Assembly: GCA_021159185.1 (NCBI GenBank)
Contig: JAGGSH010000010.1
Span: forward strand, 1 to 53,192
Direction of reading: 5' to 3'
From: a bacterium
Lineage (GTDB): Bacteria > Patescibacteriota > Minisyncoccia > Moranbacterales > UBA9337
Length of the DNA stretch: 53,192 nucleotides
This document shows positions 1 through 53,192 of this stretch, one piece after another. The notes beneath the pieces were generated by a model. It did no database searches. It worked only from the letters and a program-made list of their open reading frames with translations, and was not told where the DNA came from. Every line of letters begins with the position of its first letter. The stretch's first letter is position 1. A program made the translations under genes and the position numbers.

Positions 1-117
1 CTCCGTGGTTCCCGGGATCTTTTCCATGGGGGTATAGGTGTATTGGGCGAGGGTTGGAGAAACTATTAAAAAAGATATGGCGCAGAGAAAAGTGAAAATT
101 AAGATTTTATATTTCAT
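1..117 (-). CDS. N-terminus of exported pilin-like protein (partial)
   Basis: The reading frame starts at ATG 117 and runs off the left edge, so only 39 residues are visible. They form a signal peptide: MKYK, a hydrophobic core (residues 5-22) and a likely cleavage site after LAQ. The mature part begins YTYTPMEKIPGTTE. Small TrbC/VirB2-like pilin proteins of Parcubacteria often begin in this way, and a VirD4-like ATPase lies just upstream on the same strand, so a pilin or type IV secretion subunit is a reasonable guess. The diagnostic membrane spans lie outside the window. Export is well supported; the family is inference. Confidence 0.45.
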   Translation of the reverse strand, partial: MKYKILIFTFLCAISFLIVSPTLAQYTYTPMEKIPGTTE

Positions 118-139
118 GAGTTTTTAATTTTTAATTATC

Positions 140-178
140 CCTAGTTACCAGTTACGAATTACTGGTTACTAGTTACTA
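140..178. repeat. GTTACTA-type degenerate tandem repeat
   Basis: About three degenerate copies of a 12-13 bp unit (CTAGTTACCAGTTACGAATT and relatives). It overlaps the stop codon of the Cys-rich protein at 169. Similar arrays are at 2117-2142, 41053-41102 and inside prmC at 37038-37072. Confidence 0.7.
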
Positions 179-2037
179 AGACACGCTCCGTCTTTGCATC
201 CGTTCTCGCACTTCACTACTTCAAAAGCGGCAAAACCCTGGTCATCTTTATAAAATTCAACCAGATAGGGTCCCGCGTTTACTTTATGGCTGCCCACGCT
301 CCCGTCTTTAATGGTCGTGCAATAATCTATTCCTTGATCCTTATTACTTTCATCCATATTCCAAAAAGCTTTATATCCGATAGTGTATCCTTTAGTTGAG
401 TAATCTCTATTATCTTGCTTTACTGTTTTTTCTTTGCAGTCTTGAGAGCAATTTTCAGAAGTTTCGCTTGGAACGCAGGGAGAAAATTCGCCTCTGCAAT
501 CATTGCAAACTCCGTCTCCGCACTTAGCCGCTTGACATTGTCCATTTACACAGCTCCATTGGCTATTCCCGCCGCAATTTGTCGCGTTAACGCAATCATT
601 TGCTGAACCGTTGCCATTATTATTGTCAGCGCCAAATTTGCACATTCCATTCTCGCACCCATTTTCGCAATACTCGGACTTCCAAAAACTGCCCTTATTT
701 GGATGTTTTAACGCGCACGGCTCTTTCATATTAATTGAATATATTTCGCCGTTTTTAATTGTTTTCAAATTAGTAAATCCCATTTCGTCAGGAACAAATG
801 AAGTCCATTTTTCAGCATTAAAATCATAATGCCAAATTATTTCCACTTTTCCCGCGCATCCATAATGGCTATTGTTTCCGAATAAGGTTTGGGCGTCTAT
901 ATCCCAACCATCATCTGATTTATAAATCAAGCCTGTTCCCGCTCCTTTGGCTTTTAAAAACCAACCTTGAGAAAAATTAACTGAATTTCCGATATAGCTT
1001 GTTTTATATGTCCAGTCTTTATTTTCAAGCGGCTTGTAGCAATAAGGCTTGCTTTCATGGCTTGACCCATTATTATCACCAGAATTGTCTCCGTTACTAC
1101 CGCTTCCATTATTACCATTCCCTCCGGCAGAACTCCCTCCGCAGTCTTGAGGGCAGCCAAGCGCCTCTTCAGCCGCCGGGCTAAATCCGTCGTCATTGCA
1201 AACCCCGTCTCCGCATCTAGCTTTTTGACATTGATTATTTACACATGACCAACTTCTTATGTCACCGCAATCTTCCCGAGTTTTATCTTTACCCCGACAA
1301 TAATTATCCGGAAGGCTTTTATCTAAAACATTGAATTCGCTAATTTCATAACTGCCATCTTTAAAGCATTGCCCGACAATTTTTTTTATTTTATCATCTT
1401 CTTTAATATCACTAAATTTGGCGCTTTTAAAATTTCTAATTACTTTCTTGATTTTACTGCTATTAAATCTAGCTTGATTAAAGGCAGTTAAAATACCATC
1501 TTTCCAGCAATTAACATTTTTTATTCCGGAAGAATAAATCGTTATTTCAGTGTTCATTATTCTTGAAACATATCCATCGGTAAGCTCAAACTTTTTAGCC
1601 TCGCGTTTCAGCCAAAATAAAATATCAGAAAAAGATTTGTCGCTGTGATATGTGCCTTTTATATCCTTAATTTCATCTGCCATAGTCACCTCAGAAAAAC
1701 TTATGTTAGTACCTAAACCGTTAAGAATAGGATTACTGGAATGACCTTGCGCCTTTATTTTGCTTATAATATCTTTGTTTACTTTAAAACTACGAATTGG
1801 AGTCGGGATAGCTTTTAATTGATTCGCTAATTCTTTCTTTTCTCCCATAAAGAAGAAACTGAAAGGCACGGAAATTTTAGTTATGTCAATAATCAACCCG
1901 TCGCTTTCCACTTTTTTTAAATCCGCCTTCAGATTAAATGTCACCGACGCGCTTCCCGCGGCAGCGGCAAAACTGAAAGAAAACGCTAACGCCAAAACCA
2001 GTCCCCCGAAAATTAACTTTTGATACATCTTGTCCAT
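169..2037 (-). CDS. Secreted Cys-rich repeat protein, function unknown
   Basis: A 622-residue exported protein. Residues 1-27 are a signal peptide (lysine, hydrophobic core, AAAAG). The N-terminal 250 residues have no motif I recognise. Two Cys-rich modules follow (about residues 265-300 and 495-540), each with a WSCVN..CQ segment, CGDGVCND and a closing C-Q/S-DC. Modules of this CGDGVC type are common in surface proteins of uncultivated bacteria and archaea. A Gly/Ser/Asn-rich linker (about 300-325) joins them, and two shorter ENGC-type motifs occur near residue 465 and at the C-terminus. The cysteines suggest disulfides outside the membrane. The stop codon lies inside a GTTACTA-type repeat that also encodes the last residues. 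An adhesin or surface-anchored role is a guess. Confidence 0.75.
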   Translation of the reverse strand: MDKMYQKLIFGGLVLALAFSFSFAAAAGSASVTFNLKADLKKVESDGLIIDITKISVPFSFFFMGEKKELANQLKAIPTPIRSFKVNKDIISKIKAQGHSSNPILNGLGTNISFSEVTMADEIKDIKGTYHSDKSFSDILFWLKREAKKFELTDGYVSRIMNTEITIYSSGIKNVNCWKDGILTAFNQARFNSSKIKKVIRNFKSAKFSDIKEDDKIKKIVGQCFKDGSYEISEFNVLDKSLPDNYCRGKDKTREDCGDIRSWSCVNNQCQKARCGDGVCNDDGFSPAAEEALGCPQDCGGSSAGGNGNNGSGSNGDNSGDNNGSSHESKPYCYKPLENKDWTYKTSYIGNSVNFSQGWFLKAKGAGTGLIYKSDDGWDIDAQTLFGNNSHYGCAGKVEIIWHYDFNAEKWTSFVPDEMGFTNLKTIKNGEIYSINMKEPCALKHPNKGSFWKSEYCENGCENGMCKFGADNNNGNGSANDCVNATNCGGNSQWSCVNGQCQAAKCGDGVCNDCRGEFSPCVPSETSENCSQDCKEKTVKQDNRDYSTKGYTIGYKAFWNMDESNKDQGIDYCTTIKDGSVGSHKVNAGPYLVEFYKDDQGFAAFEVVKCENGCKDGACLSN

Positions 2038-2116
2038 ATTTTTTTGTTTTAATGGTTATTTTAACTTATGATGATTTATTGCAGACTAAAGATTTATAAT
2101 TTTCTTGATTATTCCA

Positions 2117-2142
2117 AGCTACTAGCTACTGGCTACTAGTCC
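2117..2142. repeat. CTACTAG-type degenerate tandem repeat over a stop codon
   Basis: Copies of a GCTACTAGCTACTGGCTACT-like unit cover the stop codon (2126-2128) of the VirD4-like gene and encode its last residues. It belongs to the same loose family as 140-178 and 41053-41102. Confidence 0.6.
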
Positions 2143-4627
2143 CTGACAATTTCGTCCGTTCTAAAATTTCTCTATTAACCAGCTTCGCGTCCCGCCCGTA
2201 TTTTAAACGGGAAAGTTCCTTAAAACTGTCGGCAATTTTTTGGTCTCCCTCTGTAGGCGGATAGGTTTTTATATTAAACGGCTTGCTTAGTTCACTATTA
2301 ATCAATAATTTAGCGAAACAATTATAATTATCCACATTTACCAAATCATTTACTCCGAAAACAGGCTCAAATTGTTTTTCCAAAAATTCCGCGTCCTCCG
2401 GACCCACTCGGAAAGAGCAGAGAGAGCCGACATTTCCGAATACCGCCTTGGAAATTTCCTCGCTCAATTGGCCGATAAATTGGTGGGCGATAATAAGATT
2501 AAGGTGATACTTTCTAGCTTCGGACAAAATCTGGGAAATTGAATCGGTGGTCACATTCTGGAATTCGTCAATATACAAGTAAAAATCCTTCCGTTCTTTT
2601 TCCGCCATATCCACCCGCGACAGCGCCGCCATTAAAATTTTACCAACAATCACCATTCCCAGCAAATGGCTGTTAATTTCCCCGATTTTTCCTTTAGAAA
2701 GATTAATGAGAAGAATCTTGCCTTCGTCCATAATTTGGCGAAAGTCCAAAGTGCTTTTCTGCTGGGCGATAATCGGACGCATCATATCGTTGGAAATGAA
2801 AGTGGTGAGCTTAGAGGTAATATAAGGAACCATGTTGGCCAGCGCCGCTTCTCCCCCCGCTTTCTCCGCTTCCTTAACCCAGAAATCTTTCACTACCGGA
2901 TTATTACAGTGTTCCAATTTCATTTTGCGAAATTCTTCATCCGCCAAAACTTTGGGAATTTCCATAAGAGTTGACCCGGACTCCGGATGCTCCATAATCA
3001 AAAGCATAGCGTTTCTGGCATACTGTTCAAACATCGGACCGCCCGTCTGTTTTAAATCATACAGCTTGTCAAAAATATTTATCATTTCGTTAATCACGAA
3101 ACTTTTTTCTTCCGGAAGTTTATATTCCAGCATATTCAAGCCGAATGGCCGTTCGGTATCCGAGGGATCAAACACAATTACATCTTCCGCTCTCTCTTTG
3201 GGGATGGCCGTCAGAATCTCCTCTATGGCGTCCCCGTGAGGATCAATAAAACACATCCCCTTTCCGTTTTTCGCGTCTTGCTTCGCCATCTCCTGCAAAA
3301 ATACTGATTTACCGGTTCCGGTTTGCCCGATAGTATATAAGTGCCGGCGGCGGTCGCTATCGGCTAATTTAATATCTGTTTTAGACCCTCTGTAATCATT
3401 AAAACCCAACAGCATTCCTTCCGGAGGAATATTGGAGGGCGGCGGAGCGAAATTGGATTTCAACCATTTTATTTTAGGCGTTTCAGTAGTGGAAATAGGA
3501 AAGTGAAAAATGCCGGCGATTTCTTCCGTGTTTAAAATAACCGATTGACTGCCGTTAAAATTTCTAAAAATATAATCAAAAGCGAATTTTTTATTTTTAG
3601 TTCTTTTATTTATCGTGAAATGGTTAATATCAGAATTTTCAAATTGCGAAAAAGCGTTTTCCATCTGGGCCAAAATTTCATCCGCCCTTTCTTGGCTGTC
3701 CGCGGAAGCCAGAAGCCTGATATTAACCCGAAAGCCCGTTTTATTCGCTTTGCCTTCAATGGATTTTATTAACTCCTGTTCTTCCGGAGTAAGTTGAATG
3801 GGATCTTTTTCAAATTGCCGATTAACATCCTTATCTTTGCGAGCAGCGTTCGGGGAAGCTAGCAAAGCTCCCGCCATTCCCTTGCCCATATCTTTGGCCG
3901 CTTTTTTGACAACGGAATTAGGCTGGACATCTTTAAGCTGTTTTCCCTGTTGCATTTTATGAGCAATGGATTTTCCCAGCGAACGCCAACTTTCTCCCGC
4001 CGGACAAAGTATTAGCTGAATCGCCGCTCCTTCTTCTACTGTTTGGAGCTTGCTTAAAGCGTTGGAAATTTCATTTAAAGGATCCGCATCCATTTGTTCA
4101 TAAGTTTTAACCGGCAAAGCGTATTTGTTTTTTAATTTTAAAACCGCCGCCGCCGTAAAACTGCCCGGAGAAAAAATCGTATAATCAGAAACTTTTTCAA
4201 CCGAAGCGTTGGGAAAAAAGCTATGCACTTGCTTTTCTACGGTTTCGCGAAATTTTTTTGGCGCGGATAAATAAAAAAATATTTCCTCGCTATTGGAAGG
4301 GTTGGCAATTTCAAAAGAAATATGCGGATCATCGTAAAAAAGCCCGTGAAAAAAAGATTTCTTCTTTTTTATTTTAGCCAGACTTATTAATAAATGCTCC
4401 ATTGAACCGATTTCTTCTTTCCAGCTTTCTTTTTCTCCGCTTTCCGTTCCCGTTTTTTTCACTTCTTTGGTAACTCTGATGACCTCAAGATCCATATTCA
4501 TAGCGTAATTTATCTGGGCGCGAAAACCCAAAAAACTTCGCAACACTAAATAAGCGCCGCTCGCGAAAGATAAAAGCGACAAAAAAATCGTCAAAGGGAT
4601 GAGAATTAAATTGAGATTAAAATCCAT
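2126..4627 (-). CDS. VirD4/TraD-like type IV secretion ATPase
   Basis: An 833-residue membrane-anchored P-loop ATPase. One hydrophobic span (residues 5-27) is followed by a long N-terminal domain. The motor has Walker A GQTGTGKS near residue 433, a FIDPHGD segment near 460, and a Walker B-like YIDEFQNV near 684, followed by an AHQ sensor-type motif. This arrangement matches the VirD4/TraD/TrwB coupling-protein and DUF87-like family that pumps DNA or protein through type IV secretion or conjugation machinery, and CPR genomes often carry such ATPases. Upstream on the same strand are a 150-residue conserved protein and, further on, a GxxExxY protein; a pilin-like gene lies downstream. The substrate is unknown; DNA uptake or conjugation-like transfer is plausible. 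Confidence 0.85.
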   Translation of the reverse strand: MDFNLNLILIPLTIFLSLLSFASGAYLVLRSFLGFRAQINYAMNMDLEVIRVTKEVKKTGTESGEKESWKEEIGSMEHLLISLAKIKKKKSFFHGLFYDDPHISFEIANPSNSEEIFFYLSAPKKFRETVEKQVHSFFPNASVEKVSDYTIFSPGSFTAAAVLKLKNKYALPVKTYEQMDADPLNEISNALSKLQTVEEGAAIQLILCPAGESWRSLGKSIAHKMQQGKQLKDVQPNSVVKKAAKDMGKGMAGALLASPNAARKDKDVNRQFEKDPIQLTPEEQELIKSIEGKANKTGFRVNIRLLASADSQERADEILAQMENAFSQFENSDINHFTINKRTKNKKFAFDYIFRNFNGSQSVILNTEEIAGIFHFPISTTETPKIKWLKSNFAPPPSNIPPEGMLLGFNDYRGSKTDIKLADSDRRRHLYTIGQTGTGKSVFLQEMAKQDAKNGKGMCFIDPHGDAIEEILTAIPKERAEDVIVFDPSDTERPFGLNMLEYKLPEEKSFVINEMINIFDKLYDLKQTGGPMFEQYARNAMLLIMEHPESGSTLMEIPKVLADEEFRKMKLEHCNNPVVKDFWVKEAEKAGGEAALANMVPYITSKLTTFISNDMMRPIIAQQKSTLDFRQIMDEGKILLINLSKGKIGEINSHLLGMVIVGKILMAALSRVDMAEKERKDFYLYIDEFQNVTTDSISQILSEARKYHLNLIIAHQFIGQLSEEISKAVFGNVGSLCSFRVGPEDAEFLEKQFEPVFGVNDLVNVDNYNCFAKLLINSELSKPFNIKTYPPTEGDQKIADSFKELSRLKYGRDAKLVNREILERTKLSGTSSQ

Positions 4628-4640
4628 AAATTAGTTTTAT

Positions 4641-4842
4641 GTCATTCCGGAAAATTTCGGAGTGGAACGGAGAAATTTATCCGGAATCTAAATCTATTGT
4701 CATTCCGGAATTTTCCGCAGTGACAGCGGAGGAAAATATCCGGAATCTACGCCTTCAATTATCTCACGCTTAGGATTCTAACAATCCTAGATTCCGGATA
4801 TTTTTTCTTCCACTTCGTTTCAGAAAAAATTCCGGAATGACA
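4641..4842. repeat. MITE-like repeat family A, copy 1 (plus an extra half copy)
   Basis: A complete inverted-repeat element at 4699-4842 begins GTCATTCCGGAA and ends TTCCGGAATGAC. Each arm contains its own smaller hairpin. A conserved core of about 45 bp (CTACGC...TTATCTCA...AACAATCCTAG) lies between the arms. An additional left arm precedes it at 4641-4690. There is no transposase inside. Relatives are at 13101, 17961, 26605 and 40860. Confidence 0.85.
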
Positions 4843-4876
4843 AATGAGAAACAAAACATGTTGTAAAATTCAATAT

Positions 4877-5329
4877 CTAAATCAGTCCCTTTTCCACTAA
4901 CGCTTTGTGAAATTCATCCGCCAGCAGTTTGTCATGAAACATATCCAGCGTGTAATTGTCTTCCAGATGCTTAGCCACTTTTACCGCGTAGACCACTCCT
5001 TTATTTAAAGCTAAATCTGTCAGATGCCGGATTTGACTTTCAGCGTCTGTTTTTTGAGAGGCTGTTTCAGCGTCAGTTTGAATTTCATCATCCGATCCCG
5101 CTTGTTTTACCGGCTGCTTTTTTACTTTGGATAAAATTTTGCCGTAAGCGCTGTCTTTCTCAGCCGGATTAATTTCGCCGACTGTTTCTTTTTCAATTTT
5201 CAAGGGAGCCGCTTCCGTTTTTTTTATTTTTTCTGCTTCCTTCTCCGGAGAAGGACTGCTCCCAGCTCCCCCAAATTTTTCTTTTAAATCCAAATCGCTT
5301 TCTTCCACTGGTTCTAAATTTGTATTCAT
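4877..5329 (-). CDS. Conserved hypothetical protein next to VirD4-like ATPase
   Basis: A 150-residue soluble protein. The first 95 residues are acidic and low-complexity, probably disordered. The C-terminal 55 residues are helical and look conserved: a segment ALNKGVVYAVKVAKHLEDNY followed by MFHDKLLADEFHKALVEKGLI-like sequence. I remember this C-terminal pattern in CPR genomes beside type IV secretion-like ATPases, which suggests a partner or adaptor of the ATPase at 2126-4627. I know of no assigned function. It is separated from that gene by a family A repeat, so co-transcription is uncertain. Confidence 0.6.
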   Translation of the reverse strand: MNTNLEPVEESDLDLKEKFGGAGSSPSPEKEAEKIKKTEAAPLKIEKETVGEINPAEKDSAYGKILSKVKKQPVKQAGSDDEIQTDAETASQKTDAESQIRHLTDLALNKGVVYAVKVAKHLEDNYTLDMFHDKLLADEFHKALVEKGLI

Positions 5330-5404
5330 AAATCCCTAATCCACACTAATTCAATCACAAATAATCTCTAATTTTGTGGTTAAAAAAGCGCTTGTTTAAT
5401 TATT

Positions 5405-5782
5405 TTATTTTCCTCTTAATATTCTTTTATAAATCAAACCGCTTCTCCCGAAACAAGCAAGAATGCCTAAGTCTAATTCTTTTGCCTTTAAATAACCGAG
5501 GACTTGCCTTACATCTCTATAATAAAATTTTGAAGCTGCTTTTATCTCTAAAATTATTTTATTTTCAATAAAGAAATCCAAATAATACCTTCCAATATCG
5601 CTCTCTTTGTATTTTAAATTCACTGGTAATTGTTTCCTGAATTTTATTTTTCTGCCACTGAATTCTTTAGCTAGCGCTCTTTGATAATATTTTTCCTGAT
5701 ACCCGCCACCTATTGAATTGTAAACTTCATATAAAGCGCCAACTATTTCATAACTTAATTTCGGATGAACAAGTTTAGCCAT
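5405..5782 (-). CDS. GxxExxY protein (PDDEXK_3-like)
   Basis: A 125-residue protein carrying the family signature GGGYQEKYYQRAL near residue 26 and the nuclease-like core LDFFIENKIILEIKA near residue 68, where D and ExK match a PD-(D/E)xK fold. The length is normal for the family. The family is widespread in CPR and environmental bacteria. Its function is unknown; a nuclease or nucleic-acid-binding role is inferred from the fold. It lies between two small conserved genes on the same strand. No mobile element is attached, although members of this family often sit in accessory regions. Confidence 0.85.
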   Translation of the reverse strand: MAKLVHPKLSYEIVGALYEVYNSIGGGYQEKYYQRALAKEFSGRKIKFRKQLPVNLKYKESDIGRYYLDFFIENKIILEIKAASKFYYRDVRQVLGYLKAKELDLGILACFGRSGLIYKRILRGK

Positions 5783-5834
5783 ACAACAAATAAAAAATAA
5801 AATTGGGGATTATTAGAGCTAAATTCGATTCAGA

Positions 5835-6149
5835 TTAGGGATTAACTGCTTTCAGCTCCTCCTTCAACTCCCCCACGATTTTCTCCAAAACTTTATCGTA
5901 ATCGGGAATTTTCACTTTCAAAAATTCCTCAATTTCTTCCGGCGTCCTTTTTTCTTCCAGCATTTTTTCAAAATGTTTTCGTCCGTCTTCGTCCAGCTTT
6001 TCCACGGTTTTCAGAAACATTTTTTTTAAAATCACTTCGCCCATTTTGGCAATCAGCTCTTCCTGCTTTTCTTGGGGCAATTTTTCCAGCCCCAATTCCT
6101 TCATTATGGCCTCCCGTATTTTACCCGCGTTTTGATTTTGATTGTTCAT
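5835..6149 (-). CDS. DUF5663-like small helical protein
   Basis: A 104-residue all-helical charged protein. The segments MKELGLEKLPQEKQEELIAK and FLKVKIPDYDKVLEKIVGEL resemble DUF5663, a small family common in CPR bacteria. It has no signal peptide, membrane span or catalytic motif. It lies between the GxxExxY gene and the large LysM-like protein, all on the minus strand. Function unknown. The assignment is from memory of the pattern and was not tested by a profile search. Confidence 0.6.
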   Translation of the reverse strand: MNNQNQNAGKIREAIMKELGLEKLPQEKQEELIAKMGEVILKKMFLKTVEKLDEDGRKHFEKMLEEKRTPEEIEEFLKVKIPDYDKVLEKIVGELKEELKAVNP

Positions 6150-6239
6150 TTTTTTATGTTTTTAAGAAATTATAGCTTACTACTTATAATTTACTATTTA
6201 CGATTTATTGCTAATGATTCTTCTCTCAAATTAGCGCTT

Positions 6240-8870
6240 TTAAAAATCTCGGGGAGGAAGTGGAATAAGTCGCTTGTGATTTATAGCCGATATTTGCTCT
6301 CTTAATTCATCCAGTATTCCTCTTTTATACGCTTCTTTTGTGATTTTTATCATCCAGTTTTCCACTGTGTCGCTATCTGAATATTTAGCTGCGCCCTCCG
6401 GCAGCACTTTTGACACAGCCGTTTTAATATTTTCCACTATTTCATTTTGACCGGAGTTAACCACTAGCGCGTTTTTTATATTATTCCAACTTTCAATATT
6501 GCCGGCGCAAGTTTTTATGGTTTCCGCCGTTTCCTGCTGTAAAACTCCTGCCAAATATTTTGCGCCGTCTTCAAAAGAAAAATGTTTGGACATTACGGCT
6601 GAATCCGATGGCAAACTTTCTAGGTCAACTTTCATTAAAAATTCTTTGACGGACAAACGATCGCCTTCGGGAACATTATTTAACTGGCTTTTAATAAATT
6701 CCGCCAACCGAGCATGGCCGTATCTTTCCGAATTTCCATAAATTCCATCGTGAGGCAAATCAGGAATATATTTTTTGGCTCCAAGCTCTTGAAATTTATC
6801 CATCTCGCTTAACAATTTACCTACACCGGTGTTGTTAATGGCGCTGTATTCGCGCGGATTCAATCCGAGCGCGTAAGCAATTTTCATTTCCGCCAACAGC
6901 CGGTTTTGCATTTCTATTTCGGACGCTGCTTCCGCGGCGGGCGCTTCCGTTGAAGTTTCCGCTACCGGCGTTTCGGCGCTGGCCGTTTCTGTTCCATGCA
7001 GTGAAGATTCTCCCGCTAAATTACGAGTAATATTCTCTATATCGCTTCTCCCTAAAGATTCCGCCTTATCAATTATATTCTCAATGTCATTTTTATTTTC
7101 AAAAATGCTGGAGAAATCAATTTTCTGCCCGACCTGGATTTTATCAGCGTTAACCAATCCGAAATCTTTTGGATTTTCCGCTACCTTGTCTTTGATAGCG
7201 TCAATTAAATAAGTCTTTTTAGCTAAAATTTCTTCAGGCGTGCCGGTTAATCCTTTAAAATATCCTCTGTTTTCCAATTGATGTTCCGCCATTTTCCAAA
7301 TAGAATCTCCGCTCTTGGCTATTTCAACCCCGCTTACTGCTTCAGTATTCAACTCCAAACTACCTGCTGCTTCGGCGCCCGGCGCGGTTTCTCCCAGCGT
7401 GTCAAATTTTGGATTATGCAAAGCTTGCTCTACCTGCTCTTTTATAGCCTCGCTATTCACGCCGGACTCTCCCAATGTATCAAATTTTGGATCGTGCAAC
7501 GCGCCTGTTGTGCCTGCCTTTATCGCTTTGCTATTTACCAAAGGATCAGAACCATCTTCAAAATCGGGCGAAATATGCATTATATTTTTTACTTCTGAAG
7601 CTTCGCCTTGAAAATGTTCGGCGATTTCTTTTCCTAGATACCGGCCTAGCATGCTCATTCCAATACCCGCGCCAACTCCCATATATTTGCGCCATACTTT
7701 CCACTGCTTCCCTTTTTGAATTCTGTTGTTTACTTCTTCTATATTTTTATCCAGCGCTTCTTTTAATTTTTCATAGCTTGCTTCTATTCCTAATTCCAAT
7801 CCTTCAAATCCGGAGTCTTTAATCTTTTCCACTTCTTTCTCCGCTTTTTTACTTCTCCACTTTTGCGCCGCCGTTTTAAACATACTGTTAAAACCAACAG
7901 AAGAAACACCTATAGAGAAAACGCGATAGCCCCCAACGGCTAACGCTCCGCCTGAAGTCAGCGCTTTACCTAATGCTGCTGCTCCACCCGCCGCCGCCAT
8001 TCCCCCCGCAACAGATAAGCCAAATCCCAGCCCAGCCACGCTAGCGCCGATTAAAAGTTTTTGCTTAAAAGAAAGTTTTCTGTATCTTTCAGTTAATCTA
8101 TTAAATCCTTTTACCAATGTTTTAGACCATCCTTTTTCTCCAGCTTCCAGATCCGCGCGAATGCTTTCCCTGTTTAAATTTTCCCCGATTATAAACCCGC
8201 GCGCCGCAATTTCCATATCCTCCTTATCTTCCACATGCTCCGAATCAATCACCGCGTCCTTGTATTTTTTTAACGCTTCCTCGTAATTATTTTTGTATTC
8301 TTCCATTTCTTCTTTAAAATTTCCCAGTCCCGCCCTGAAACCAAACATCTTCGCGAATTTATTGCTTTTTTTATCCATCTCGTAATCCTTCTTTACGTAT
8401 TCTCTTCTCGCTTTTTCTAATTCTTTGCTCAACGCTTCCAATTTCTCATCGGATGATTCTTTTTTTTCTCCTTTTTTTTCTTCAGAACTAACTTTTTTCT
8501 CACTTTCTCTTTCAATTTTATCCGCCAATTCTAAATCACTTTCTTCGTCCAATTCTTCCTGTGATGTTTCTTTCTCTCTTTCCATTTTATCCGCCAGTTC
8601 TAACTCACCTGCCTCACCAATTTCTTCCGTTTTTTTCTGCTTTTCCTTTTCTCTAATATCATCAGCCCATTTTCCTTCACCCCTCGCTTCCATTTTTTTC
8701 AAAATCTCTTCCTTTTTTTCTTCATTGCTTAATTCTTTATCTCTGCTTTCTGCTTCCTGCCCGCTACTTACTTCGCCATCTCCCATCACTTTCTTCAAAT
8801 TCTTATCAAACTCATCATTAAGATCCGCTCTGATTTTTTCCGCTGTTTTTATTGGATCCATTTTTTCCAT
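6240..8870 (-). CDS. Large coiled-coil membrane protein with LysM-like segment
   Basis: An 876-residue protein. Residues 1-215 are strongly charged and predicted coiled coil (Glu/Lys rich). Residues about 265-315 form a Gly/Ala-rich hydrophobic stretch, probably one or two membrane spans. A second coiled region follows, then a short duplicated segment (two copies of H-D/N-PKFDTLGE near 475 and 500). A LysM-like stretch (SGDSIWKMAEHQL ... KIQVGQKIDF) lies at about 525-590. LysM domains bind peptidoglycan or chitin-type glycans. The C-terminus has no motif I recognise. It is 6 bp downstream of the gene at 8877-11231, so the two are almost certainly co-transcribed. A cell-envelope structural role is inferred. 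Confidence 0.7.
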   Translation of the reverse strand: MEKMDPIKTAEKIRADLNDEFDKNLKKVMGDGEVSSGQEAESRDKELSNEEKKEEILKKMEARGEGKWADDIREKEKQKKTEEIGEAGELELADKMEREKETSQEELDEESDLELADKIERESEKKVSSEEKKGEKKESSDEKLEALSKELEKARREYVKKDYEMDKKSNKFAKMFGFRAGLGNFKEEMEEYKNNYEEALKKYKDAVIDSEHVEDKEDMEIAARGFIIGENLNRESIRADLEAGEKGWSKTLVKGFNRLTERYRKLSFKQKLLIGASVAGLGFGLSVAGGMAAAGGAAALGKALTSGGALAVGGYRVFSIGVSSVGFNSMFKTAAQKWRSKKAEKEVEKIKDSGFEGLELGIEASYEKLKEALDKNIEEVNNRIQKGKQWKVWRKYMGVGAGIGMSMLGRYLGKEIAEHFQGEASEVKNIMHISPDFEDGSDPLVNSKAIKAGTTGALHDPKFDTLGESGVNSEAIKEQVEQALHNPKFDTLGETAPGAEAAGSLELNTEAVSGVEIAKSGDSIWKMAEHQLENRGYFKGLTGTPEEILAKKTYLIDAIKDKVAENPKDFGLVNADKIQVGQKIDFSSIFENKNDIENIIDKAESLGRSDIENITRNLAGESSLHGTETASAETPVAETSTEAPAAEAASEIEMQNRLLAEMKIAYALGLNPREYSAINNTGVGKLLSEMDKFQELGAKKYIPDLPHDGIYGNSERYGHARLAEFIKSQLNNVPEGDRLSVKEFLMKVDLESLPSDSAVMSKHFSFEDGAKYLAGVLQQETAETIKTCAGNIESWNNIKNALVVNSGQNEIVENIKTAVSKVLPEGAAKYSDSDTVENWMIKITKEAYKRGILDELREQISAINHKRLIPLPPRDF

Positions 8871-8876
8871 ATTTTT

Positions 8877-11231
8877 TTATTTTATCTTTTCTAAAACCAT
8901 CTTAGAAACTTCATCTGCTTTTCCCGCGAATAATTTTTTTTCTTTCATTTTTAGATTAACAGAAACCGCAGTTTGTATTTCAAGAGTATCATTTTTTTGC
9001 TTGTCTGAATACCCTGTCCAATCCGCTTCCGCTTCCAACTTCTCTTGAAATTTTTTCGCGTATTCCACAAGTACTCCAATTACTTCTCTCTCCTTTTCCG
9101 TAAATTTCTGTTCTTTTGTCTCAGTTTGTTTTTCTTTTTCCAAATATTCCTTTAATTTGCCTCTTGGCTCAAATTTGCCATTAGTCATTTCTTTAAGAAT
9201 CTCTCCTAATTTTATATTTGATAGCTTTTCTTCATTTGCCGGTTTGACCCACATTGTTTTTCTAACATTTATCCCTTGCCTGAATTTATTGCGCAACGGC
9301 TTTCCTCTTAAATCAGAAATAAAAAAACTATCGCTTTCAGGATTCCATAAAACAATAGCGCCGCATCCGAAGGCTTTGGCTCCGTCTATCCCAGTCGGGA
9401 TTCTTCCGCCTATGTTAATTGCTATCTTTCCATAATAATCTGAATCAATGATAAATCCTTCTTTTTCCATATTCTGAAGTTCTTCCAGGGATCTTTCTAC
9501 TCTTTTTTTGTGACTTTCACTTTTGTTAAATTCTTTTTTGCCTTTTTTGTATATAAATCCGAATTTTTTTAAAAGTCCATCAGTAAGAGGTTCGGCGGGT
9601 GAAAGTTTTTTCCCGCTTTTATATTTTCTGTATTTGAAAAAGTTTATTAAATTATCCGCACTAGCCATTCTATATAACCCTAAAAGAGTCCTCCACGAAT
9701 TTTCAAAATAATTTTTGAAATACTTTTTTTCTTCCGGATATTTAAAATTATCAACTTGAGTAACAAAATTTACCAAATCGTCCAAGTATTTCTTTTTTTC
9801 CAAAAGCCCCAATCCGGTTAAGATTTCATACGTAAATTTCGCGGCAGAAACATTATTGTCTGATCCCGGCCCATGATGGTCAATAAAAACCGTCCCGTCC
9901 TTAAGAATAACTATTCCGTCTTTGCCGCCTGTGTCTATATGGAATTTTCCCGGTTCCTTGCTTTGTCCGCCTGGCGCTACATATTCAATATTTTTTTCGT
10001 CAACATCAAACCCCGCCATATTCAGCAGTTTTATGGAAATTTTTCCATCTAAATCGGTGTGATTTTCAATTATGGGCTCGCCCGTTTTTTTATCAAACCT
10101 TAATCTTCCATGAGTAACAAAATTTTTCCATAGTTCGCGGCTCTTTTGTTTGAATTTCTCGTCTCCCTCTTTCTCCGTATCCGCGTTAAGCTCTTCCCAT
10201 TTTTTAATTTTGTTCAGTGTAATTTCAGCCGCTTGGCGAATTGATTTATATTTTTCCTTATCTTCTTCTATCTTAAGCTCCTCGTTTAGTTCTTCCTTCT
10301 CGCTAGTCATTTTTTTCCTCTCTTCTCTAAACATTTCAAACACCTTATACTTTCCGCTTTCTTTGATTCTTCTAAGCGCTTTTGGAGGAATCAGCGTATA
10401 TGAACGCTTGCCGCCTTTTTTTATTAAAATAACATTTAACAATTTCTTATCTTTATCATCAAAACCCTGGACGATAAAATCAAAATAGCTCCCGTCCTTT
10501 TTTTTATTTTCATCCGCTTTCCAGATTTTTCCAAGCTGAAATTCTTCTTTTAATTTTTCTTTGTCCGCTCGTTCCGGTTCGCGCCGATATTGTTTCTTGT
10601 TTTCTTTTCCTCTTTTTTCTCTTTTGCCGGTTAAAGACAATTTCTTTTCTTTTTTGCCTAATTCAGCCATAGCTTCCGCCAGCGCGTCCAGCAAATCTTT
10701 ATTGGGATATTTTTTCTCGTCTTTTTCATTTTTATCAACTCCGTCGTTAACCTTGCCGATTATGGAATCTATTTCTTCTTCAAACGCTAACGCGTCTTTT
10801 TCTGGCATTTGCTTATTATCCATTTTTGCTTTCAGCGCGTCTTTCAAGACATTGGCCTTTTTCCCCAGATCGTCCAAAAAATTTCCAATGAAGCAGTCTT
10901 CAAAAGCGCGCAATAACTTCGGCAACCGCGGTTTTCTATTCCGCAAATAATCAACCGCTACAAACCAACGCTTGTTTTCATCCAAAGATCCTTCTTGCCG
11001 CTCCTGGAAATTCCTTATTTCCTTGATTATTTCTTCTTGGCATTTTTTTAAATTTTGTTCTTTCCTTTCCCTATCTTTTCCCTTGCTGCTCCCGATATAT
11101 TCTATGGCTACCGCTTCCGGAAAACTAAAACGGCTTTGCTCTTTTTCCAGTTTTTTAAAAACATCTTTTTGCGTGTTGTGTTTAACTAATTCCTTCATTG
11201 GGACTTTTAAATTTTCAGAACGAGAATCCAT
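8877..11231 (-). CDS. Large charged protein with DHH-like phosphoesterase motif
   Basis: A 784-residue soluble protein, very rich in Lys and Glu, with long probable coiled regions in the first 380 residues. The middle (about 420-540) contains KDGTVFIDHHGPG followed by a helical segment and FVTQVDN; the DHH triad with a preceding strand and later Asp resembles the DHH phosphoesterase family (RecJ/NrnA-type). A later segment, GGRIPTGIDGAKAFGCGAIV near 610, might be the second lobe. The match is partial, so nuclease or phosphatase activity is a hypothesis. It is the first gene of a two-gene unit with the LysM-like protein. Upstream lies the divergent promoter region before the GT39 genes. Confidence 0.65.
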   Translation of the reverse strand: MDSRSENLKVPMKELVKHNTQKDVFKKLEKEQSRFSFPEAVAIEYIGSSKGKDRERKEQNLKKCQEEIIKEIRNFQERQEGSLDENKRWFVAVDYLRNRKPRLPKLLRAFEDCFIGNFLDDLGKKANVLKDALKAKMDNKQMPEKDALAFEEEIDSIIGKVNDGVDKNEKDEKKYPNKDLLDALAEAMAELGKKEKKLSLTGKREKRGKENKKQYRREPERADKEKLKEEFQLGKIWKADENKKKDGSYFDFIVQGFDDKDKKLLNVILIKKGGKRSYTLIPPKALRRIKESGKYKVFEMFREERKKMTSEKEELNEELKIEEDKEKYKSIRQAAEITLNKIKKWEELNADTEKEGDEKFKQKSRELWKNFVTHGRLRFDKKTGEPIIENHTDLDGKISIKLLNMAGFDVDEKNIEYVAPGGQSKEPGKFHIDTGGKDGIVILKDGTVFIDHHGPGSDNNVSAAKFTYEILTGLGLLEKKKYLDDLVNFVTQVDNFKYPEEKKYFKNYFENSWRTLLGLYRMASADNLINFFKYRKYKSGKKLSPAEPLTDGLLKKFGFIYKKGKKEFNKSESHKKRVERSLEELQNMEKEGFIIDSDYYGKIAINIGGRIPTGIDGAKAFGCGAIVLWNPESDSFFISDLRGKPLRNKFRQGINVRKTMWVKPANEEKLSNIKLGEILKEMTNGKFEPRGKLKEYLEKEKQTETKEQKFTEKEREVIGVLVEYAKKFQEKLEAEADWTGYSDKQKNDTLEIQTAVSVNLKMKEKKLFAGKADEVSKMVLEKIK

Positions 11232-11298
11232 AATTTTAATTTAATGTTTAGCCGGCATTTATTAAACAGCCGTTTTTCTAAAAAAATTATACCACAAC

Positions 11299-11326
11299 TT
11301 TACCAAAAAACAAAAACTGTTATAAT
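11299..11326 (+). promoter_or_regulatory. Extended -10 promoter before GT39 gene
   Basis: TG-T-TATAAT at 11318-11326 is a perfect extended -10. A weak -35 (TTTACC, 11299-11304) lies 16 bp upstream. It points toward the glycosyltransferase starting at 11436, leaving a leader of about 100 nt. Confidence 0.55.
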
Positions 11327-11435
11327 ATAAATTACAAATCAACACTAATTTAATCTCGAACAATCTCTAATTTAGTTTTAAATTATTCGTGGTAATTGAC
11401 GGGTGAGTTTGCGTTAATTAGCGATTTATATCATC

Positions 11436-13076
11436 ATGCAAAATAAAAAAACAACTTATTGGCTTTTATTAGCCGTCGTAATCGCCGCCGCTTTTCTTTT
11501 GCGCGCCTATAATATTGAAAACATTCCAGCGGGGATTTATCCTGATGAAGCCGTTAACGGAACTGACGCGTTGTTAGCCAATGAAACCGGAAATTACCGC
11601 TGGTTTTACACTAATAATTTCGGGCGGGAAGGATTATTCATCAATTTAATCGCCGGCGCTTTTAAAATTTTCGGTGTTTCTATTTTCGCTTTAAAATTTT
11701 GGCCGATTATTTTCGGGACGCTCACGGTATTGGGCGTCTTTCTTTTAAGTTTTGAATTATTTCGCGGATGGCCCGCCTTTGCTAAAGCTGCGGCGGGCAA
11801 GCGCGCCGCGTTAATCGCCGCTTATTTAACCGCCTTTTCATTTTGGGCGATTAATTTTTCCCGCATCGCTTTCCGCGCTGTGATGATGCTGCCTGTTTTG
11901 GTTTTTTCTTTTTATTTTATTTTCCGAGGATTGAGAACTGAAAAATACCGCGACTTTATTCTGGCCGGACTTATTTTTGGGCTGGGCTTCCATACCTATA
12001 TCGCTTTCCGCATTGCGCCGCTTATTTTAATAATTTTATTGCTGGCGATTTTAATCAGCCAAAGAAATGTTTTCCGGCGGTTTTGGAAAAAAATTATTGT
12101 TTTTGCGATTTGCGTTTTTATTTCCGCTTCTCCTCTTTTATTTGATTTTTATCAACATCCGGAATATCTCCAATCACGCACAGGCGCTATTTCCGTTTTC
12201 TCTCCCGAAGTTAATCAAGGACATTTAATAAAAACTTTATCCCAAAGCGTTGGATTAAGTCTGGTAAAATTTAATTTCTGGGGAGACCAAAACTGGCGGC
12301 ACAATTACCCGCCTTATCCCGTTTTAAATCCTGTCGTGGGTATTTTATTTTTAATCGGATTGATTTATTTAATTGCCGAATTTTTCCATCTTTTATTTTT
12401 GCGATTCAAGAAAAAAACGCGGGACAGAAAATTCATAATTTATTCATTTTTATTAAGCTGGTTTTTTGCACTGCTCATCCCCGAATTTTTAACTGCCGAA
12501 GGATTGCCGCACTGCCTCCGTTCTATTGGAACGCTTCCGGTTGTTTACATTATTTCCGCCATTCCCTTCGCTTGGATATTAGGAAAATTTACTAACCTAC
12601 AACCTACAACTCATAACTTACAACCCATAAAGATTGCTCTTTTGATTATTTTCGCGGCGGTTTTTGCTTTTGTCGGAATTTTTAATACCGCTAAATATTT
12701 TGTGTTCTGGGCGGAAAAACCGCAGCAGCATGGAACTTTTAGCGAAAATTTTAAAAATATAGCGCTTTATCTTAATTCCCTTCCCGATGAAGTTAATAAA
12801 TATGTCGCGGCTAACGGCGGCGGCAGAATTATGGAAGACGGGCTTCCCGTAAGCGCCCAGCCAGTAAAACTTTTAACTTACCAAAAAACTGAAAACCTAA
12901 AATTTCTCCAGCAAGGGCAAGACTGCCCGCTGGAAACTCCGATGGTTATAATTTTAATGAATTACGACCAATATATTATTGACCGCGTTAAATTATTTTA
13001 CCCCCAAGCTCAAGTGGAAAAAATTGATTTAAATCCGGGATATGGGTCCGATTTCGTTTCAATAGTAGTTGAATAA
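11436..13076 (+). CDS. GT39-type membrane glycosyltransferase
   Basis: A 546-residue polytopic membrane protein with about 10-12 spans. The first loop has YPDEAVNGTDAL (near residue 36), the acidic motif expected of the GT-C fold family (PMT/ArnT-like, GT39/GT83) that moves sugars from a polyprenyl phosphate onto a protein or lipid outside the membrane. A palindromic repeat at 11771-11798 is read through in frame and adds roughly WPAFAKAAAGKR near residue 115. A second low-complexity insertion, TNLQPTTHNLQP (about 12594-12628), lies in another loop. It is followed by a family A repeat and a second GT39 gene on the same strand. Substrate unknown. Confidence 0.85.
   Translation: MQNKKTTYWLLLAVVIAAAFLLRAYNIENIPAGIYPDEAVNGTDALLANETGNYRWFYTNNFGREGLFINLIAGAFKIFGVSIFALKFWPIIFGTLTVLGVFLLSFELFRGWPAFAKAAAGKRAALIAAYLTAFSFWAINFSRIAFRAVMMLPVLVFSFYFIFRGLRTEKYRDFILAGLIFGLGFHTYIAFRIAPLILIILLLAILISQRNVFRRFWKKIIVFAICVFISASPLLFDFYQHPEYLQSRTGAISVFSPEVNQGHLIKTLSQSVGLSLVKFNFWGDQNWRHNYPPYPVLNPVVGILFLIGLIYLIAEFFHLLFLRFKKKTRDRKFIIYSFLLSWFFALLIPEFLTAEGLPHCLRSIGTLPVVYIISAIPFAWILGKFTNLQPTTHNLQPIKIALLIIFAAVFAFVGIFNTAKYFVFWAEKPQQHGTFSENFKNIALYLNSLPDEVNKYVAANGGGRIMEDGLPVSAQPVKLLTYQKTENLKFLQQGQDCPLETPMVIILMNYDQYIIDRVKLFYPQAQVEKIDLNPGYGSDFVSIVVE
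11771..11798. repeat. Palindromic repeat inside GT39 coding sequence
   Basis: GCCCGCC (11771-11777) pairs with GGCGGGC (11792-11798) around TTTGCTAAAGCTGC. It is translated in frame in a loop of the glycosyltransferase. It is related to the element at 49409-49437. Confidence 0.75.
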
Positions 13077-13100
13077 AAACTTCTTCGCCATTTTTCCATA

Positions 13101-13247
13101 TGTCATTCCGGAAAATTTCGGAGTAGCAACGGAGAAATTTATCCGGAATCTACGCTTTCATTTATCTCATGTTTAAAGATTTTAATTAACCTAGATTCCG
13201 GATATTTTTTCTTCCGCTGTCGCTCCAGAAAAAATTCCGGAATGACA
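13101..13247. repeat. MITE-like repeat family A, copy 2
   Basis: Inverted-repeat element bounded by TGTCATTCCGGAA and TTCCGGAATGACA, with the same core and orientation as copy 1. It lies between the two GT39 genes. A TTTAACAA-type tandem repeat (about 13255-13293) follows and occupies the ribosome-binding position of the next gene. Confidence 0.85.
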
Positions 13248-13301
13248 TAAGAATTTAACTATTTAACAATTTAATCATTTAACAATTTAACAAAAAATCC
13301 T

Positions 13302-15140
13302 ATGTTAAAAAAATATTCGTCAGTCATCGTCGCTTTAATTCTCATCGCTTTTTTCGCTGTTTCTCTTATTGTCTCCTTGCAGGAATCAACCACTATGGAC
13401 GAGAAAGCGCATATTCCGTCCGCCTATTCTTATGTCAAATACAATGATATGCGGCTTAATCCTGAACACCCTCCGCTTCTTAAGGATTTAGCCGGGCTTC
13501 CTTTATTATTTTTCAATCCGCGGTTTCCTGCCGACGATCCCCTTTGGACCGAGGGCGTAAACGAGCAGTGGGAATTAGGCGACAAATTTATTCACTCCAA
13601 TGACGCCGACCAGATTACTTTTTGGTCGCGCCTGCCTATTACTTTGATCGCTCTCCTTTTAGGATTTTTTATTTTTAAGTGGACGAAAGAACTGGCCGGA
13701 GCCGCCGCCGGAATTTTCGCTTTGATTCTATACGCTTTTGATCCCAACATTTTGGGGCACAGCCATTATGTCACCACTGACATTGGCATCGCCGCCTTCA
13801 TTTTCATTTCCTTTTACTATTTTATTAAATTCCTTAAATATCCCAGTTGGAAAAACACTATTTTAGCGGGAATATTTTTAGGGCTGGCCGAACTGGCTAA
13901 ATTCTCCTCCGTGATTCTTTTTCCTTTTTTCGGGCTTATTCTGGTTATTTACGCTTTAGCCAAAAGAAGCAAGCCGCCTAAAACGCCGCTTGGGAATCTT
14001 TCAGAATATATGGGAAAATATGTTCTAATCGTCTTTATCTGCTTCGCCGTAATCTGGATTTTGTATTTTTACAATACTTTTAATATGCCGGCGGAAAAAA
14101 TCCAGGACATTGCTAATACCGTCTTCGGAAATGAAGGTATGGGAGAACTGGCTAAGTCAACCGTCATTGGTATGAGCACTATGCCGGTTCTTAAATATTT
14201 AAGCGAATATTTTTTGGGCGTTTTTATGGTTTTTACCAGAGTGGCCGGAGGGAACACTTATTATTTCCTCGGCACCGTTTCCAACCATGCCACTCCTTTT
14301 TATTTCCCGGTTGTTTTTCTGCTTAAAGAAACTCTGCCTTTCTTGTTTCTCATTCTAGCCGCTTCCGTATACGCTTTCGCGGAAATGATAAAGAAAGCGC
14401 TTTCCGCGAGATTGAAAGAAAATTGGAAAAAGTTTTTAGGATACTTGCAAAGCGGGGTGGCGCAATATTCTATGTTGGGATTTATAATTTTTTATTCCTT
14501 TTTAAGCATTACCGGAAATTTAAATATAGGATTTCGCCATCTTTTCCCCATTCTGCCTTTCGTTTATGTTTTAGTGGCTAAAAAAGTTACTGACTTCATT
14601 AAAAGCTGTGAGGGCAAGAAAATTAAAACCACAGTTAAAGCAACACTGGCGATACTTGTAGCTTGGATTATTCTTGAGCCGATTATATTTTTCCCCAGCT
14701 ATCTTTCTTACTTCAACGAACTGGCGGGCGGTCCCAAAAACGGATATAAATATGTCACCGATTCCAACTACGATTGGGGGCAGGATTTAAAAAGATTAAG
14801 CCGCTGGGTAGATAAATACAACAGTTGCGCTTTAAGCAAAAACCCTGAAGTTTGTATAGATCCAAACCGCGCAATTCCAATCAAGCCTAATCAGCCCATT
14901 AAAAAAATCCGCGTTGATTATTTCGGCGGATCTAATCCGGAATATTATTTGAAGGATAAATTTATTCCTTGGCATTCTTACAATAATCCCGAACCGGGAT
15001 GGTATGCTATTTCAATCGGATTTTTGCAGGAAAGCATTCATAAAGAAAAACAGCCCGGAGAAAAAAGCTACGAATGGCTCCGCGGTTACCAGCCCATTAC
15101 CAAAGCAGGAGATTCCATTTTCGTTTATTATGTGGAATAG
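13302..15140 (+). CDS. GT39-type membrane glycosyltransferase (second)
   Basis: A 612-residue polytopic membrane protein. After the first membrane span comes the motif TTMDEKAHIPSAYSYV (about residue 30), then RLNPEHPPLLKDLAG, a pattern typical of phospholipid-carrier-dependent glycosyltransferases (GT39/PMT-like, GT-C fold). About eleven hydrophobic spans follow. The C-terminal part is outside the membrane and contains a YDWGQDLKRLSRWV segment seen in this subfamily. Together with the gene at 11436 it probably glycosylates surface proteins or lipids. Two strong hairpin terminators follow immediately, so the transcript ends here. Confidence 0.87.
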   Translation: MLKKYSSVIVALILIAFFAVSLIVSLQESTTMDEKAHIPSAYSYVKYNDMRLNPEHPPLLKDLAGLPLLFFNPRFPADDPLWTEGVNEQWELGDKFIHSNDADQITFWSRLPITLIALLLGFFIFKWTKELAGAAAGIFALILYAFDPNILGHSHYVTTDIGIAAFIFISFYYFIKFLKYPSWKNTILAGIFLGLAELAKFSSVILFPFFGLILVIYALAKRSKPPKTPLGNLSEYMGKYVLIVFICFAVIWILYFYNTFNMPAEKIQDIANTVFGNEGMGELAKSTVIGMSTMPVLKYLSEYFLGVFMVFTRVAGGNTYYFLGTVSNHATPFYFPVVFLLKETLPFLFLILAASVYAFAEMIKKALSARLKENWKKFLGYLQSGVAQYSMLGFIIFYSFLSITGNLNIGFRHLFPILPFVYVLVAKKVTDFIKSCEGKKIKTTVKATLAILVAWIILEPIIFFPSYLSYFNELAGGPKNGYKYVTDSNYDWGQDLKRLSRWVDKYNSCALSKNPEVCIDPNRAIPIKPNQPIKKIRVDYFGGSNPEYYLKDKFIPWHSYNNPEPGWYAISIGFLQESIHKEKQPGEKSYEWLRGYQPITKAGDSIFVYYVE

Positions 15141-15150
15141 TTCCAAATAA

Positions 15151-15183
15151 AAGAATCCCTGAATAAATTCAGGGATTCTTTTT
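15151..15183 (+). terminator. Rho-independent terminator after GT39 pair
   Basis: A 13-bp perfect stem (AAGAATCCCTGAA / TTCAGGGATTCTT) with a TAAA loop, followed by T residues, 10 nt after the stop codon. Confidence 0.9.
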
Positions 15184-15202
15184 ATGAAAAGCTTAAAAAC
15201 TA

Positions 15203-15234
15203 AAAAAACACCGGACTAAATTCCGGTGTTTTTT
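15203..15234. terminator. Second, bidirectional terminator hairpin
   Basis: ACACCGGA / TCCGGTGT stem flanked by an A-tract on the left and a T-tract on the right, so it can terminate both strands. Confidence 0.85.
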
Positions 15235-15289
15235 ATAAATTTTCTCTCATCTGAATCTGCTAAAAATATTTTGGTAGACTCGGATAAGA

Positions 15290-15322
15290 GGGCAGAAGAC
15301 AAGTATTGCTTGTCTTCTGCCC
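15290..15322. other. 14-bp perfect hairpin downstream of small gene
   Basis: GGGCAGAAGACAAG / CTTGTCTTCTGCCC with a 5-nt loop, just past the stop codon of the minus-strand gene at 15329. It has no T-tract; it could protect a 3' end or act with the next hairpin as terminator. Confidence 0.7.
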
Positions 15323-15328
15323 CAGAGC

Positions 15329-15634
15329 CTAGAAAATGGCAAACTGCGGATCTGCCATTCCTAAGACCCTGTGGTTAGTGCCCATATGAATAGATGGGGC
15401 ACCAACGAAATCAAGCCGGGAGTTGTTTTTAATTTTTCTGACCGCTGCCCCAGCTGAAATAGGTAAAACTTTCAGAAATTCTGTGCAGTCATCCATGACA
15501 CATGAGTGACGTTGCACTTTTCTAATAAATAGGTATTCATCCTCGCCCGGTGTATGCTTCACTAAAACGAATCTTCTACATTCTCCTTGATACTGAATCT
15601 CTGGTTGATCTATGTAACCGTTGAAAAATGTCAT
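15329..15634 (-). CDS. Small conserved hypothetical protein with strong SD
   Basis: I place the start at ATG 15634 because a perfect Shine-Dalgarno (AAGGAGGGAGTA) immediately precedes it; a longer frame to 15718 has no such site. The product is 101 residues, soluble, beginning MTFFNGYIDQPEIQYQG and including RRFVLVKHTPGEDEYLFI and a later VGAPSIH segment. I do not recognise a family with known function. It stands alone between terminators and a long non-coding stretch. The strong SD, unusual in this window, suggests high expression. Confidence 0.6.
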   Translation of the reverse strand: MTFFNGYIDQPEIQYQGECRRFVLVKHTPGEDEYLFIRKVQRHSCVMDDCTEFLKVLPISAGAAVRKIKNNSRLDFVGAPSIHMGTNHRVLGMADPQFAIF

Positions 15635-15718
15635 TACTCCCTCCTTTTCTTCTGGGATTTTTTGGTTGTGGTTAAACGATATATTTAACCTAAATCCCCT
15701 AATCGGGGCAAAGGACAA

Positions 15719-16124
15719 TTTTTTCTAACTGCCTCATCTAAAACAACAACATATTTTGCTGTCTCAAATAAGGCAATTAGAATTTTTTCAAAGAACAATT
15801 TCCCTCTTTCAAAACTTTCTCATCTGACTTACCAGCTTAGCATATTATGAAAGGCTTGTCAAGCAGCAAAAATCGTAAATCAAAAATCGTAAATCGTAAA
15901 AATGGCTAAAATAAGCCATTTTTGATTGAAAAAACAAGTTAAACTAAACGCTTTTTAATCTTTATTTGTCATTTATGGGCGATCGCTTATAAATGACAAA
16001 GCGTTAGACTAAATTAATTATATACCATTTTGTTGCGACCGCATAAAAATGGTATCATTGTTTTCTAATCTTCTTAATTACTGTCTGTGCTAACTTGAGT
16101 TCCTTCATCCTGATCGTCCTCATC
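15719..16124. other. Long non-coding stretch with three hairpins
   Basis: About 400 bp without a credible gene. It contains a terminator-like hairpin (AAAATGGCT / AGCCATTTT, about 15897-15922), a near-perfect GATC-centred palindrome at 15966-16001, and a related hairpin ATACCATTTT / AAAATGGTAT at 16022-16055. A short tandem repeat (AAAATCGTAAATC) lies at 15869-15898. I see no tRNA or recognisable riboswitch. Confidence 0.6.
15966..16001. repeat. GATC-centred palindrome
   Basis: TTTGTCATTTAT and ATAAATGACAAA arms (12 bp) surround the self-complementary GCGATCGC. It is one of a group with 30718-30749, 38190-38221 and, more loosely, 16022-16055. Confidence 0.75.
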
Positions 16125-16988
16125 CTAATCATTCTTATTCTCCCCTAAATCCTTAAATTTATAATAAACTTTATTTTCCACTCTTAAATCTACATATTCT
16201 AAATTTTTTCTTTTTTCTTCACCCATCTCTTTTTCTAGGAAAGTTTTTAAAGTTCTGGCTGATTGCTTCGCGGGAACTTTGCTACTGAAATAAATATCCC
16301 ATCCCGCGGCCGTTTTGATTCTAACATCTTCCGCTGCCCGGCAAGCGGTTTGATATTCGCCGGAAATATCAGCCAGCGCTTCTTTTTTTATTTCTTCCGT
16401 AAGCTCTAAAATAAAATTAATATAATCTTCGCCTAAAACTTTCTCTCCCAAATTAACCGGCTTGGCGCTGGCGTCCTCCAGCCTAATTAAATTATTTTCT
16501 TTGATTTCCGGTGATTCAAAATCAGCTCCGCTGTAAGCGCGCCCTTTCTCGTCAATAATATAGCACGGCCCGCCCGAACACCATAATAATAAAGATTTTC
16601 TTTCTACAATTCTCACCTTAACTGTGTCGGGAAATTTTTTTTCTACCTCAACTTCGCTGATCTTTTTAAATTTTTCCGTCAGATGATTTTTAATTTTTCT
16701 TTCAGAAATTAAAATAAAATTATTTCTTGAAATAAAACCGAGATACTTCCCATCTAACAAGCAGCTCAATTCTTTTGAAACTTTTTCATATTCAAGTTCC
16801 TCCACTCCTCTCAATTCAACATAATTAATCTGGAGAAAGGGCGAGAACATAAAAATATACACGGTTACTCCCGCGAAAGCGATTAGAAGAAAATAAAAAG
16901 CCATTCTAAAAAAAACGGAGCGTTTCTCCTTTTCCTTTTTTCTTTTTCTATTTTCCACCCAACTCTGCCGACCTTTTTTTACCCGCAT
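16125..16988 (-). CDS. ftsQ: FtsQ/DivIB-like cell division protein
   Basis: A 287-residue bitopic protein: a basic cytoplasmic tail (residues 1-26), one membrane span (about 27-49), then a POTRA-type domain (FLQINYVELRGVEELEYEKV onward, to about 120) and a beta-rich domain with VKVRIVERKSLLLWC and YIIDEKGRAYSG. This is the FtsQ/DivIB architecture that links FtsB/FtsL to the divisome. The start codon is 4 bp after holB, so the two are one transcription unit. Sequence conservation in this family is low, so the name rests on architecture and the typical V-x-E-R motif. Confidence 0.75.
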   Translation of the reverse strand: MRVKKGRQSWVENRKRKKEKEKRSVFFRMAFYFLLIAFAGVTVYIFMFSPFLQINYVELRGVEELEYEKVSKELSCLLDGKYLGFISRNNFILISERKIKNHLTEKFKKISEVEVEKKFPDTVKVRIVERKSLLLWCSGGPCYIIDEKGRAYSGADFESPEIKENNLIRLEDASAKPVNLGEKVLGEDYINFILELTEEIKKEALADISGEYQTACRAAEDVRIKTAAGWDIYFSSKVPAKQSARTLKTFLEKEMGEEKRKNLEYVDLRVENKVYYKFKDLGENKND

Positions 16989-16992
16989 AATT

Positions 16993-17931
16993 CTACAAAT
17001 TCATTATCAAATTTTCCAGCGCCAACCGTCCGTTAGCGTTGGTGTTTTTAAGTTTTTCCATACTATCTTCCAGTTTTTCAATAATTTTAAAAAAACGCGA
17101 AGCATTCTTAAAATCTTTTATCGCGCCTGAATGCATAATCCAAACCCAAAACTCCAGTTTTTTAATTGCCTCCGGAATATTTTTGGAAAATTTCTCCGCC
17201 ATCTCCATTCTCTGGGCGATATTCATAGCGGAAATCTTTTTCAATTCTTTCAGCGCGCTCTCGCGCGAATGAAGCTCTTTCTTATTCCGCGCTATTTTAA
17301 CCGCCCAGCCCGGGCGGCCGGCTGAAAAAGATATAATTTTATCCTTGGAAATTAAATCTTTGGACAAAAATTCCGGATCATTTAAAAGCTCCTCAATCTC
17401 GCCATCCGCCACTAAATTAAACCTGATTTTCTGGCAGCGCGATTTTACCGTGGGAAGCAGTTTGCCTTCCTCGTGAGTTACCAAAATAATAATAGAAGTT
17501 TCATTAGTCTCTTCAATAGTTTTAAGCAAAGCGTTCTGAGACGCCTTGTTCATTTTATGAGCGTTGTCAATTATAAGCGCGCGGTAATTTCCTTGAGACG
17601 GAAAAAGCGACATTTCTTTTTGGACTTCTCTAATCCTTTCAATTTTTATTTCCCTTTCTTTCGTTACTTCTTTTTTTTCTTCAACCTCAGGCTTTAAAAT
17701 AATTAAATCTGATAAAAACTTTTTATTCTCGCCACGCTTGCCCGCGCTTTCGTCTTTTACCATATTATGTAATATGGTAAATTTTTTCCCACTTATTAAA
17801 CTTTTGGCAAATTTTTCCGCCAGCGTAAATTTTCCCACTCCCTCCGGACCGGAAAAAAGATAAGCCTGGGCAACTTTATTTTTCTCAATGCTCCGACTTA
17901 GCAATTTAATAATTTTTTGATGGCCGACCAT
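16993..17931 (-). CDS. holB: DNA polymerase III delta prime subunit
   Basis: A 312-residue AAA+ clamp-loader subunit beginning MVGHQKIIKLLSRSIEKNK. Walker A is GPEGVGKFT (residues 29-37). The Walker B region reads LIIDNAHKM, followed by NKASQNALLKTIEE, the usual delta'/DnaX segment, and an SRC sensor motif (VKSRCQKI). Walker B lacks the DE pair of active ATPases, normal for delta', which is mostly structural. The zinc-binding cysteines seen in many homologues are absent, as in HolB. It is 4 bp upstream of the ftsQ-like gene. Confidence 0.85.
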   Translation of the reverse strand: MVGHQKIIKLLSRSIEKNKVAQAYLFSGPEGVGKFTLAEKFAKSLISGKKFTILHNMVKDESAGKRGENKKFLSDLIILKPEVEEKKEVTKEREIKIERIREVQKEMSLFPSQGNYRALIIDNAHKMNKASQNALLKTIEETNETSIIILVTHEEGKLLPTVKSRCQKIRFNLVADGEIEELLNDPEFLSKDLISKDKIISFSAGRPGWAVKIARNKKELHSRESALKELKKISAMNIAQRMEMAEKFSKNIPEAIKKLEFWVWIMHSGAIKDFKNASRFFKIIEKLEDSMEKLKNTNANGRLALENLIMNL

Positions 17932-17960
17932 AATAGAATAGTGATTGGTAACTAGCTATT

Positions 17961-18100
17961 GTCATTCCGGAATTTTTTGAGCGATAGCGAGAAAAATATC
18001 CGGAATCTAAAATTGTTAAAATCTTTAAGCTTGAGATAATTGGAAGCGTAGATTCCGGATAAATTTCTCCGTTTCTCTCCGAAATTTTCCGGAATGACAT
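17961..18100. repeat. MITE-like repeat family A, copy 3 (inverted)
   Basis: GTCATTCCGGAA to TTCCGGAATGAC; the core is the reverse complement of copies 1 and 2. It lies between the GT4 gene and holB. Confidence 0.85.
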
Positions 18101-18121
18101 AAAGTAAGACTGTAAATAATA

Positions 18122-19315
18122 CTAGAAATTCTTATTTATCACTTCTTTCACAATTTCCATAAAACTATCTTTAAATCTTTCTTCTGAAAATTTTTCCGCG
18201 GATTTTTTAATAATTTCTTTATTATATTTATTTTCATTTTCCATAAATCTTCTTACTCCGTCAGCCAAAACTTCCGGGGTTTGCGCGTTAAAAAATTCAC
18301 CGTTAATTCCCTCCCGGATTATTTCCTTCGCTCCGCCTTTTTGAAAAGCGATAACCGGAACGCCATAACTCATCGCTTCAACCATAGTCAAGCCGAAATC
18401 ATCTTCGCAAGGAAAAATAAAAGCGCGGGCGCGGGCGTAATATTCGGCCAGCTTTTCATCGCTCTGCCAGCCTAAAATTCTAATATTTTTTCCGGCGATT
18501 TTCTTAAGGCGCTTTTCCTGCTCTCCCTCGCCGACAACAATCAGCGGAAGCCCTAACTTGTTAAACGCTTCCACCGCCAAACTGACTTTTTTATAAGCGG
18601 ATAGACGAGAAACGATGAGAAAGTAGCTTGCAGCTTGCAGCTTGCAGCTTGCAGCTTTATTTGCAGAGATTCCCGGATAAATTACTTTACTTTCTCTCCT
18701 ATAATATTTCTTTATCCTCTCTCGCGTGTATTCCGAATTAGCGATTAAATAATCCGGGCGATCGGCCGCCTGCCGATCCCAAACACGAATATAGTTAAGT
18801 ATAGCCCTTGCGAAAAAACAAATTCTCTTCTTTCCAATTTCGTTTATGTATCTTTCATTATAATCCCAGGCAAAGCGCATAGGCGAATGGATATAAGCAA
18901 TGTGAATTGTATTTAATTTAGTAATAATTCCCTTGCTCCACGCTCCCGAAGAAGAAATGACTAAATCGTATTCCCGCAAATCAAAAGTTTCCGGCGCGGT
19001 AGGTATAAAGGGCAAAAGGAATCTTCGGCGATTTCTCAAAAATTTGGGAAATTTTTGGAGAAAAGACGTGTGGATTTCCCGTTGTGTAATTTTCCGGGAA
19101 GAATATCTCTCTGCCTCCCCCCCTCTTTGAGGGGGGGATTGAGGGGGGGTGCCATCAGAATAAGCAGCCAGCATCTTTTCCTTGTCATATAATAAAGTAT
19201 AAATCGGCGCCTTGGGAAACATCTCGCAAAGCGATTCCAAAACTTTCTCCGCGCCGCCGTATTGAACTAAAAAATCATGAACCAGCGCTATCTTTAAATT
19301 GTTAAATGGTTTCAT
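18122..19315 (-). CDS. GT4 family glycosyltransferase
   Basis: A 397-residue GT-B fold enzyme. It starts KIALVHDFLVQYGGAEKVLE, typical of GT4 enzymes acting on surface polysaccharide or lipid-linked sugars. The C-terminal Rossmann domain begins YFLIVSRLSAYKKVSLAVEA (about residue 225) and contains the E-x7-E nucleotide-sugar motif EDDFGLTMVEAM near 302. Two repeat-derived insertions are visible: TPPQSPPQRGGEAE (from the repeat at 19113-19150) near residue 60 and KAASCKLQAAS (GCAGCTT tandem copies, about 18625-18657) in the linker just before the second domain. It lies 20 bp after the other GT4 gene. Acceptor unknown. Confidence 0.88.
   Translation of the reverse strand: MKPFNNLKIALVHDFLVQYGGAEKVLESLCEMFPKAPIYTLLYDKEKMLAAYSDGTPPQSPPQRGGEAERYSSRKITQREIHTSFLQKFPKFLRNRRRFLLPFIPTAPETFDLREYDLVISSSGAWSKGIITKLNTIHIAYIHSPMRFAWDYNERYINEIGKKRICFFARAILNYIRVWDRQAADRPDYLIANSEYTRERIKKYYRRESKVIYPGISANKAASCKLQAASYFLIVSRLSAYKKVSLAVEAFNKLGLPLIVVGEGEQEKRLKKIAGKNIRILGWQSDEKLAEYYARARAFIFPCEDDFGLTMVEAMSYGVPVIAFQKGGAKEIIREGINGEFFNAQTPEVLADGVRRFMENENKYNKEIIKKSAEKFSEERFKDSFMEIVKEVINKNF
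18625..18657. repeat. GCAGCTT tandem repeat inside GT4 gene
   Basis: About four perfect copies of the 7-mer GCAGCTT, read in frame in the interdomain linker of the glycosyltransferase. Confidence 0.85.
19113..19150. repeat. C/G-tract repeat inside GT4 gene (family C)
   Basis: CCCCCCCTCTTTGAGGGGGG followed by ATTGAGGGGGGGT, the same family as 42652-42704, 42763-42812 and 50539-50570, here translated in frame as TPPQSPPQRGGEAE. Confidence 0.8.
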
Positions 19316-19335
19316 TGTTGAATTGTTATTGAATT

Positions 19336-20478
19336 TTATTTCATTTTATCCGTTAATAATTTAGCAATGGAATTAGCGCATTTTTCCCAGCTAAACCTTT
19401 TCATATTTTTATATCCTTTCTTTATTATATCATCTCTCAAATTTTTGTCGCTAATAAGTTTATAAGCGGCTTCGGCGATTTCTTTTGGATTATGCGGATT
19501 AACTAGCAGCGCGAAACCTGCTACCTCCGGTATAGACGAATTATCACCGGCTACTACCGGCGTCCCCATACTTTGCGCTTCCAAAATCGGCAAGCCAAAC
19601 CCTTCATAAAAGGTGGGAAATAAAAAAACATCCGCGTTTTTTAAAAGCTCCCGTTTATTTTCTTCAGAAACATATCCTGTCTTAATTATTTCGCCCTTAT
19701 ACTTACTACTTAATACTAAATACTCAATACTTTCATATCCATATCCGGGCATTCCTGCTAAAACTAATTTATGCGGAATATTGTATTTTTCTTTCAAGAT
19801 TTCAAAAGCCTTGATAATCCCCGTAATATTTTTCCGTTTCTCTAATCTTCCAATGAATAATAAGTATGGTAAATTTGAAATTTGAAATTTGAAATTTGAA
19901 TTGAATTTTAAATTTTTTAATTTTAATTTTTTCTCCCTTTGGAAATTACGATTATATCCTTCACAAATCACTCTAATCTTACCAGCCTGAATGCCATATA
20001 ATTTCACCAAATCTCGTTTCGTGTTTTTGGAAACCGCGATAATCGTTTTTGCCCAGCGGCAGGAATTTTTTATAACCCGCCGCATATAAAATCTTTCCCA
20101 TCTTGAATACGCTTCGGGGTAAAATTCGTATTCTAACCCGTGAATAACGACTATCGTGTTTTTAGGATGGATAATGGGAACGGTATGCGCCGAAATAAAA
20201 AGAATATCCACCGGACGCAAAAGCATTTCCAACGACAAACCTAATTGCGTCCACAGATAGGGAAGCTTGATAGTTTTTACACTCCATTTTTCAGGTAATT
20301 CTATATCTCCAAGATACCTTCTTGAGTTACAAGTTGCGAGTTTTGAGTTGCGAGAATATAAAACCACCTCATGGCCATTTAATTTGTCCCTCAGGTTTTT
20401 TATCACTTGATACGAATATTCCTCAATGCCGGTGCGATTTTTTACAAACGCGCGGGAAGCGTCAATACCGATAAACAT
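19336..20478 (-). CDS. GT4 family glycosyltransferase (second)
   Basis: I start at ATG 20478 (MFIGIDASRAFVKNRTGIEE), which matches the family N-terminus; the 11 residues upstream look non-native. The product is about 380 residues with a GT-B fold. The second domain begins LLFIGRLEKRKNITGIIKAF and has the donor-binding motif FYEGFGLPILEAQSMGTPVV. This N-terminal pattern (GIDAS...TGIEEYSYQ) is common in mannosyl- or rhamnosyl-transferases of GT4. A TTGAAATTTGAAA tandem repeat (about 19874-19912) is translated in the linker before the second domain, the same structural place as in the neighbouring GT4. It precedes that gene by 20 bp. Confidence 0.88.
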   Translation of the reverse strand: MFIGIDASRAFVKNRTGIEEYSYQVIKNLRDKLNGHEVVLYSRNSKLATCNSRRYLGDIELPEKWSVKTIKLPYLWTQLGLSLEMLLRPVDILFISAHTVPIIHPKNTIVVIHGLEYEFYPEAYSRWERFYMRRVIKNSCRWAKTIIAVSKNTKRDLVKLYGIQAGKIRVICEGYNRNFQREKKLKLKNLKFNSNFKFQISNLPYLLFIGRLEKRKNITGIIKAFEILKEKYNIPHKLVLAGMPGYGYESIEYLVLSSKYKGEIIKTGYVSEENKRELLKNADVFLFPTFYEGFGLPILEAQSMGTPVVAGDNSSIPEVAGFALLVNPHNPKEIAEAAYKLISDKNLRDDIIKKGYKNMKRFSWEKCANSIAKLLTDKMK

Positions 20479-20575
20479 AAATCTGTAACGCAAATCGCAA
20501 ATTTTATGCAAATACGCGAATATGCGAATAATTTCTAGCCAGAGAATTATAATTCAACGAAGAAATATTATAATC

Positions 20576-21583
20576 TTACTTAGACATTGCTATTGCCTGT
20601 TTGTATGTTTCCAGATTGTCCAGTATTTTGCCCGCTCCCTTAGCTACGCAAAGCAATGGATCATCGGCTGCATAGCAGGGAACATTAATAGTTTTAATAA
20701 TTAGCTGGTCCAGATTTTTAAGCAAGGCGCCGCCGCCCGAAAGAATCATTCCCTTATCCATAATGTCCGCCGCTAACTCAGGAGGCGTATCTTGTAAAAC
20801 TTTTTTTATAGCGTTAATAACCGCTCTCAGCTCATCCTGCAGCGCTTCAGTTATTTCATTGGAAGAAACTTTCACTGTTTTAGGCAGCCCTCCCGTCAAA
20901 TCACGCCCTTTGATTTCCATATATTCTTCTTTTACTTGCGCGATGGCCGAGCCGATTTTGATTTTAATTTCCTCCGCCGTCCTTTCCCCAATCGCCAGGC
21001 CATGTTTCCTCTTCATATAATCGGAAATAGCCTGGTCAAATTTATCGCCGCCCACTCTCGCGCTATTAGCCGCCACTACTCCTCCCAACGAAATAACCGC
21101 AATCTCTGAAGTCCCTCCCCCGATATTGATAATTGCGTTGCCTTGAGGATTATGAATGGGAATGCCCGCGCCTATAGCCGCCAATAGAGGCTCCTTTACG
21201 ACATAAGCCTGCTTAGCGCCGGCTTTTATAGTCGCGTCAATTACCGCTCTTTGTTCAGTGGAAGTTACTCCCGCCGGGATAGAAACCATGACTTCCGGAC
21301 GAACCAGCCTAATTCTTCCGCTGGCTTTGTTGATAAAATATTTAAGCATCGCTTCCGTAATGCGATAGTCGGCAATTACTCCATCCCTAAGCGGACGGCT
21401 GGCGAAAATAGTGTCGGGAGTGCGCCCCAGCATTTCCTTGGCTTCATTGCCCACTGCCAGCACTTTATTTTCAGCCAATGAAACCGCCACCACCGACGGC
21501 TCGTTTATTATCACGCCTTTCCCGGGAACAAAAACCAGCGTATTAGCCGTGCCTAAATCTATTCCGATTTTGCGAATTAACAT
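20576..21583 (-). CDS. mreB: Rod shape-determining protein MreB
   Basis: A 335-residue bacterial actin. It begins with the phosphate-1 motif GIDLGTANTLVFVPGKG and contains NEPSVVAV, IINIGGGTSEIAVISLGG (phosphate 2) and the adenosine motif MILSGGGALLKNLD. The length is normal. MreB organises lateral peptidoglycan synthesis, consistent with a rod-shaped or elongated cell that makes peptidoglycan, and with the ftsQ-like and WecA-like genes elsewhere in the window. No mreC or mreD follows here. Confidence 0.96.
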   Translation of the reverse strand: MLIRKIGIDLGTANTLVFVPGKGVIINEPSVVAVSLAENKVLAVGNEAKEMLGRTPDTIFASRPLRDGVIADYRITEAMLKYFINKASGRIRLVRPEVMVSIPAGVTSTEQRAVIDATIKAGAKQAYVVKEPLLAAIGAGIPIHNPQGNAIINIGGGTSEIAVISLGGVVAANSARVGGDKFDQAISDYMKRKHGLAIGERTAEEIKIKIGSAIAQVKEEYMEIKGRDLTGGLPKTVKVSSNEITEALQDELRAVINAIKKVLQDTPPELAADIMDKGMILSGGGALLKNLDQLIIKTINVPCYAADDPLLCVAKGAGKILDNLETYKQAIAMSK

Positions 21584-21601
21584 ACGATTTTTCTCAAAAT
21601 T

Positions 21602-22275
21602 TTAATTCATCAAAACTCTTCTCTTGCTTCTTTTATTAAATCTATCCAAAAACATTTTATTAAATTTCAATTTTTCTTTAGCAATTTTCTTTCCCGTTTT
21701 CGCATGCATTAAAGAATAAAGCTTCTTATTTTTTATTTCATATTCATAATAAACGCTGTGAAACTTATTATTCTTAATTCTGCCATTTCTTTTGCCTCCC
21801 TCTAAATTAAATTTTATATAATCTCGAAGTTTCATCTTGGGAAAAATATTGGCATTATTTCTTCCCAGCCACATACCCGCTCTCATAATCACAATCGCTC
21901 CCAATGAATCCAGCTTATCCGCGTCAAATAATATTTTAGCTTCAATAATCTTTGGCTTTTTGTTTGTTTTATATCTATGGGCTAATATGCAGTGCTTGAT
22001 TTTTTCTATTTTATTTTTATTTTTAAAATTTTCTCGCCCATCTTAGCCAATTCTTCAGTATGGCAAATTTTTCCGGTTGTATCATTATCCTCTTTTATTC
22101 TTCCAATATCATGAAGAAGCGTTGCTGTTTTTAAAATATCCAGATCAACTTTGCTTTTCTCCTCTTTAGCCAGTCTTAATGCCATATTATAAACTCGCAT
22201 CATATGATCAAAATTATGCGCGTTGCACTTTAGCTCTTTTTTTTGCAATTTTAAATATTTTCCTGACAATTTCAT
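21602..22275 (-). pseudogene. HD-domain phosphohydrolase, split by frameshift
   Basis: Two overlapping frames together make one YpgQ-like HD hydrolase. The first (start 22275) has NAHNFDHMMRVYNMALRLA and LLHDIGR, then stops at 22006 in an A-rich run. A -1 shift there restores KIEKIKHCILAHRYKTNKKP, IIEAKILFDADKLDSLGAI and the C-terminal half ending at 21602. All metal ligands (H, HD, H, H, D) are present once the frames are joined. This is either a sequencing or assembly indel in a homopolymer, or a recent inactivation. The predicted activity is nucleotide or phosphate ester hydrolysis; the substrate is unknown. Confidence 0.8.
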
Positions 22276-22312
22276 TTCATTATTTTGAAATAAGTGCTAG
22301 TTAAAACTGTTT

Positions 22313-22347
22313 GCATTATAGCATTATAGCATTATAGCATTATAGCA
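22313..22347. repeat. GCATTATA tandem repeat
   Basis: Four and a half perfect copies of the 8-mer GCATTATA upstream of the HD gene and directly before hairpin D1. Confidence 0.9.
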
Positions 22348-22348
22348 T

Positions 22349-22374
22349 ACTACCTTATGTAGTTGAATGGTAGT
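22349..22374. repeat. Hairpin repeat family D, copy 1
   Basis: ACTACC and GGTAGT arms surround a 14-nt loop that starts TTATGTAGTT. An inner GTAGT offers an alternative pairing with ACTAC. Confidence 0.85.
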
Positions 22375-22441
22375 GCTAATAATTTCTTACTTGATAGCTG
22401 AACAGTGGCCCATCTGCTAAAATTTGGCGAGAGCAAAAGAA

Positions 22442-22852
22442 TTAAAGCCCAAGTAATTCTTTTAAAAATCTATGCTGGGGATAACGATCCAAAAGACTTC
22501 CACTTTCATGACTATTCGTCTTTTTTTTCTTTCTTTTGTCTTTCTCTAACCAGCTTGTCAATATTTTTCTATAAGCTCCTTCTCTGGCATTTAACCACTT
22601 TTCCACACCGCTTATTGATTGATAGCTCACTTTTAATTCTTTTCTTATTTCTTCATAACTTTTATCATCTATTAATTTTTTAGCTATTTGGACTCGGCGA
22701 GCAAGCATTAAAGATTCACTGGGGGTAAGCAATCCAATAAAAAAATCTATTATTTCTTGTTTCAACCTTAATCCGGAAACTATATCAAAAAAATCTCCAA
22801 CTTGCCGCATTCTTTCTTTTTTGGATATGGAATAAATTTTTACTTTAGACAT
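22442..22852 (-). CDS. TrpR/YerC-YecD-like DNA-binding protein
   Basis: A 136-residue protein of the TrpR-like YerC/YecD family. The DNA-binding core reads LTPSESLMLARRVQIAKKLI, followed by KSYEEIRKELKVSYQSISGV, the turn-helix pair of TrpR-type repressors. A basic tail follows. Homologues in Firmicutes and CPR are usually of unknown target. The gene is flanked on both sides by hairpin family D copies (22349 and 22891), so these repeats could be its operators or could be transcript ends; nothing in the sequence decides between the two. Confidence 0.85.
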   Translation of the reverse strand: MSKVKIYSISKKERMRQVGDFFDIVSGLRLKQEIIDFFIGLLTPSESLMLARRVQIAKKLIDDKSYEEIRKELKVSYQSISGVEKWLNAREGAYRKILTSWLEKDKRKKKKTNSHESGSLLDRYPQHRFLKELLGL

Positions 22853-22890
22853 GTTTCAATATTTTAATTTTACAGTGATGCTTTCACTAT

Positions 22891-22916
22891 ACTACCTTAT
22901 GTAGTTGAATGGTAGT
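22891..22916. repeat. Hairpin repeat family D, copy 2
   Basis: Identical to copy 1 over 26 bp (ACTACC ... GGTAGT, loop TTATGTAGTTGAAT). It lies between the TrpR-like and MazG-like genes. Confidence 0.85.
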
Positions 22917-22954
22917 GTAGTTGTGATTTTGTTATGCTTTTTTTGTTTGGTTTT

Positions 22955-23278
22955 TTATTTAAATTCCAAAACTCTATATTTTCCATTTTTTAGCTTTTTC
23001 TTTTTTCGGTTCATTATTTTTTTGTGCTTTTTCCAAAAAGCTTTGTCAATTTCTTTCGGCGAAACACCCAAACTCACAAAATTACCCAGCACTAAATTCA
23101 GTAAATCTATATTTTCCTCTATCACATTCTCGCGAGACTTACCCTTAGTAATAGCTTGAGCTAATTCTCCCAATTCTTCAATCAACAAATTCAGCCGAAA
23201 AGTCATATCCTCGTTATTAGTTCCTTTCATCTTGAATTTCCTGTGAAATTTCGCAGTGGCGTCGTAATATTTTTTCAT
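22955..23278 (-). CDS. MazG-like nucleotide pyrophosphohydrolase
   Basis: A 107-residue helical protein. LLIEELGELAQAITKG and ENVIEENIDLLNLVLGN provide the E-x2-E and E/D-x3-D metal-binding motifs of the MazG/dUTPase/HisE superfamily. The length fits a single-domain MazG-like enzyme that hydrolyses NTPs to NMP and pyrophosphate, usually for housecleaning of abnormal nucleotides. It sits between D-family hairpins, upstream of the TrpR-like gene and downstream of a Nudix gene with a related sanitising role. Confidence 0.8.
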   Translation of the reverse strand: MKKYYDATAKFHRKFKMKGTNNEDMTFRLNLLIEELGELAQAITKGKSRENVIEENIDLLNLVLGNFVSLGVSPKEIDKAFWKKHKKIMNRKKKKLKNGKYRVLEFK

Positions 23279-23348
23279 AATAATATGGCAAACTAATAAT
23301 GCAATCCAATATTTACTTTATTTTCTTATTCTTCATTAATGCTACAAT

Positions 23349-23374
23349 ACTACCTTATGTAGTTGAATAGTAGT
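23349..23374. repeat. Hairpin repeat family D, copy 3
   Basis: As copies 1 and 2 with one change in the right arm (AGTAGT). It lies between the MazG-like and Nudix genes. Confidence 0.85.
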
Positions 23375-23412
23375 CTAGTTATAATTTCACCATTCTACGA
23401 ACAGCGCTTGCG

Positions 23413-23880
23413 CTACTTTCCATGTCTTACATTTTCCAAATATTTCCCCGCTGATTTTAAAATTCTTTTCGGTCCCCTGTAAGTTATTTTTTTCATAGCC
23501 TCTTCGTATTCTAGCCATTCCCAGCCGATATGCTCAAAGGAAATTTTTACTTTTCCTGTTTCGGTTTTAGCCAAATAATAAATAACTTTTTTGAAAATAT
23601 TAACACTTATTCCTGCCCTCGTTCTTTTTTCCTTCTCCTCTCCCTTGGCTCGGTAAAAATAATAAACATGTTTCTTAAAATCAGGCAAAATTTCCAAATC
23701 GCTTATGCTTGTTTCTTCTAAAACTTCCCTTCGCAAAGCCTGTTCTTCACTCTCCCCTTCCTCAATATGCCCCTTGGGAAAATCCCAATGGCCGGATTTG
23801 TAATGAAGAAACAGAAAATAAATTTTATTTTTATTCCGCCTAAACACCACGGCGCCGGCAGATTTTTCAAAACAAAACAT
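23413..23880 (-). CDS. Nudix hydrolase (Ap4A hydrolase-like)
   Basis: I start at ATG 23880 (MFCFEKSAGAVVFRR), since SAGAVVF is the usual beginning of the fold. The product is 155 residues. The segment WDFPKGHIEEGESEEQALRR followed by EVLEETSI is a complete Nudix box with G-x5-E-x7-RE-x2-EE. The family resemblance is to bis(5'-nucleosyl)-tetraphosphatase, which degrades Ap4A. It lies just downstream of secA on the same strand, 11 bp after its stop codon. Confidence 0.88.
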   Translation of the reverse strand: MFCFEKSAGAVVFRRNKNKIYFLFLHYKSGHWDFPKGHIEEGESEEQALRREVLEETSISDLEILPDFKKHVYYFYRAKGEEKEKRTRAGISVNIFKKVIYYLAKTETGKVKISFEHIGWEWLEYEEAMKKITYRGPKRILKSAGKYLENVRHGK

Positions 23881-23891
23881 AATATATAACT

Positions 23892-26546
23892 TTATTTCCC
23901 GCAACATTTTTTATATTTTTTTCCGCTTCCGCACGGGCAAGGATCATTGCGTCCCACTTTATTTTGATTAATGATGGGTTTTGAAGGCGCAGCTTTTTCA
24001 CTCCCTCCTTGTTCACTAGACTGCGCTTTTTTAATCGCGCCAAATTGTTCCACCTGCCCACCTGATCCCTTGAGCTGCCAACTACTTTCTTCTATCTGTT
24101 CAACTGGCTGAGATTCTTGAGAAATATAAGCAACTTTGAATATAGTATGAATAATAGTAGATCTAATATTATCCATCAAGCGAGTAAATAAATTATAGGC
24201 TTCCCTCTTGTATTCAACCAGCGGATCTTTTTGCCCATAACCGCGTAATCCGATTCCCTGCCTTAAATAATCAATCTCATCTAAATGATTCATCCAGATA
24301 GTATCTATAGTTCGCAACATTATTATTTTTTCAACGCGACGCATATTTTCATATCCTATTTCTTTTTCCTTTTGCGCGTAAGCCTTTTTAGCCAGTCCCG
24401 CCAAACATTCAACTAATTTACTCACTTTTTGCGCGTCATCTTCTGATTTATCGGAAGATATCTCTTTTAGATGTCTTCTATCTTTTTCTTCCAAAGGAAA
24501 TATATTATTAACATTCGCCAAAATTGTTTTCATATCCCATTCGCATCCTTGAACATCGCACCGGACAGAAACAATTTTTTCCAGTTCTTCAATAATATTA
24601 TTTAAAACTAGATTTTTTGTGTCATGGCTGGATAAAATTTCTTTCCTTTTTTTATACACCACTTCCCTTTGCTTATTCATTACATCGTCATATTCCAAGA
24701 TATGCTTTCTGACATCAAAGTTAAATCCCTCTATTTTTGACTGGGAACCTTCAATAGTTTTTGAAATAATTTTATTTTGGATCGGCTGGTCTTCCGGCAA
24801 ACCCAGAGTATTCATCATATTTTTCAGCTTGTCGCCGCCGAATCGCCGCATCAATTCATCTTCCAAAGAAACATAAAACTGCGACATGCCAGGATCTCCC
24901 TGCCGTCCCGCGCGCCCGCGCAATTGATTGTCAATGCGCCGAGCCTCATGCCGTTCCGTTCCGATGATATAAAGTCCGCCCAGTTTTTTCACTCCTTCTC
25001 CCAGTTTTATGTCAGTCCCTCTTCCCGCCATATTGGTAGCGATAGTCACCGCTCCGCGCTCTCCGGCGCCGGCAATGATAGGCGCTTCTTTCTCATGCTG
25101 CTTAGCGTTCAAAACTTCATGCTTAACTCCTTCTCGTTCCAATAAAGCGCTTAGATATTCTGACTTTTCAATAGCTATTGTTCCCACCAAAACCGGTTGT
25201 CCCGTATGATTAATTTTTTTTATAGTTTGAGCGATGGCTTTAAATTTTCCTTCCTCGGTTTTATAAATCACATCGGGCAGATCTTTTCTCGTCATCGGCT
25301 CATTAGTGGGAATCTCCAGCACTTCCAACTCATACACTTTATTAAATTCTTCCGCGCTGGTGATAGCCGTTCCCGTCATTCCGGAAAGCTTTTTATACAT
25401 TCTAAAATAATTCTGAAAAGTAATAGTAGCCAAGGTTCTTGACTCCTTTTGCACCGCCACACCCTCCTTAGCTTCTATGGCCTGGTGTAGCCCTTCACTG
25501 TAACGCCTTCCCTCCATAAGTCTTCCAGTAAAATCATCCACGATAATAACCTGTCCGTCTTTTACGATGTAGTCGCGTTCTCGTTTGAAAAGGGCGTGGG
25601 CTTTGAGCGATTGCTCCAGATGATGCACATAGCTTATTTTTTCCGGATCGTAAATATTTCCCATCCCCAGAGTCTTTTCCACATTGGAAATTCCCTTGTC
25701 GGTTAAGGTAATCGCTTTCATTTTTTCATCAATTTCATAATCAATATTCTCTTTGAGCCGCGGGACAATTTGGGCAAATTTTTGGTAAAGCTTGGTTGAC
25801 TCAGAATCGGGAGCGGAAATAATTAAAGGCGTCCGCGCCTCATCAATTAATATGGAATCCACTTCGTCCACGATGGCAAAATTCAATTCCCGCTGAACCA
25901 TTTGCTCCAAACTTTGCGCCATATTGTCCCGCAGATAATCAAAGCCGTATTCATTATTAGTCCCGTAAGTTATATCCGCGCTGTAAGCTTCTCGGCGGCT
26001 TATTGGAATAAGATTTTCTTCTTCCACGCTCACCTCATCATCATCTATAATTTTAGGCTCATACTTATAAGATATGTCGTGCAAAATACAAGCGGTGCTT
26101 AATCCCAGAAAATGAAAGATTGATCCCATCCAATTGCAATCTCTTTTAGCTAAATAATCATTGACGGTTATTATATGCGCTCCCTTGCCTTCCAAAGCGT
26201 TAAGGTAAATCGGCAAAGTAGATGTCAATGTCTTTCCTTCTCCCGTTTTCATTTCGGCGATTTTTCCCTGATGTAAAACTATGCCGCCTAACAACTGGAC
26301 ATCATAGTGCCGTTCGCCAATGACTCTCTTGGCCGCTTCCCGCGCCACGGCAAAAGCCTCTGGCAAAATGTCATCCGGAGATTCTCCTTTTTTTAAGCGG
26401 TTTTTAAAATCTTCTGTTTTATTTTTCAGTTCACTGTCTGAAAGTTTGGATATTTCACTTTCAAGAGAATTTATTTCTTTTACGATTGGTTGAAGTTTTT
26501 TAATTTCTCTTTCATTGGAACCAAAAAGTTTTTTAAGCAATTGCAT
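23892..26546 (-). CDS. secA: Preprotein translocase ATPase SecA
   Basis: An 884-residue Sec motor that drives proteins through SecYEG. Features in order: NBD1 with KTGEGKTLTSTLP (Walker A), the preprotein-binding insertion starting VDEVDSILIDEARTPLIIS, NBD2 with NMAGRGTDIKLGEG and RRIDNQLRGRAGRQGDPG, the helical scaffold and wing domain, and a C-terminal zinc motif CPCGSGKKYKKCC that binds SecB or ribosomes. The length is normal. A family A repeat and about 285 bp of spacer separate it from pheT. Confidence 0.98.
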   Translation of the reverse strand: MQLLKKLFGSNEREIKKLQPIVKEINSLESEISKLSDSELKNKTEDFKNRLKKGESPDDILPEAFAVAREAAKRVIGERHYDVQLLGGIVLHQGKIAEMKTGEGKTLTSTLPIYLNALEGKGAHIITVNDYLAKRDCNWMGSIFHFLGLSTACILHDISYKYEPKIIDDDEVSVEEENLIPISRREAYSADITYGTNNEYGFDYLRDNMAQSLEQMVQRELNFAIVDEVDSILIDEARTPLIISAPDSESTKLYQKFAQIVPRLKENIDYEIDEKMKAITLTDKGISNVEKTLGMGNIYDPEKISYVHHLEQSLKAHALFKRERDYIVKDGQVIIVDDFTGRLMEGRRYSEGLHQAIEAKEGVAVQKESRTLATITFQNYFRMYKKLSGMTGTAITSAEEFNKVYELEVLEIPTNEPMTRKDLPDVIYKTEEGKFKAIAQTIKKINHTGQPVLVGTIAIEKSEYLSALLEREGVKHEVLNAKQHEKEAPIIAGAGERGAVTIATNMAGRGTDIKLGEGVKKLGGLYIIGTERHEARRIDNQLRGRAGRQGDPGMSQFYVSLEDELMRRFGGDKLKNMMNTLGLPEDQPIQNKIISKTIEGSQSKIEGFNFDVRKHILEYDDVMNKQREVVYKKRKEILSSHDTKNLVLNNIIEELEKIVSVRCDVQGCEWDMKTILANVNNIFPLEEKDRRHLKEISSDKSEDDAQKVSKLVECLAGLAKKAYAQKEKEIGYENMRRVEKIIMLRTIDTIWMNHLDEIDYLRQGIGLRGYGQKDPLVEYKREAYNLFTRLMDNIRSTIIHTIFKVAYISQESQPVEQIEESSWQLKGSGGQVEQFGAIKKAQSSEQGGSEKAAPSKPIINQNKVGRNDPCPCGSGKKYKKCCGK

Positions 26547-26604
26547 AGTAAAAAGTGTTATTTTACAGTATTGTTTACGATTTTTTATTGCCTACTCCTT
26601 GTCT

Positions 26605-26747
26605 GTCATTCCGGAATTTTTTCTGTAGCATAGCGAAAGAAAAAATATCCGGAATCTAGGATTGTTAAAATCTCTAGGCTTGAGATAATTAAAAGCGCAG
26701 ATTCCGGATATTTTCTCCGCTGTCGCTCCGAAAATTCCGGAATGACA
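26605..26747. repeat. MITE-like repeat family A, copy 4 (inverted)
   Basis: GTCATTCCGGAA to TTCCGGAATGACA with the reverse-complement core, as copy 3. It fills most of the secA-pheT gap; the 80-codon open frame across it is an artefact of the repeat. Confidence 0.85.
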
Positions 26748-26832
26748 TAAAGAAAAAGTGTAAACAACGCTTTTGATTCTTATACATAAAGTAATGTCGT
26801 AACTAGCGCTGGGGAGTTTCTTGCAAATCAAT

Positions 26833-29259
26833 CTATTTTCTTATCTTTACACCCAATTCTCTTTCTAAATCAGCGGCAATTTTTTCCATCAGCGCGTCCG
26901 CTTCTTTACTTTCCAATGTTCTGTCAGCTGATCCAAAAATAATATGAAACGCCAGACTTTTTTCGTTTTCTTTCTCGTTTTCAAAAATATCAAACAAGTC
27001 AACATCCAAAACTAAATTCCCTCCGGATGCTTGAATGCTGGATAAAACATCGGATATTTTGACGCTTTTGTCAACAATCATTGAAATATCTCTTACGATG
27101 GTCGGATATTTGCTAATAGGCGCGTATTCTCTTTCTGTTTCTGAAATTTTTTTGAGTTCTCCCATATCAAATTCAAACATCGCCACTCTTTGCCGAATGC
27201 CAAATTGGGCCAACACGAAAGGATTAATTTCACCTAAATATCCTACGGCCTTTTCGCTGCCTTCAATTTTTATTTCCGCGCTGCGGCTTTCGTGCCAAAG
27301 CGTTCGAAAAGTCTCCAGCGGGCTGGAATTAAAATCATCATAGTATTGTCCCATCACTCCCAACCGCGAGAGCAAATGGTCAACATATCCTTTTGCCAAA
27401 TAAAAACCTTCCGCTCCGCTATTTTCTCCTTTTTTTGAAGAGTTCATAACTACTGCCCCAACTAACACTATTTTTTCCTCCGGTAAAACTTCACTGTTCG
27501 GCCAATATACCCGCCCAACCTCAAAAATATTAAATTCCTTGTAATTCCTCAAATTATCCCTGATATTTTTAAGTAAATTAGGAATTAAACTTATCCTCAT
27601 CAAGGCTTGATTTGGATTCATGGGATTTTTCAGCTCTAAATGTTTTATAGTCCCTAACCCCGCCAATCCGGCGTCTTTAACGCCGTAAAACGAATAATTG
27701 CAGACTTCCAAAAATCCGCCGCCAGCTAAAATGTTTTTAACTTCTCTTTCAAACATTTTCTGATCATTGGCTTTGGCCGGCTTTACGGGAGCCAGCGGCG
27801 GACGCGGCTTTATTTTTTCATAGCCGTAGATTCGGCCTATTTCTTCAATTAAATCTTCCTGCGTCTTTAAATCAATTCTAAATGTTGGAATCTCTGCCTC
27901 AACTCGTGACTCGTGACTCGTGACTCGTAACTCAAGATTTTCTAATATTTTTTTAACAATTTTAGGAGAAATATCCTCTCCCAATAATCTGTTTAAATAA
28001 GCCAAATCTAATTTTATCTTCCACGGTAAAACTTTTTTTGGATAAATATCTTTCACGGATTCTAATTTCCCGCCAGCCGTTTCCGAAATTATTTCAATTA
28101 ACCGCGCCATTCCTTTCTCCGCCAGATTAGGGTCAAGCTCTCTTTCAAAACGGTCGGATGATTCAGTTTTAATTCCCAGCCGCATCCTGGTTTTCCTGAT
28201 TAACATTGGGTTAAAATTGGCCGCTTCCAAAAATATATTTTTTGTTTTTGGGTTAACTCCGGAATCCAAACCTCCCATAATTCCCGCGATAGCCAGCGCC
28301 TTTTCACTGTCCGCGATCACCAGATCATCTTCCATTAATTCCGCGATAGATTCGTCCAGTAATTTTATTTTTTCGCCTTTTTTAGCATTTCTAATAAATA
28401 TACTAGGAATTTTGGATTTGGGATTTGGGATTTCCATTGTTTTGATTTTTCCAAAATCAAAACAATGGAGCGGCTGTCCCAATTCCAGCATCACATAATT
28501 AGCCGCGTCCACCACATTATTAACGGGACTAATTCCGCAAGTTATCAGTCGCGACTTAATCCAACTGGGCGATTCTTTAATTTCAATATTTTTCATAACC
28601 GCTCCGATATATCTCGGACATAATTCTTTACTTTGAATTTCAACTTTAATTTTATCAGTTTTCGCGGATGGCATTTTTAATCCTTCGTAATCATAATCAA
28701 ATTTTTTATTTTCCAGCGCGCAAATTTCCCGCGCTATTCCGATATGGCTTAGCGCGTCATGCCCGCGATTGGACAAAATATCCAAATCTATCATCGCATC
28801 GTCAAGTTTCAGGGCTTCAGCTAAATTCATTCCCGGCCTTAATTTTTTATCCAATATTAAAATTCCGCTATGATCGCTTCCTAGTCCTAACTCGTCTTCG
28901 GCGCAAAGCATCCCATAAGATTTCACGCCCCTAATTTCCGCTTTTTTTATTTTTAATCCCCCCGGGAGCTTAGCTCCCGCCAGCGCCACCGGCACTTTCT
29001 GCCCAATCGCTATGTTATAAGCGCCGCAAACGATATTTAATTTTTTGTTTTTTATATCCACTTTCACAACCTGCAATTTGTCCGCGTCAGGATGCTTTTC
29101 AATCCCCACTATCTTCCCGACGACAACTTTATCCAAATTCTTTCCCGTTTTTCTAATCTCCTCCGCTTCAAAAGCGCGCATCGTCAAAAGCTCCGCCAAT
29201 TTCTCCGGAGATAATTTCGTTCCTGATAATTCTTTAAGCCAATTATAGGAGTAACGCAT
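26833..29259 (-). CDS. pheT: Phenylalanyl-tRNA synthetase beta subunit
   Basis: An 808-residue beta subunit of the alpha2-beta2 enzyme that charges tRNA-Phe. Domains in order: N-terminal MRYSYNWLKEL, an EMAP/tRNA-binding domain (about 40-150), the B3/B4 editing domain, the B5 domain, the catalytic-like core, and a C-terminal FDX-ACB anticodon-binding domain (ISKYPTIVRDISMIVDK onward). Low-complexity repeat insertions are read through: IPNPKSKIPSIF near residue 275 and TSHESRV near 450. It starts 11 bp after pheS, forming the usual pheST operon. Confidence 0.97.
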   Translation of the reverse strand: MRYSYNWLKELSGTKLSPEKLAELLTMRAFEAEEIRKTGKNLDKVVVGKIVGIEKHPDADKLQVVKVDIKNKKLNIVCGAYNIAIGQKVPVALAGAKLPGGLKIKKAEIRGVKSYGMLCAEDELGLGSDHSGILILDKKLRPGMNLAEALKLDDAMIDLDILSNRGHDALSHIGIAREICALENKKFDYDYEGLKMPSAKTDKIKVEIQSKELCPRYIGAVMKNIEIKESPSWIKSRLITCGISPVNNVVDAANYVMLELGQPLHCFDFGKIKTMEIPNPKSKIPSIFIRNAKKGEKIKLLDESIAELMEDDLVIADSEKALAIAGIMGGLDSGVNPKTKNIFLEAANFNPMLIRKTRMRLGIKTESSDRFERELDPNLAEKGMARLIEIISETAGGKLESVKDIYPKKVLPWKIKLDLAYLNRLLGEDISPKIVKKILENLELRVTSHESRVEAEIPTFRIDLKTQEDLIEEIGRIYGYEKIKPRPPLAPVKPAKANDQKMFEREVKNILAGGGFLEVCNYSFYGVKDAGLAGLGTIKHLELKNPMNPNQALMRISLIPNLLKNIRDNLRNYKEFNIFEVGRVYWPNSEVLPEEKIVLVGAVVMNSSKKGENSGAEGFYLAKGYVDHLLSRLGVMGQYYDDFNSSPLETFRTLWHESRSAEIKIEGSEKAVGYLGEINPFVLAQFGIRQRVAMFEFDMGELKKISETEREYAPISKYPTIVRDISMIVDKSVKISDVLSSIQASGGNLVLDVDLFDIFENEKENEKSLAFHIIFGSADRTLESKEADALMEKIAADLERELGVKIRK

Positions 29260-29270
29260 ATGTATTTTAT

Positions 29271-30320
29271 TTAAAACTGATCTATAAACCTCAAATCCCC
29301 GGAATAGAATAACCGAATGTCATCAATCTTATACCTCATCATCGCCAGCCTTTCCACGCCAAATCCCCAAGCAAATCCCTGATAACGGTTGCGGGGATAA
29401 CCAACTGCTTCAAAAACGGCTTGATTAACCATCCCCGCCCCTCCGATTTCCAGCCAGCCTGTTCGGGAGCAAGTGGAACATCCTTTTCCGCCGCACACCA
29501 CGCAGCTGATGTCAAATTCAAAGCTTGGCTCGGTAAAAGGAAAAAAGCTCGGTCTTAATCTTACCTTCAACTCTTTTTTGAAAAACCGCGAAAAAAATTC
29601 TTGTCCGATATATTTAAAATGCCCCGCGTTAATATCGTCGCCCGCCACTAAAGCTTCAAACTGGTTAAAAGTATGTTCATGGGACGAATCAGTGGCTTCA
29701 TTGCGGAAACATCTCCCGGGAGCGATAATCCTGAAAGGCGGCTTGTGTTTTTGCATATAACGCGCCTGCACCGGCGAAGTATGCGGGCGCAACAGAATCT
29801 TTTCTCTTAAATTTTGATCTTTGATTTTTGATCTTTGATCTTTGATAAAAAAAGTATCCCACGCGTCCCTGGCTGGATGATTTTTGGGAATATTCAAAGC
29901 GTCAAAGGCGTAAAATTCCGTTTCCACTTCCGGACCGTCGGCGATTTCAAATCCCATGGAAGTAAAAATATCTTCAATTTCATTTTGGACAATTGTCAGC
30001 GGATGGAGATGCCCGCGCTTAATTTTTTTTCCGGGAGCGGTGATATCAATTTTTTCTTTTTCTAAATCAACTTTTGATCTGATTATTTTTTCCGCCTTTT
30101 TAATTTCTTCGTCAATTTCTTTTTTCACGGCGTTAGCCAGCGGTCCGATTTTCTTTTTTTCTTCCAGAGATAAATTTTTCAGGCTTTTTAAAATCTTATT
30201 AAACCCGCTTTTCCGTCCCAAATATTTCACGCGCGAATCAAAAAGCTCTTTCTCGCTTTGAGCTTTTTTAATCTCTCCCGCCGCCCGGGTTTTTATATTT
30301 AATATTTTTTGCTCTAACAT
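29271..30320 (-). CDS. pheS: Phenylalanyl-tRNA synthetase alpha subunit
   Basis: A 349-residue class II synthetase subunit that forms the active site. An N-terminal coiled coil (1-85) binds tRNA. Then come HPLTIVQNEIEDIFTSMGFE, motif 2 (RPHTSPVQARYM and GRCFRNEATDSSHEHTFNQ) and motif 3 (WGFGVERLAMMRY). A GATCTTTGATTTTT-type repeat adds KDQRSKIKDQN near residue 167 in an outer loop. A four-Cys cluster (CVVCGGKGCSTC, near residue 275) suggests a bound zinc, as seen in some bacterial PheS. It is followed by pheT. Confidence 0.97.
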   Translation of the reverse strand: MLEQKILNIKTRAAGEIKKAQSEKELFDSRVKYLGRKSGFNKILKSLKNLSLEEKKKIGPLANAVKKEIDEEIKKAEKIIRSKVDLEKEKIDITAPGKKIKRGHLHPLTIVQNEIEDIFTSMGFEIADGPEVETEFYAFDALNIPKNHPARDAWDTFFIKDQRSKIKDQNLREKILLRPHTSPVQARYMQKHKPPFRIIAPGRCFRNEATDSSHEHTFNQFEALVAGDDINAGHFKYIGQEFFSRFFKKELKVRLRPSFFPFTEPSFEFDISCVVCGGKGCSTCSRTGWLEIGGAGMVNQAVFEAVGYPRNRYQGFAWGFGVERLAMMRYKIDDIRLFYSGDLRFIDQF

Positions 30321-30344
30321 AAATTTAGCCTGTTATCTTTACTA

Positions 30345-30429
30345 TGTCATTCCCGCGCAGGCGGGAATCCAGAGTGATTTCTAAAGCTAGCGACTGCATT
30401 CTGGATTCCCGATCAAGTCGGGAATGACA
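30345..30429. repeat. dRS3-like repeat family B, copy 1
   Basis: TGTCATTCCCGCGCAGGCGG at the left and GGGAATGACA at the right, with ATTCCC-N8-GGGAAT hairpins in each arm. Other copies are at 33015 and 36083, and half a copy lies inside prmC. Confidence 0.85.
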
Positions 30430-30472
30430 AAATGTGATAGCTATAACAAAAAGGAACTTCATAATTCAATCC

Positions 30473-30600
30473 CTAAAAAACCGCTTTCACAAAATCCTTC
30501 TTCCCGACTTTAATAATAGCCCCGTTATCGCTTTTTTCAATACCGCGCGCCAGTCCGTTTCTTTTTCCCCGTTAATTTCCTCCACTCTAAGAGCATGACT
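30473..30600 (-). pseudogene. Relic of a second tyrS 3' end
   Basis: The minus strand encodes SDNGAIIKVGKKDFVKAVF then stop at 30473, nearly the same as the last residues of the intact TyrS (GKVVKVGKKDFVKIVF). Just upstream, in another frame, EEINGEKETDW resembles the S4-domain segment SIDGEKITDP of TyrS. So this is a decayed tandem duplicate of the synthetase S4 domain, broken by at least one frameshift and with the catalytic domain lost. Confidence 0.75.
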
Positions 30601-30851
30601 CTATTGTATTAAAAAAGCTATTTAAAGTCAAAATTAGAAGTGGCATTTTAGAAGCGACATCTTTTTATTGGAAGCAATGTCTTTTTAGGCCGCAAAAACA
30701 AAGCTGTGAAAAATTACATCATTTAGAAACGATCGTTTCTAAATGATGAAAATGATGAAAACAAAAAATAGTAAAGGATAGCGAAATGAAAAATTTTATA
30801 GGGTTAATAAAGTTATAGCGCGAAAGTTTCTAAGTAATTTATTTGTAAAAA
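30601..30851. other. Non-coding AT-rich stretch after tyrS
   Basis: No credible gene. It contains the perfect palindrome at 30718-30749 and short GAAG-type near-repeats. With the relic at 30473-30600 and the family B repeat it makes up the 531 bp between tyrS and pheS. Confidence 0.5.
30718..30749. repeat. Perfect GATC-centred palindrome
   Basis: CATCATTTAGAAAC and GTTTCTAAATGATG arms around GATC: a 32-nt perfect palindrome in the tyrS-pheS gap. Confidence 0.8.
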
Positions 30852-32051
30852 TTAAAAAACTATTTTCACAAAATCCTTCTTCCCAACCTTGACAACTTTC
30901 CCCGAAAAAGAATCATCCAAAATTTTATTTGGATCTGTTATTTTTTCTCCGTCAATTGAAACTCCACCTTGCTCTATTTTTCTGCGAGCATCAGATTTAC
31001 TTTCAGCTAAGCCAGCACTTATCATATAATCAATGATTGATATTTCAGGCGCAGGACTGGGAAAAGGCGCAACATTATCAGGGATTTTCCTCTCGGAAAA
31101 AGTACTAATAAAATATTCCTTGGCCTTTCGCGCTTCCTCTTGTCCGTGGTAAATTTTCACAATTTCTTCCGCCAATTTAATTTTAGCGTCGCGGGGATTT
31201 ATTTTTTCATCTTTCATTCCATCCTCCATCTTTCTGATTTCGTCCATAGAAATTCGCGTGCAATGGATAAAATATTTGATAATTAGTTCATCGCCCATAC
31301 TCATAATTTTGCCTAGCATTTCATTGGGTTCGTCCAGTAAATTTACAGTATTGCCCCAACTGGAACTCATTTTTCTGCCGTCCGTTCCTTCTATCAAATT
31401 AACCATCAAAATATCCTGCGGTTTTTGTTTATAAGTCCGTTGCATTTCTCTCCCCGATAACAAATTAAAACGCTGGTCAGTTCCGCCAATTTCCAAATCC
31501 GCTTCCACGGCGACGCTGTCATATCCTTGCATAAGCGGATATAATAATTCTCTAAGCGATATACGGCTATCATCTTTCAATCTTTTTTTAATATTATCTC
31601 TGGCGATAAATTCCGCTAAAGAAAAAATGTCAGCTTGCTTGGAAATTTCCTCATAATCAAGATTTTTTAGCCACTCGGAGTTGCGATGGAATTTCACTTT
31701 GTCTACATCCAATATTTTTCCTATTTGATCTTTGTAAGTTTTCAAATTTTTCTCAACAGTTTTCTTTTCAAGTATCGGCCGTTCACTTTCTTTGTCTGAA
31801 CTATCTCCTATTACCCCCGTAAAATCGCCGATAATAATCACTATTTTATGTCCCAGTTCCTGTAAATCTTTTAATTTAAGCAAAGCAATTGCCCGACCCA
31901 AATGCAAATATGGGCTAGTCGGATCAATGCCGAATTTTATTCTAAGCTTTTCACCGCTTAAGAGCCGCTCCTTAAGATGATCTTTTTTGATCACTTCGTT
32001 CACTCCCCGCGTCAAAATCTCGTCAATTTTATTTTCCAAATCTTTATTCAT
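30852..32051 (-). CDS. tyrS: Tyrosyl-tRNA synthetase
   Basis: A 399-residue class I synthetase that charges tRNA-Tyr. The HIGH-like motif is HLGRAIALLKL (near residue 49), the tyrosine pocket includes YPLMQGYDSVAV and GGTDQRFNLL, and the KMSKS loop reads KMSSSWGN. The C-terminal S4 RNA-binding domain (about 335-399) ends VGKKDFVKIVF. It is 22 bp downstream of secF, so it is probably part of the secDF transcript. A broken copy of its 3' end lies downstream at 30473-30600. Confidence 0.96.
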   Translation of the reverse strand: MNKDLENKIDEILTRGVNEVIKKDHLKERLLSGEKLRIKFGIDPTSPYLHLGRAIALLKLKDLQELGHKIVIIIGDFTGVIGDSSDKESERPILEKKTVEKNLKTYKDQIGKILDVDKVKFHRNSEWLKNLDYEEISKQADIFSLAEFIARDNIKKRLKDDSRISLRELLYPLMQGYDSVAVEADLEIGGTDQRFNLLSGREMQRTYKQKPQDILMVNLIEGTDGRKMSSSWGNTVNLLDEPNEMLGKIMSMGDELIIKYFIHCTRISMDEIRKMEDGMKDEKINPRDAKIKLAEEIVKIYHGQEEARKAKEYFISTFSERKIPDNVAPFPSPAPEISIIDYMISAGLAESKSDARRKIEQGGVSIDGEKITDPNKILDDSFSGKVVKVGKKDFVKIVF

Positions 32052-32073
32052 AATTTAATCATACCAACAGAAA

Positions 32074-33003
32074 TTACTTTTTGCCAATTTTATATTCATA
32101 GCTGCTTACCAGCAGTGCTGACGCCACATAAATTGAGGAGTAAGTTCCGAAAACTATTCCCGCCAGAAGAGCCACAGAGAAAAATTTAATGGTTTCTCCT
32201 CCAAAAAATATTACCGCCAGAAGAACAACAACTACGGTTAAGGATGTGTTGATTGATCGCGCCAGCGTTTCGTTAATTGACTTATTGACGATATTTTCAA
32301 AATTTTCTTTGGCTCCGGAACGCAAAATATTTTCGCGGATTCTATCATAAACCACAATAGTATCATTGACAGAATATCCTAGAATGGTAAGCAGGGCCGC
32401 TATGAAAGGAATGCCTATTTCCACTTCCCAGAAATGTCCCAAGATAACAAATACTCCTAGAGTGATAATAATATCGTGAGCCAGAGCCATCACGGCGCCC
32501 AGTCCGTATTGCCATGACGGAATGGGATAAGAAACTTTGCGAAATGCCCAGGCGATATAAAGAGCGATGGCGATTACGGCTAAAATTATTGCCATTAAAG
32601 CATTTTCTTTTATTTGTTCGGAAATTGACGCGCCGATAAAATCAACTCTTAACTGCTTCGTGTTTTCGTCAAGCTCTCTAAGATTTTCAACTACTTTTTC
32701 ATTTAACTCTTCGTCCGAAGCCATATAGCGCAAAATAACTGTGTTATTTTCCGAAAGCTGGACAGTAAGACTATTAAGATTTAATTCCGCAAGTTTATCC
32801 TGAATCTCCTGACTAGACGGAATTTGAAATTCTTTTTCCGCTTCTTCCGTCTTATTTGCTCCAAACTGAACTTCCATCAGCGTCCCACCCTTAAAATCAA
32901 TTCCCAGCTTTAGTCCCCAAATAAATAAAACGGCAACGCTCAAAACAACCAACGCCACTGAAAGAATATAAGTATATTTTCTTTTGCTAATTATCTGCAG
33001 CAT
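32074..33003 (-). CDS. secF: Protein translocase subunit SecF
   Basis: A 309-residue RND-family membrane protein with six spans. It has the signature LGIDFKGGTLMEVQF after the first span, a periplasmic domain, and the C-terminal membrane motif IGYSVNDTIVVYDRIRENI-like segment. With SecD it uses the proton gradient to aid late steps of Sec export. It follows secD, with a family B repeat in the 106 bp between them. Confidence 0.97.
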   Translation of the reverse strand: MLQIISKRKYTYILSVALVVLSVAVLFIWGLKLGIDFKGGTLMEVQFGANKTEEAEKEFQIPSSQEIQDKLAELNLNSLTVQLSENNTVILRYMASDEELNEKVVENLRELDENTKQLRVDFIGASISEQIKENALMAIILAVIAIALYIAWAFRKVSYPIPSWQYGLGAVMALAHDIIITLGVFVILGHFWEVEIGIPFIAALLTILGYSVNDTIVVYDRIRENILRSGAKENFENIVNKSINETLARSINTSLTVVVVLLAVIFFGGETIKFFSVALLAGIVFGTYSSIYVASALLVSSYEYKIGKK

Positions 33004-33014
33004 AAATTATGTAT

Positions 33015-33102
33015 ATGTCATTCCCGCGCGGGCGGGAATCCAGAGTAATTTCTGAAAGCCAGCGATTTTATCCTGGATTCCCAGTCAAGCTGGGAATGAC
33101 AC
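33015..33102. repeat. dRS3-like repeat family B, copy 2
   Basis: TGTCATTCCCGCGCGGGCGG to TGGGAATGACA, between secD and secF within the operon. Confidence 0.85.
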
Positions 33103-33109
33103 AAAAAAC

Positions 33110-34888
33110 TTATTCTAATTTATTCTTAACTCGCGAATTACTAATTAACCAAAATCTCTTTTCCAGCCATTCTCCTATCACAAATCTCAAAATAGCTTTC
33201 ACCAAAACAATCGCCGCAAACATTGACATTAAAACTCCGATAACTAAAATGATCGCGAAGCCCTTAACAAATCCCGTCCCCAACCAGATTAAAATAAATG
33301 AAGTTATAATGGTAGAAAAATTTCCGTCCCGAATACTGGGCCAGGCCCGGCGAAAACCTTCCTCTATGGCTCCGCTTAAACTGCGGCCATTTTTTAATTC
33401 CTCTTTAGTCCTTTCAAAAATTAAAATATTGGCGTCCACCGCCATTCCTACTGACAAAACAAACCCGGCGATTCCCGACAAGGTTAGCGTAATCGGCCAC
33501 GGAGATAAAAATCCGGACAGTTTAAAAATGGAAACCATCATTCCCGCGTAAATCAAAAGAGCTGCAGCTGCCACTAATCCTAAAAATCTATAATAAGCGA
33601 TCATAAAAATCATCACCAGCAGAAGCCCCGCCGCGCCGGCTTTTAAACTTTTTTGCAATGACTGCATTCCCAGCGACGCTTCCACGCTTTGCTGGGAAAT
33701 TAAAGTTATGGGAACGGGCAGCGCGCCTTCATTAAGGCGGCCCGCCAGTTTTTTAGCTTCGTCCAGTTTAAAATTTCCTGTGATGACCGCTTCCCCGTTG
33801 GTAATTTCCGACTGCACCGTGGGAGCGCTGATTATCGCGTTATCCAAATAAATGGCTACTGTTTTATTTAAATTCCTCTTGGTGATATCCGCGAAAAGTT
33901 TAGATCCTTCCCCGTCAAATTTAAGCGACACTTGCGGTTCGCTTAATCCCTGATCGCGAAAAACCACGCTGGCGCTTTCCAAATTCTTCCCCGTAAGGTC
34001 GGTAGATTTATATTTCAACTCCGGGAACATTTCTACGCTGCTTTTGGCAAAAAGAATATGCCGAGCGTGAATTTCTAATTCGCTTTCCTCGCTTTCTAGA
34101 GAAAGTTGCTGTTCTTCCACGCTATTTTCTTCTGTTGTTTCTTCTGGCTCTGTCTTATCTTCCGCCTCGCTCATTCTCTCTTCTACTTTTTTAATTATAT
34201 GCCAGCCAAATTGCGTTTCCACCAATTCCGGATAAATTTCCCCGTCTTTTAAATCGCTTTCAAACAAAACTTTATCAAACTCCGGCACAAAAGTTCCTTT
34301 TTTGGCAAAACCCAGATCGCCTCCGTCATCCCTGCTCCCGGGATCCTGGCTGTATTCTTTAGCCAGCTCTTCAAAATTTTCTCCACTCTTGGCTTTTTCC
34401 AAAATTTCTTCCGCCTGTTTTTTGGCTTGTTCGTTCATCGGCGCCAGCATTTTTTCCGCTTCTTTCATTTCTTCCTCGCTCTTTTCTTCTTTAAATTCCA
34501 AAAAAGGAGTTTCCTTGATTGTTTTCTTGGCATCCTCAATATCTTTTATGCCCGGCAGTTCCACAATAATGCGATGTTCTCCGCCGGACAAAGCTGTTTG
34601 CACCAGCGGTTCGCCTACGCCGAAAGCGTTTACCCGCCTTTCAATAACATCCTGCGCCGCTTGCAAAGCCTCACTCACTTTATCGCCGTCAATATTGGAA
34701 ACATCCGCTTTGTATTCCAGATGGATTCCGCCCTGCAAATCCAGCCCCAGATTTATTTTTAATTTATTCAGCGCGCCATAAACCGGCGGGATGAATTTTA
34801 CCGTCCGCGGATAAGAAATCAGCCCCGCCGCCAGAGCTAATGCTGCGACCAAAATAAATTTTATTCTCACTTTCTGCCTGATATTCAT
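33110..34888 (-). CDS. secD: SecD with embedded, apparently permuted parvulin domain
   Basis: I favour ATG 34888 (MNIRQKVRIKF) over ATG 34897 because a promoter with TATAAT at 34896-34901 predicts transcription starting at about this codon. The SecD parts are LGLDLQGGIHLEYKADV after the first span, the P1 motif HRIIVELPGIKDIEDAKKTI, a second periplasmic block with AIYLDNAIISAPTVQSEI, and six C-terminal spans with SVGMAVDANILIFERTKEEL. Between the periplasmic pieces (about residues 150-310) lies a PpiC-type prolyl isomerase: NFEELAKEYSQDPGSRDDGG, VPEFDKVLFES, QFGWHIIKK. Its usual first strand (HARHILFAKSS) comes at the end, after an acidic linker, suggesting a circular permutation. Confidence 0.95.
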   Translation of the reverse strand: MNIRQKVRIKFILVAALALAAGLISYPRTVKFIPPVYGALNKLKINLGLDLQGGIHLEYKADVSNIDGDKVSEALQAAQDVIERRVNAFGVGEPLVQTALSGGEHRIIVELPGIKDIEDAKKTIKETPFLEFKEEKSEEEMKEAEKMLAPMNEQAKKQAEEILEKAKSGENFEELAKEYSQDPGSRDDGGDLGFAKKGTFVPEFDKVLFESDLKDGEIYPELVETQFGWHIIKKVEERMSEAEDKTEPEETTEENSVEEQQLSLESEESELEIHARHILFAKSSVEMFPELKYKSTDLTGKNLESASVVFRDQGLSEPQVSLKFDGEGSKLFADITKRNLNKTVAIYLDNAIISAPTVQSEITNGEAVITGNFKLDEAKKLAGRLNEGALPVPITLISQQSVEASLGMQSLQKSLKAGAAGLLLVMIFMIAYYRFLGLVAAAALLIYAGMMVSIFKLSGFLSPWPITLTLSGIAGFVLSVGMAVDANILIFERTKEELKNGRSLSGAIEEGFRRAWPSIRDGNFSTIITSFILIWLGTGFVKGFAIILVIGVLMSMFAAIVLVKAILRFVIGEWLEKRFWLISNSRVKNKLE

Positions 34889-34895
34889 AATCCTC

Positions 34896-34924
34896 ATTAT
34901 AGTTTAGCTATCTTAATTTGGCAA
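34896..34924 (-). promoter_or_regulatory. secD promoter (leaderless)
   Basis: On the minus strand: TTGCCA, exactly 17 bp, TATAAT. The -10 ends 8 bp before ATG 34888, so transcription should start at or within a base or two of the start codon. The ATG at 34897 overlaps the -10 itself. Confidence 0.65.
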
Positions 34925-34942
34925 ACGAGGAATTAGGAAAAA

Positions 34943-34970
34943 TTGACTTGTTTGCCGAAAATAATATACA
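34943..34970 (+). promoter_or_regulatory. prfA promoter (near-leaderless)
   Basis: TTGACT, 16 bp, TATACA. The -10 ends 8 bp before ATG 34979 and there is no Shine-Dalgarno, so a leaderless transcript is likely. Confidence 0.55.
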
Positions 34971-34978
34971 CTAAAAAT

Positions 34979-36055
34979 ATGAAACAGCCAGTAAAAAAAA
35001 TTAAAAAAGAATACGAAAAAATAATTCAACAACTTAGCTCCTCTGAGATTTTTGATGATGCCCAAAAAATGGCGAAGTTGAAAAAAAGGCAGTCGGAGCT
35101 GGAAGGAATTATTCAAACTATCAATGATTTGGAAAGAATTGAACGCGAAATAAAAGAAAACGCCCAAATAATTAATACTGAAAAAGATTCGGAAATAAAA
35201 CAGATGGCTATGAATGAAAATGTAAAACTCTCCGCCAGAAAAGAAAAACTGGAAAAAGATTTGGAAATGGCGCTTATTCCCAAAGATCCCAATGATTCAA
35301 AAAATATAATTATGGAAATCAGAGCGGGAGCCGGAGGAGACGAATCAGCGCTTTTTGCCGCCGACCTTTTCAGAATGTATTCCAAATACGCTGAAAAAAA
35401 CAACTGGAAAATAACGGCACTTAACGCCCACCGCATCGGGATTGGGGGATTTAAGGAAATCATTTTTGAAGTAAACAGCTTATCCGCCAATTCTCCCGTT
35501 TATCAAAAAATGAAATACGAATCCGGCGTGCATCGGGTGCAAAGAATTCCCGAAACGGAAAAGTCGGGAAGAATCCATACTTCCACCGCCACTGTCGCCG
35601 TGCTTCCCCAAACGGAAGAAACGGAATTTAAAATTGATTCTAAAGACCTCCGCATTGACACTTTCGCCTCTTCGGGACCCGGAGGGCAATCCGTCAACAC
35701 CACTAACAGCGCGGTAAGGATAACGCACATCCCGACTGGAACAACGGTTTCTTGCCAAGACGAGAAATCCCAATTAAAAAACAAGGATAAAGCTATGAAA
35801 GTTCTCCGTTCCCGCCTAGCTCAAGCGGAAAAGGAAAAAAAGATTAAGGAAATCGGCGATACGCGCCGCGGGCAGATTGGCACGGGCGACCGCAGTGAAA
35901 AAATCCGCACTTATAATTTTCCCCAGGACCGCGTTACCGACCATCGCATAAAAAAATCCTGGAGCAATTTGGAAAATATTTTGGCAGGAAATTTAGATGA
36001 TATTATTCAATCGCTTCAAGAAGAGGAATTAAAAAGAAAAACTTCAGAATCTTAA
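34979..36055 (+). CDS. prfA: Peptide chain release factor 1
   Basis: I start at ATG 34979 ([14 protein letters not shown]); the upstream extension overlaps the promoter. The product is 358 residues, normal for RF1. It contains [20 protein letters not shown], the codon-recognition region with [14 protein letters not shown] (P-x-T type, reading UAA/UAG, rather than the SPF of RF2), and the catalytic [10 protein letters not shown] loop that hydrolyses peptidyl-tRNA. It is followed by a family B repeat and prmC, whose product methylates this GGQ glutamine. Confidence 0.95.
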
Positions 36056-36082
36056 TTTTATTGAATTGCAAGATTCTCTTTA

Positions 36083-36167
36083 TGTCATTCCCGCGAAAGC
36101 GGGAATCTAGAGTAATTTCTAACACTAGCGATTTTATCCTGGATTCCCGCCTGCGCGGGAATGACAT
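36083..36167. repeat. dRS3-like repeat family B, copy 3
   Basis: TGTCATTCCCGCGAAAGCGG to CGGGAATGACA, between prfA and prmC. Confidence 0.85.
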
Positions 36168-36221
36168 AAAAGCAAAGATGATAAAAAAATAATATGCTTC
36201 GCAATTCAAAGAAAATTAACC

Positions 36222-37223
36222 ATGCCAGCCATTAAAAACATCCAACAAAAATATTTCTCTAAAATATCTCCATCCGACTTGGAGATTTTAATTTCTCACG
36301 CCATAAAAAAGCCCAAGGAATTTATCTTAGCTCATCCGGAATATAAGCTATCGCCGAATCAAGAATTAAGAATTAAGAATTACGCGAAGAGAAGAATTAA
36401 GCGTGAGCCAATTGCTTATATTACTAAGCATAAAGAATTTTACGGGCTGGATTTTAAAGTCAACAAAAATGTTTTAATCCCCCGTCCGGAGACGGAAGCT
36501 CTGCCAGAGCTTGCAATTAGTAATTTGCCTGCCTACTTGCCTTGCCGGCAGGCAGACCGGACAGGCAGGCAACTCGTAGTTTGGAAAAATAAAAAAATAG
36601 TGATTGCGGATATTGGCACAGGATCCGGAAACATTATTATTTCTGTTGCGAAAAATCTAGATTCCCTGCCTCGCCGGCCCGCTTCGCCGAATCGAGGCGA
36701 GCAGGCAGGCCGCCTGCGCGGGAATGACAATATTAAATTTTACGCTTCTGATATTTCTAAAAAAGCTCTGCAACTCGCCTGCCAAAACGCCAAGAAACAT
36801 AAAGTGGATAAAAAAATAAAATTCCTGCAAGGCAACTTATTAAAACCCCTTATGGATAAAAAAATATTGTTCATTGATCATTGTTCATTGATTATTGTTG
36901 CCAACCTTCCCTATCTCTCAAAAAAAATTTACGATTCCGCTCCCGCCGACATAAAAAAATACGAACCCAAATCCGCGCTCTACAGTTCTGAGGAAGGATT
37001 GAAGCATTACAAAAAACTATTTCAGCAAATTAAATCCCTAGTTACTAATTACCAGTTACCGGTTACTGTATTCCTAGAATTCAGTCCGGAGCAAAAAAAT
37101 AAACTGGCTAAACTAATCAGAAATTATTTTCCCCAGTCAAAAACGATATTCCATAAAGATTTGGCCGGAAAATGGAGAGTATGCGTAATTAACATTACGC
37201 TTGAAAAACGGGCATTTGTCTAG
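36222..37223 (+). CDS. prmC: Release factor glutamine methyltransferase
   Basis: A 333-residue SAM-dependent methyltransferase, longer than the usual 280. The N-terminal helical domain ends at RREPIAYITKHKEFYGLDF and NVLIPRPETEALPELA. SAM motif I is IADIGTGSGNIIISVA, and the catalytic NPPY motif appears as VANLPYLS. The extra length comes from repeats translated in frame: 36527-36570 (PAYLPCRQADRTGRQ) before motif I, a nested repeat at 36657-36729 just after it, ILFIDHCSLIIV-type sequence before NLPY, and a GTTACTAATTACC repeat at 37038-37072. All fall in loops, so the enzyme may still work. It methylates the GGQ of RF1. Confidence 0.9.
   Translation: MPAIKNIQQKYFSKISPSDLEILISHAIKKPKEFILAHPEYKLSPNQELRIKNYAKRRIKREPIAYITKHKEFYGLDFKVNKNVLIPRPETEALPELAISNLPAYLPCRQADRTGRQLVVWKNKKIVIADIGTGSGNIIISVAKNLDSLPRRPASPNRGEQAGRLRGNDNIKFYASDISKKALQLACQNAKKHKVDKKIKFLQGNLLKPLMDKKILFIDHCSLIIVANLPYLSKKIYDSAPADIKKYEPKSALYSSEEGLKHYKKLFQQIKSLVTNYQLPVTVFLEFSPEQKNKLAKLIRNYFPQSKTIFHKDLAGKWRVCVINITLEKRAFV
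36527..36570. repeat. Palindromic repeat inside prmC
   Basis: GCCTGCCT (36527-36534) and AGGCAGGC (36563-36570) arms around an inner GCCGGC-containing hairpin; translated in frame. Confidence 0.75.
36657..36729. repeat. Nested repeat inside prmC (half of family B split by another element)
   Basis: CTAGATTCCC at the left and CCGCCTGCGCGGGAATGACA at the right together make the right half of family B. They are separated by a GC-rich palindromic element with TGCCTCGCC and GGCGAGCAGGCA arms. The whole is in frame and encodes about 20 residues (from SLPRRPASPNRG) after motif I of PrmC. Confidence 0.7.
37038..37072. repeat. GTTACTA-type repeat inside prmC
   Basis: CCTAGTTACTAATTACCAGT and following copies, read as SLVTNYQLPVTV. 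Same family as the intergenic arrays at 140-178 and 41053-41102. Confidence 0.75.
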
Positions 37224-37224
37224 T

Positions 37225-37253
37225 TGACGCTTAAAAATAGTCGCGGTAAAATT
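37225..37253 (+). promoter_or_regulatory. Promoter before LysM-like membrane protein
   Basis: TTGACG, 17 bp, TAAAAT starting just after the prmC stop. It gives an approximately 90-nt leader with a short hairpin (CGCTTTAAAAAGCG) and an SD (AGGAAGGTGACATTAA) before ATG 37350. Confidence 0.6.
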
Positions 37254-37349
37254 ATAAAATAATACGGATCGGCTTCAACGAAAGCAGTCCTTTAACAATT
37301 AAAAACCCTCGCTTTAAAAAGCGCGGTCTAGAAAGGAAGGTGACATTAA

Positions 37350-38012
37350 ATGGAAGACGATTTAAATGAAAATCAGGAAAGCGGAACAGATGCCGTAAAA
37401 AAGTGGATACAGGATAATCTTCGCATTATTATCAGCGTCGTTATCGTAATTGTTATCGCCGGCGGGATTTATTCTTATTCCAAGAGATCCGAAACTCCGG
37501 CGGAAGTCGCTGATATGCAAGCCAGCGATTTGGAGCAGCTGATAGAAGAGGAAGATTCTATGGAAGATGGAGAAACCGAAACAACAGAAACAGACGGTGA
37601 AGAAGAAACCACGGATGAAGAAGAAATCGCTGAAACTGAAAAAGCCGGAGAGGCCGGAGAAAAAGTTGAAGCGGAGAAAGAGCAAGTTACTTCCGTTGCC
37701 ACCAGCAAAGAGACTGAAAAATCTTTTATTGAAAGCGCCCAAAAAGGAGAAGGCGTTACTCATCTGGCTCGCCGAGCGCTATCCGATTATTTGGAAAAAA
37801 GCGCTGACTCCGAGCTTACAGCGGAACATAAAATCTATATAGAGGATTACCTTCGCAAGAAAGTGGATTTTAACGAAAGAGTCTTTGTTGGAACAACGGT
37901 AGAATTTTCCAAAGATTTAGTCAAAGAAGCTATCGCCGAATCCAAAAATCTTAATGACGCTCAACTCAAGAATCTTCACAAATACGCCATCCTAGTCCCA
38001 TCTCTGTCATAG
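37350..38012 (+). CDS. Membrane-anchored protein with acidic linker and LysM-like end
   Basis: A 220-residue bitopic protein: cytoplasmic tail (1-24), membrane span (about 25-43, LRIIISVVIVIVIAGGIYSY), a 75-residue acidic Glu/Thr-rich linker, and a C-terminal domain starting FIESAQKGEGVTHLARRAL and ending near VGTTVEFSKDLVKEAIAESK. The KGEGVTHLARRAL ... VGTTVEFS layout resembles a LysM-like fold, as in the 6240-8870 protein. I recall similar proteins in other Parcubacteria, without known function. It has its own promoter and a good SD, and a strong terminator follows. It is probably a cell-wall contact protein; this is inference. Confidence 0.7.
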   Translation: MEDDLNENQESGTDAVKKWIQDNLRIIISVVIVIVIAGGIYSYSKRSETPAEVADMQASDLEQLIEEEDSMEDGETETTETDGEEETTDEEEIAETEKAGEAGEKVEAEKEQVTSVATSKETEKSFIESAQKGEGVTHLARRALSDYLEKSADSELTAEHKIYIEDYLRKKVDFNERVFVGTTVEFSKDLVKEAIAESKNLNDAQLKNLHKYAILVPSLS

Positions 38013-38069
38013 AACGGATATTCTATATCCCATAAACACAAATAAAATTCTACTGTTCTTTTATATAAC

Positions 38070-38106
38070 AAACTCCCGCCATAACAATGGCGGGAGTTTG
38101 TGTTTT
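38070..38106 (+). terminator. Rho-independent terminator
   Basis: AAACTCCCGCCAT / ATGGCGGGAGTTT (13 bp) with loop AACA and a following T-rich tail, 57 nt after the stop codon at 38012. Confidence 0.9.
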
Positions 38107-38189
38107 AAATATTTTAAGGCTTTCGTAATTACGGGCGTAATTACACTTTGAAAGCTGCGCCTCTTATTTTTTCAATAAAAAAATTTATC

Positions 38190-38221
38190 TACCATTAAGT
38201 CACGATCGTGAGCTAGTGGTA
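38190..38221. repeat. GATC-centred palindrome
   Basis: TACCA and TGGTA outer arms, inner TCACGATCGTGA palindrome; a less perfect member of the group at 15966 and 30718. Confidence 0.55.
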
Positions 38222-38277
38222 TATAAAAATGCGAAATAAAAAAAGCCCAGACATTAAAGTCCGAGCTATCGTAATTT

Positions 38278-38676
38278 TCACAAGAAAGCGAAAAGAGCTT
38301 GTGGCAATAATTCCTGGACAACCATTCGCAACTGTTCTAGCTTAAATGGCTTTTTCAAAAACCTGTCGGCTCCAGCCTCTTTAGCTATTCTTTCTGCGAC
38401 TTTTTCTCCGCTCATCATTATAACCTTAATTTCCGGATATTCTCCCTTTACTTTTTCTAACAGAGTTCTTCCGTCCATTTTAGGCATTTCGAGATCTGTT
38501 ATTAAAAGATCTATTATTGACCCACACTCCTCCATGAATTGCCACGCAATCTCTCCATCCTCAAAAGCTACTATTACTATTTCATAATTATCATATTCCT
38601 CCTCCCCTAAAAAATCAGCTATGAGTTTTCTAATATCATTATCATCATCAACCACAACTATACCTCTTACTTCCAT
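38278..38676 (-). CDS. Response regulator receiver domain protein
   Basis: I start at ATG 38676 because AAGGAGG lies 8 bp upstream. The product is 132 residues, a stand-alone CheY-like receiver: acidic pocket VVVDDDNDIRKL, phospho-acceptor LLITDLEMPKMDGRTLL, the switch Ser in IMMSGEKVAERI, and the conserved Lys in FLKKPFKLEQL. There is no output domain and no histidine kinase in the window, so it must work by protein contact with a distant kinase. It follows the DUF192 gene at 28 bp and is probably co-transcribed with it. Confidence 0.9.
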   Translation of the reverse strand: MEVRGIVVVDDDNDIRKLIADFLGEEEYDNYEIVIVAFEDGEIAWQFMEECGSIIDLLITDLEMPKMDGRTLLEKVKGEYPEIKVIMMSGEKVAERIAKEAGADRFLKKPFKLEQLRMVVQELLPQALFAFL

Positions 38677-38704
38677 TGAACTATCCTCCTTCAAAGTTTT
38701 TTGT

Positions 38705-39160
38705 TTAATAAGAAATTTTGTCTCCTTTTTTAATCCCGCATTTTTTTGCCGTTCCGGCGTTGAGTTCCAATACCTTGTCAGCTAAAACATGAGAATTTAT
38801 TTCTCCTTTAAAATTGCAAGGAACATCCTTAATAACTGAAACCACATTATCATCTGAAATCCAAATAATGCCAAGGGGGAATTTCATATCACGCATACAA
38901 AAAGGGTATTCGCCTTTTTCATGAAATTCAAAAAGCATTCCGCAGTTTTGGCATATCTTTTCCCTTTTTCCCAGCCCTAAAAATCTTTCTTGCGGAGTAT
39001 CGGCTATTTCCACTTTGAATTTGCAGTTGTTTATGCGAATATAATTCACGCTATTGTCAGAAGTACTTTGCCTATTAAAAAAATATAAAGCGGTTATAAA
39101 AAACAAGATTATAATTAGCATAACCGCTACGGACAGACTGGATTTGGATTTGTAAAACAT
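38705..39160 (-). CDS. Membrane-anchored DUF192 protein
   Basis: A 151-residue protein with one N-terminal span (about 9-29) and a DUF192 domain: FKVEIADTPQERFLGLGKRE, GMLFEFHEKGEYPFCMRDMK, FPLGIIWISDD, and a C-terminal VLELNAGTAKKCGIKKGDKI. Many homologues are exported or lipoproteins of unknown function. Here it faces outward, anchored. A pair of extra cysteines (CQNC) precedes GMLF. It shares a likely transcript with the response regulator downstream. Confidence 0.88.
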   Translation of the reverse strand: MFYKSKSSLSVAVMLIIILFFITALYFFNRQSTSDNSVNYIRINNCKFKVEIADTPQERFLGLGKREKICQNCGMLFEFHEKGEYPFCMRDMKFPLGIIWISDDNVVSVIKDVPCNFKGEINSHVLADKVLELNAGTAKKCGIKKGDKISY

Positions 39161-39236
39161 CTTAATCTTATTATTAATACTTCACATAAAACATAAAAAA
39201 ACTCCCTCAAATTAAAGCTAAGAAGTTATCTGCAAT

Positions 39237-39464
39237 TTATAATAGTTTTCTTAAGTGTCCTTTTGTTATTTCCGCTTGCCTTAAAATACTAAACAAGGTG
39301 CCTTTTTTCAATTCTTTAGCGTGCATAGGCACTGGAACAATTTTATTATTATCAGGATTGCTTAAAATCAAATGGCTGCCAGTCTGGCGACGTTCAATAA
39401 ATCCAAGTTTTCTCAAAACTTTAACTATTTGTTTTGGCTTAACTGCCGGCAATTCTTGAGACAT
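39237..39464 (-). CDS. hicA: HicA-type toxin
   Basis: A 75-residue HicA/YcfA-like mRNA interferase with a dsRBD-like fold. It has PKQIVKVLRKLGFIERRQTG and the catalytic His in GSHLILSN, then PVPMHAKELKKGTLFSILRQ. It lies directly after hicB (one base between the genes), so the pair is translated together. The toxin cleaves mRNA when HicB is degraded. The start at 39464 gives the usual MSQELPAVKPKQ beginning. Confidence 0.9.
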   Translation of the reverse strand: MSQELPAVKPKQIVKVLRKLGFIERRQTGSHLILSNPDNNKIVPVPMHAKELKKGTLFSILRQAEITKGHLRKLL

Positions 39465-39465
39465 A

Positions 39466-39729
39466 TTAAATGGTTTTTACTCTTCCTGCGGAATTTTCAG
39501 CAAATATTTCCGAAATTATCACACCCTGCCTTTCTATCGGGATTTCCTGCCTGCTTTTTCTTAAGACGCTCAAATAGCCAACCACGACATCTTTTGCCAT
39601 TTGCTGCGCCTCTTCAAACGATTCGCCTTGAGTAACACAACCCGGCAAAGCGGGAATATAAACCACATACCCGCCTTTTTCCGCCGGTTCAAAAATAGCT
39701 GTGTACTTATAAACTTTTTTCTTGATCAT
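39466..39729 (-). CDS. hicB: HicB-type antitoxin
   Basis: An 87-residue HicB: YTAIFEPAEKGGYVVYIPAL then PGCVTQGESFEEAQQMAKDV, the partial RNase H-like fold that blocks HicA. It ends without a C-terminal DNA-binding domain, so autoregulation, if any, must use another surface. Order is antitoxin then toxin, unlike the classic E. coli hicAB but common in this class. Confidence 0.9.
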   Translation of the reverse strand: MIKKKVYKYTAIFEPAEKGGYVVYIPALPGCVTQGESFEEAQQMAKDVVVGYLSVLRKSRQEIPIERQGVIISEIFAENSAGRVKTI

Positions 39730-39803
39730 ATTTTAGATTATTTAAGAATTAGCTTTCTATTCCCACTCTATCACAATTTATATTTCCCAGTCAAACCCTG
39801 AAT

Positions 39804-40847
39804 TTATGAAGCCCGAGCTTTACTTTTAACATTAGATGAAAGTTTTTTATTGATAATAATCAGCGCTGTGACCATAATAACAGCCACCAAAACTATGGTT
39901 ATTAACTTTCCGATGGTTCTGGTATTGAGAGCCACGACAGCGATTGAAAAAGTAACGGCGTAAAAAAATAAGGCGATTTTTCTCTGTGTCCAGCCCAGCT
40001 CCATCAGCTTGCGGTGCAAGTGGCGGGTATCCGACTTGAATATTGGGTTGCCCGCTTTAATTCTCTCTCCTATTACCCAAAAAACATCAATAACGGGTAT
40101 AGCCATAATTAGCAAAGCGGTGGCTATTTTAGTTCCGGCAAAAATAGCCAGCGCCGCCAGAGCAAAACCCATAAACATCGCTCCGCTGGTGCCCGCCATA
40201 ATTCTGGCCGGATAAAAATTAAAAATTAAAAAACCCAGCGCCGCCCCCGCTAATATCACAGCGATTATTCCCACCGGCGGCTGGTTGACTTCCGGGCTAA
40301 GACTCAAAAAAAATATGGTGAGGGCGCCGATAAAAGCCATTCCTCCGCTCAATCCGTCAATACCATCCAGCCAATTCATAGCATTCATCATAATTACCAG
40401 CCAAGCGATAACGAACAATAAGCTGGGAATAAGATATTTCCCCAAATTTAGAAAAACGACTCCGCCCAAAGGATTGGTAATATATTCTACTTGAACTCCC
40501 ATAATAAAAACGGAGATAGCGGCGCAAATTTGAAAAAACAACTGAGTTTTCCATTCAAGTTTCCAAAAATCATCCCAAAGTCCCACTGCCAGAATAAATA
40601 GTGATGCGGCAATTATTCCATAAAGCTGAGTAGTTATCACTAAATTCTGATCTGTTAAAATGGAAATTAAAAAAGCGGAAATTATCGCCGCCCCTCCCAG
40701 CCGGGAAACTTTTTTGGAATGAATATGCCGAGAAGATTTTCTCTTTCTGGTTTTTATTTTTTCGGAAAGTAAAATAAGCGCCAGTGACAACCCGGCCGCT
40801 ACTAAAAAAGATTTTAAAAACGGAATGATAAATAAATTGTAGTCCAT
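39804..40847 (-). CDS. WecA/TagO-like polyprenyl-phosphate sugar-1-P transferase
   Basis: A 347-residue polytopic membrane enzyme (about 10 spans) of the MraY/WecA (GT4 phosphotransferase) family. It has GLWDDFWKLEWKTQLFFQ (DD pair), the catalytic NAMNWLDGIDGLSGG, and DTRHLHRKLMELGWTQRK, the H-x-H cytosolic loop typical of WecA/TagO more than of MraY. It moves GlcNAc-1-P or a related sugar phosphate onto undecaprenyl phosphate to start a surface polymer. Together with the GT4, GT2 and GT39 genes in the window it suggests cell-surface glycan synthesis. Confidence 0.9.
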   Translation of the reverse strand: MDYNLFIIPFLKSFLVAAGLSLALILLSEKIKTRKRKSSRHIHSKKVSRLGGAAIISAFLISILTDQNLVITTQLYGIIAASLFILAVGLWDDFWKLEWKTQLFFQICAAISVFIMGVQVEYITNPLGGVVFLNLGKYLIPSLLFVIAWLVIMMNAMNWLDGIDGLSGGMAFIGALTIFFLSLSPEVNQPPVGIIAVILAGAALGFLIFNFYPARIMAGTSGAMFMGFALAALAIFAGTKIATALLIMAIPVIDVFWVIGERIKAGNPIFKSDTRHLHRKLMELGWTQRKIALFFYAVTFSIAVVALNTRTIGKLITIVLVAVIMVTALIIINKKLSSNVKSKARAS

Positions 40848-40859
40848 GGTTTTTTACTT

Positions 40860-41013
40860 GTCATTCCGGAATTTTCCGCAGCGATAGCGGAGGAAAATAT
40901 CCGGAATCTAGGATTAAGTTGTAGCGACATTTAAGTTAGTTGGTTATTTCATTACGCGTAGATTCCGGATATTTTTTCTTACGCTTCGCTTCAGAAAAAA
41001 TTCCGGAATGACA
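40860..41013. repeat. MITE-like repeat family A, copy 5 (divergent core)
   Basis: GTCATTCCGGAA to TTCCGGAATGACA; arms are conserved, but the core between them differs from copies 1-4 apart from its ends. Confidence 0.85.
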
Positions 41014-41052
41014 CATAGTTTAATCCTTCAGACAAATTTCTTTTTCCCTTCT

Positions 41053-41102
41053 TTCCCTAGTTACCAATTACTAATTACCGATTACTGATCACTGATTACT
41101 GA
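41053..41102. repeat. GTTACC/GATTACT degenerate tandem repeat
   Basis: Four or more copies of CTAGTTACCAATTACTAATT and ATTACTGATCACTG-like units, ending at the stop codon (41103) of the GT2 gene. Confidence 0.8.
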
Positions 41103-42635
41103 TCACTTCTTCATCTTCTCTGTCACCCAAAATTCTCCGAAATATTTTTTAATTAAAATTCTGGTCTGTGAATCAATAGCTGGCATCGCTCCTAAAAACG
41201 GAGAGATAATCGGGACCAGAAACCACTGGAAAAACATATAGATATATTTTTTGCGCGAATATTTTTTAGGGCGGGGAGGCAAAAGAAAAAAACTTAAAAA
41301 CATAGAGATAATAAGCCCGGTCATAGCCAGAGTCATAAGATACCTGGTGACAAAAGGAAGATTATGCGCCAGAACACTTTCATTAAATATCGTTCCGCCG
41401 AAAATCAAAGGAAGCCATCCTAAAATCGCCAGAATAAAAGGAGCGGTCGCCCAGGAATGATGGCCTTCCAGCATTTCAACAGCTATTTTTATTTTACTGA
41501 AAAATTTTATTTTCTTGTCCGGCCAAATAGCGCGCATAATAACAGGAAAATTTTCTATTCCGTAAGCCCAGCGTCTTTTTTGTTTGTATTGATTTTTTAT
41601 CGTTTTCCAATAAGTTTCCGCCAAAACCGCGTCCAGAGAAATAGGAAGATAAATAGGTTTCACTTTATAATCCCCATGAAAATATGAAAAACATTTCCAA
41701 TAAATAATTGAGTCTTCGCTTATCATATTAATCGGCCAGAAATTCACTTTCACCAAAGTGTCAAACGGCTCGCTGTGGGAAGAAAAGGTCACCATTTCCT
41801 TTCGCGTGCTCTGAAACATATGCCAAAAAGATGAGCTGGTGACAATCACTCTCACAAAAGCGTTAGTATCCCAGATGTTATTATGATACATTGGCAGAGG
41901 CTGATAGGATCTTTGCAAACGCTTGGGGTCGCTAGCATAAGCGTAGGTGAGCGCGGCAAAATACTGGGGATGGCAAACGCTGTCGCAATCAAAGTTGGAA
42001 AAAATAACTTTTTTATAATCAATGTTTTTTTCGTCTAAATACTCCATTAATTTTTTAGCGGCAAAAGTGGCGTTGGAAGCTTTGCATTTCATTTCTCCCG
42101 TTTTTACTTTATGCGTGGTCACTAAAAAATCTTTAAATATCCCATCAAATTTATTTTTTAAATATTTAACTTTCTTTAAGCGATGTTTTTTATTCTCTCG
42201 CTCTTCTGTCGCCAAAAGAATTATGATTTGCTTATTGGGAAAATTACTGTCCGCTATCGCTTGAATAGACGGCTCTATAATTTCCGCCGCTTCCCCCGCC
42301 GTGGGAAGCAGTATCACATGAGTAATTTCTTTCCAGTCTAAAATTCGGCTCTTTTCTTTTTTTAGCAATCGGCAACGCTTCCACCAATCAATCTTTTTTC
42401 CTTTTTTAAGGCGGTGATAAGCGGCGATAGAATAAGAAGATATGAATATTGTTCGGCAAATCCAATAAATATCAAAAACGATAACAAAAACCGCCACCCA
42501 GACCGGCAGTAAAAAAGAAAAAAGAGGCATTCCAATAAGAGTAGCCCAAGTTAAGGCTCCCGGAATAATTTCCAAAATTCTTTGCCTTTTTTTCTCTTGA
42601 GGATTTTTAGTTTTGGGATTAGGAAAAGTAAACAT
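41103..42635 (-). CDS. Membrane GT2 glycosyltransferase (cellulose-synthase-like)
   Basis: A 510-residue processive-type GT2. Two N-terminal spans (about 28-70) precede the catalytic domain, which has SNFDCDSVCHPQYF (DxD, near residue 214) and MISEDSIIYWKCFSYFHGDY (the ED motif), and QKRRWAYGIENF, the Q-x2-RW motif of cellulose- and hyaluronan-synthase-like enzymes. C-terminal spans (about 400-475) follow. It should polymerise or transfer a sugar from a nucleotide-sugar across the membrane; the sugar is unknown. An odd feature is the long loop before DxD (HRLKKVKYLKNKFDG). Confidence 0.85.
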   Translation of the reverse strand: MFTFPNPKTKNPQEKKRQRILEIIPGALTWATLIGMPLFSFLLPVWVAVFVIVFDIYWICRTIFISSYSIAAYHRLKKGKKIDWWKRCRLLKKEKSRILDWKEITHVILLPTAGEAAEIIEPSIQAIADSNFPNKQIIILLATEERENKKHRLKKVKYLKNKFDGIFKDFLVTTHKVKTGEMKCKASNATFAAKKLMEYLDEKNIDYKKVIFSNFDCDSVCHPQYFAALTYAYASDPKRLQRSYQPLPMYHNNIWDTNAFVRVIVTSSSFWHMFQSTRKEMVTFSSHSEPFDTLVKVNFWPINMISEDSIIYWKCFSYFHGDYKVKPIYLPISLDAVLAETYWKTIKNQYKQKRRWAYGIENFPVIMRAIWPDKKIKFFSKIKIAVEMLEGHHSWATAPFILAILGWLPLIFGGTIFNESVLAHNLPFVTRYLMTLAMTGLIISMFLSFFLLPPRPKKYSRKKYIYMFFQWFLVPIISPFLGAMPAIDSQTRILIKKYFGEFWVTEKMKK

Positions 42636-42651
42636 AAAATTCTAACCTTCC

Positions 42652-42704
42652 TCTCCCCCTTTACTAAGGGGGGGGGATCCGCCCCGGGCGGAGAGGGGGT
42701 TTTT
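42652..42704. repeat. Family C C/G-tract repeat carrying a nested palindrome
   Basis: CTCTCCCCCTTTACTAAGGG ... GAGAGGGGGTTTTTT with GGATCCGCCCCGGGCGGA nested at 42675-42692. The same 18-mer occurs inside the coding sequence at 47438-47455. Confidence 0.8.
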
Positions 42705-42762
42705 TAATTCAGGCTGGAGCTAAAAATTTACGCGCTCAATTATTTAACGCTTTTCAAATCCC

Positions 42763-42812
42763 CCTGCTTCGCTGCGCTTGCTTTCCCCCTTTTCCAAAGG
42801 GGGAGTTTCAAA
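42763..42812. repeat. Family C C/G-tract repeat
   Basis: ATCCCCCTGCTTCG ... CCCCCTTTTCCAAAGGGGGA; related to 42652 and 50539. Confidence 0.7.
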
Positions 42813-42815
42813 TTA

Positions 42816-43256
42816 TTAATAATTTATCAATATTACGCTGGCTACCGCTATGGCGGAACTTAATTGGATCATAATGGAAGCTATCAATAAAATATAAGAA
42901 GCGACTCTTTCTTTTTTCTCGTAAAACCTCCGGGCTAAAAAAATATTCAGCAATGTGAGCGCTGTTGCCACCGCCGGCGCCAAATAAGCTTGCTGCCACT
43001 CTCCGACAAGATCCACCCCGAAATAAACATTGTAATGCAAAATTATGGAATAAGAACGGCTGCTATTAATAAAAACGGCTATTGCGATCCAATTAACTAT
43101 ATCCAAAACAGCCAGCGCTATTAAAATACAGCGAATAATATTATTTCCGAGAAATCCCCGGTTAAAAAAAGACCTGACTTTAAATTTCAGGCTAATGTTT
43201 TTTTGGTCTTTCTTTTTGTTTTTTAGAAAAATTTTAAATATTGAAATTTTGAACAT
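42816..43256 (-). CDS. Small membrane protein, unknown function
   Basis: A 146-residue protein with a basic N-terminus and three hydrophobic spans (about 42-62, 86-106, 120-144). The loop SIILHYNVYFGVDLVGEWQQ is distinctive and appears, as I recall, in related CPR proteins, but I know no function. It shares the strand with the wHTH protein upstream (30 bp gap), so the two are likely in one transcript. Confidence 0.65.
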   Translation of the reverse strand: MFKISIFKIFLKNKKKDQKNISLKFKVRSFFNRGFLGNNIIRCILIALAVLDIVNWIAIAVFINSSRSYSIILHYNVYFGVDLVGEWQQAYLAPAVATALTLLNIFLARRFYEKKERVASYILLIASIMIQLSSAIAVASVILINY

Positions 43257-43285
43257 TGGAATTTATTTAGAACACTTCCCGCTTC

Positions 43286-43873
43286 TCATATTTTAAACCC
43301 TTTAATTTTAATTTTATTAACAATTTCATTATGAGGATCTTTAATGAAATCAAGTATAAAACGATCCATCATATTAACGCGGTATTTTAATTCCTCGCTG
43401 CTCATTAGGACATATCTTATTTCCTTCCCCAGTTCCGCCTCAAGATTGCTTATTAAATTTTTAAGTTTCCGGCGATTGACATTATCCACCGCTAAAATCA
43501 AATCTGCCTTGCTTTTGGGATAATTCAAAAAAATTCCGCTAACCACCGCCAACTTAACATTTCCAACACTTTTTATTTTTTTTAAAATTTTGCATTGGGG
43601 ATAGGTATTGGATTTCGCCACCAAGCTTTTGAGTTCCGGTTGAAAAATAAAATCGGGATTTAAGCGATAGAATTTTTTTCTTTTTTTAGTTTTTTCAATA
43701 ATAAATTTTATCTTTTTAAAATTTTTTATTTCCCGCTTGGCATCAGTAACTTTAAGCATATTTTTCTTAGCCGCTTCCGCTATTGAATATTCTTGATCGG
43801 GATTAAGCAAAAAAAAGCGAAGCATTCTTGCTTTGGATTTTGACCCAAATAAACTTTCTAATATTTCAGCCAT
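43286..43873 (-). CDS. Winged-helix regulator with nucleotidyltransferase-like tail
   Basis: A 195-residue protein. Residues 1-75 form a winged helix: LFGSKSKARMLRFFLLNPDQ, then EYSIAEAAKKNMLKVTDAKR as the recognition part, and IEKTKKRKKFYRLN as the wing. The rest resembles the nucleotidyltransferase-like domain often found behind such wings in CPR proteins; the usual G-S ... D-x-D is degenerate (YPKSKADLILAVDNV), so it is probably not catalytic. A transcription factor role is likely; targets unknown. Confidence 0.7.
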   Translation of the reverse strand: MAEILESLFGSKSKARMLRFFLLNPDQEYSIAEAAKKNMLKVTDAKREIKNFKKIKFIIEKTKKRKKFYRLNPDFIFQPELKSLVAKSNTYPQCKILKKIKSVGNVKLAVVSGIFLNYPKSKADLILAVDNVNRRKLKNLISNLEAELGKEIRYVLMSSEELKYRVNMMDRFILDFIKDPHNEIVNKIKIKGFKI

Positions 43874-43944
43874 ATTTTTAATTTATCTTTAAGGAAAGTG
43901 TAATACTAAAGCCGTGAAAAGTAAACCCCATTAGAAAAATGATG

Positions 43945-44178
43945 GCTAGTCAAATTGCCGAGAGGTATTCCTTTGCATGGTTCTTTATTACAGCTTCTGA
44001 TTATTTCTTCAATGATATTTAGAAGTTTGGCGTCTTTTATTTTTTCCCTAATCAGTGACAGTAAAATCTCATGGTCAATAGAATCAAAGAATTTTTTAAC
44101 ATCGCATTTCAGTGCCCAAGCGGTTCTGGTTTTATTCCTTGTTAGCGTTAAGCAAAATTTTTTCAGCCGTTTTATAGC
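43945..44178 (-). pseudogene. Fragment of DGR-type reverse transcriptase
   Basis: The minus strand encodes about 78 residues without a stop: AIKRLKKFCLTLTRNKTRTA, WALKCDVKKFFDSIDHEILL, then SLIREKIKDAKLLNIIEEII and ending KGIPLGNLTS. CDVKKFFDSIDH is RT motif A, and GIPLGNLTS is the motif-B form (GxxxS) of DGR and related reverse transcriptases. An in-frame stop (44179-44181) precedes it, and similarity ends right after NLTS, before the catalytic YxDD motif. The fragment is therefore inactive. It is placed 3' of the variable protein on the same strand, the normal DGR order. Confidence 0.88.
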
Positions 44179-44199
44179 TTAGTCCAGTGAGGTCACGCT

Positions 44200-44224
44200 A
44201 AAAAAGCCCGCCAAATTTAGGCGG
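44200..44224 (-). terminator. Terminator after the variable protein
   Basis: On the minus strand CCGCC-TAAATTT-GGCGG is followed by GCTTTTTT. It ends the vWA/MoxR transcript before the RT fragment. A hairpin just past a variable region could also have served DGR retrohoming, which is speculative. Confidence 0.8.
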
Positions 44225-44237
44225 ATCAAAGACTGCG

Positions 44238-44294
44238 AGCCTGTCCGTCGAAGCAAGCTTGTGATTTTATACAGGCTTTGTGAAACTAGCGAAG
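44238..44294. mobile_element. 57-bp palindromic insertion in the variable region end
   Basis: AGCCTGT (44238-44244) and ACAGGCT (44271-44277) are inverted. Aligned with the second variable region, everything between GCG (44235-44237) and GCG (44295-44297) is extra, so the insert is flanked by a 3-bp duplication. It is 57 bp, brings an in-frame TAG (44286), and replaces the C-terminal SL by LR. It begins like the repeat at 49409 (CCTGTCCG). Confidence 0.7.
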
Positions 44295-44426
44295 GCGGGA
44301 AAAAGCAACGCCAAGGTCGTCATTGGAATAGTCAGGCCTGTCGCTGTACACCAACACACCGTCCGAATCAAAAGACCCGACATGCACAAGCTGGCCACCC
44401 GAATCACGGCCGGCAGTCCAGGAATA
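44286..44426 (-). other. DGR variable region 1 (VR1)
   Basis: Encodes YSWTAGRDSGGQLVHVG followed by SFDSDGVLV and ending DDLGVAFSR. Compared with VR2 (47073-47209), about 13 differences fall at codon positions 1 and 2 and only three at position 3, within 24 codons. Invariant codons (SWTA, LV, VG, DGV, LGVAFSR) alternate with variable ones, as in DGR targets. Confidence 0.82.
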
Positions 44427-46385
44427 CATATTTTTAAACAGTCTTTCTTCATTATTCTTAAAATAAGCTAGAATATCATACATAAACTCCACTGGTGATT
44501 GTCTTGTGAGTCTGGTAATTTGCAACCCCTCCAGCATTTTTGTTGCCTCCTGCCAATTATCGTCCATAAGCTTTCCGATTTTTCCTTTCTGCTCGGCAAA
44601 TTCTTTAATAGCTTCCTGAAATTCTTTCGGGATAGTTTTACCCTCAAAAACTTGCTCTTTGAGGTAATTAACAATGCTTTCCGTTTGTTCCAGATAATTT
44701 TTACTATTGGAATCGGGAATTATTTCCTTGCTGGTTAATGCCCAAGAAAGCTTTGGAGAATTATCAGTGAAAAATTCTTCTTCTTTATGCCAATCCGTAT
44801 CCCAGAAAATTTTTCCGTGTCCGTCTTTTTCAAAATCTTCAGAAAGCAGTTCTTGCATTTTTTTCATGGACAAAACTGTTCCGTCTTTCGCTTTATCCAC
44901 CCTTAAAATCAAGAATTGCCCCAGCTCCTTGGCTTTTTCTAATTCTTCTTTGGAAAACAGGATTTTCGGAATATCTTCCGCTTTCAGTTTTATGTTAAAC
45001 GCTTTTTCAATTTCATCGGGACCCAAAACATCTTGCTTGCCTAAAATTTCCTTGGCATTTTTAATTTGCTCTGAAAGTTCTCCGCTTAAACCCTCTTTTT
45101 TTTCTTCAAAAAATCCCTCAGGAACTTTTCCGCTTTCCTCTATCCTCTTCCTTATTTTTTCTATTTCAACCAAAGTCTTTTCTTTTTCCAATTCTTCAGG
45201 CGTGGCCGCTTTGCTTTCGCGTTCAATACCTTTTCGTTTTGATTCTATGGGTTGCGCATATTCAATCGCGTTAATAAGCTCAAACAACTTTTGCCTGTCC
45301 GCCTCGTCTTCCAGTTTGTTCACATAAAAATATTTCAGAGCTTCCTTCCAAACCGCGTTTATATCACCCCGATAAAAATTCTGGATGAACTTGAGAACTC
45401 GTTGCGGTTCCATGCGGTCATCATACATGAATGTCTGCGGTTGGTCTTGAGCAATCTTCCTGTTTTTCAGAAGCTCTTTGGCGGCATAATGAAACTCTTT
45501 GTATTTTTCCACTAATTCTTTCATGCCTGGAATTTCCCGAAGCTCTTCGATGGGAATTTCCGTTTCATTTGAAGTCAAAAACTTTTCAGGAACCGCTTCC
45601 TTTGTTTCTGGCTTCAAACGAAACATCATATCCACTGAACCTGAAAAAGTGTCTTTTGGCAATTCGGTAACCTCTTTTTGATATACCCATCGGCGAAGCT
45701 GGGCGGGGTCAAGCGGCTGGCGGTCCAGAAACCCTTTGCCCGGAGGATTGGTTAGAGCGATAATCTTCGTGCGAGACCTGTCTACTTTCACTCTTTCAGA
45801 AGCGTCTTCCGCTAAAACAACTTCTCCGTTCTTTTCCAATTCGTCCAAAACTTCGTGGAGACGAATAATGATGTTTGGATTGGCAGAGTTGTATTCATCC
45901 AAAATTATGACTCTGATTTTTTCATCGTCTTGGCGAAGACCTTGAGTCACAGGGCCATCCGCCCATTTGTATTCCGGGTCATTGGCCGTTTTTCTTTCAG
46001 GGTTAGGGATATATCTGCCCATCATATCTTCCACATCAGTCGTTCCGTTCAGGTTTTTATAATACACTTCCCAGCCCAGCTCGGCGCACATTTTTCTGAC
46101 TGTCGTGGTTTTCCCGATGCTGGTTCCGCCCTCAATAAGAATCGGCTGGTTAAGCTTGAAAGCGGTAGCGATTTTTTTCTGAAGTTCCAGGGAGAAGTCG
46201 TCGTTTATATAAATTTTGTCATAAGTTTCTTTTTTAGGGCAAAATTCTCCACCCTTTCCTTTGGGAAGCTCCACACCCAAATAAGCCACTGAATTTTCTG
46301 TTTCCGCAATGGGAGTATCTTTTTTCTTGTCAAAACCGCCCGCATTGAATTTTGCCGATTCGTTTTTCATATTTATTTTCTCCAT
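44286..46385 (-). CDS. MoxR/AAA_5 ATPase with C-terminal DGR variable region
   Basis: A 699-residue protein; ATG 46370 (MKNESAKF) with GGAG 8 bp upstream is an alternative start. The AAA+ core has Walker A EGGTSIGKTT (near residue 86), Walker B VIILDEYNSAN (near 160), a sensor ALTNPPGKGF and RRWVYQ, as in MoxR/midasin-type AAA_5 ATPases that act as chaperones with vWA partners. A charged helical middle follows. From about residue 480 it is homologous to the truncated protein at 47073-48151, and residues 653-699 (YSWTAGRDSGG ... LGVAFSRLR) form a C-type-lectin-like variable region. Its start overlaps the gene upstream, so translation is coupled. The vWA gene lies further upstream. Confidence 0.85.
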   Translation of the reverse strand: MEKINMKNESAKFNAGGFDKKKDTPIAETENSVAYLGVELPKGKGGEFCPKKETYDKIYINDDFSLELQKKIATAFKLNQPILIEGGTSIGKTTTVRKMCAELGWEVYYKNLNGTTDVEDMMGRYIPNPERKTANDPEYKWADGPVTQGLRQDDEKIRVIILDEYNSANPNIIIRLHEVLDELEKNGEVVLAEDASERVKVDRSRTKIIALTNPPGKGFLDRQPLDPAQLRRWVYQKEVTELPKDTFSGSVDMMFRLKPETKEAVPEKFLTSNETEIPIEELREIPGMKELVEKYKEFHYAAKELLKNRKIAQDQPQTFMYDDRMEPQRVLKFIQNFYRGDINAVWKEALKYFYVNKLEDEADRQKLFELINAIEYAQPIESKRKGIERESKAATPEELEKEKTLVEIEKIRKRIEESGKVPEGFFEEKKEGLSGELSEQIKNAKEILGKQDVLGPDEIEKAFNIKLKAEDIPKILFSKEELEKAKELGQFLILRVDKAKDGTVLSMKKMQELLSEDFEKDGHGKIFWDTDWHKEEEFFTDNSPKLSWALTSKEIIPDSNSKNYLEQTESIVNYLKEQVFEGKTIPKEFQEAIKEFAEQKGKIGKLMDDNWQEATKMLEGLQITRLTRQSPVEFMYDILAYFKNNEERLFKNMYSWTAGRDSGGQLVHVGSFDSDGVLVYSDRPDYSNDDLGVAFSRLR

Positions 46386-46774
46386 GTTAAACCAATCAGT
46401 TTCAGCAAACTTTTATTGCTTTTTTCAATCTGATTAAGATTTTCCTCCGTAATTAAAATTAAAACTGCTCCCGTTTGATAATTGGGATTAGCCACCAAAT
46501 TATCATTGCCGTCATACGCGTTAATTTGTCCTGTCGGATATTGGGCAAGAATGTTATAGATATTGTTTCCCAGTTCATTTTTCAGAACAAAGTAAGCCTT
46601 GTCGCCGCTTCTTACGGCATTGAATATCTCCCTGACATTTTGGGTTTTCTGAAAACCAAATTCGGATGCTTTGTTTTCCAATTTTTCCAATTCTTTCTCA
46701 TTGCCAGCTATCGCTAAACTAGCTTCTTTTGAAGAAATTGCCAGCTGTAAGAATTTTTTTATTTCATTTTGCAT
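46373..46774 (-). CDS. Hypothetical protein coupled to the MoxR ATPase
   Basis: A 133-residue soluble protein with no motif I recognise. The N-terminal half is helical (EIKKFLQLAISSKEASLAIA) and the second half looks like alternating strands (AYFVLKNELGN, QINAYDGNDN, TGAVLILITEENL). It is not the four-helix Avd protein of DGRs. It overlaps the start of the MoxR ATPase by 13 bp and begins 1 nt from the stop of the GIY-YIG relic. It may be a small partner of the vWA/MoxR system; this is inferred from position only. Confidence 0.65.
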   Translation of the reverse strand: MQNEIKKFLQLAISSKEASLAIAGNEKELEKLENKASEFGFQKTQNVREIFNAVRSGDKAYFVLKNELGNNIYNILAQYPTGQINAYDGNDNLVANPNYQTGAVLILITEENLNQIEKSNKSLLKLIGLTWRK

Positions 46775-47036
46775 CTATTTTATACTTTCAAAATAATTAT
46801 TTAATGTTTTTCTTATATAATTTCTTCCCCGGCCGGTTTTTAAATATCTCTCCCTTTTCATTGCATCCTTCTTATTCAGATATGCCTCATAATAAATTAA
46901 TTTCCATGGAATTCCAAATTTTGTAAATTTGCTTTTTTCCTTCATTGTGTTCCAATAATCTTTTTCTTAAATCATTTGTAAGTCCTGTGTATAATTTTTC
47001 TATTTTTTTGCTTTGCAGAATATAGACATAGTACAT
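46775..47036 (-). pseudogene. GIY-YIG endonuclease-like protein, frameshifted
   Basis: Beginning at ATG 47036, the frame reads MYYVYILQSKKIEKLYTGLT then NDLRKRLLEHNEGK; after an A6 run one base must be skipped to continue FTKFGIPWKLIYYEAYLNKK, then DAMKRERYLKTGRGRNYI, ending at TAG 46775. Together this is a full-length UPF0213-type GIY-YIG protein (about 87 residues). Members of this family are small nuclease-like proteins often duplicated in CPR genomes. It lies between VR2 and the MoxR operon partner. The extra A may be a sequencing error. Confidence 0.8.
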
Positions 47037-47072
47037 ATATTTTCATGCGTCAAATTATCAAATAGTCAAATC

Positions 47073-47209
47073 TCAAAGACTGCGGGAGAAAGCGACACCA
47101 AGGTCGCCAAGGGAATAGCCAGACCTGAACCTACCTTCACACCATCCAAATTAAAACCACCGACATACACAAGCCTGCCATCCAAAGCACGGCGGGCAGT
47201 CCAACTATA
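47073..47209 (-). other. DGR variable region 2 (VR2), decayed
   Basis: Encodes YSWTARRALDGRLVYVGG then FNLDGVKV. It aligns codon by codon to VR1, then loses four bases near 47091-47120 and continues in another frame as DLGVAFSRSL and stop. It lies behind an in-frame stop and is no longer translated. Confidence 0.82.
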
Positions 47210-47423
47210 TCTATTCTCCAATATCCGTTCGCCTTTGTTTTGAAAATAAATTGCGATGTCATATAAAACTTCGGCTGGATTTTGTCTGGTTAATTAGTTT
47301 ATTTTTAGATTGCTTAGTTTTTCGGCTGCCTCTTTCCAGTCTGAAAACATCAATTTTTCTATTTCGCCTTTCTCTTTTTCAAATTCGTCTATTGCCTCTT
47401 GATAAATTACCGGTATTTCTCCT

Positions 47424-47457
47424 TTTCCGCCCAAGGCGGATCCGCCCCGGGCGGAAA
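47424..47457. repeat. Palindromic repeat in the truncated variable protein
   Basis: TTTTCCGCCCAAGGCGGATC with a GGATCCGCCCCGGGCGGA 18-mer (47438-47455) identical to 42675-42692; it encodes part of ARGGSALGGKG in frame. Confidence 0.8.
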
Positions 47458-48163
47458 AAACTTGGTTCTTGAGATAATTTAACATTTCTTCCGTTTGCTG
47501 GAGATAATTTTTGCCGGTTGAATTCGGAATCACTTCTTTGCTAACTAGCGCCCAAGACAATCTTGGAGTTTCATCTTTGATAAAATCCTCACTTTTATAC
47601 CACGCATCGCTTTTGATTTCCCCTTTGCCGTCGTCTGAATATAGGAGCTTGCTTCCATCGGAAACTTTACCCTTGAGAATTTCATTTATTTTTTGAAGTG
47701 TAAGCGGTTTTCCGTCTGGCGCTTTATCAGACCGCAGAACTAAAAACTGGCTTAACTCTTTCGCTCTTTCCAATTCCTCCCTGGAAAATGGAATCTCCGG
47801 AACATCTTCGGGACTGATTCTTATTCCGAAGGCTTTTTCCACTTCCTGAAATCCAAAAAATTCTTCACCCATAACTTCCTTTGCCATGTCCGTTTGCTCC
47901 TGCGCGGTTCCTTCAATCTTCTTTTCTGATGAAATACCCAAAGACATTTCAATCTGCTTGTATTTGTTTAGAACTTCTTTTAATTCGAAAATCTCCAAGC
48001 TCTCAAGGCCTCTGCCTATGGTAATTTCGCCTATTTCTTTCTTTAGTTCGGCAGCTTTTTGAAGTTCGAAAACTTCTTCCATCTCTTTCTCTGGACTGGC
48101 AGGCATTTTATCGTCTTTTTTTCCACCGAACAAAGCTTCAAATTTTTCCATACTTTAATTATA

Positions 48164-50437
48164 CTAAAAATTTTGATAATTTACAATCATTTCCTTTATG
48201 ACACCCGCCAATTTTTCCGCCATCTCTTTAACATCAATATCAGCCAGGCTGTTAGGATAAAATTCCTTCACATGCCTCGTTCCACTGCCGATTCCAAGAC
48301 CGATGAGTTTTTGGTCTGTTTCCTGCATTATCCTATTTACTATTCTGCCCAAGTCAAATTCCGGTCCGCTATGAGCGGAAGATTCCTCTGGCAGTCCGTC
48401 CGAAAGAACTATAGCGAATTTCTCGTTTGCCCGCTGTTTTGCCAGCCTTTTTGAAGTCTCCTGAAGCGCCCAGCCGTCATCATTATAATCCGCTCTTCCG
48501 CCCTGATGATTATTGACTTCTTTTAATACTCCGCCCATATTTTCCCTGATTTCCCGCGACAGATTTTCCCCGAATGTCTGGTATTCATAAAGCCTATCGT
48601 TAAAACCAAGAATTTCTGTTTTTATAGAAAGTTTGTTTAATACTTCCGCCAAAACAATCAATGCTTTGAATGTTTCTCTTATCTTCCGCCCCGACATAGA
48701 ACCGGACAAATCCACTAAAATGGAAATGGCATAGTCTTTTTCCGTTGGCAGTTCCCGCTTCTGCCAAGCCTTGCTTTCCACGACGGAAACGCCTTTGGCC
48801 TTTTCCTGAATTCTGGTTTTAATGTTTATTTTTTTACCGGTCCTGAATCCGCTTTTCCATCGGCTGGCGCGCCTTGCCACGAAAATTTCCCGCAAATCAT
48901 TTTCCAGCTTCTCAATTATCGGCAAAACTTCTTTTCGGTATTCCTCATAGACATTGGCGTCTTTCTCTAATGATTTTTCCAAAATATCTTTGTATTTTTG
49001 CAAATCGCTCTGCCGTTGCTTTTCTCTTTCTTTGTCCAAGTCGGTTTCTGACTTTTCTTCTTCCGGCTTTTCTATTTCTTCTTTTGTTTTTTCACCATCA
49101 ATTCTTTCTTGTTTTTTTTCCAGATTATCAGAAAGCTTTCCCTCAATCTCTTCATTGATTTCTTTTTCCAGTCCCTTGATTTCTTTTTCCGCATTATCTT
49201 GAAGCTCTTTCTTTTTATCGGCTGGCAAAGAATCTATATAGCCCTTAATTTTTTGCTTGAGCCCTTCCGAAAGAGAATCCAAATCAATCGGCCTGCCTTT
49301 TGGCTCGCCTTCCCGTGGTTTCTTCTCGATCATTTCTCCCGCTTGCGATTCACTTTCTTTTTCTTTTTCTTTTTCTTCTTTTCCTTTTTCGCCCTTTTGC
49401 TTTTCTTGCCTGTCCGCTGTAGCTTTAGCGGAGGCGGATTCTTTTTTTGCCTCTTCAATAGCTTTGTCAATCGCTTCTTCCAGCTCTTTTTGTTCTTCCG
49501 GAGTTGAATTATCTTTTAATTCTTGGGGTATCGGCTGTCCTTGCCCTTCTCCCTGTCCTTTCTGCATATCTTTCATTAGCTCCTGCATCTCTTGGTCTTT
49601 CATATCTTCCTCAACTAATTTTTTAAACTCAGGCCATATTTCATCCCTGTTTATTTCATAAGAAACCTGGGCGTATTTTCGGATAAGTTCTTCGCTTTCA
49701 TCAGCTTCTTTTTTAGATGGGTAACGCCACCAGGAATCTTTAGCCGATTCCAGCGTTTCCTTAACTGTTTTCCTGACATCTTCCGGCAGATCCGCGTTGA
49801 TTACATTTTCTTCCCCTTGTGTCTCTTTATACCACTGCTTGATATATTCAAAGCCGGCTTGCATAAATTTCGGCTGATAGCCCAGCTTTTTCTCTGCTTT
49901 TTCTTTGGCTTTTTGCTCAGTATCCAAATCGCGCCGGTAGGCCAGCTTCATTTGTTCTTTGAATTTGGGATAATTTTCCGCCACGAAATTATTGTCCCTC
50001 GGGTCTTCAATAGCGTTCATCATAAAAGAAAAGCCTGCCTGTTTCCAAATCTCCAACGGAATAAAGTCGGTCCGGGAGATTCTTCTGTGCCCTCCTTCAT
50101 GAGAAATGACAAAGCGAAGATAGTCCATAGGTTTTTCCAGCAGGTCTTTCGGGTCAATTCTGATTTTATTTGCTTTAAAATCCCAGTGCCAGCCAGCCCC
50201 GGGCTTATTAAGCTCTACGGGAATTTCAAAATCTTTTCCAATAAAATATGCCAGCGAAGACAGTACTTTTTGTTTGTATTTTATTTCTTTCTGCTCTTTT
50301 TTTGAAAATGAAGAAAGAATATCTTTTTCAAGATTCTTTTCTGATTTTTCATCTTTCCTCAAGGATTCAAATTGTCGGCTAGCTATTTTCATTTTTTCCA
50401 TATCTACAATATATAGCAAAGTAGAATAAAAATCCAC
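48164..50437 (-). CDS. vWA protein with zincin-like N-terminal domain
   Basis: A 757-residue protein; ATG 50401 (MEKMKIASRQ) is an alternative start. The N-terminal domain has LRFVISHEGGHRRISRTDF (HExxH near residue 114) and NAIEDPRDNNFVAENYP, as in metallopeptidase-like domains that precede vWA in CobT-like proteins. A very long Glu/Lys-rich low-complexity part (about 250-520) follows, holding a repeat-derived SASAKATADRQ. The C-terminal vWA domain (about 560-757) has the MIDAS motif ILVDLSGSMSGRK, a Thr/Asp pair, and IVLSDGLPEE. vWA/MoxR pairs are chaperone-type or signalling machines (CobS/CobT, RavA/ViaA), and the MoxR partner is downstream on the same strand. Confidence 0.85.
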   Translation of the reverse strand: MDFYSTLLYIVDMEKMKIASRQFESLRKDEKSEKNLEKDILSSFSKKEQKEIKYKQKVLSSLAYFIGKDFEIPVELNKPGAGWHWDFKANKIRIDPKDLLEKPMDYLRFVISHEGGHRRISRTDFIPLEIWKQAGFSFMMNAIEDPRDNNFVAENYPKFKEQMKLAYRRDLDTEQKAKEKAEKKLGYQPKFMQAGFEYIKQWYKETQGEENVINADLPEDVRKTVKETLESAKDSWWRYPSKKEADESEELIRKYAQVSYEINRDEIWPEFKKLVEEDMKDQEMQELMKDMQKGQGEGQGQPIPQELKDNSTPEEQKELEEAIDKAIEEAKKESASAKATADRQEKQKGEKGKEEKEKEKESESQAGEMIEKKPREGEPKGRPIDLDSLSEGLKQKIKGYIDSLPADKKKELQDNAEKEIKGLEKEINEEIEGKLSDNLEKKQERIDGEKTKEEIEKPEEEKSETDLDKEREKQRQSDLQKYKDILEKSLEKDANVYEEYRKEVLPIIEKLENDLREIFVARRASRWKSGFRTGKKINIKTRIQEKAKGVSVVESKAWQKRELPTEKDYAISILVDLSGSMSGRKIRETFKALIVLAEVLNKLSIKTEILGFNDRLYEYQTFGENLSREIRENMGGVLKEVNNHQGGRADYNDDGWALQETSKRLAKQRANEKFAIVLSDGLPEESSAHSGPEFDLGRIVNRIMQETDQKLIGLGIGSGTRHVKEFYPNSLADIDVKEMAEKLAGVIKEMIVNYQNF
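49409..49437. repeat. Palindromic repeat inside the vWA gene
   Basis: CCTGTCCGCTGTAGCTTTAG CGGAGGCGG, with CCGC / GCGG arms, translated in frame as ASAKATADRQ in the charged linker. This peptide type recurs in CPR proteins. Confidence 0.8.
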
Positions 50438-50489
50438 TTCTTTATTCTTTAAAGTGACGCGGTTCAGATTAGAATTTAAGAAAGTTTAA

Positions 50490-50518
50490 TTGCCGATTCG
50501 GGTTATTTATTGTATGAT
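50490..50518 (+). promoter_or_regulatory. Promoter before the PP2C-like gene
   Basis: TTGCCG, 17 bp, TATGAT between the divergent vWA and PP2C-like genes. The leader then contains a family C hairpin and the SD. Confidence 0.6.
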
Positions 50519-50538
50519 AAACAAAGATACATAGTCTC

Positions 50539-50570
50539 TCCCCCTTTTCAAGGGGGAGATTGAGAGGAGG
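50539..50570. repeat. Family C repeat supplying the SD of the PP2C-like gene
   Basis: CTCCCCCTTTTCAAGGGGGA then GATTGAGAGGAGG. The right end AGAGGAGG is the only SD candidate for ATG 50581. Confidence 0.7.
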
Positions 50571-50580
50571 TTTCTTATTT

Positions 50581-52752
50581 ATGCCCGGAAAAAAGACAAA
50601 AAAAATAACACCGCCAAAAAAAGAGCTGGGAAAAACGGTCTCGGAAATTTTGGTTGCCAATGAAAAAGATTTGCGTCCCTACATTGAAATTCTGAATTTC
50701 ACTCCGGAAAACATCATCCAGTCCCAAATGGGCAGCTTGTTGGCGGTTTTTGAAATAAAAAGCGATGATGAAAGTTCGGCTTACATCGTAAATTTTTTGT
50801 CTTCCGTAGCAAAAAAAGAATATTTTGCCAACCCTAAAAAAACTTCGGAAGAGAGTTTTGAATCAGCCTTGAATAAAATAAATTTGGCGCTTTCCGAAAT
50901 CGCCAAACATGGAAACACCCAATGGCTGGGAAAAACCGATATAGCCATTTGCGCCATAGAAAAAAACAATATCTACTTTAGCGTGACTGGGAGCGCTAAA
51001 ATTATTCTAGCCCGAAATGGTACGCTTACCGACATAACACAAGGCCTTGCTCCCAAAGGAGAGCCTTATCCGCTCAGGACATTTACCGATACTGCCGGCG
51101 GGAAATTGAAAGATGGAGATAAACTGATAATAACTACCGGCGATATTTTTCACATTCTTCCTTTATCTGAAATTGAAAAGAAAGCGTTTTCTTTTTCTAA
51201 AAAGAAGTTCGCGCAATTTTTAAAAACCGCTTTAATTAACGAGCTGGAAATTGCCGGAACTATAGTCGCGGATATTTATGAAAATTCCGTTTGCGAACCC
51301 AAGATGGCAATCAAAAAGAAAACACGAAAAGAAAAGCCATTGAAAGATTTTAACGCTTTCAGTGAAAAAACCTTTAAGGAAGCTTCTATTATCTCTCCGC
51401 CTTCCGGCAAGAAACTGATTGAAAAAGCGGAGCAAGAAAAAGAGCCTAAAAAGAAAGAGATAGCGCGGAAAGAATATACCGACAAAAAAACCGGGCATAT
51501 TTATGTCCGGGGAGGAAATGAACGGCAAGATTTTCAGAATAATTTAATTTCCCGATTTTCATGGCTTTTTTTGGCAAAAGAAAAAATAGCCGGCGTTTTT
51601 AATCAGGTAAAGAATGAGCTAAAAAACAAAGCTTATGGCAAAACTGATGAAATAATTTTAATTATCAAAGATTTTAAAAACTTTTTATGGAACAATTTTC
51701 TTCGCGTTAAAAATAATTTTCTGTCCGCCGAGAAAAAACCGACTATTCAAAAAATAGAAATAAATAAAAAATCGCGGACAAAACTGCTCCCGGATTTTTC
51801 TAAAATTAAAGAAATATTTTTACGAATGGATTATCAGCAAAAAGTTTACGCTTTTTTAATCTTAGCTGTTATAATAATTCTGCCCTTGATAATAATAAAG
51901 ATTGAAGATAAAACCGATTCGCCTTATCTGGCAAATAATCCGGCTATTCAAGAAAAAGTTTTTGACAATGAAAATTTGGTTAATGAAAAAAATATTGAGT
52001 TTGTTGAAATTTATTCGCTTTATTCCCATACGGATTTAATAGGGCAGGTCCTAACTAATGAAAAACTGCTAGCCGTCACCAAGCGAAAAATTATTGAAGT
52101 AAAAGAAAACCAAGAAACAAAAGAATTTCCGCTGCCGCCGAAGTTGGGTAATATTGTTTCGTTCGCTTTAATGAAAGATTTGAATTTGCTTTTTCTGCTT
52201 ACCGACAAGCAAAAAATCGTAAGCTTTAGCCCTCTTTCGCGAAAATTTAAAGAAAATAATATCCAGCTTCCTGAAAATTCCAAAGTTTCCGCCATAGCTA
52301 CTTATCTTACTTATATTTACCTGGCAGATTCCAAAAATAATCAAATTTATCGCTATCCCCGCGCGGAAGGAGGATTTGGAGAAAAAGCTGACTGGCTTAA
52401 GGAAAATTTTGATTTAAAAAATGTTTCCGATATGGCTATTGACGGAAATATTTATCTCACCGATGAAAATTCTATATTGAAATTTTCCGGCGGGAAAAAG
52501 CAGGAATTTAATTTTGAAGAATCAGCCACTCCCATAAATTTCCATAAAATCTTCACCGACAATAGAACAGAGCATATTTATATTTTGGATAGCCTTAATG
52601 GACGCGTGGTAAAATTCAGCCAAGATGGAAAAATAAATTCTCAATACAGCCATGCGAGCATAAAAGAAGCTAAAAGCTTTTTCGTGAACGAAAAAAGCGG
52701 CAAGGTTTATCTTACCACTAAAAAAAACGAATTAGCTTCTTTTGGTTTGTAA
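50581..52752 (+). CDS. Degenerate PP2C-like domain, membrane span and beta-propeller
   Basis: I start at ATG 50581 (MPGKKTKK), 11 bp after AGGAGG. The product is 723 residues. Residues about 15-245 follow the PP2C fold (TDIAICAIEKNNIYFSVTGS, then AKIILARNGTLTDITQGL, DGDKLIITTGDIF), but the catalytic DG-x-GG and GDSR motifs are replaced (TGSAK), so phosphatase activity is unlikely. A charged linker follows, a membrane span lies near residue 425 (YAFLILAVIIILPLIII), and the outer part has repeated YIYLADSKNNQIYR, NIYLTDENSILKF and HIYILDSLNGRVVKF blades of an NHL-like propeller. It is divergent from the vWA/MoxR genes and may sense an external ligand for them. Confidence 0.8.
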   Translation: MPGKKTKKITPPKKELGKTVSEILVANEKDLRPYIEILNFTPENIIQSQMGSLLAVFEIKSDDESSAYIVNFLSSVAKKEYFANPKKTSEESFESALNKINLALSEIAKHGNTQWLGKTDIAICAIEKNNIYFSVTGSAKIILARNGTLTDITQGLAPKGEPYPLRTFTDTAGGKLKDGDKLIITTGDIFHILPLSEIEKKAFSFSKKKFAQFLKTALINELEIAGTIVADIYENSVCEPKMAIKKKTRKEKPLKDFNAFSEKTFKEASIISPPSGKKLIEKAEQEKEPKKKEIARKEYTDKKTGHIYVRGGNERQDFQNNLISRFSWLFLAKEKIAGVFNQVKNELKNKAYGKTDEIILIIKDFKNFLWNNFLRVKNNFLSAEKKPTIQKIEINKKSRTKLLPDFSKIKEIFLRMDYQQKVYAFLILAVIIILPLIIIKIEDKTDSPYLANNPAIQEKVFDNENLVNEKNIEFVEIYSLYSHTDLIGQVLTNEKLLAVTKRKIIEVKENQETKEFPLPPKLGNIVSFALMKDLNLLFLLTDKQKIVSFSPLSRKFKENNIQLPENSKVSAIATYLTYIYLADSKNNQIYRYPRAEGGFGEKADWLKENFDLKNVSDMAIDGNIYLTDENSILKFSGGKKQEFNFEESATPINFHKIFTDNRTEHIYILDSLNGRVVKFSQDGKINSQYSHASIKEAKSFFVNEKSGKVYLTTKKNELASFGL

Positions 52753-52793
52753 TTCAGCCAATTTCTCTCTTTTTTTATCCAAGATAATGTCTG

Positions 52794-52821
52794 GATGTCC
52801 TTATGTGGTTATGAGGACATC
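52794..52821. repeat. Hairpin repeat family D, variant copy 5
   Basis: GATGTCC and GGACATC arms surround a 14-nt loop TTATGTGGTTATGA, like the loop of copies 1-4 but with a different, still complementary, stem. Confidence 0.75.
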
Positions 52822-52868
52822 TTGATTTTAATTGCAAAAAACAAAAAAACGGTGGAAAATATTTTAAT

Positions 52869-52894
52869 ACTACCTTATGTAGTTGAATGATAGT
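52869..52894. repeat. Hairpin repeat family D, copy 4
   Basis: ACTACC ... GATAGT around the TTATGTAGTTGAAT loop, 48 bp after copy 5, downstream of the PP2C-like gene. Confidence 0.8.
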
Positions 52895-52903
52895 ATTAAG
52901 AAA

Positions 52904-52954
52904 ACAAAAAAACGGCAAATACTTTAGCGATACATATCGCCGAAGTATTTGCCG
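52904..52954 (-). terminator. Terminator for the small gene at 52971
   Basis: CGGCAAATACTT / AAGTATTTGCCG (12 bp) with an inner extension TAGCGA/TCGCC; the minus-strand transcript then enters a T-tract. It begins 17 nt after the stop of the small reading frame, supporting that gene. Confidence 0.8.
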
Positions 52955-52970
52955 AAAAAAATAGAATGCA

Positions 52971-53135
52971 TCAGCGAACTGATAGTTTTAAATGCTTTTC
53001 CACTCTCACTAATCTTATCTCAAGTTTTTTAACATAATCCAAGTCAACTTTTTTTGTTAAAATATTCTTTAAACTTTCAATTTCACTTCTTATTGACAAA
53101 ACTTCCGCCTCAATTCTGTCAAGGCGATTATTCAT
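52971..53135 (-). CDS. Small coiled-coil protein
   Basis: A 54-residue reading frame starting MNNRLDRIEAEVLSIRSEIE and ending KKLEIRLVRVEKHLKLSVR, too short for the usual length cut-off. The heptad pattern of L/I residues over the whole length indicates a coiled coil. Similar short proteins with an EKHL-x-L end are common in Parcubacteria, without a known function. A clear terminator follows. No SD is visible before ATG 53135. It may be one of many small oligomerising proteins. Confidence 0.55.
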   Translation of the reverse strand: MNNRLDRIEAEVLSIRSEIESLKNILTKKVDLDYVKKLEIRLVRVEKHLKLSVR

Positions 53136-53192
53136 TCACTACATTCAAACATGAAAGCCCCTTTTTGATATACTAGAGCGTTAACTTTTAAA

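Follow-up and report, generated by a model that had tools for sequence, protein, structure and literature searches.

A probably dead diversity-generating retroelement (DGR) next to the MoxR-vWA module of a CPR bacterium (Patescibacteria)

Described systems and the layout of the locus

MoxR-vWA systems with DGR-diversified domains, which in those systems are lectin-like, have already been described (PMC7159879). Degenerate DGR loci with MoxR partners have also been reported in Thiohalocapsa, where loci that are degenerate in one assembly have intact variants in long reads (PMC10907252), and the DGRs of CPR bacteria are known to form a clade (PMC8144416). Degenerate DGRs next to MoxR partners are therefore already published, and the stretch of DNA analyzed here (53,192 nucleotides, hereafter the window) is a clean further case. 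What it adds is the lack of a detectable rescuer in the genome, together with a set of differently broken relatives.

The locus resembles that of Thiohalocapsa PB-PSB1 (PMC10907252) in that key machinery is missing or pseudogenised and the targets lie next to MoxR-like ATPases. However, in PB-PSB1 the defect seems to be made good in trans by intact DGRs elsewhere in the genome, or else the population includes intact variants, whereas no other DGR reverse transcriptase (RT), template repeat (TR) or Avd was found in the window genome. With the MoxR-vWA ternary conflict systems (PMC7159879) it shares the combination, at one locus, of a MoxR AAA ATPase, a vWA protein and a C-terminal variable domain, as well as the link to a DGR, which is seen in the window's intact relatives. 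In contrast to those systems, it is the MoxR ATPase, and not the vWA protein, that carries the variable domain as a fusion, the host belongs to the CPR and not to multicellular bacteria, and the Pfam scan of the adjacent genes returned no domain of a VMAP-type effector or peptidase component. As to the Patescibacteria DGRs of clade 2 (PMC8144416), the likeness is one of host group and of being cellular DGRs, the comparison being made by host and not by clade placement; unlike them, the window is devoid of an RT core, a TR and an Avd.

Table 1. Features of the locus, with positions counted from the first letter of the window.
Feature	Position	Strand	Remarks
DGR reverse transcriptase internal fragment	43909..44178	minus	motif A (CDVKKFFDSIDH) to motif B (GIPLGNLTS)
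G+C-rich hairpin + T run (TCCGCC-TAAATTT-GGCGGG-CTTTTTT)	44200..44225	minus	in relatives, hairpin directly after TR
12-base scrap CGCAGTCTTTGA	44226..44237	minus	probable last piece of lost TR, or another VR's end
Variable protein 1 (MoxR-type AAA_5 ATPase + variable C-terminal domain fusion)	44286..46385	minus	699 aa, open
VR1 (start approximate)	44295..44408	minus	conserved IMH-like end 44295-44318
Variable protein 2, pseudogene	47082..48151	minus	in-frame TAA ~47294-47296; 4-base deletion in VR near 47132
VR2 (start approximate)	47082..47191	minus	conserved end 47082-47105
vWA/CobT-like protein, expected MoxR ATPase partner	48164..50437	minus	CobT_C/VWA match

The features of the locus are collected in Table 1. 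A MoxR-type ATPase (AAA_5) is encoded together with a vWA gene (CobT_C/VWA) whose reading frame is open, while the gene carrying VR2 is itself broken, a point on which the earlier note had to be corrected. The target gene, with its C-terminal VR, is homologous to DGR targets. Of the 32 sites at which the TRs of seven relatives predict a template adenine, 15 are unlike in VR1 and VR2, compared with 21 of the other 103 (Fisher p 0.005). The two copies thus differ preferentially at predicted template-adenine sites, a pattern that fits past diversification by the usual mechanism and later drift as well. The structure model of the C-terminal 300 residues of the variable protein has a pLDDT of 91.8, and in the PDB it comes nearest mostly to formylglycine-generating enzymes, and less near to Mtd, a DGR protein of phage, none of these matches being significant (best E 0.29); given what is generally known of DGR targets, the domain is likely, rather than proven here, to be C-type-lectin-like. 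Two small ORFs were also noticed, one of 56 aa between both variable-protein genes (46775-46945), matching part of a GIY-YIG nuclease domain, and one of 133 aa overlapping the start of the fusion gene (46373-46774), with no Pfam match above threshold.

Homologues of the variable protein occur in 8 of 384 genomes of the class, the window's own included, and at 17 loci in named genomes, most of them CPR (among others Parcubacteria, Yanofskybacteria, Azambacteria and Magasanikbacteria); no other copy was found among the genomes of the genus and family (10 with the window's own). Loci with an intact RT encode one to three variable proteins (some fusion-sized, ~690-950 aa) with a TR, an Avd and the RT, and those of the Yanofskybacteria type have separate ATPase-like and vWA-like genes between the variable proteins. 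Mismatches between TR and VR that fall at template adenines are the defining mark of a DGR. Such positions account for all mismatches in loci L073 (14/14), L069 (14/14), L072 (18/18) and L071 (16/16), and for 19/20, 15/16 and 11/13 in L070, L074 and L036. L073 has the order and strand of the window, with a fusion-sized variable protein, a TR and an RT. L069 (JAJYJC010000002.1) has both the RT and the variable protein closest to those of the window, and encodes a 720-aa fusion-sized protein and a second variable protein, as the window does, but its RT, TR and Avd appear intact.

The reverse transcriptase fragment

On the downstream side of the 699-aa fusion gene, the window holds a remnant of an RT. 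The minus-strand frame from 44178 to ~43909 reads AIKRLKKFCLTLTRNKTRTAWALKCDVKKFFDSIDHEILL...KGIPLGNLTSHHFSNGVYFSRL*, is preceded immediately by a TAA, and extends from just ahead of motif A to just past motif B. A six-frame hmmsearch of 43000-44400 with a profile built from 36 related RTs aligned model positions 128-233 of 340 (E 1.3e-37, 117 bits); past position ~215 the alignment is poor and runs through a stop, leaving 88-90 codons (about positions 128-215). With this profile, neither the N-terminal half of an RT, nor YxDD, nor a thumb could be found in any of the six frames of that interval, so that the catalytic core with YxDD is missing from the window's RT. Among 25 columns conserved in at least 90% of intact RTs, the fragment retains 19 and has lost 6; intact RTs lack 0-4 in the same test. 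The earlier note had described a truncated DGR RT reduced to motifs A and B, with YxDD gone and a stop ahead of it, and all of this stands. It had placed the fragment at 43945-44178, of which the upper limit holds, while at the other end homology reaches ~43909. The fragment is no longer a gene.

The model libraries searched yielded general RT models and no DGR-specific one, and the fragment matches several of these weakly: the padloc generic RT (E 1.7e-13), group II RT/maturase (41.5 bits, E 9.2e-11), Drt3a (E 5.6e-8) and retron St85 (24.6 bits, E 1.3e-5). These weak matches are what could be said for a fragment left by a group II intron, a retron or a defence RT unrelated to the variable proteins. 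That origin is nevertheless very improbable, as the profile of the relatives' RTs scores 117 bits, the motif GIPLGNLTS has the form found in RTs with verified TR/VR pairs (LPLGNLTSQ in L073), and the fragment occupies the place of the RT in the L073 layout. Moreover, of the RTs gathered for this comparison it comes closest to that of L069 (53.7% identity across 95 columns), a locus with a verified TR/VR pair in which the TR, an Avd and the RT occur together with two variable proteins; the variable protein of the window, too, finds its best match in L069 (53%). Taking the 117 bits against 41.5 and 24.6, and the best match being in a TR/VR-verified locus, the fragment comes, by sequence comparison, from the RT of a DGR and not from that of a group II intron or a retron; better alignment to the latter two, named beforehand as what would count against a DGR origin, was looked for and not seen.

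The 12-base scrap and the search for a rescuer

The fusion gene and the RT fragment are only 107 bases apart, and within these lie a scrap of 12 bases and a hairpin followed by a T run. The 12-mer CGCAGTCTTTGA (plus strand TCAAAGACTGCG) has two copies in the window, at 44226-44237 and at 47073-47084, the end of VR2. When 20,000 sequences were simulated with matching base-step frequencies, 11 had a run of at least 12 bases in common with the VR2 tail, and the match is above chance. The earlier note had suggested that the scrap may be the last piece of a lost TR. Its position and context point to a TR: in six of the eight relatives' TRs with a located end, a hairpin with a T run follows directly 3' of the TR (L096 has the hairpin without the T run), while VR ends have no such hairpin save one weak 5-bp case, these counts leaving out L076, L077 and L080, in which the automatic locator failed or misplaced the ends. 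Hairpins are visible after the TRs of these three loci as well. The sequence AGTCTTTG ahead of the hairpin is the TR form in L070 and L096, whose TRs read GAAGTCTTTG where the window reads GCAGTCTTTGA. However, the single diagnostic base is VR-like, C in place of the A of the relatives' TRs.

The scrap could thus also be the end of a deleted third VR followed by an ordinary operon terminator. Where the TRs of relatives read CGAAGT it reads CGCAGT, as VRs do, and it shares its terminal stop codon with VR2; against this stand the hairpin and T run directly after it, rare or absent at VR ends, and the TR-like bases ahead of the hairpin. We regard a third VR as possible, if rather unlikely, and a last piece of the lost template as the likely, though not proven, origin of the scrap. 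In L069-L075 the TRs end in CCGAAG and the VRs in CCGCAG, a constant one-base difference, and a hairpin usually follows the TRs. An AGCCTGT...ACAGGCT inverted repeat downstream of VR1 was also considered as a DGR hairpin and discarded, as it folds no better than shuffled sequences (z ~0.1).

The earlier note had held that the system is without a local diversifier and that VR1 is frozen unless an RT acts in trans. The genome, a single assembly of 42 contigs, is 96.26% complete, with ~4% unassembled. In it, the only other RT is the UG13b defence RT (E 6.8e-139), and on that assignment rescue in trans by this enzyme was rejected. The UG13b RT (L001:1012-2403, on contig C7 of the window genome, G000; 463 aa) lies next to what we take, from reading its sequence, to be an HsdS-like specificity protein. 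No TR was found in the assembled genome, the TR end pattern recovering VR1 and VR2 only, while a pattern of the same kind recovers the TRs of G151 and G303; a DNA search of the genome with VR1 had proved too insensitive, missing even VR2, and was replaced by this one. Likewise, no Avd was detected in the window contig or the whole genome, and Avd is present in every intact-RT locus scanned. Neither a TR matching the VRs at non-adenine sites nor an Avd, the accessory protein that most DGRs have, was found for the locus, and the search proposed for an intact RT with a TR ended with no second DGR RT in the assembled genome, in support of the view taken in the note.

It is conceivable that the DGR is broken in the assembled strain only, VR1 still being diversified by an intact RT and TR in other cells or in the unassembled part, as the 42 contigs and 96.26% completeness would allow and as has been described for two Thiohalocapsa loci (PMC10907252). 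The several separate lesions (TR, Avd, both RT ends, and the stop and deletion of VR2) and the 6 of 25 highly conserved residues gone from the fragment argue that this was not a recent single event, and make such an explanation improbable.

We consider that the locus is very probably a dead DGR attached to a MoxR-vWA module. By analogy with L073, the ancestral layout was probably an AAA/variable-protein fusion, a TR, an Avd on the opposite strand and an RT. In such a system the RT would have made cDNA from the TR, and this adenine-mutated copy would have overwritten the VRs of the variable proteins; later deletions would have removed most of the TR, all of the Avd and both termini of the RT, and the second target gene would also have been broken. 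VR1, we infer, no longer changes. The open frame of variable protein 1 and that of its vWA partner suggest that the protein may still work, as a fixed ligand sensor signalling via the ATPase/vWA pair.

Recurrent loss in related genomes

Comparable losses were encountered in relatives. In G391 the TR is kept and the 5' half of the RT is deleted, with nothing before model position ~169 in what is the sole RT match of that genome. G070 (100% complete, 8 contigs) has three variable proteins with a C-terminal RT scrap and one other RT, elsewhere, with an Avd; no TR matching the VRs of the scrap locus was found in its genome. G394 has a frameshift in the RT just ahead of YxDD, and G115 combines an RT truncated on the same contig with a second, intact RT elsewhere. 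In G254, a 99% complete genome from the window's order, the variable protein is open, and its genome yielded no RT, no TR and one marginal Avd-like match (E 0.0013, 19% identity). The differing breakpoints suggest that the losses were independent, although single-assembly errors possibly lie behind some lesions, above all the G394 frameshift.

Selection on the variable proteins could be estimated for the pair G070/G151, the relatives of the window's own protein being too distant: the second variable protein, compared without its VR, gives a dN/dS of ~0.04 (dN 0.020, dS 0.52), and dS is saturated for the other two. We tentatively propose that MoxR-vWA systems of Patescibacteria with DGR-diversified sensors may repeatedly diversify and then freeze, with independent losses of RT, Avd and TR, variable proteins that stay open and constrained, and a selected variant turned into a permanent receptor. 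It is the repetition that gives this pattern its interest. Where one genome has retained the sensor without the mutator and a relative has retained both, the two form a natural pair in which to probe the role of the sensor once fixed, and to ask whether the mutator is lost through decay or through selection of a single good binder; of the sets found here, G070 with G151 and G303 is the cleanest.

The RT scrap of G070 (L078:5872-6042) lies by three open variable proteins, and L077 and L080, from relatives of G070, have a full DGR beside the same gene cluster. In G391 (L096:7855-8567) the TR and its hairpin run straight into the RT from position ~169, the Avd being deleted as well, a deletion of the same kind as that of the window with another end point.
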